Shown here: positions 1 to 19,967 of the stretch, piece after piece
Numbering within the stretch: position 1 is the stretch's first letter
Layout: each line of letters begins with the position of its first letter
NCBI GenBank assembly: GCA_021129445.1
Contig: JAJOLG010000010.1
Location: 1 to 19,967 of the forward strand
Length of the DNA: 19,967 nucleotides
Origin: Candidatus Altimarinota bacterium
GTDB lineage: Bacteria; Patescibacteriota; Gracilibacteria; GCA-2401425; JAJOLG01
Reading direction: 5' to 3'
Translations under genes and position numbers: made by a program
Notes under the pieces: generated by a model
What the model was told of the DNA's origin: nothing
The model's database searches: none
What the model saw: the letters and a program-made list of their open reading frames with translations, nothing else

Positions 1-368
1 ATAAAAAATCAGATAAAAATTCAGATTTTGTTAATAAGTTTTGCTTTTATAATATATATTATAAATCAAAAAATTATTAAACTTGATAAAAATCAAATTG
101 TTAAATTTATTCAATAATTTCATTTTAAAAGTGTTTGATGAAGGAAAGATTGGTATTTTAGTATGAAAGATAGTGCAAAAATGAAAAATCAAATTAATAA
201 AAATATATGGAAGCTTTTTAAGAAAAAAAACATCCAATGCCTTCTAATTATATCTTTTTTGAAGTTTATTTGGTCAGTGTAGTCAGATAATTCATTTTCA
301 ATATATTGTCTGATTACAGATTCTCTGAACGAAAATATTTTGTCGAAAAATGTGATTTTTTTATTCAT
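1..368 (-). CDS. Unidentified membrane protein, 5' part (runs off the left edge)
   Basis: I do not recognise this protein. Read with TGA as Gly, the frame is open from the ATG at 366-368 to the window edge, giving about 122 residues without the C-terminus. It opens with a charged cytoplasmic-looking stretch (MNKKITFFDKIFSFRESVIR, residues 1-20). This is followed by at least two strongly hydrophobic segments, near residues 45-65 (containing FHIFLLIGFFIFALSFIL) and 85-110 (INLTIGFLSSLIIFGFIIYI). Four or more glycines are TGA, which is why the frame looks broken under the standard code. It is divergent from the inositol-phosphatase-family gene across a 115 nt AT-rich gap that must hold both promoters. 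No SD-like sequence precedes the ATG. Confidence 0.6.
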
Positions 369-483
369 TTTAAATAAGTTATTTTCATTTTTTTAATAAT
401 GAAAGTTTTTTTTAAGAAAGCAAAATTTTTTATTGATTTAGTAAAAAAAATTTTAAAAATTTTAAAAAAATAATAAAATTCTT

Positions 484-1332
484 GTGAATTACGAAAAATT
501 TTTAGAATTAGTAAAATTTTCAGAAAAAATTTCTGAACAAATAAAAAAATCGTATCTTGAAAAATCCTTTAAAATAGTGAATTGGAAGGATGAATGCGAT
601 TTTGCTACTGAAATTGATGAGAAAATGGAAATTCAAATTGCAGAAAAAATTTCTGAATTATTTCCAGATCACTGAATTGATTGAGAAGAATTGACGAAAA
701 AAAATCTTGATGCGGAAAATATTTGGTATATTGACCCGATAGATTGAACAAAATATTTTGCATCTTGACTTCCGCTTTTTACAAGTTCAATTTGACTTCG
801 TAAAAATTGACAAGCAGTGGCTTGAATATTGATAAATCCGATGACAGGTGAGTGTGTTTATTGAACGAAATGATTTTGATGTTTTAAAAATGTTAATTGA
901 AAAACTGAGAAATTAAAAAATATTGAAACGGAAGATGATTTATCCAAAGCTTTTGTGTATTTTGACACAACTTGACTTCATTGAGCAAAGGAAAAATTGC
1001 AAAAAAAATGATTGGAATTTATTTCTGAATTGATGAAAAAAACTTATAGATCAAGGAATTTGTGAGCAAGTTGTTTTATGGCTTTTTGATGAGTTTCTGG
1101 ACATTTGTGAGCATTTGTTGATGTGTTTTGAAAAACAAAGGCTCAGGATATTGCAGCATTTTCTGCGATTTTGCAAGAATTGTGATATGAAGAAAGATTT
1201 TTTGAACTTGAAGGTGCGAGGAATTATGCGATTTGAAATGCGAGGATTTTGGATCAAATTGAGGAGATTATTGAGGGGGTGTGATGAAAAGATTTGAAAG
1301 CAATTAAAGATAAAATAAAAAAATCAATTTAA
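484..1332 (+). CDS. Inositol monophosphatase-family (IMPase/CysQ-like) phosphatase
   Basis: A 282-residue protein of the Mg2+-dependent, Li+-sensitive phosphatase superfamily, which hydrolyses inositol monophosphate, PAP (CysQ) or related sugar phosphates. Visible signatures are the metal-binding GEE at about residues 68-70, WYIDPIDGTKYF at about 82-93 (the DPxDGT motif) and the C-terminal QDIAAFSAILQELG near 222-235, matching the family's WDxAAxxxIxxEAG. The segment RSRNLGASCFMAF also fits. Length is normal for the family (about 260-280). Glycines in DPIDGT and elsewhere are TGA. The start is GTG at 484; no better in-frame ATG lies upstream and the N-terminal helix is intact from it. It is followed 18 nt later by the O-antigen-ligase-like gene, probably in one transcript. 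Substrate cannot be told from sequence. Confidence 0.88.
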
Positions 1333-1350
1333 TTTTTTATTTAATTTTTT

Positions 1351-3069
1351 ATGAAAAATATTAACAAAATTAAATTAAATATTTTCGACAAAATTGCATT
1401 TTGAATTTTAATAATTTTCGCAATTTTTATACCATTTCATGCATTTTTAGTAACATTTTTACCACATTTTTTTTGAAATTTGTGATTTTGAAATTTTTTT
1501 TGATTGTGAAAATTTTTTTTGGTTTGGAAAGAAATTTTATTTTTAGTTTTAAGTTTTTTGTTTTTTTGAAAATTTTTGCAAAACCTTTTTTTTAACTTAA
1601 AAGAAGATAAAAAATCAAAAAATAATCTGATAAAAAAATTTTTTTCTCATTGAAAAAAAGAAAATTGTATCAAAAAATTTTTTTTGTGATTTAAAAATTT
1701 TTTTTATTTATCAAAAAAATCTTTTCCGATTCAGCAGTTTTTTTTCTTTGATAAAATTTTTTTAGCATTTTTTTTAATCGCAGTAATTCCAGTATTTTAC
1801 AGGTTTTTTACTTGAAGTTTTTGAGAAAATTTTTTACTTCAATCGATTTTTTGATTTAGGGTGGATTTTATTTATTTTTTAATTTTTTATTTGATTCGTT
1901 GATTTTCTTTTAACCTTACTCAAATTAAAAAATTTTTTTATGTTTTTATTTTTTCTTGATTAACAGCTTTGATTTTTTGATTTTCTCTTTATTTATCAAG
2001 TTTTAACCGGGTTCCAGAAAAAATTATTACTTCAAAAAAGAATTTTATTGAAATTTCTGATGAGAATAAAAAAATTATCAAACAATTTTATTTTCACAAA
2101 AGTTGAGAAAATGACGATATTTTGAGAAAAAAAGAGGGTTTAAATGAAAATGAAAAAATAATTTTAGAGAAATTTTTTGAAAATCCAGACTTAATAAATT
2201 TTAGAAATGAGAATTTTTTAAATTTAATGGTCGATAAATTTTGATATTCGCCAGGGGTGTCAAATTATGAAGTTCAAAAGGCTTTGCCGGCTTTTCATAT
2301 TGTTGAGGCGAAATGAACGGCAAGGTTAGCGGCTACTTTTTCTTGACCAAATCAGCTTTGATTTTTTTTGATGGTTTTTATCGGTGTTATTTTATGATTT
2401 TTAAAATTTTTATTTAAAAATAATTGATGAAAAATTGAAAAAATATTCTTGATTTCGGTTTTGATTTTTTCCTTGATTTGCCTTTATTTTTCTTTTTCAA
2501 GGTCGGCATGGCTTTGAATTTTATTGATTTTTTGATTATTTGCATTTTTTTCATTTCCTCAAAAATATCATTTAAAAATCTTCTTTTGATGAATTTTTTT
2601 ATTGGTTTTAACAATTTTTTACACATATTTTTTTCAGCAGGATTTTTTTGAAAGAACGATTTTAAGATGAGGTTCAACGGCAATGCACTTTGAGAGAAGT
2701 TTGGAATGAATTGGTCAAGTTGTAGAAAAACCGCTTGGATATTGACTTTGATTTGCATGACCAGTTTCAATGAAATTTCCAGAAAATTGAGTTAAAATTG
2801 CAGAAAATTGGTTTATCCAAATGTTTCAGGAGTTTTGAATTTTGTGATGAATTTTTTATTTATTTTTATTTTTTAATTTTTTGGTATTTTTAATCAGAAA
2901 ATTTTTATCAGAAAAATTCGATAATTTTTTGATTTTTTGATGATTTTTAGGGCTTTGTGGTGTTTTACTTGCAGGGTTATTTTTACATAGTTTTGAAGAT
3001 ATTTGAGTCTCGATTTTGTTATTTGTGATTTTATCTTTATGATTTCAAAAAAAGTTTTGACACACTTAG
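1351..3069 (+). CDS. O-antigen ligase/polymerase (Wzy/WaaL-like) membrane protein
   Basis: A 572-residue, very Phe-rich polytopic membrane protein with about ten or more hydrophobic segments. Family marks are SGPNQLG near residues 331-337 followed by a TM segment, FSRSAWLGILLIF near 381-393 (the SRSxxLG motif of O-antigen ligases), and a late periplasmic loop with ERSLEGIGQVVEKPLGYGLG near 449-468, where the family has its HNxxL-type loop. The family transfers or polymerises undecaprenyl-linked glycans at the outer face of the cytoplasmic membrane. A charged segment of about 90 residues (roughly 225-320) precedes SGPNQLG and is probably extracytoplasmic. Residue 220 is a CGG codon (possibly Trp). 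The start ATG at 1351 lies 18 nt after the previous stop. Whether it is a ligase or a polymerase cannot be decided, and no glycosyltransferase cluster surrounds it. Confidence 0.8.
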
Positions 3070-3134
3070 AAAAAATTTTTATTTTTCTAAAAAAATTTTT
3101 TCTATTTTTTCATGAAAATTTTTTTTTAATTTTC

Positions 3135-3175
3135 AAAAATTTTCCAGATTTTTTAATTTGGAGAAAATTTTTTTA
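3135..3175 (+). terminator. Possible weak hairpin between the ligase-like gene and mfd
   Basis: An imperfect inverted repeat (AATTTTCC ... GGAGAAAATT, one bulged base) followed by a run of T. The whole 124 nt gap is A/T homopolymer runs, so such pairing is easily found by chance. It may be only a partial stop between the two same-strand genes. Confidence 0.25.
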
Positions 3176-3193
3176 AGATAAATTAGTTAAATA

Positions 3194-6100
3194 ATGAACC
3201 TACAAAACCTTCTAAACACAAAATCTTTACAAAAACTTCAAAAAGAATTTGAAGAACAATGAAATTTAACAATTTCAGGTTTTTCAAATGTTTCTTCGAA
3301 AATTTTTATTACTGATTTTTTTATGAAAAAAAATCGGTGAGAAAATTTTTTTTGGATTGTTAATTCAAAAGATGAGTTACTTGAAACTGAAAAAAATTTA
3401 AAAGTTTTTTTATGAGATGATGTAGAAATTATTGTATGAAATAAAGGTTTATCTGAATGAGAAAAAAATTTTTTCGTCTCAGAAATGTTTAAAGATGATA
3501 AAAGGACTAAAATTTTTGTGTTTGAAAAATCATTTTTGTTTGAAAGTTTTTCTCCATTTGAAAATCTTAAAAAAGATTGATTTTTATTGAAAGAATGAGA
3601 AAAATTTGATGAATATAAATTTTTGGAATTTCTAAACTCTGCAGATTACAAAATGTCAAGTGAGGCAAAAATTTTAAAATGAGAATTTAGAAAAATATGA
3701 AATTTAATTGAAGTTTTTCCGATAAATTCTGAAAATGTTTTAAAAGTTTTTTTTGATTGAGAAAAAATTTCTGAGATTGAAAAAATTTTTTCTGATATTT
3801 GAAAAAAATCTGAAAAACTTGAAAAATTTTTGATTTTGCAAAATAAATTTTCTGCTACAAAAAAAACTTTTTTGGATATTTTTCAAACAAATTGAACTGT
3901 GATTTTTGACGAATTATTTTTGGAAACCGGTGAAGAAATTGCGAAATTGTGAAAATTAAGGTTTAATAAATATCTGGATTTTAATTTATTTCCAGATGAT
4001 GATAAAAAATTTCATCATTTAAGATATTTATCAGTTTTGAAATTTTATAATGAGGCGGATTTTGTGCTTGATTTAAATGAGAAAATTAAGAATTGATGGG
4101 ATATTGTTTTATGAACAAAGAGATTTGATGAATTGAAAAGTATTTTGGATGAAAATAAATTGAATTTTGTGAAAATTTCTCCAGAGAAAATGAGGCGAGG
4201 TGCCTCTGAGTGTAAAATTCAGGTTGTAGAAATTCCAAAAGATTGATTTTTGCCATCTTGATTTCAAAATCCTGATGATAAAACCTTGTTTTTATCGGAA
4301 AAAGAAATTTTTACAATTCAAAAATCCAAGAGAAATCAATCGATAAAAAAAATGTCTTTGGATTTTATTACTTCTTTGAAAGAAGGTGATTATGTGGTGC
4401 ATTTTGATCATTGAATTTGACTTTTTGAGTGAATTATTTCGCAAAATATTGACTGAATTCGTCGTGAATATTTGGCAATTTCATATCAATTATGAGATAA
4501 AATTTTTGTTCCAATTGATCAAATTGATAAAGTTTCAAAATATTTATCTGATGAATGAGTTATTCCAAAAATTTCAAAATTGTGATCAAATTCGTGGAAA
4601 GTTTTGCAAAAAAAGGTGAAAGATGAAACAAATAAAATTGCAAAAGAGCTTTTGAGTATTTATGCAAAAAGAAAAAAGGCAAGAAGAGAATCATTTTTAG
4701 AGGATACAGAATTACAAAAAAAGTTTGAAAAAACATTTCCATATGAGGAGACACCTTGACAAATGCAGGCGATTTGAGATGTTAAAAAAGATATGGAGTG
4801 AGAAATTCCAATGGATAGATTGGTGGTTTGAGATGTTTGATTTTGAAAAACTGAGGTTGCAATGAGGGCGGCTTTTAAGGCAACAGAATCAGGAAAACAG
4901 GTTGCTGTGATTGCCCCGGTGACAATTTTGGCAGTTCAACATTTTGAGTGATTTAAAAAAAGAATGGCAGAATTTTGAAAAAAAATTGCAGCAATGACTC
5001 GTTTTCAAAGTCAAAAAGAGCAAAAAGATGTTTTGAAAAAATTAGAAAATTGAGAAATTGATATTGTAATTTGAACTCACAGGTTATTTTCCGATGATGT
5101 TAAATTTAAAAATTTATGACTTTTAATAATCGATGAAGAGCAAAAATTTTGAGTAAAACAAAAGGAGAAAATTAAAAAGATGAAGGCAGATATTGATATT
5201 TTGACCATGACTGCAACACCGATTCCTCGTACTTTAAATATGTGATTAAATAAACTTCGTGATATTTCGACAATTACAACTCCGCCTCAGTGAAGACTTC
5301 CGGTGATTTCTGAGCTGAGAAAATATTCTGATGCAATTACAAGAGATGCTATTTTAAAGGAGATTAAGAGATGAGGACAAGTTTATTTTCTTCATAACCG
5401 AGTTGAAACTATTGAGTGAATTGCTGATAAATTGTCAAAATTAGTACCGGAAGCAAAATTTATTGTTGCGCATTGACAACTTTCTCCACATGAGCTTGAA
5501 GAGAGGATTTTAGCATATAAAAAATGAGAATATGATGTTTTGATATCGTCAACCATCATTGAAAATGGGATAGATTTATCAAATGCTAATACTATGATTG
5601 TAAATAATGCTGAAAAGTTTGGACTTTCGCAACTTTATCAACTTCGTTGAAGGATTTGAAGGTCAAAAAGGCAGGCTTTTGCATATTTTTTATATCACAC
5701 AAGGTGAGTTTCTGTTGATGCAAAAAAAAGATTAAGAGCAATTGTTGAAGCTTCTGAGTTATGAGCTTGATTTCAAATTGCAATGAAAGATTTGGAAATT
5801 CGCTGAGCAGGGGATATTTTGTGAGCAAAGCAAAGTGGTTCGGCGACTTCAATTTGAGTTTCACATTTTTTGAGAGTGTTAGAAAAAGCAGTTGAAGAAA
5901 TGAGATCTTGATGAAATTTGCAAAAAAATTGAGAGGAAAATTTTGATTCAACAACAATTGATTTGCCAATAAACTGATTTATTCCAGATTGATATATTAC
6001 AGAAATTAACGAAAAAATGTCAATTTATCAGAAGCTTTCAGCGACAACAAATGAAAAACTTTTGAGTGAGATAGTGTCAGATATTGAAGAGGAGTATTGA

Positions 6101-6376
6101 GAAGCTCCGATTGAGTTGAAAAATTTAGAAAAATTATTGAGATTAAAAATTAAAGCAACAAAAGCGCAAATTAAAAAAATTTTTACAAGATGATGAGAAA
6201 ATTGAAAAGAATTGGTATTTTTACTTTTAGAAGATACAAAACCGGAGAAGATTTTTAAATTGTTTTCTGTAAATCAGAAGTGGCAAATTCGTGGGGATAG
6301 TGTTGCAATTTTGATGGATGATTTGGCGGGTGCTTGGTTTTTGGAGGTGGAGAGGAGTGTGGAGGTTTTGATTTAA
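3194..6376 (+). CDS. mfd: Transcription-repair coupling factor Mfd
   Basis: A 1060-residue superfamily-2 translocase that removes RNA polymerase stalled at lesions and recruits UvrA. Residues 1-390 correspond to the UvrB-homology part and are divergent. The RNA-polymerase-interacting domain begins at about 396 ([17 protein letters not shown]). The motor follows: Walker A GDVGFGKTEVA at about 545, DEEQKFGV at about 647, [10 protein letters not shown] at about 672, ENGIDL at about 790 and the motif VI region [16 protein letters not shown] at about 816. A C-terminal TRCF (D7) domain covers roughly 930-1060. Length is slightly below the usual 1100-1200. TGA supplies many motif glycines. CGA at residue 736 falls on the R of the conserved NRVE, so CGA reads as Arg; CGG occurs at residue 48. 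RecG was considered, but the RID and D7 regions rule it out. The gene ends before a bidirectional terminator. Confidence 0.96.
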
Positions 6377-6400
6377 AAATTATTTTAAGTTTAAAAAATT

Positions 6401-6450
6401 AAAAAAACTTCTAAAAAAAATTTTTCAGAAGTTGTTTATTTTTTTTAAGT
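6401..6450. terminator. Bidirectional terminator between mfd and smpB
   Basis: The stem AACTTCT (6406-6412) / AGAAGTT (6427-6433) encloses an A/T loop that can pair further. It is followed by T-rich runs on both strands: TTTATTTTTTTT on + and a long T run on -. Its position between convergent stops (mfd at 6376, smpB at 6462) suits use from both sides. Confidence 0.75.
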
Positions 6451-6461
6451 TAAAAAATTTT

Positions 6462-6932
6462 TTACCCTCAATTTATCAATTTCTTCAAATTTTTCGCTAA
6501 ATTTCTATTTGTATCTCTCTCTTTTATTGCATTTCTTTTATCAAATTTCTTTTTTCATTTTCACAAAGCAATTTCAATTTTAATATATCTTCATTTCGTC
6601 AAAATTGCAGTTGGAACCACGGTGTATCAAGGCTGATCTCATTTTGAGAAAAATTTTTCAATTTCTGATTTTTTTGCCAAAATTTTTCTTGATTGTTCTG
6701 GAAAGTGATCAAAATGATTTGGTAATTTTGAATATTTTCAAATATTTAAATTTTTTACCCGCATTTCTAATTTATCAGAACCTCAATTGTTAAAAGAAAT
6801 ATATGCTCATTTCATTGAGCAGTTTTTTTCACGAAGCGCTTTGACTTCGTATCATTTTAATTGCATTCAGCAAATTAAATGATTTGAAAGTTCGTAGTCG
6901 AAATTTGCCTTTTTGTTTTTACAGATTATCAT
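6462..6932 (-). CDS. smpB: SsrA-binding protein SmpB
   Basis: A 156-residue protein that binds tmRNA (SsrA) and delivers it to stalled ribosomes for trans-translation. Family features in order: KNKKANFDYEL at residues 5-15, QLKGYEVKALR near 24-34 (usual ELxGxEVKSLR), a KSEIEKF segment near 88-94, GYTVVPTAI near 102-110, and the basic tail GKKKFDKRNAIKERDTNR (usual GKKxYDKRxxxKxRD) ending at TAA. The length is typical. Glycines in QLKG, GYTVV and GKG are TGA. Residue 58 is CGG at a place where Trp is plausible. The start is ATG at 6930-6932. It lies 213 nt downstream of dnaB on the same strand. The tmRNA gene is not seen in this window. Confidence 0.93.
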
Positions 6933-6998
6933 TTTGGTTTTTTTTAGTTATTCTTAACTTTTTTATTAATCCTTTACTCTTCTGTTTGGGGTAATATG

Positions 6999-7018
6999 TT
7001 TCAAATAAATATTTGAAA
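6999..7018. other. Perfect inverted repeat between dnaB and smpB
   Basis: TTTCAAATA-aa-TATTTGAAA is a perfect 9-bp palindrome about 65 nt upstream of the smpB start. It has T5 after it on the + strand only, so it is not an obvious terminator for the minus-strand genes. It could be an operator or a processing hairpin; in DNA this AT-rich, chance is also possible. Confidence 0.35.
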
Positions 7019-7021
7019 TTT

Positions 7022-7123
7022 TTACATCTTTTTTCAAACAATTACAAAAATTGGAGATTTTTCTCTTAACATTTTATAAGAAATTTTACCAAAAATCCTT
7101 GCTAATTTTGCTATTGTTTGCAT
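7022..7123 (-). CDS. Possible small protein, 33 residues
   Basis: An open frame from ATG (7121-7123) to TAA in the 213 nt gap between dnaB and smpB. The product is short and basic, beginning MQTIAKLARIFGK and ending FVIVGKKM, with one TGA in a plausible glycine position. Codon use looks like that of the neighbours. No family is recognised. It would sit between dnaB and smpB in the same transcript. A chance ORF of this size is quite possible. Confidence 0.3.
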
Positions 7124-7145
7124 TTTTTTAAAATTAAAAAATTAT

Positions 7146-8510
7146 TTATCCAACAAATCCTCATGTTAAATTTTTAGTTTCAGAATCAAAAAATTTCATC
7201 TGCTCTTTTTGAAATTTTAACTCAATTCTTCAAACTGGACCATGACGATTTTTTCTGATAAATAAATCTGTTATTCATTTTCTTTCTGTGTCTGGTTCAT
7301 AATATTCTTCACGATACATCATAAAAACAACATCGGCATCTTGCTCAATTGATCAAGAATCTCTTAAATCAGAAAGTTGTGGGATTTTTCAAGGTCTTGA
7401 TTCAACAGCTCTTGAAAGTTGTGAAAGTGCAATAATTGGCACTGAAAGTCATCTTGCCAAGGCTTTTAATTGCCTTGAAATTTCTGAAATTTCATTTACT
7501 CTATTCGCTGCAAGTGCAGGATTTCACGATGTCATCAATTGTAAATAATCAATAACTATTATATCCAAACCATGTTCCATCTTTAAACGACGACATTTTG
7601 CTTTTACTTCGGAAAGCGATGCTCAAACTGAGTCATCGATAAAAATATTTGCCTTTCAAAGCTGATCAAGTCACATTCATAATTTTGCAAAATCCTCATC
7701 ATTCAGCATTCATTTGTGTAATTTCCACGAATCAACTCAAATTGTTGAGCAAAATAATCTATCAACAAGTTGTTCTTTTGACATTTCCAAAGAAAAAAGT
7801 CAAACATTCTTTTTTCAATTAATTGCTGCATTTTGAGCGATATTTAAAGCAAGTGCAGTTTTTCACATTGCTGGTCTTGCTGCTAAAATAATTAATTCTG
7901 ATGGTTTAAATCAATTTAATTTTTCATCAATTCATTTGAAATGAGAATAAATAACAGCTTTTTCAGCTTCTTCATCAATTTCTCAATTGTGTTTTTTTGA
8001 GAAAAAATCAAACCTTCCGGCTAAAATATCTTTAATATGAACAAATTTATCTTTTAAAAATGTTTGCGAAATTGAAAAAACTTGTTTTTCCGTTTTTTCC
8101 AAAAGTTCAATTGTATCTTTTGATTCATCAAATCAGTATCAAATAATTTCATTTCAAGCTGTGATCATATTTCTACGAGTCGCAGTTTCTTTGACAATTT
8201 TTCAATATGCTCAAATATGTGCAGAAGTTGGCACTTCTGATGCAATTTCTGCTAAATATTCAATTCATCAGATTATTTCCAATTTTCATTTTTTTTCCAA
8301 AAAATCAGAAACTGTCAAAAGATCAACTGGAGTATGTCTTGCTTGCAAATTTAAAATTGCATCCCAAATTATTTTATGTTTTTCATCATAAAAATCATCA
8401 GTTGAAATCAAATCAGAAACTTGATAAAATGAATCTTTATCAATAAAAATTGATCAAATTACAGATTTTTCTGCTTCAATATTATGCGGAGGTGTTTTAA
8501 TTTTATTCAT
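7146..8510 (-). CDS. dnaB: Replicative DNA helicase DnaB
   Basis: A 454-residue hexameric 5'-3' helicase of the replisome. The N-terminal domain starts TPPHNIEAEKSVIGS (residues 6-20), as in other DnaB proteins, which supports the ATG at 8508-8510. The linker includes VIYSHFKGIDEKLNGF (usual TGFxxLDxxxxGL). The RecA-like domain has Walker A AARPAMGKTALA at about 210-221, FSLEMSKEQL, Walker B DIIVIDYLQLM at about 318-328, SQLSRAVESR, DLRDSGSIEQDADVV and the C-terminal RKNRHGPVG near 420. No intein or insertion is seen. Most motif glycines are TGA. The frame stays open upstream of this ATG for about 55 codons, but that stretch shows no DnaB similarity and contains a hairpin. Confidence 0.96.
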
Positions 8511-8599
8511 ATTTTTTTTGGATTTTTTTCTTTATTAAAAAAATTTTTTTTGGAAATACAAAATTTTTTATTTTTTGTATAAAAATATTTTACTTTTAA

Positions 8600-8626
8600 A
8601 AATAAAAAAATAGCATTTCTGATGCT
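8600..8626 (-). terminator. Terminator-like hairpin upstream of dnaB
   Basis: On the minus strand AGCAT-cagaa-ATGCT (8626-8612) is followed directly by ATTTTTTTATTTTT. It lies about 100 nt upstream of the dnaB start codon, so it either ends an unseen minus-strand transcript beginning around 8700-8800 or attenuates the dnaB leader. The stem is only 5 bp. Confidence 0.4.
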
Positions 8627-8819
8627 TGTAATTTTTTTATGATTTCCTTCAGGTAAGGCTTTTGTACATATAATCATTTAAATGGTCATCTTCATTTTTT
8701 AATGATAACTACACTATTTTTATATTTTTACGAGTGCATAAACGCCGGTTCTGATTTGTTTTATTGACATAATTTATTTATAAGAATCACTTTTCAATAT
8801 TTTTATAAAATTATTAAAT

Positions 8820-8849
8820 TTGACAAATAAAAAATTTAAACTTTATTTA
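8820..8849 (+). promoter_or_regulatory. Likely sigma70-type promoter of the GNAT gene
   Basis: A perfect -35 TTGACA (8820-8825) and a -10-like TATTTA (8844-8849) are separated by 18 nt. Transcription would begin about 12-14 nt before the ATG at 8869, leaving a very short leader without a ribosome-binding site. Confidence 0.5.
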
Positions 8850-8868
8850 TAAAAAAATAAAATAAATT

Positions 8869-9414
8869 ATGGAAAGAATTGAAGTTTTATCATCAAAAAA
8901 CATCTCATTAGTTGTACCGGAAAAACAAGATATTAAATTATGGTATCAATGAGTTAATAATATTGAAACTCAAAAATATCTTTGAAGTATGTTTTGACAA
9001 GTAATCAGCCTTGAGGCTGAAGAAGATTATTTTAATAAATTAAAAAATGATCAAAGCATTAGGCAATTTTGTATTTATGTAAAACCTAAATCTAAAATCA
9101 TATGAAATATAAGCCTTATGGAAATTGATTTTCAAAATAGAAAAGCTAATTTTTGAATTGCTATTTTTGATGAAAAAAGTAGAGGAAAATGATATTGAAC
9201 CGAATCTATTAAGTTAATTTTAGAATATGCCTTTGAAGTTTTATGATTAAATAAAATAAATCTTTGATTTATTGAATTCAACGAAAGAGCAAGGGCAGTT
9301 TATGAAAAAATCTGATTTAAATATGCATGAACTTTAAAACAAGATTTTTATCAATGATGAAAATATTATGACCATATTTTAATGGAAATATTTTTTGATA
9401 ATTTTAAAAAATAG
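8869..9414 (+). CDS. GNAT-family N-acetyltransferase (RimJ/RimL-like)
   Basis: A 181-residue acetyl-CoA-dependent acyltransferase. The acetyl-CoA pyrophosphate-binding loop RGKGYGT is at residues 105-111, followed by the helix ESIKLILEYAFEVLGLNKI. The later FNERARAVYEKIGFKYAG, with ILMEIFF near the C-terminus, is typical of the RimJ/RimL type that modifies protein N-termini or small molecules. Length is typical. Acceptor is unknown; antibiotic modification and ribosomal-protein acetylation are both possible. Glycines such as those of the GKGYGT loop are TGA, so the gene is adapted to the local code. It stands alone between a divergent dnaB and a recombinase remnant, which raises the possibility that it came with a mobile element. 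Confidence 0.88.
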
Positions 9415-9432
9415 TTAATTTTTAATTAACTA
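9406..9432 (-). terminator. Perfect hairpin at the end of the GNAT gene
   Basis: TAGTTAATT-ttt-AATTAACTA (9412-9432) is a perfect 9-bp stem that includes the TAG stop of the acetyltransferase gene. A T6 run follows the stem only on the minus strand, so it better fits termination of the minus-strand transcript coming from trm11-like/tRNA-Asn. A second short palindrome, CTAGG-g-CCTAG, overlaps at 9430-9440. Confidence 0.5.
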
Positions 9433-9489
9433 GGGCCTAGTAAGGTTTAACGCTTCATTTTTCAATATTTAAATCTTATTTTCTTTTTT

Positions 9490-9512
9490 ATTTTCATTTT
9501 CATTTTCATTTT
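9490..9512 (+). repeat. Short tandem repeat ATTTTC
   Basis: Almost four copies of the hexamer ATTTTC in the non-coding gap between the acetyltransferase gene and the recombinase remnant. Its function, if any, is not apparent. Confidence 0.6.
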
Positions 9513-9579
9513 AAAATTTCACTTGTTTTAAATGCATCAAAATCTAGTGAGAAATACTTAATTATTTCTCTTGAAGTTG

Positions 9580-9912
9580 ATGATAGTAGATGGCTATTTT
9601 TCTTATATAAATTTTATTAATACAAAATTAGATGACATTGAAAAAACGACAAAAGAAATTGAAAATTTAAATGAATGAGAAAGAAATAAGCTATTAGAAT
9701 TAGAGATTTTTGTTGATATTCTAAATAAGGCTGAAGAATACTATAAGAATGCCGACTATGTTCAAAAGAGAAAAATCGCTAAAATCTTGCTTTTGAATAT
9801 AGTCGTAACACACGAAAAAAGGCTTGAAGTTCAGGTTAAACCTGACCTTCAAACCCTCTTTAATTCTGTATGGCTCCCCCGACAGGATTCGAACCTGTGA
9901 CCAAAAGATTAA
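9580..9912 (+). pseudogene. C-terminal remnant of a large serine recombinase
   Basis: About 110 residues remain. The part from about residue 18 resembles the C-terminal tail of phage/ICE-type serine recombinases: a coiled segment (DDIEKTTKEIENLN), then ILNKAEEYYKNAD, QKRKIAKILLLNIVV and VQVKPDLQTLFNSVW. The catalytic resolvase domain and the zinc beta-ribbon are absent, and TAA stops lie just upstream, so it cannot be active. The frame runs through the tRNA-Asn gene in antisense (LPRQDSNL) and stops at 9910-9912. Such reading into a tRNA fits integrases located at their attachment site. Codons such as GTC, CTC, AAG and AGG are more frequent than in the neighbours, as expected for acquired DNA. 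The ATG given is only the first in frame; the true 5' boundary is unknown. Confidence 0.7.
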
Positions 9913-9945
9913 CAGTCTTCTACTCTACCGCTGAGCTACAAGGGA
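9871..9945 (-). tRNA. tRNA-Asn (anticodon GTT)
   Basis: A complete cloverleaf with an encoded CCA (9871-9873). Acceptor TCCCTTG pairs with CGGGGGA, with two U-G pairs. The D arm contains AGCGGTAGA. The anticodon arm GAAGA-CTGTTAA-TCTTT gives anticodon GTT. The T arm is ACAGG-TTCGAAT-CCTGT. It begins 4 nt after the trm11-like stop on the same strand, so the two are probably co-transcribed and the tRNA is processed out. Its 3' half is overlapped in antisense by the recombinase remnant and is a likely attachment site. Confidence 0.95.
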
Positions 9946-9949
9946 ATGC

Positions 9950-11203
9950 TTATTTTAACTCCAAAATGTGAATGTCTCTGTGAACAAATTGTCACTTTCT
10001 TCAATACACATTTTTTAAAGCCGATTCAGTATAAATACTTTTTTTTAAAATATCAAGTGTTTTTTTCAAAAAAATTTTTTCACCTCATTCTTGCGGATAA
10101 CAAGGCAAACAAAAGATAATTTTTTTAATTCAATTTTTTTCAAAATTATAAAGCGCATTTTCCCAAATTTCAGATAAAATTTCATCATTTTCATAAATTT
10201 CTTTTTGATTTGCAAAATTGTTCATATTTTGTCATAAATATCACTCTGTCACCACACAATCAACAGAAATTTTCTCAAATCTTTTTACATCGTGTAGAAA
10301 AAATTTTTTTTCTCATAAAAAATTTTGTTTTCATTCTGAAAATTTTTTTTTAGCTTTAAAATTTTTTTCTTTTTCTAAAAAATTTTTTTCTCTTGTATTC
10401 TCAGGTTTTTTTTCTTCAAAAATTTTTCCAGATTCAAAATATTCAAAATTTCATTTTGTAAATTCAACCATTTCTTCTGATATATCGCTTCAATAAATTT
10501 TTTCAAATCACATTAAACCAGCCTCCAAAAGTATTGTTCAAGTTCAGCAAAATGGGTCCCAAATTGAGTTATTTTCTTTTTTTCATCATGCAAAATTTAT
10601 CAACATTTGTGCTAATTTTGGTGGAAGCATTCAGACTTTTGCTGATCTTTGAGGTTTTTTGTAATCTCTTTTTGAGTAAAAATCAACATCTTGAACAGAT
10701 TCAGTTTTTGCCAAAAAATATCTTCAAGTGTTTTCGTCTTCCAAAACTGTGATTTCAAGTCATCATTTATCAACAATTTGTTTTCTTGATAAAATATCGT
10801 CTAAATTTGCAAAATTTTTATTCAAAAATCTAATTCAAGAAATTTTTCATTTACATTCTGAAATCAATTTTTTTACTCAATCTCACTCAATTTTTTTTCA
10901 TAAGCTTGTAAAAAAATTTATTCAAACTCTCATTTTTCATTCTTTTTTTTCTCTGAAAATTTTTAATTCTTCAAAAATTTTTTCTAAAACTTCGTCTTCG
11001 TAAATGGATTTTTGCAAGGCTGAAAAAATTTTTTTCGTTCATCAGATATTTTTTTGTAATTCCAAAATTTCTTCCGATGACAAATTTAATTCATCGCAAG
11101 CTAAAAAATCTCTTCTAATTTTATAAAAATTTTTTCAAGGAAAATTTTTTTCAAGTTCTAATTTTGATAAATAAAAATTTGTTCAGGTGTTAAAAATTGT
11201 CAT
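9950..11203 (-). CDS. Trm11/UPF0020-family SAM-dependent RNA methyltransferase
   Basis: A 417-residue protein. Residues 1 to about 185 form an N-terminal region that could be THUMP-like (not proved). The Rossmann methyltransferase begins with RSAKVGMLPPKLAQML, then motif I WDPFCGTGTILLEAGLMG at about 214-231, with YGSDISEEM after it. Motif IV appears as VTEGYLGQ near 319-326 in place of the usual DPPY of N2-guanosine methyltransferases. The C-terminus YGRKGQFVHRDIHIL is typical of the Trm11 group. A Lys/Glu/Phe-rich insertion of about 45 residues (roughly 255-305) separates motif II from motif IV. The family methylates tRNA guanosines (position 10 in archaea/eukaryotes); the target here is inferred. 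The gene lies directly upstream of tRNA-Asn. Start ATG 11201-11203. Confidence 0.8.
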
Positions 11204-11263
11204 TTGTTCTATTATTTTTTCTGATTTTTAATTTATCATAAAAAAATTTTTTATTCAAGTTAA

Positions 11264-11310
11264 AAAAAATAATAGTTTTTTTGCATATCAAAAAAAAATT
11301 ATTATTTTTT
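11264..11310. other. Long AT-rich hairpin in the divergent trm11-like/leuS region
   Basis: The outer arms AAAAAATAATA / TATTATTTTTT and inner arms TTTTTTTG / CAAAAAAA surround a CATAT loop, about 19 bp with a small asymmetric bulge. It lies between two divergent starts (11203 and 11337), so it is not placed as a terminator. It may be a control element for either promoter or a chance product of A/T runs. Confidence 0.4.
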
Positions 11311-11336
11311 CAAAAAATAAATAAATTTTTATATAA

Positions 11337-13832
11337 ATGGAGGAAAATACAACATTTAATCATCTTGAAATTGAAAAAAAATGGCAAGATTTTTGGGAAA
11401 AAAATAAAACTTTTAAAACTGAAATAGATAAAAATAAAGAAAAATTTTATATTTTGGATATGTTTCCATATCCATCTGGTGCATGATTGCATGTTTGACA
11501 CCCTGAGTGATACACGGCTTCGGATATTTTGGCGAGATATAAAAGATTGAAAGGATTTAATGTTTTACACCCGATGTGATGGGATGCTTTTTGACTTCCT
11601 GCTGAGAATTATGCGATAAAAACGGGGACGCATCCATCAATTACAACTCAACAAAATATTGAAAATTTTACAAAACAAATTAAATCAATTTGATTTTCTT
11701 ACGATTGGGATAGAGAAATAAATACAACTGATGAAGATTATTACAAGTGGACTCAGTGGATTTTTTTGAAATTATTCGAAAAATGATTGGCATACGAAAC
11801 AAAAATGCCAATAAATTTTTGTCCGTCTTGCAAGACTTGATTGGCAAATGAGGAGGTTGTTGAGTGAAAATGTGATAGATGCAATTCTGTGGTGGAAAGG
11901 AAAAATCTTCGTCAGTGGATGTTGAAAATTACCGAATATGCACCGCAATTGCTTGAAGATTTGGATACATTGCCTTGATGGAGTGATTCTTTGAAGGCGA
12001 TGCAGAGGAATTGGATTTGAAAAAGTGAGGGGTGTGAGTTTGAAATGTTGAAAGATTGAGATGGTTTTAAAAAAATCTCAGTTTACACAACTCGTATTGA
12101 TACAGTTTTTTGAATGACTTATGCGGTTTTAGCACCTGATCATAAAGATGTGAAAAAATTTATTACTGATGAAAAAAGAGAGGAGTGTGAAAAATATATT
12201 GAACAATCTTCAAAAAAATCTGATTTGGATAGAACTGAACTTGCAAAAGAAAAAACTTGAGTTTTTACAGGTTCTTATGTTGTAAATCCTTTTAATTGAG
12301 AAAAAGTTCCACTTTGGATTTGAGATTATGTTTTGGGGAGTTATTGAACTGGGGCAGTGATGGCTGTTCCTGCGCATGATGAAAGGGATTTTGAGTTTGC
12401 GAAGAAGTATTGATTGGAAATTGTAAATTCTATTTGATATGAAAAAATAAATATTAATAATTGTGTATTAGATGAATGAGTGGCTTCAAAGGTTTATGCT
12501 GAAACAAAAATTATCAATAATAAAAATATTTATATAATTATTTGAGAACCAACTATTCAAGATTGAATTCTGATAAATTCCTGAGAATTTACCGGTTTAA
12601 CTTCAAAAGAAGCAAGAGAAAAAATATCTAAATTCGCAGAAGAAAATAATTTTTGAACAAAAAAAATAAATTTTAAATTAAGAGATTGGGTATTTTCTCG
12701 TCAAAGATACCGGTGAGAACCAATTCCAATTGTACATTGTGATGATTGTTGAATGGTTGCGGAAAAAGAGGAAAATTTACCATTAACTTTACCAAAAGTT
12801 GAAAAATATGAGCCATCGTGAACATGAGAGTCTCCACTTGCAAATATTGAAGAATGGGTGAATTGTAAATGTCCAAAATGCTGAAAACCTGCAAAAAGAG
12901 AGACAAATACTATGCCACAATGGGCTTGATCTTCATGGTATTATTTGAGATATATGGATCCAAAAAATTCTGAAAAATTTGTTTGAGAAGATGCTGAAAA
13001 ATATTGGGGGCAAGTTGATGTTTATGTTTGAGGTGCTGAACATGCAGTTTTACATTTGCTTTACGCGAGATTTTGGCACAAGGTTTTGTTTGATTTATGA
13101 CTTGTTTCGCATAAAGAACCATTTAAAGAATTGAGAAATCAAGGGCTTGTCATGGCATTAGATTGAGAAAAAATGTCAAAATCAAAATGAAATGTTGTAA
13201 ATCCAGATGATGTAATTCAAGAATTTTGAGCTGATACTTTGAGACTTTATGAAATGTTTATGGGGCCATTTGATCAAAATGTTGCTTGGGATACAAAATG
13301 AATAAAATGAGTGAAAAGATTTTTGGATAAAGTTTGGAATTTGAGAAAAAAGGTTGATAAAGATTTTGAAAACTCTGATGAGGTTTTAAAAAATTTGCAT
13401 CAAACAATAAAAAAAGTTTGAGAAAAAATTGAGAAATTTGAGTTTAATACTGCAATTTCTGATATGATGGTTTTGGCAAATTTATTGCAAAAACAAGAGA
13501 AGATTTCTAGATGAGTTTTTTATAATTTTCTAAAAATTTTAAATCCATTCGCACCTCATTTAACTGAAGAATTAAATGAAATTTTATGGTGACAAGAAAT
13601 TTTAGCTTATCAAAAATTTCCAGAATATAGTGAAAAATGGTTAACTGATAATGAAAAAATTTTCCCAATTCAGGTAAATTGAAAAGTTCGTGCGCAATTG
13701 AAAGCTGATAAAGATATTTCAAAAGATGATGCGATAAAGGAGGCTAAAAAGTTGGTTGAAAAATATTTGGAATGAAAAGAAATTAAAAAAGAAATTTTTG
13801 TTCCTGGGAAAATTATTTGATTTGTTGTTTAA
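11337..13832 (+). CDS. leuS: Leucyl-tRNA synthetase
   Basis: An 831-residue class I synthetase charging tRNA-Leu. Class I signatures are [18 protein letters not shown] (HIGH form HVGH at about residues 50-53) and GEKMSKSKGN at about 611. A zinc-like CPSC...CDRC pair is near 164-184. The CP1 editing domain has the T-rich TTRIDTVFG at about 247 and [16 protein letters not shown] at about 336. The catalytic core has [10 protein letters not shown] followed by xGEPIPI, and [18 protein letters not shown]. Residue 459, the invariant Trp of RYWGEPIP, is encoded by CGG (12711-12713), evidence for Trp recoding. Length is usual. The anticodon-binding and C-terminal domains are complete ([13 protein letters not shown]). 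A MoxR gene follows after 17 nt, suggesting one transcript. Confidence 0.97.
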
Positions 13833-13849
13833 AAAATAAAAAAATTACA

Positions 13850-14815
13850 ATGAACGAAAAAATAAAAAGTTATCAAGAAAAAATAATTTCTGCAAAAAAT
13901 GAAATTGCCAAAAAAATAATTTGACAAGAAGAGTTGATTGAAAGTTTGTTTTTATCAATTTTTTCTTGATGACACATACTTTTGGAGTGAGTTCCGGGTT
14001 TGGCAAAAACTGAATCGATTAAGGCGATTTCTGAAATTTTTTGAGCAAGTTTCAAAAGAGTTTCATTTACTCCTGATTTGTTGCCATCCGATGTGCTTTG
14101 ATGAATGATTTTTGATCAAAAAAAATCTGAATTTAAAATTAAAAAGTGACCAATCTTTACAAATTTTTTGCTTTGAGATGAGATAAATCGTGCACCAGCA
14201 AAGGTTCAATCATCGCTTTTGGAGGCGATGGCTGAAAAACAAGTGACAATTTGAGATGAAACCTTTGCACTTCCGAAGCCATTTTTGGTTATGGCAACTC
14301 AAAATCCACTTGAACAAGAATGAACCTTTCCTCTTCCTGAAGCGCAAGTTGATAGATTTTTTATGAAGGTTATTTTGTGATATCCATCGGAAAAAGAGGA
14401 GTTTGAAATTGTGCAAAAAAATTTAAATTTTGAAAAAGGGGATTTGCAACAAATTTTTTCGCTTGAAGAAATTTCAGAAATTCAAAAAATTTGTGAAAAT
14501 ATTTATTTAGATGAAAATTTAATTTCTTACATTACAAAAATTATTTCTGCGACAAGAAAAATTTCTGAAATTTATCCAGAATTTAAAGATTTTATTGAGT
14601 ATTGATGTTCACCAAGAGCATCAATTTCACTTGCAAAAGCGGTGCAGGCAATGGCATTTTTTGAATGAAAAGATTTTGCAAATCCTGATGATGTGAAAAA
14701 AGTTGCAAAAAGGATTTTGAGACACAGGATTTGATTGACTTACAGAGCAGAAATTGAGTGAGTTGATGCGGATTTTGTGATTGAAAAGATTTTGGAAAAA
14801 GTTGAGTTAGTTTAA
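13850..14815 (+). CDS. MoxR-family AAA+ ATPase
   Basis: A 321-residue AAA+ protein of the MoxR group, chaperone-like ATPases that mature or assemble protein complexes. Walker A GVPGLAKT lies near residues 47-54 (the usual S/T-for-G variant of MoxR). Then come SFKRVSFTPDLLPSDVLG, Walker B FLLGDEINRAPAKVQSSLLEAM near 105-126, the sensor-1 region [22 protein letters not shown] near 148-169, and the lid with GCSPRASISLAKAVQ near 252-266. It ends RHRIGLTYRAEIEGV. TGA encodes many of these glycines. MoxR genes are usually followed by DUF58 and VWA partner genes. Here the gene is last before a strong terminator, with leuS upstream, so its clients must be encoded elsewhere. Confidence 0.93.
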
Positions 14816-14826
14816 AAGTTTTATTT

Positions 14827-14853
14827 AAAAAGCGGGTAAACCCCGCTTTTTTT
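14827..14853. terminator. Strong bidirectional terminator between moxR and the amidase-SpoIID gene
   Basis: AAAAAGCGGG ... CCCGCTTTTT forms a GC-rich stem flanked by A and T runs, giving a T tract on either strand. It lies between convergent genes: 12 nt after the moxR stop, and touching the stop codon (14852-14854) of the minus-strand gene. It is the clearest rho-independent terminator in the window. Confidence 0.9.
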
Positions 14854-17800
14854 AATGTAGCTTTCAAATATCAACTCATTGATAATAATAATGTAAAATT
14901 TTTCTGTAAGACCATCACATTTGCCCAAATTTTTCTGCTCAAAGTCAAGAAAGCCCAACTCAATGCCCACATAATCTCAATCTGTATCTCCTTGTGTCTT
15001 TTCAGTGTTTGTCATTTACACTTTGATAAACCGATGAAACTTTATTAAAATATTCACCTTTCCATCCTGCCTGAGCTGGTGTTTTTGTTTTTCAATTTGA
15101 GCAAGAAAAAAATGCAGTTTTTAAAATTTCTCAATTAAATCTCAAAATTTCTCATTTTGTTTCACGAAGGGCTTGTTGCCATTTTGGTGATCTTTTTTCA
15201 TATCATGCACCTAAATATTTTTGAAAAACATCTGGATCGTCTGATCAATCATAATTTTTTCACGGAAATTTTCTGTATTTTGTTTTTGTGTAAAAACTTG
15301 CATAAGACCTTGCAACAACAGTCAAAGCCTTTCTTTTTTCGTGATTTGAAGATTCTGGAACCTCTGCAATTCATTTCATGTAATCTTCAATATCCAAATT
15401 ATTTATTACCAAAATTTTTCATTTTACACGATTATCAAGTGCATAAACTTCTATTTTTCATCTAAAAAAATTATCGTTTATTTTTTTATTCCAAGCAGGT
15501 GAGTGGATCCAGTTTTTTAAAAATACAAATCAATTATCAGCTTTTATTGAAAAATATTTTCACCAATATTTTTTTCAATCAATTGAAACAATAATTTTTT
15601 TATTTCAGTCTGATCTTACCCAAATATTATTTTTTTCTGTGATAAAAAATTTTTTTCTGTCCAAAAAAATTTCTCAATTTATAGGTCAAAAATTTTCTGA
15701 TTTAATTCAAAAATTTACTGCATTATGCGGAAAAGATAATTTTATTTTGATATTATTTTCTTCATTTTCTAAAAATGAAGTTTTTTTTGTTTTTTCTAAA
15801 ATTTTTTCATTTTCAATTGATTTTTCTTTTTGAATTTTAGATTTTTTTTCATTTGCAATTTTTTCCCTCATTAGTCTTATTTTTTCTGCGATACTTAATC
15901 AAGATTCAAAATAAAGTTTTGGTTCTTTTTTTGCTTTAATTTTTTCTCATGAAACAACTGTGGTTTCAAATTCAGTTCATTTAATTGTTCAGATTGAATT
16001 TACTCTTGTAAAAAATTTTTCCGTGAAAGTTCAATTTTGATTTGCTTTTACTTTAAAAATAAAAGTTGCAGTTTTTCATGGTGAAACTTTATTTTCTTTC
16101 ATTAAGGCTACAATATTTTTATCAATCCAAGATTTTGAGTAAAGTTTTGAATTTGAATTTGTGGTTCTCAAAGAGATTCTATTTTTTCAATTTTTATACC
16201 ATGTTATGTTTGTTTTATTTTTAATTCTAACAATTACTGTTCATTCTGTTCATTTTTTTAAAAATAATTTTTTTGCTGATAAATGTGTAATTATTCAAGA
16301 AAGATTTGCTTCTTTTACTTCAATTTTTAGTTCAAATCTTCATAATCTATCAAAATTTTTTCAATTTGCCAAAGCTTGTAAAGTAGCTGTGTAAGTTCAA
16401 GGTTTTGTTGGGGCTTGAATTGTTACATCAGCGAATCCGGCTTGATGTCTAGGGACGAAATCTATAATTGGATAAACGAAGCTATCAAATTTTAATCATC
16501 ACGAACGAACTACATGAAAAGAAACTTGTTCGCTTTCCCATGCAACATCTGAAAGATTTTTTAATCAAATTTTTACAGTTTTTTTCTGACCTGTTAAAAA
16601 AACATTTTCACGAGATTTTCTCAATAATTGTGCTCTATAATGCGGTTTTTTAACTTTAATATTAAACTGCATTGAGCGGTCTCATAAAAAAGTGTCTTCT
16701 CAAATTACAGGAATAAATTTTTCCTGATATTCTCATGCGATCATTGGAGCTCTTAAAAAAAATTCAAAAGTTCAAAATTCTCATGGTTCAACTGTTTTTT
16801 CTTTTAACCTTGCTAAAATTGTGTCATTTGATCACTCTTCTTTTATTACAAAAGGCGAACGTCTTCACATTTGAAAAGTTTTCAATTTTATCGCATGATC
16901 TCATGAACGAAACCATTTTGTATTTCAAGTGTTTTGTAAAATTATTTTTGCATAAAAAGATTGACCTCAATAAATCTCTCTTGGAGGTTGTTTTAGTTGA
17001 ACAAATTGATAAGAATTGCTTGCTCATTTTACTTTAACCGGCTGAACAATTGTTCATTTTGTAAATTTTGTTGTTCAGTTTATAATTGGTACAAATTCTA
17101 AAGAATAAAGCCCGGATTCATATCAAGAAACAATTGTAACCTTAAAATGTCCAATTCATCAAGGATAAACCTTGTCTTCTTCTAAATTTGCAGCAACATA
17201 ATTTTTATCTGGAAAAATTGATTCTACATAAAGATTTCTATTTGTGTTATCTGCTACATAAAGCCAGGTTCATTTTGTCCAAGTTTTATTTGAAGTGTTT
17301 TTATATGTAAAAGTAATTTGTTTTTCAGTTGTTGGTTGCATTTCAAGAACTGAAATATCTGTTTTTATTTCTGCAATATTTTCGTATGATGAAAAATTTG
17401 TTGTTTCTTTTATGTCAAAATTAAAATCTGATAATTCAATTTGTTTTCTAATTGAAGGGATTTTTTTGTAAAGATTATCTCATGGACAGGCAGTTTTTCA
17501 AACATCTCTGTGTCAAAGGATATTTTGTGAATAAACTCAGTGAAAATATGAACTTTTTGTAACATCTAAATTGTATTTTGCTCATAAATATGCAATCAAT
17601 TTTGAAAGTGATCTTAATTGAGCCAGTGTTGGTTTTTGGTTTTGAAAATTTCACATCATCGAAATTCATAAACTTCCAATATTATAGCATTTTGCGTGGG
17701 CTCAAACTACATAATCTCAACCAGATTTTCATTCATAAATATTTCATTTTTGGTCGATTATATAATGATAACCAATATCTCACCACCTTTTTGTTAAGGT

Positions 17801-18544
17801 ATGATACCTGTAAATTCATCTCATTTTTTGTTTTCATGGTAAAAATTGAGATTTGTAGGATTCAGCTGTGTGATGAATTATGATTTTTTTGATATCTTTT
17901 GAATATTGATGAGGCCATAAAAGTGGTTTTCAAAATTCGTTGTAAATTATTTTTGCATAAGTTTTTTCATCTGATTTTAATCATGAATTTTCACATGTTG
18001 AATAATATCTTGTTACATTGTATTGAGTTTTTTTAGGTTTTGCATCTTCTGAATAATTAAACCTTAAACTTTCATCTGCTCACCATTCTTTTCTTGAAAT
18101 AATTTTTATTCATCTGGTAAAATTATTTATTCATGCAACAAAATTATCAAAAAAATTTTCTTTTGGTATTAAATTTTTTTTCCATCAAAAAATTTTTACC
18201 GCTCAACTTGAAGAAATTTTTATCCGTTGAGAATTTTTTATGTCTAAAATTTGAGAAAAACTTCATTTTTTTTCGTTTCATTTTTCAAAATTATGAAATC
18301 CATCTCATAAATCTTCCGTCATTTTAAAAATTTTTTTCTCAGAATTTGTTTCTAAAAAAGCTTCTTTTTGTCAATTTAAAAATTGTAAATGAATTGTATC
18401 AATTTCAGCAGGAAGACGAATCCATTGAGAATTGTTAACTTCTAAATTTACTGAAAAATCTCTTGTTGTTGATAAAAGAGTTTCATTTGTTGGTAAAAAA
18501 ATAAATAAAATAAAAGTAAATATTGTTAAAAAAATTTTTTTCAT
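14852..18544 (-). CDS. Secreted amidase / multi beta-sandwich / SpoIID-LytB fusion protein
   Basis: A single 1230-residue frame. Residues 1-20 (MKKIFLTIFTFILFIFLPTN) look like a signal peptide. Residues about 147-365 form an Amidase_2/PGRP-type N-acetylmuramoyl-L-alanine amidase: SRKEWGADESL, IIIHHTAES, RWGDIGYHYIID, GISMMGNF and GHRDVGKTACPG. Likely zinc ligands are H224, H345 and C353, as in T7 lysozyme. Residues about 390-866 hold about four Ig/NBR1-like beta-sandwich domains, shown by recurring Asn-rich turns before Trp (YKNTSNKTW, LQNTGNTKW, LKNLSDVAW, IKNKTNITW). A charged helix or coiled coil follows (about 884-925). Residues about 1020-1230 match SpoIID/LytB: IEDYMKGIAEVPE with the predicted catalytic Glu1061, KALTVVARSYASF, AFFSCSNGKT, CGHGVGLSGLGAEKFG and YYYQGVDI. 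The two enzymatic halves would strip stem peptides and then cleave denuded glycan. CGG at residue 107 sits in NSQ-x-IKI, paralleling NSQWIRL at 38-44. EF-Tu lies upstream on the same strand. Confidence 0.88.
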
Positions 18545-18663
18545 CGATTGTTGAATTTTTTATAAAAGTATAAAATTTATAAAAATTTTTTTTGAGAAAT
18601 AAAATTTTTTTTTGTTTTCTTTTAAGAAATCTAAATTATTTATTTTATTATCATGATTTTTTT

Positions 18664-18692
18664 ATAAAAAAAACCTCGTTTTCACGAGGTTT
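18664..18692 (-). terminator. Terminator downstream of EF-Tu
   Basis: On the minus strand AAACCTCGT-gaaa-ACGAGGTTT (18692-18671) runs straight into a T tract. It begins about 24 nt after the EF-Tu stop and separates EF-Tu from the amidase-SpoIID gene, which therefore probably has its own promoter in 18545-18663. Confidence 0.88.
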
Positions 18693-18715
18693 TAATATTT
18701 AAGTTAAATTTAAAA

Positions 18716-19903
18716 TTAAGCAATAATTTTAGAAATAATTCAAGCTCAAACAGTTCTTCATCATTCTCTAATTGCGAATTTAGTTCATTCTTCAAGTGCA
18801 ACTGCTTTTCAAAGAGTAACATTGAATTTTAAGTTATCTCAAGGCATTACCATTTCAACTCATTCTGGTAATTCAACATCTCAAGTTACATCAGTTGTTC
18901 TAATGTAGAATTGAGGTTTGTATCATTTAAAGAAAGGAGTATGTCTTCATCATTCATCTTTAGAAAGTACATAAACTTCACATTCAAATTGAGTATGAGG
19001 AGTAATTGATCATGGTTTTGCACAAACTTGTCATCTTTCAACATCATCTCTTTCAATTCATCTGATTAATAATCAAACATTTTCTCATGCTCTTCATTCA
19101 TCAAGAGATTTTTTAAACATTTCAACTCAAGTTACCACAGTTTTAGTAGTTTCTTTAATTCAAACTAGTTCAATTTCTTCTCATGGTTTAATAATTCAAG
19201 TTTCAATTTTTCAAGTAATAACAGTTCATCTTCATTTAATCGAGAAAACATCTTCAACTGGCATTAAGAATGCTTTATCAGTTTCTCTAATTGGATCTGG
19301 GATGTAAGAATCTAAAGCATTTAAAAGTTCAATAACTGGTTTTGCTTTTCAATCAAAATCAGAAGGATTTTCTAATGCTTCAAGTGCAGATCATTTAATA
19401 ACTGGTAAGTCATCTCATGGGAACTCGTATTTAGAAAGTAATTCTCTAACTTCCATTTCCACTAATTCTAATAATTCTTCATCATCAACCATATCACATT
19501 TGTTTAAGAAAACAACTATGTAAGGTACATTTACTTGTCTTGCTAAAAGAATATGTTCTCTTGTTTGAGACATTGGTCAATCTGTTGCAGCAATTACAAG
19601 AATCGCACCATCCATTTGTGCAGCTCAAGTAATCATGTTTTTAACATAATCGGCATGACCTGGACAATCAACATGAGCATAGTGTCTAGTTTCAGTTTCG
19701 TATTCAATGTGAGAAGTTGAAATTGTAATTCATCTTTCTCTTTCTTCTGGTGCATTATCAATTTGATCAAAAGCTTTCACTTCTCATCACATTTTTGCAG
19801 AAGCAACTGCAGAAATCGCAGCAGTTAAAGTTGTTTTACCGTGATCTACATGTCAAATTGTTCAAACATTAACATGAGTCTTGTTTCTTTCGAATTCAGC
19901 CAT
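18716..19903 (-). CDS. tuf: Translation elongation factor Tu
   Basis: A 395-residue GTPase delivering aminoacyl-tRNA to the ribosome. G1 is GHVDHGKT at residues 17-24, the switch region has [17 protein letters not shown]3 is DCPGH at about 81, and G4 is NKCD at about 136. Domain 2 has SIKGRGTVITGKIETG, and domain 3 ends with EGGRTVGAGIISKII. It is near the usual 394 residues. All the glycines in SIKGRGTVITGKIETG are TGA, the cleanest evidence in the window that UGA means glycine. No CGA or CGG codon was noticed. The start ATG (19901-19903) has no SD sequence. It lies alone in front of its own terminator. Confidence 0.98.
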
Positions 19904-19924
19904 TTTAAAAATAGTTATTTAATA

Positions 19925-19930
19925 ATTATA
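19925..19930 (-). promoter_or_regulatory. Possible -10 element of the EF-Tu gene
   Basis: A TATAAT hexamer on the minus strand 22 nt before the ATG. No good -35 is visible at the expected distance, and the region is AT-rich, so this could be fortuitous. Confidence 0.3.
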
Positions 19931-19967
19931 ATTTGTGTAAAAATAAATTTACGATTTCTAATTTATT

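What the first reader, a model, noticed from the sequence alone, without database searches (positions are those of the whole stretch)
12711..12713. CGG appears to encode tryptophan
Seen: in LeuRS the invariant motif RYWGEPIP is read TAC-CGG-TGA-GAA-CCA-ATT-CCA, placing CGG on the Trp. Other in-frame CGGs occur at SmpB residue 58 (a position tolerating Trp), at fusion-protein residue 107 (NSQ-x-IKI, parallel to NSQWIRL in the same protein), at ligase-like residue 220 and at Mfd residue 48. None of those I found is at a conserved Arg. Arg is otherwise AGA, AGG and CGT. Known, from memory: genetic-code surveys reported CGG and/or CGA reassigned to Trp in Absconditabacteria-type genomes on top of UGA-Gly. 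Inference: this genome carries that sense-codon change.
Basis: partly seen in the sequence, partly recalled or inferred. Interest (0 to 1): 0.75.

Follow-up and report, generated by a model that had tools for sequence, protein, structure and literature searches.

The report
Bacterium reading arginine codon as tryptophan
In this uncultured, very AT-rich bacterium the codon CGG, which nearly all life reads as arginine, most likely means tryptophan; this kind of change is known in related bacteria, but here the sister codon CGA has stayed arginine and the nearest classified relative uses the standard code, so the change may have arisen a second time.

Summary
In detail: the in-frame codon at 12711-12713 is CGG, at the Trp of the LeuRS motif RYWGEPIP. 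All 102 alignable standard-code LeuRS have Trp there. In 520 kb of the 673 kb genome I ran a Codetta-like test. CGG (20 sites) is inferred as Trp (posterior 0.96; Trp over Arg by 16 log units). It is the only one of 62 codons that departs from NCBI table 25. CGA (14-16 sites) stays Arg. An Absconditabacteria-like genome gives CGA and CGG = Trp in the same test; two standard genomes give Arg.

A CCG-anticodon tRNA exists and is a hybrid: Trp-like acceptor end (A1:U72, G73) on an Arg-like body (A20, C31). Its identity is undecided, so charging is not shown.

CGG=Trp in low-GC UGA=Gly bacteria was predicted in 2021 for Absconditabacteria and some Gracilibacteria, so the kind is known. What may be new is the lineage. 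The only held genome of the same order keeps RF2 and standard UGA. The other UGA-recoded families group apart from this genome in four-gene distances. LeuRS alone says otherwise, and a 19-gene test is undecided. A second origin of both changes is possible, not shown.

The parts
12711..12713 (+). CGG codon 459 of LeuRS, at the conserved Trp of RYWGEPIP
   Evidence: position; Trp in 102 of 102 alignable standard-code LeuRS; TGG is the codon in nearly all
11337..13832 (+). leucyl-tRNA synthetase gene, 831 aa under UGA=Gly, 44 in-frame TGA
6759..6761 (-). CGG codon 58 of SmpB, at a position that is hydrophobic or aromatic in solved SmpB proteins (L, L, F aligned), never Arg in the alignments shown
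18224..18226 (-). CGG codon 107 of the amidase_2/SpoIID fusion protein (NSQ-[CGG]-IKI; the same protein has NSQWIRL)
2008..2010 (+). CGG codon 220 of the O-antigen-ligase-like (Wzy_C) protein; no aligned reference
3335..3337 (+). CGG codon 48 of Mfd, in a variable N-terminal region; uninformative
5399..5401 (+). CGA codon 736 of Mfd (FLHN-[CGA]-VETI): CGA at an Arg position, evidence that CGA is still Arg

Best explanation
In this genome (NCBI table 25, UGA=Gly, about 25% GC) CGG has been reassigned from Arg to Trp while CGA, CGU, CGC, AGA and AGG remain Arg. Inferred mechanism: AT pressure made CGG nearly extinct as an Arg codon (3.8 per 10,000). The single dedicated tRNA with anticodon CCG, probably derived from a tRNA-Arg(CCG), then acquired a Trp-type acceptor end (A1:U72, G73; C35 is shared with tRNA-Trp) and is charged by TrpRS, so CGG is now an occasional second Trp codon beside UGG. 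Shown: the codon-to-column association and the tRNA sequence. Inferred: charging with Trp, origin of the tRNA from an Arg tRNA, and absence of competing Arg decoding of CGG.
For: LeuRS motif Trp. Codetta-like inference over 520 kb: CGG = Trp 0.956, 16.4 log units over Arg, 20 sites; 61 of 62 codons otherwise recover table 25; random Arg-codon subsets never favour Trp. Positive control G041: CGA (219 sites) and CGG (9) = Trp; negative controls G048 and G045: CGG = Arg. Individual sites: LigA KSPR[CGG]AVAYKF is Trp in both standard-code relatives aligned and in E. coli, Phe in Thermus; AlaRS SEIFY[CGG] is Trp in G045 and G041; SmpB; TatD-like and YibE/F-like sites have F/Y. tRNA-CCG has A1:U72 and G73, as the f12 tRNAs-CCG have U72 and G73, whereas nearly every standard-family tRNA-CCG found has A73. 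CGG=Trp is published for neighbouring clades (PMC8629427).
Against: CGG is rare (40 codons in 105,000), and only four sites strongly favour Trp; with two of them removed the best guess becomes Tyr, though never Arg. The tRNA-CCG carries A20, the main Arg identity element, and under the Codetta rule (A20 plus A/G73) would count as Arg-type. One CGG aligns with Arg in a variable stretch (ORF o2852). How CGA is read as Arg without reading CGG is unknown: no tRNA-UCG was found, but about a dozen expected tRNAs are missing from the assembly.
Confidence: 0.87

Rival explanations
1. CGG is still Arg (or nearly unused); the LeuRS Trp-to-Arg change and the other sites are tolerated substitutions, and the tRNA-CCG with A20 is an ordinary Arg tRNA.
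For: A20 and the Arg-like anticodon stem of the tRNA-CCG; E. coli tRNA-Arg(CCG) also has G73 (from memory); CGG is rare and few sites are conserved.
Against: Trp beats Arg by 16 log units and 0 of 2000 equal-sized samples of real Arg codons look like this; CGA, equally rare, gives Arg in the same test; LeuRS Trp is unbroken in 102 references.
Confidence: 0.07
2. Ambiguous decoding: the hybrid tRNA-CCG is charged with both Trp and Arg, an intermediate stage of reassignment.
For: The tRNA combines Arg-type A20 with Trp-type A1:U72 and G73; non-aromatic residues at several unconserved CGG sites.
Against: CGG at the LeuRS core Trp and at the LigA position would then give part of two essential enzymes with Arg; no CGG is seen at a conserved Arg position.
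Confidence: 0.2
3. On history, not on meaning: the two code changes were inherited from the common ancestor of Absconditabacteria and Gracilibacteria (class JAEDAM01) and this genome is simply a basal member; its placement beside standard-code G001 is a tree artefact.
For: LeuRS groups with the UGA-recoded f15 family (SH-aLRT 98); DnaB favours G041 by 14.6 log units; 19 genes without two outliers do not reject it (AU p 0.27); a review states that UGA=Gly is restricted to that lineage with one origin.
Against: The taxonomy behind the tool puts it in one order with G001, which has RF2 and no in-frame TGA; EF-Tu is nearest to G001 (84%) and then to standard-code f11 (77-79%), above f15 (69-75%); in four-gene distances f15, f22 and f24 all side with f12 against this genome, and G000+f12 versus G001+f11 is the worst overall topology; its tRNA-CCG body differs from the f12 type.
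Confidence: 0.5

Closest known systems
Absconditabacteria (SR1) code: UGA=Gly, CGA and CGG=Trp (Shulgina and Eddy 2021, PMC8629427)
   Same: UGA=Gly, CGG=Trp, low GC, rare CGG, a tRNA-CCG with U72 and G73
   Different: CGA is Arg here; tRNA-CCG here has A20 and C31 (Arg-like body) whereas f12 tRNAs-CCG have T or C at position 20; different order
Gracilibacteria (BD1-5) with predicted CGG=Trp, some members only (same paper)
   Same: UGA=Gly, CGG=Trp
   Different: This genome is placed in another order, next to a standard-code genome; the tRNA-CCG pattern was found in only 1 of 16 f15 genomes
Anaerococcus and RFN20 Bacilli: CGG=Trp, CGA=Arg (same paper)
   Same: Split meaning of CGG and CGA, low GC, tRNA-CCG
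   Different: There CGA is presumably read by inosine-modified tRNA-ACG; here only tRNA-GCG, CCG and CCU were found, no ACG or UCG; UGA is stop there

Membership tests
CGG-to-Trp reassignment (kind) | CGG associates with Trp columns across the genome | tested here: met
CGG-to-Trp reassignment (kind) | CGG found at conserved Trp positions of single-copy genes | tested here: met
   LeuRS 102/102 Trp; LigA Trp in both standard-code relatives aligned and E. coli (Phe in Thermus)
CGG-to-Trp reassignment (kind) | tRNA-CCG with Trp identity (G73, not A20; A/G1:U72 as support) | tested here: inconclusive
   G73 and A1:U72 met, but A20 present
CGG-to-Trp reassignment (kind) | Trp at CGG in peptides or charging assays | not testable with these tools
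   needs the cell or in vitro charging
Absconditabacteria code | CGA also means Trp | tested here: not met
   CGA = Arg, Trp worse by 26-32 log units; control G041 gives CGA = Trp
NCBI table 25 (UGA=Gly) | In-frame UGA at Gly columns, no RF2 | tested here: met
   TGA = Gly at 4224 sites; no TIGR00020 match in G000, though RF1 is not found either
JAEDAM01 (Absconditabacteria/Gracilibacteria) clade | Phylogenetic membership | tested here: inconclusive
   EF-Tu and distances against, LeuRS and DnaB for, multi-gene tests undecided

The most novel reading that the evidence does not exclude
A lineage outside the Absconditabacteria/Gracilibacteria clade evolved the same two changes, UGA to Gly and CGG to Trp, independently from a standard-code ancestor shared with its order-mate, using a different tRNA route (an Arg tRNA with a converted acceptor end) and leaving CGA as Arg.
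Probability: 0.4. Interest if true: 0.85.

Novelty: new member of a known kind. Interest (0 to 1): 0.6.

Why it matters
Sense-codon reassignments in bacteria are few and recent. A genome in which CGG is Trp while CGA is Arg, in a group that appears to lack the inosine tRNA which makes such a split easy, is a direct test case for how a codon box is divided. Its tRNA-CCG looks caught between two identities, which makes the 'change the acceptor end first' route testable in vitro. If the lineage really lies outside the known UGA=Gly clade, both changes would have arisen twice as a pair, contradicting the single-origin view of UGA=Gly. In practice, tools that translate such genomes with table 25 put Arg in place of Trp at CGG.

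Tried and rejected
First tblastn tally mixed in antisense and tRNA-gene pseudo-ORFs that aligned CGG with Arg; these were removed. The first tRNA pattern had the wrong gap length and found only noise; corrected. A 21-gene quartet first seemed to reject a G000+f12 grouping (AU p 0.001), but one gene (o2794, likely transferred) carried most of the signal; without it and LeuRS the test is undecided (AU p 0.27), so I do not use it as proof. LeuRS as a species marker was rejected as prone to transfer. Contig C21 (L156) has 30.7% GC and no TGA in its one matched ORF and may be foreign; the CGA result was rerun without it. M23 peptidase and AlaRS sites are weak in the wider family (E. coli AlaRS has Asp there). 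Literature searches found no report of CGG=Trp or UGA=Gly outside the known clades.

Full report
Observation. The window is contig C3 of a 673 kb, 77-contig draft genome (94.8% complete). With UGA=Gly the LeuRS frame 11337-13832 is open with 44 TGA codons, and codon 459 at 12711-12713 is CGG in SRQRY-[CGG]-GEPIP. The Thermus LeuRS has Trp there; of 102 alignable standard-code LeuRS, 102 have Trp, nearly always as TGG.

Genome-wide test. I read 41 of the 77 contigs (520 kb, window included) and compared all open frames, with CGG and CGA masked, with standard-code genomes G045 and G048 and about 110 LeuRS-centred loci. Each site was scored by BLOSUM62 log odds, one vote per site. Of 62 codons with at least 15 sites, 61 gave the table 25 amino acid. 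The exception is CGG: 20 sites, Trp 0.956, Tyr 0.043, Arg worse than Trp by 16.4 log units. CGA, equally rare, gave Arg (0.99; 0.90 after removing one doubtful contig). Random samples of 20 sites from AGA, AGG or CGT never favoured Trp over Arg (0 of 2000 each). The same pipeline on G041 (family f12) gave Trp for CGA (219 sites) and CGG (9), as published for Absconditabacteria, and Arg for both codons in G048 and G045. Limits: four sites carry most of the Trp signal; without the two best, Tyr is the top guess, but Arg is not. Good sites are LeuRS; LigA KSPR[CGG]AVAYKF (Trp in G045, G048 and E. coli, Phe in Thermus); an AlaRS site that is Trp in G045 and G041 but Asp in E. coli; and positions with aromatic or hydrophobic residues in SmpB, TatD-like and YibE/F-like proteins.

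tRNA. Rfam tRNA and ARAGORN searches found 26 tRNA genes. The Arg-type anticodons found are GCG, CCG and CCU; UCU and UCG were not found, but neither were Met, Glu and several others, so absence means little in this draft. The tRNA-CCG lies at G000:C5:3026-3102, next to tRNA-CCU. It has A1:U72 and discriminator G73, the Trp elements used by Shulgina and Eddy, but also A20, the main Arg element. Pattern searches in 68 genomes of the class (assembled) show two types: f12 genomes have T or C at position 20, U72 and G73; standard-code families have A20 and A73. G000 is mixed, with an Arg-like anticodon stem as well (C31). The simplest reading is an Arg tRNA whose acceptor end was converted, while the f12 tRNAs have a Trp-like body. 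This is a sequence argument; charging was not tested, and by the published rule the tRNA would count as Arg-type. It is the main weakness of the case.

Mechanism. CGG is nearly unused (3.8 per 10,000 codons against 207 for AGA and 63 for TGG), as expected from 25% GC, so giving it a new meaning would harm few proteins. A dedicated tRNA-CCG, sharing C35 with tRNA-Trp, needs few changes to be charged by TrpRS. How CGA stays Arg without its tRNA also reading CGG is open: in Anaerococcus and RFN20 Bacilli an inosine tRNA is presumed to do this, but no tRNA-ACG was found here.

Relation to known codes. UGA=Gly with CGG=Trp is published for Absconditabacteria (with CGA=Trp) and for some Gracilibacteria (PMC8629427). 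So the finding is a new member of a known kind, and not the Absconditabacteria code itself, since CGA=Trp was tested and not met.

A second origin? The only other held genome of the order, G001, has RF2 above the curated cut-off (394 bits) and no in-frame TGA in LeuRS, EF-Tu or RF1. G000 has no RF2 match; neither do the f12, f15, f22 (G065) and f24 (G140) genomes searched, which read through TGA. G000's EF-Tu is nearest to G001 (84%), then f11 (77-79%, standard), above f15 (69-75%) and f12 (67-71%). In four-gene quartet distances (YchF, RecA, MraY, Tgt) f15, f22 and f24 all side with f12 against G000 plus f11 (RecA alone dissents), and the topology needed for a single origin with G001 outside (G000+f12 versus G001+f11) is the worst of the three in total and in all four genes under the simpler distance. 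Against this, the LeuRS tree puts G000 beside f15 (SH-aLRT 98), DnaB favours f12, and 19 concatenated genes with G041, G048 and G045 are undecided (AU p 0.27 against 0.77). A recent review says UGA=Gly is restricted to the Gracilibacteria/JAEDAM01 lineage with one origin. I therefore rate a second origin as possible (about 0.4) and not shown.

Verdict. CGG most likely means Trp in this genome (0.87). Direct protein evidence and tRNA charging are missing.

Noticed in passing
G000:C8:1944-2019 (L011/L143): A second tRNA with anticodon CCA has C1:G72, A73 and G37, unlike the usual tRNA-Trp; the likely true tRNA-Trp is at C4:12830-12904 (G1:U72, G73). What the odd one carries is unknown.
   Followed up: partly
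G065 (f22) and G140 (f24), outside the window: Two further families of the class read through TGA sparsely and have no RF2 match above the cut-off, so UGA looks recoded there too; the tRNA-CCG of G065 is Arg-type (A20, A73).
   Followed up: partly
window 9571-9912 (+) and 9871-9945 (-): A 113-aa ORF ends inside the antisense of tRNA-Asn (...PRQDSNLGPKD*), with no Pfam match; possibly the end of an integrated element at the tRNA.
   Followed up: partly
G000:C21 (L156): Contig with 30.7% GC, little recognised coding and no TGA in its one matched ORF: possibly a foreign or mobile contig in the bin.
   Followed up: partly
G000 whole assembly: Neither RF1 nor RF2 is matched, and tRNAs for Met, Glu, Arg-UCU, Gly-UCA and others are missing, so the draft has gaps in the translation gene set.
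   Followed up: no
window 14852-18544 (-): Fusion of an amidase_2 domain, an Ig-like domain and a SpoIID domain in one 1230-aa protein; an unusual cell-wall enzyme architecture.
   Followed up: no

Follow-up and report, generated by a model that had tools for sequence, protein, structure and literature searches.

A class-wide fusion of a PGRP-type amidase and a SpoIID-type domain, a probable own-wall autolysin of Gracilibacteria

The window analyzed here, one entire contig of 19,967 bases from a 673-kb genome in 77 contigs that is 94.8% complete, encodes a protein in which a putative N-acetylmuramoyl-L-alanine amidase is joined to a SpoIID-type domain, and the same fusion is found across the class of the source organism (Gracilibacteria). 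It is reasonably probable that this protein is secreted and works as a bifunctional autolysin, first denuding and then cleaving the murein of the cell's own wall, probably at division. We infer that both domains are active, in that order, on self murein and at the septum.

An open frame with TGA read as glycine

The coding sequence runs from 14852 to 18544 on the minus strand (1230 amino acids and a TAA stop) and is read with genetic code 25, in which TGA encodes Gly. An earlier note on this DNA had described an uninterrupted frame of 1230 codons; its coordinates proved exact, and the frame, which contains 81 TGA codons, is open only with this reading. With table 11, no open reading frame longer than about 100 amino acids is present at the locus and the window is almost devoid of long frames, whereas reading TGA as Gly fills the window with ordinary genes. 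At the aligned columns, relatives carry Gly in 53% of cases for TGA codons, 62% for GGN codons, and 4% for all other codons. The TGA codons of the fusion gene thus fall on Gly-rich columns, which shows that the reading is right, and this match together with the missing long frames rules out the standard code for the locus. An assembly chimera or a frame break between the two halves, a concern raised in the earlier note, was also ruled out since this fused frame recurs in more than 90 independent loci.

Use of TGA for Gly is patchy in the class. It is needed by the source genome and by families f139, f142, and f145 (loci L145–L155 and L164), in which the fused frame is open under code 25. It is not needed for the fused gene in most sampled class members or in another genome of the same order (G286, loci L032/L034), which encodes a full-length fusion with 40% identity in the standard code.

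A zinc amidase fold at the N-terminus

The protein starts with a predicted hydrophobic signal sequence (residues 1–24; 18473..18544, minus strand), in agreement with the signal peptide proposed previously. In the hydropathy scan these residues are the sole hydrophobic stretch, and a C-terminal membrane anchor is absent. Residues 31–140 (18125..18454, minus) have low pLDDT values and no Pfam match. They are followed by a PGRP/Amidase_2 zinc-amidase domain (residues 145–367; 17444..18112, minus), delineated by its Pfam core and by its fold in the AlphaFold model. The Pfam Amidase_2 profile (PF01510) matched residues 216–356 with an E value of 2.8e-22 and 79.9 bits (cut-off 26). The best solved relatives are animal PGRPs (E 2e-21), and the modeled domain matched 2rkq (Z 20.8, rmsd 1.7, 158 residues aligned), 6ssc (Z 19.8), and T7 lysozyme (1lba, Z 14.3).

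The amidase site is complete. H224, Y259, H345, T351, and C353 are all present and are invariant among the fused relatives aligned, including the zinc ligands H224 (codon 17873..17875, minus), H345 (17510..17512, minus), and C353 (17486..17488, minus). Invariance of the active sites was judged over 31 to 94 relatives, depending on the alignment, and the sole gap in the amidase-site alignment is a locus cut off at a contig start. Pfam, alignment, and predicted fold therefore agree on an Amidase_2-like domain with a full H/H/C zinc set, as had been claimed, and together they point to a putative N-acetylmuramoyl-L-alanine amidase.

A compact SpoIID domain at the C-terminus

The SpoIID/LytB domain comprises residues 927–1230 (14855..15766, minus), as defined with Pfam, NCBIfam, and AlphaFold. 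Pfam SpoIID (PF08486) matched residues 1041–1135 (E 6.8e-13, 49.5 bits, cut-off 23), and NCBIfam SpoIID_LytB (TIGR02669) scored 95.1 against a cut-off of 83.3. For the equivalog of the sporulation SpoIID proteins (TIGR02870), the fusion protein reached 63.4 bits, below the 234.75 bits of that family. The best solved relatives are SpoIID of Bacillus anthracis and Clostridioides difficile. When modeled alone, the domain had a pLDDT of 96 and a pTM of 0.92, and it matched 5i1t (Z 20.5, rmsd 2.3, 188 residues aligned) as well as 4rwr (Z 16.9) and SleC (9h68). HMM searches and structure prediction, both put forward as checks in the earlier note, thus gave the same answer: the Amidase_2 and SpoIID matches exceed their curated cut-offs, and the PGRP fold and the SpoIID fold were both recovered (Z 20.8 and 20.5).

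In a profile of 94 fused SpoIID domains, Glu1061 (codon 15362..15364, minus) aligns with residue 101 of C. difficile SpoIID, a Glu whose loss abolishes activity and sporulation (PMC6221140). Glu1061 is invariant in all 94 aligned rows; Gln1108 and Gly1058 are likewise invariant among the fused proteins compared, and the HGVG motif of the SpoIID family (residues 1194–1197; 14954..14965, minus, by alignment) is nearly so. The AEVPE glutamate that had been pointed out in the sequence is thus retained, and Glu1061 is the putative catalytic residue of a glycan-cutting domain. In the profile alignment we found no counterpart of the C. difficile zinc-binding residues H134/C140/H145/C146, and the insertion that sporulation proteins carry ahead of the GHGVG motif is missing as well, indicating that the fusion contains a compact form of the domain.

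These data bear on an alternative in which the SpoIID domain, rather than cutting glycan itself, would attach to denuded glycan and serve to stimulate or anchor the amidase. Such a role has a model in LytB (CwbA) of Bacillus subtilis, which stimulates amidases and is listed as non-hydrolyzing (PMC10653849; PMC6934232). We regard a LytB-like modifier as distinctly unlikely here, because Glu1061 matches the residue required for activity of C. difficile SpoIID, because its conservation is complete, and because the genome would be left without a clear glycan cutter.

A variable spacer between two fixed ends

By fold, the AlphaFold model contains four Ig-like domains in residues about 388–870. The first (residues 388–508; 17021..17383, minus) shows the strands in the model and a weak NBR1-like match (E 3.4e-4), the second (509–635; 16640..17020, minus) is NBR1-like by profile, the third (636–750; 16295..16639, minus) is recognized by fold only, and the fourth (751–870; 15935..16294, minus) matched human NBR1 (4ole) by fold with Z 12.3 (rmsd 3.0, 117 residues aligned). 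Searched with the whole protein, N_BRCA1_IG (PF16158) matched in two stretches (45.8 bits, cut-off 28); when the domains were excised singly, only the first two matched the NBR1-like profile, both under the cut-off. A charged helix (residues 885–913; 15806..15892, minus) with flexible flanks precedes the SpoIID domain in the model. The earlier description of this region, about four Ig/NBR1-like domains and a charged helix, therefore stands, with the number given by fold and the NBR1-like profile confined to two stretches. Two loci elsewhere (L214 in G060 and L215 in G144) encode a SpoIID domain preceded by three Ig domains of the NBR1-like kind and lack an amidase.

The spacer between amidase and SpoIID domain ranges from 105 to 775 amino acids in fused relatives; the count of Ig-like domains varies, and some lineages have just a short linker. 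The suggestion that the β-sandwich spacers may bind wall or host was thus correct in that Ig-like spacers are present, but since their number varies across relatives a conserved binding role is unproven. Both active sites are invariant while the spacer varies in length, which indicates that the conserved feature is the joining of two activities. The model of residues 31–1230 (mean pLDDT 82) has a pTM of 0.39 and holds both the PGRP and the SpoIID fold; at this pTM the orientations of the domains are not fixed.

The fusion recurs across the class

Of the 25 other class members in a 286-genome sample of the phylum, 24 gave significant matches. Among 89 genomes drawn evenly from the class, a SpoIID domain is present in 70 and an Amidase_2 domain in 81. 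For nearly all of the class SpoIID domains (68 of 71), an Amidase_2 domain is encoded on the same strand no more than 4 kb upstream, and for 67 of the 71 the two are in frame; among the 70 genomes with SpoIID, 67 have it as a fusion. The two halves sit at contig ends in G343; G314 has a frame break plus a further SpoIID fragment where a contig begins; and G288 truly encodes the amidase and SpoIID as two separate genes. By Pfam, 19 of the 89 genomes have no SpoIID, two of which (G242 and G328) are Pfam misses. The fusion is therefore not indispensable in all class members. One locus (L033, in G177) encodes an amidase with Ig-like stretches (510 amino acids) and has no SpoIID downstream or elsewhere by Pfam; we read it as natural loss of one half.

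Named records with the fusion are from Peregrinibacteria, Peribacteria, and Gracilibacteria, and the best 80 matches of a contig scan are Patescibacteria records or records titled just "bacterium". Other parts of the phylum have the fusion only occasionally (G002, G012, G033, G051, G015, and G039), and many other genomes of the phylum carry SpoIID or the amidase alone. The architecture had been thought to be private to the source organism; the search for it in relatives, which recovered more than 90 loci, shows instead that it is class-wide. Since related bacteria throughout the class share the fusion, its role is probably a conserved, housekeeping one in cutting the own wall, rather than that of a one-off weapon.

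We also considered that both domains act on the wall without being sequentially coupled, such that fusion provides co-secretion alone. The wide variation in spacer length, the lack of a fixed orientation at a pTM of 0.39, and the separate genes of G288 would all fit this idea. We nevertheless consider it unlikely, since co-secretion alone would not require fusion in 67 of the 70 SpoIID-bearing genomes.

In trees of the amidase and of SpoIID, fused proteins from outside the class did not group with those from inside, and many branches were weak. A single origin of all fusions was therefore not retained, as the trees fail to recover one group. From these sequences, the history may be one early fusion with later splits or separate later fusions. 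An origin in phages or plasmids was also rejected: viral contigs (31 loci) and the listed phage records gave amidase-only matches, the 20 plasmid matches listed cover one half of the fusion only, no record from plasmids or phages reaches 80% coverage of the fusion query, and no fusion was seen in viral records.

Neighboring genes

In the window, the fusion gene is preceded by the gene for EF-Tu on the same strand (18716–19903) and is followed by a convergent MoxR-type gene (13817–14815). By eye, the genes of the window encode EF-Tu, LeuS, a MoxR-type ATPase, a DnaB-like helicase, and SmpB-like and Mfd-like proteins. Among 54 loci of relatives, 19 have a TsaB-like gene downstream and on the same strand, at a median distance of 11 nt, and other common neighbors are an RsmI-like methyltransferase, RNase H, thioredoxin, MetK, and SerS (all identified by eye). 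A LeuS-like gene, again identified by eye, is located downstream on the opposite strand in the window (11337–13832, plus strand) and in six distant relatives, possibly an old gene order that has been kept. With identities assigned by eye, the neighbors of the fusion in relatives are mostly housekeeping genes. The window also encodes a 572-residue multi-span membrane protein (1351–3069, plus strand) with a weak likeness to IctB/O-antigen ligase (TIGR00947, E 0.0012).

Cell wall genes and the target of the enzyme

Profile searches of the source genome detected three middle domains of Mur ligases, along with PBP transpeptidase domains on two contigs. They also found four M23 domains and a single copy each of Amidase_2 and SpoIID. 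Judged by its Mur ligases and PBPs, the source organism makes its own peptidoglycan, and Gracilibacteria have been reported to possess complete peptidoglycan synthesis (PMC11452946). SpoIIP had no match in the source genome or in 11 others, while a B. subtilis control was matched; this result for 12 genomes upholds the claim that the fused amidase is unrelated to SpoIIP. Amidase_3 gave no match in the source genome, and SLT gave one match, under the cut-off. MltG/YceG was not matched in the source genome but was present in all 11 other genomes searched, and its absence from a 673-kb genome may thus be a real loss or an assembly gap. These absences are results of profile searches in a genome of 94.8% completeness, and a family that seems absent may lie in a gap. 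The fusion is the sole recognized amidase and the sole clear glycan cutter of the source genome.

The earlier note had offered cell separation or attack on a host wall as roles. The signal sequence without a membrane anchor would suit a secreted weapon that cuts the wall of the host or prey of an attached epibiont, with the Ig-like domains binding the host surface, and Vampirococcus lugosii, a predatory member of the CPR Absconditabacteria, has been proposed to act on its host by means of secreted peptidoglycan hydrolases (PMC8080830). This explanation appears quite unlikely. The fusion is a single-copy, class-wide protein in a peptidoglycan-making genome without another recognized amidase, its neighborhood in relatives is of the housekeeping kind, its Ig-like domains dwindle to a short linker in some lineages, and no fusion was found on plasmids or in viral records. 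We found no specific support for host attack, and cell separation is the favored part of that proposal. Self murein is the likely target, as the cell has genes for murein synthesis and no other recognized amidase.

For the favored own-wall autolysin, the N-terminal PGRP-type zinc amidase would remove stem peptides from murein, the Ig-like domains and helix would act as a tether that holds the SpoIID-type domain near the same strand, and this domain would then cleave the freshly denuded glycan. M23 endopeptidases encoded elsewhere in the genome would cut the crosslinks. The enzyme is probably used in cell separation and in wall turnover. The simplest way to read a fixed fusion is that the SpoIID domain uses as its substrate what the amidase has produced on the same strand, in keeping with the previous statement, borne out by the literature, that glycan freed of its peptides is the typical substrate of SpoIID (PMC6221140; PMC6635528). 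More tentatively, one tethered enzyme could have taken over the whole amidase and glycan-cutting step of cell separation in the class, denuding and then cutting along the strand without a second protein, and could be the sole such enzyme left in the smallest genomes; we hold this stronger version to be possible but doubtful.

Comparison with known systems

Both domains are known, as is their functional pairing from SpoIIP/SpoIID, LytC/LytB, and AmiA/SpoIID. During DMP engulfment in endospore formers, the amidase SpoIIP strips stem peptides and SpoIID cuts the denuded glycan, as proposed for the fusion. In B. subtilis, the two are brought together by SpoIIM. In contrast to the fusion, they are separate proteins, and SpoIIP, which does not belong to Amidase_2, had no match in the source genome. 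The sporulation SpoIID also has the insertion before GHGVG and, in clostridia, the H134/C140/H145/C146 residues, both of which the fusion lacks. C. difficile SpoIID has no activity without SpoIIP (PMC6221140).

Cooperation of an amidase with a SpoIID-domain protein outside sporulation has precedents, in the form of separate proteins. The chlamydiae, non-sporulating and host-dependent like the proposed owners of the fusion, use AmiA and SpoIID, and in Waddlia chondrophila the SpoIID protein is septal and assisted by amidases (PMC6635528); this pair has neither a fusion nor Ig-like spacers. Waddlia SpoIID released dye only with an amidase, and LC-MS showed lytic transglycosylase activity on intact murein and muramidase activity on denuded glycan (PMC6635528). 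Since it cuts intact murein too, a prior amidase step is not always needed. In B. subtilis, the vegetative amidase LytC is paired with LytB (CwbA), again as separate proteins, and LytB has a SpoIID domain yet is reported not to hydrolyze peptidoglycan (PMC10653849). PGRP-LB, T7 lysozyme, and the LysC endolysin share the fold and the zinc/Tyr/Thr site of the fused amidase, but such zinc amidases are single-activity enzymes without a SpoIID domain. The germination lytic transglycosylase SleC has a SpoIID-like catalytic fold (9h68, Z 14.1), but unlike the fusion it is a spore-specific zymogen without an Amidase_2 domain.

Our literature search found no paper that joins SpoIID with Patescibacteria and none that describes the fusion; a review mentions that SpoIID/LytB proteins of bacteria other than spore formers vary in their domain architecture, without specifying how (PMC6934232). 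The fusion to a PGRP-type amidase, its near-fixation among SpoIID-bearing class members, and its spread over recoded lineages thus appear to be undescribed. In three known systems of bacteria, an amidase and its SpoIID partner are separate proteins; here the pair is one chain, class-wide, with an amidase fold unrelated to SpoIIP. This distribution provides genomic support for the view that, in ordinary cell division, SpoIID domains work on what amidases produce. It also points to a likely core enzyme of the wall in uncultured, host-dependent bacteria and offers a single soluble protein for direct measurement of the order and coupling of the two cuts.
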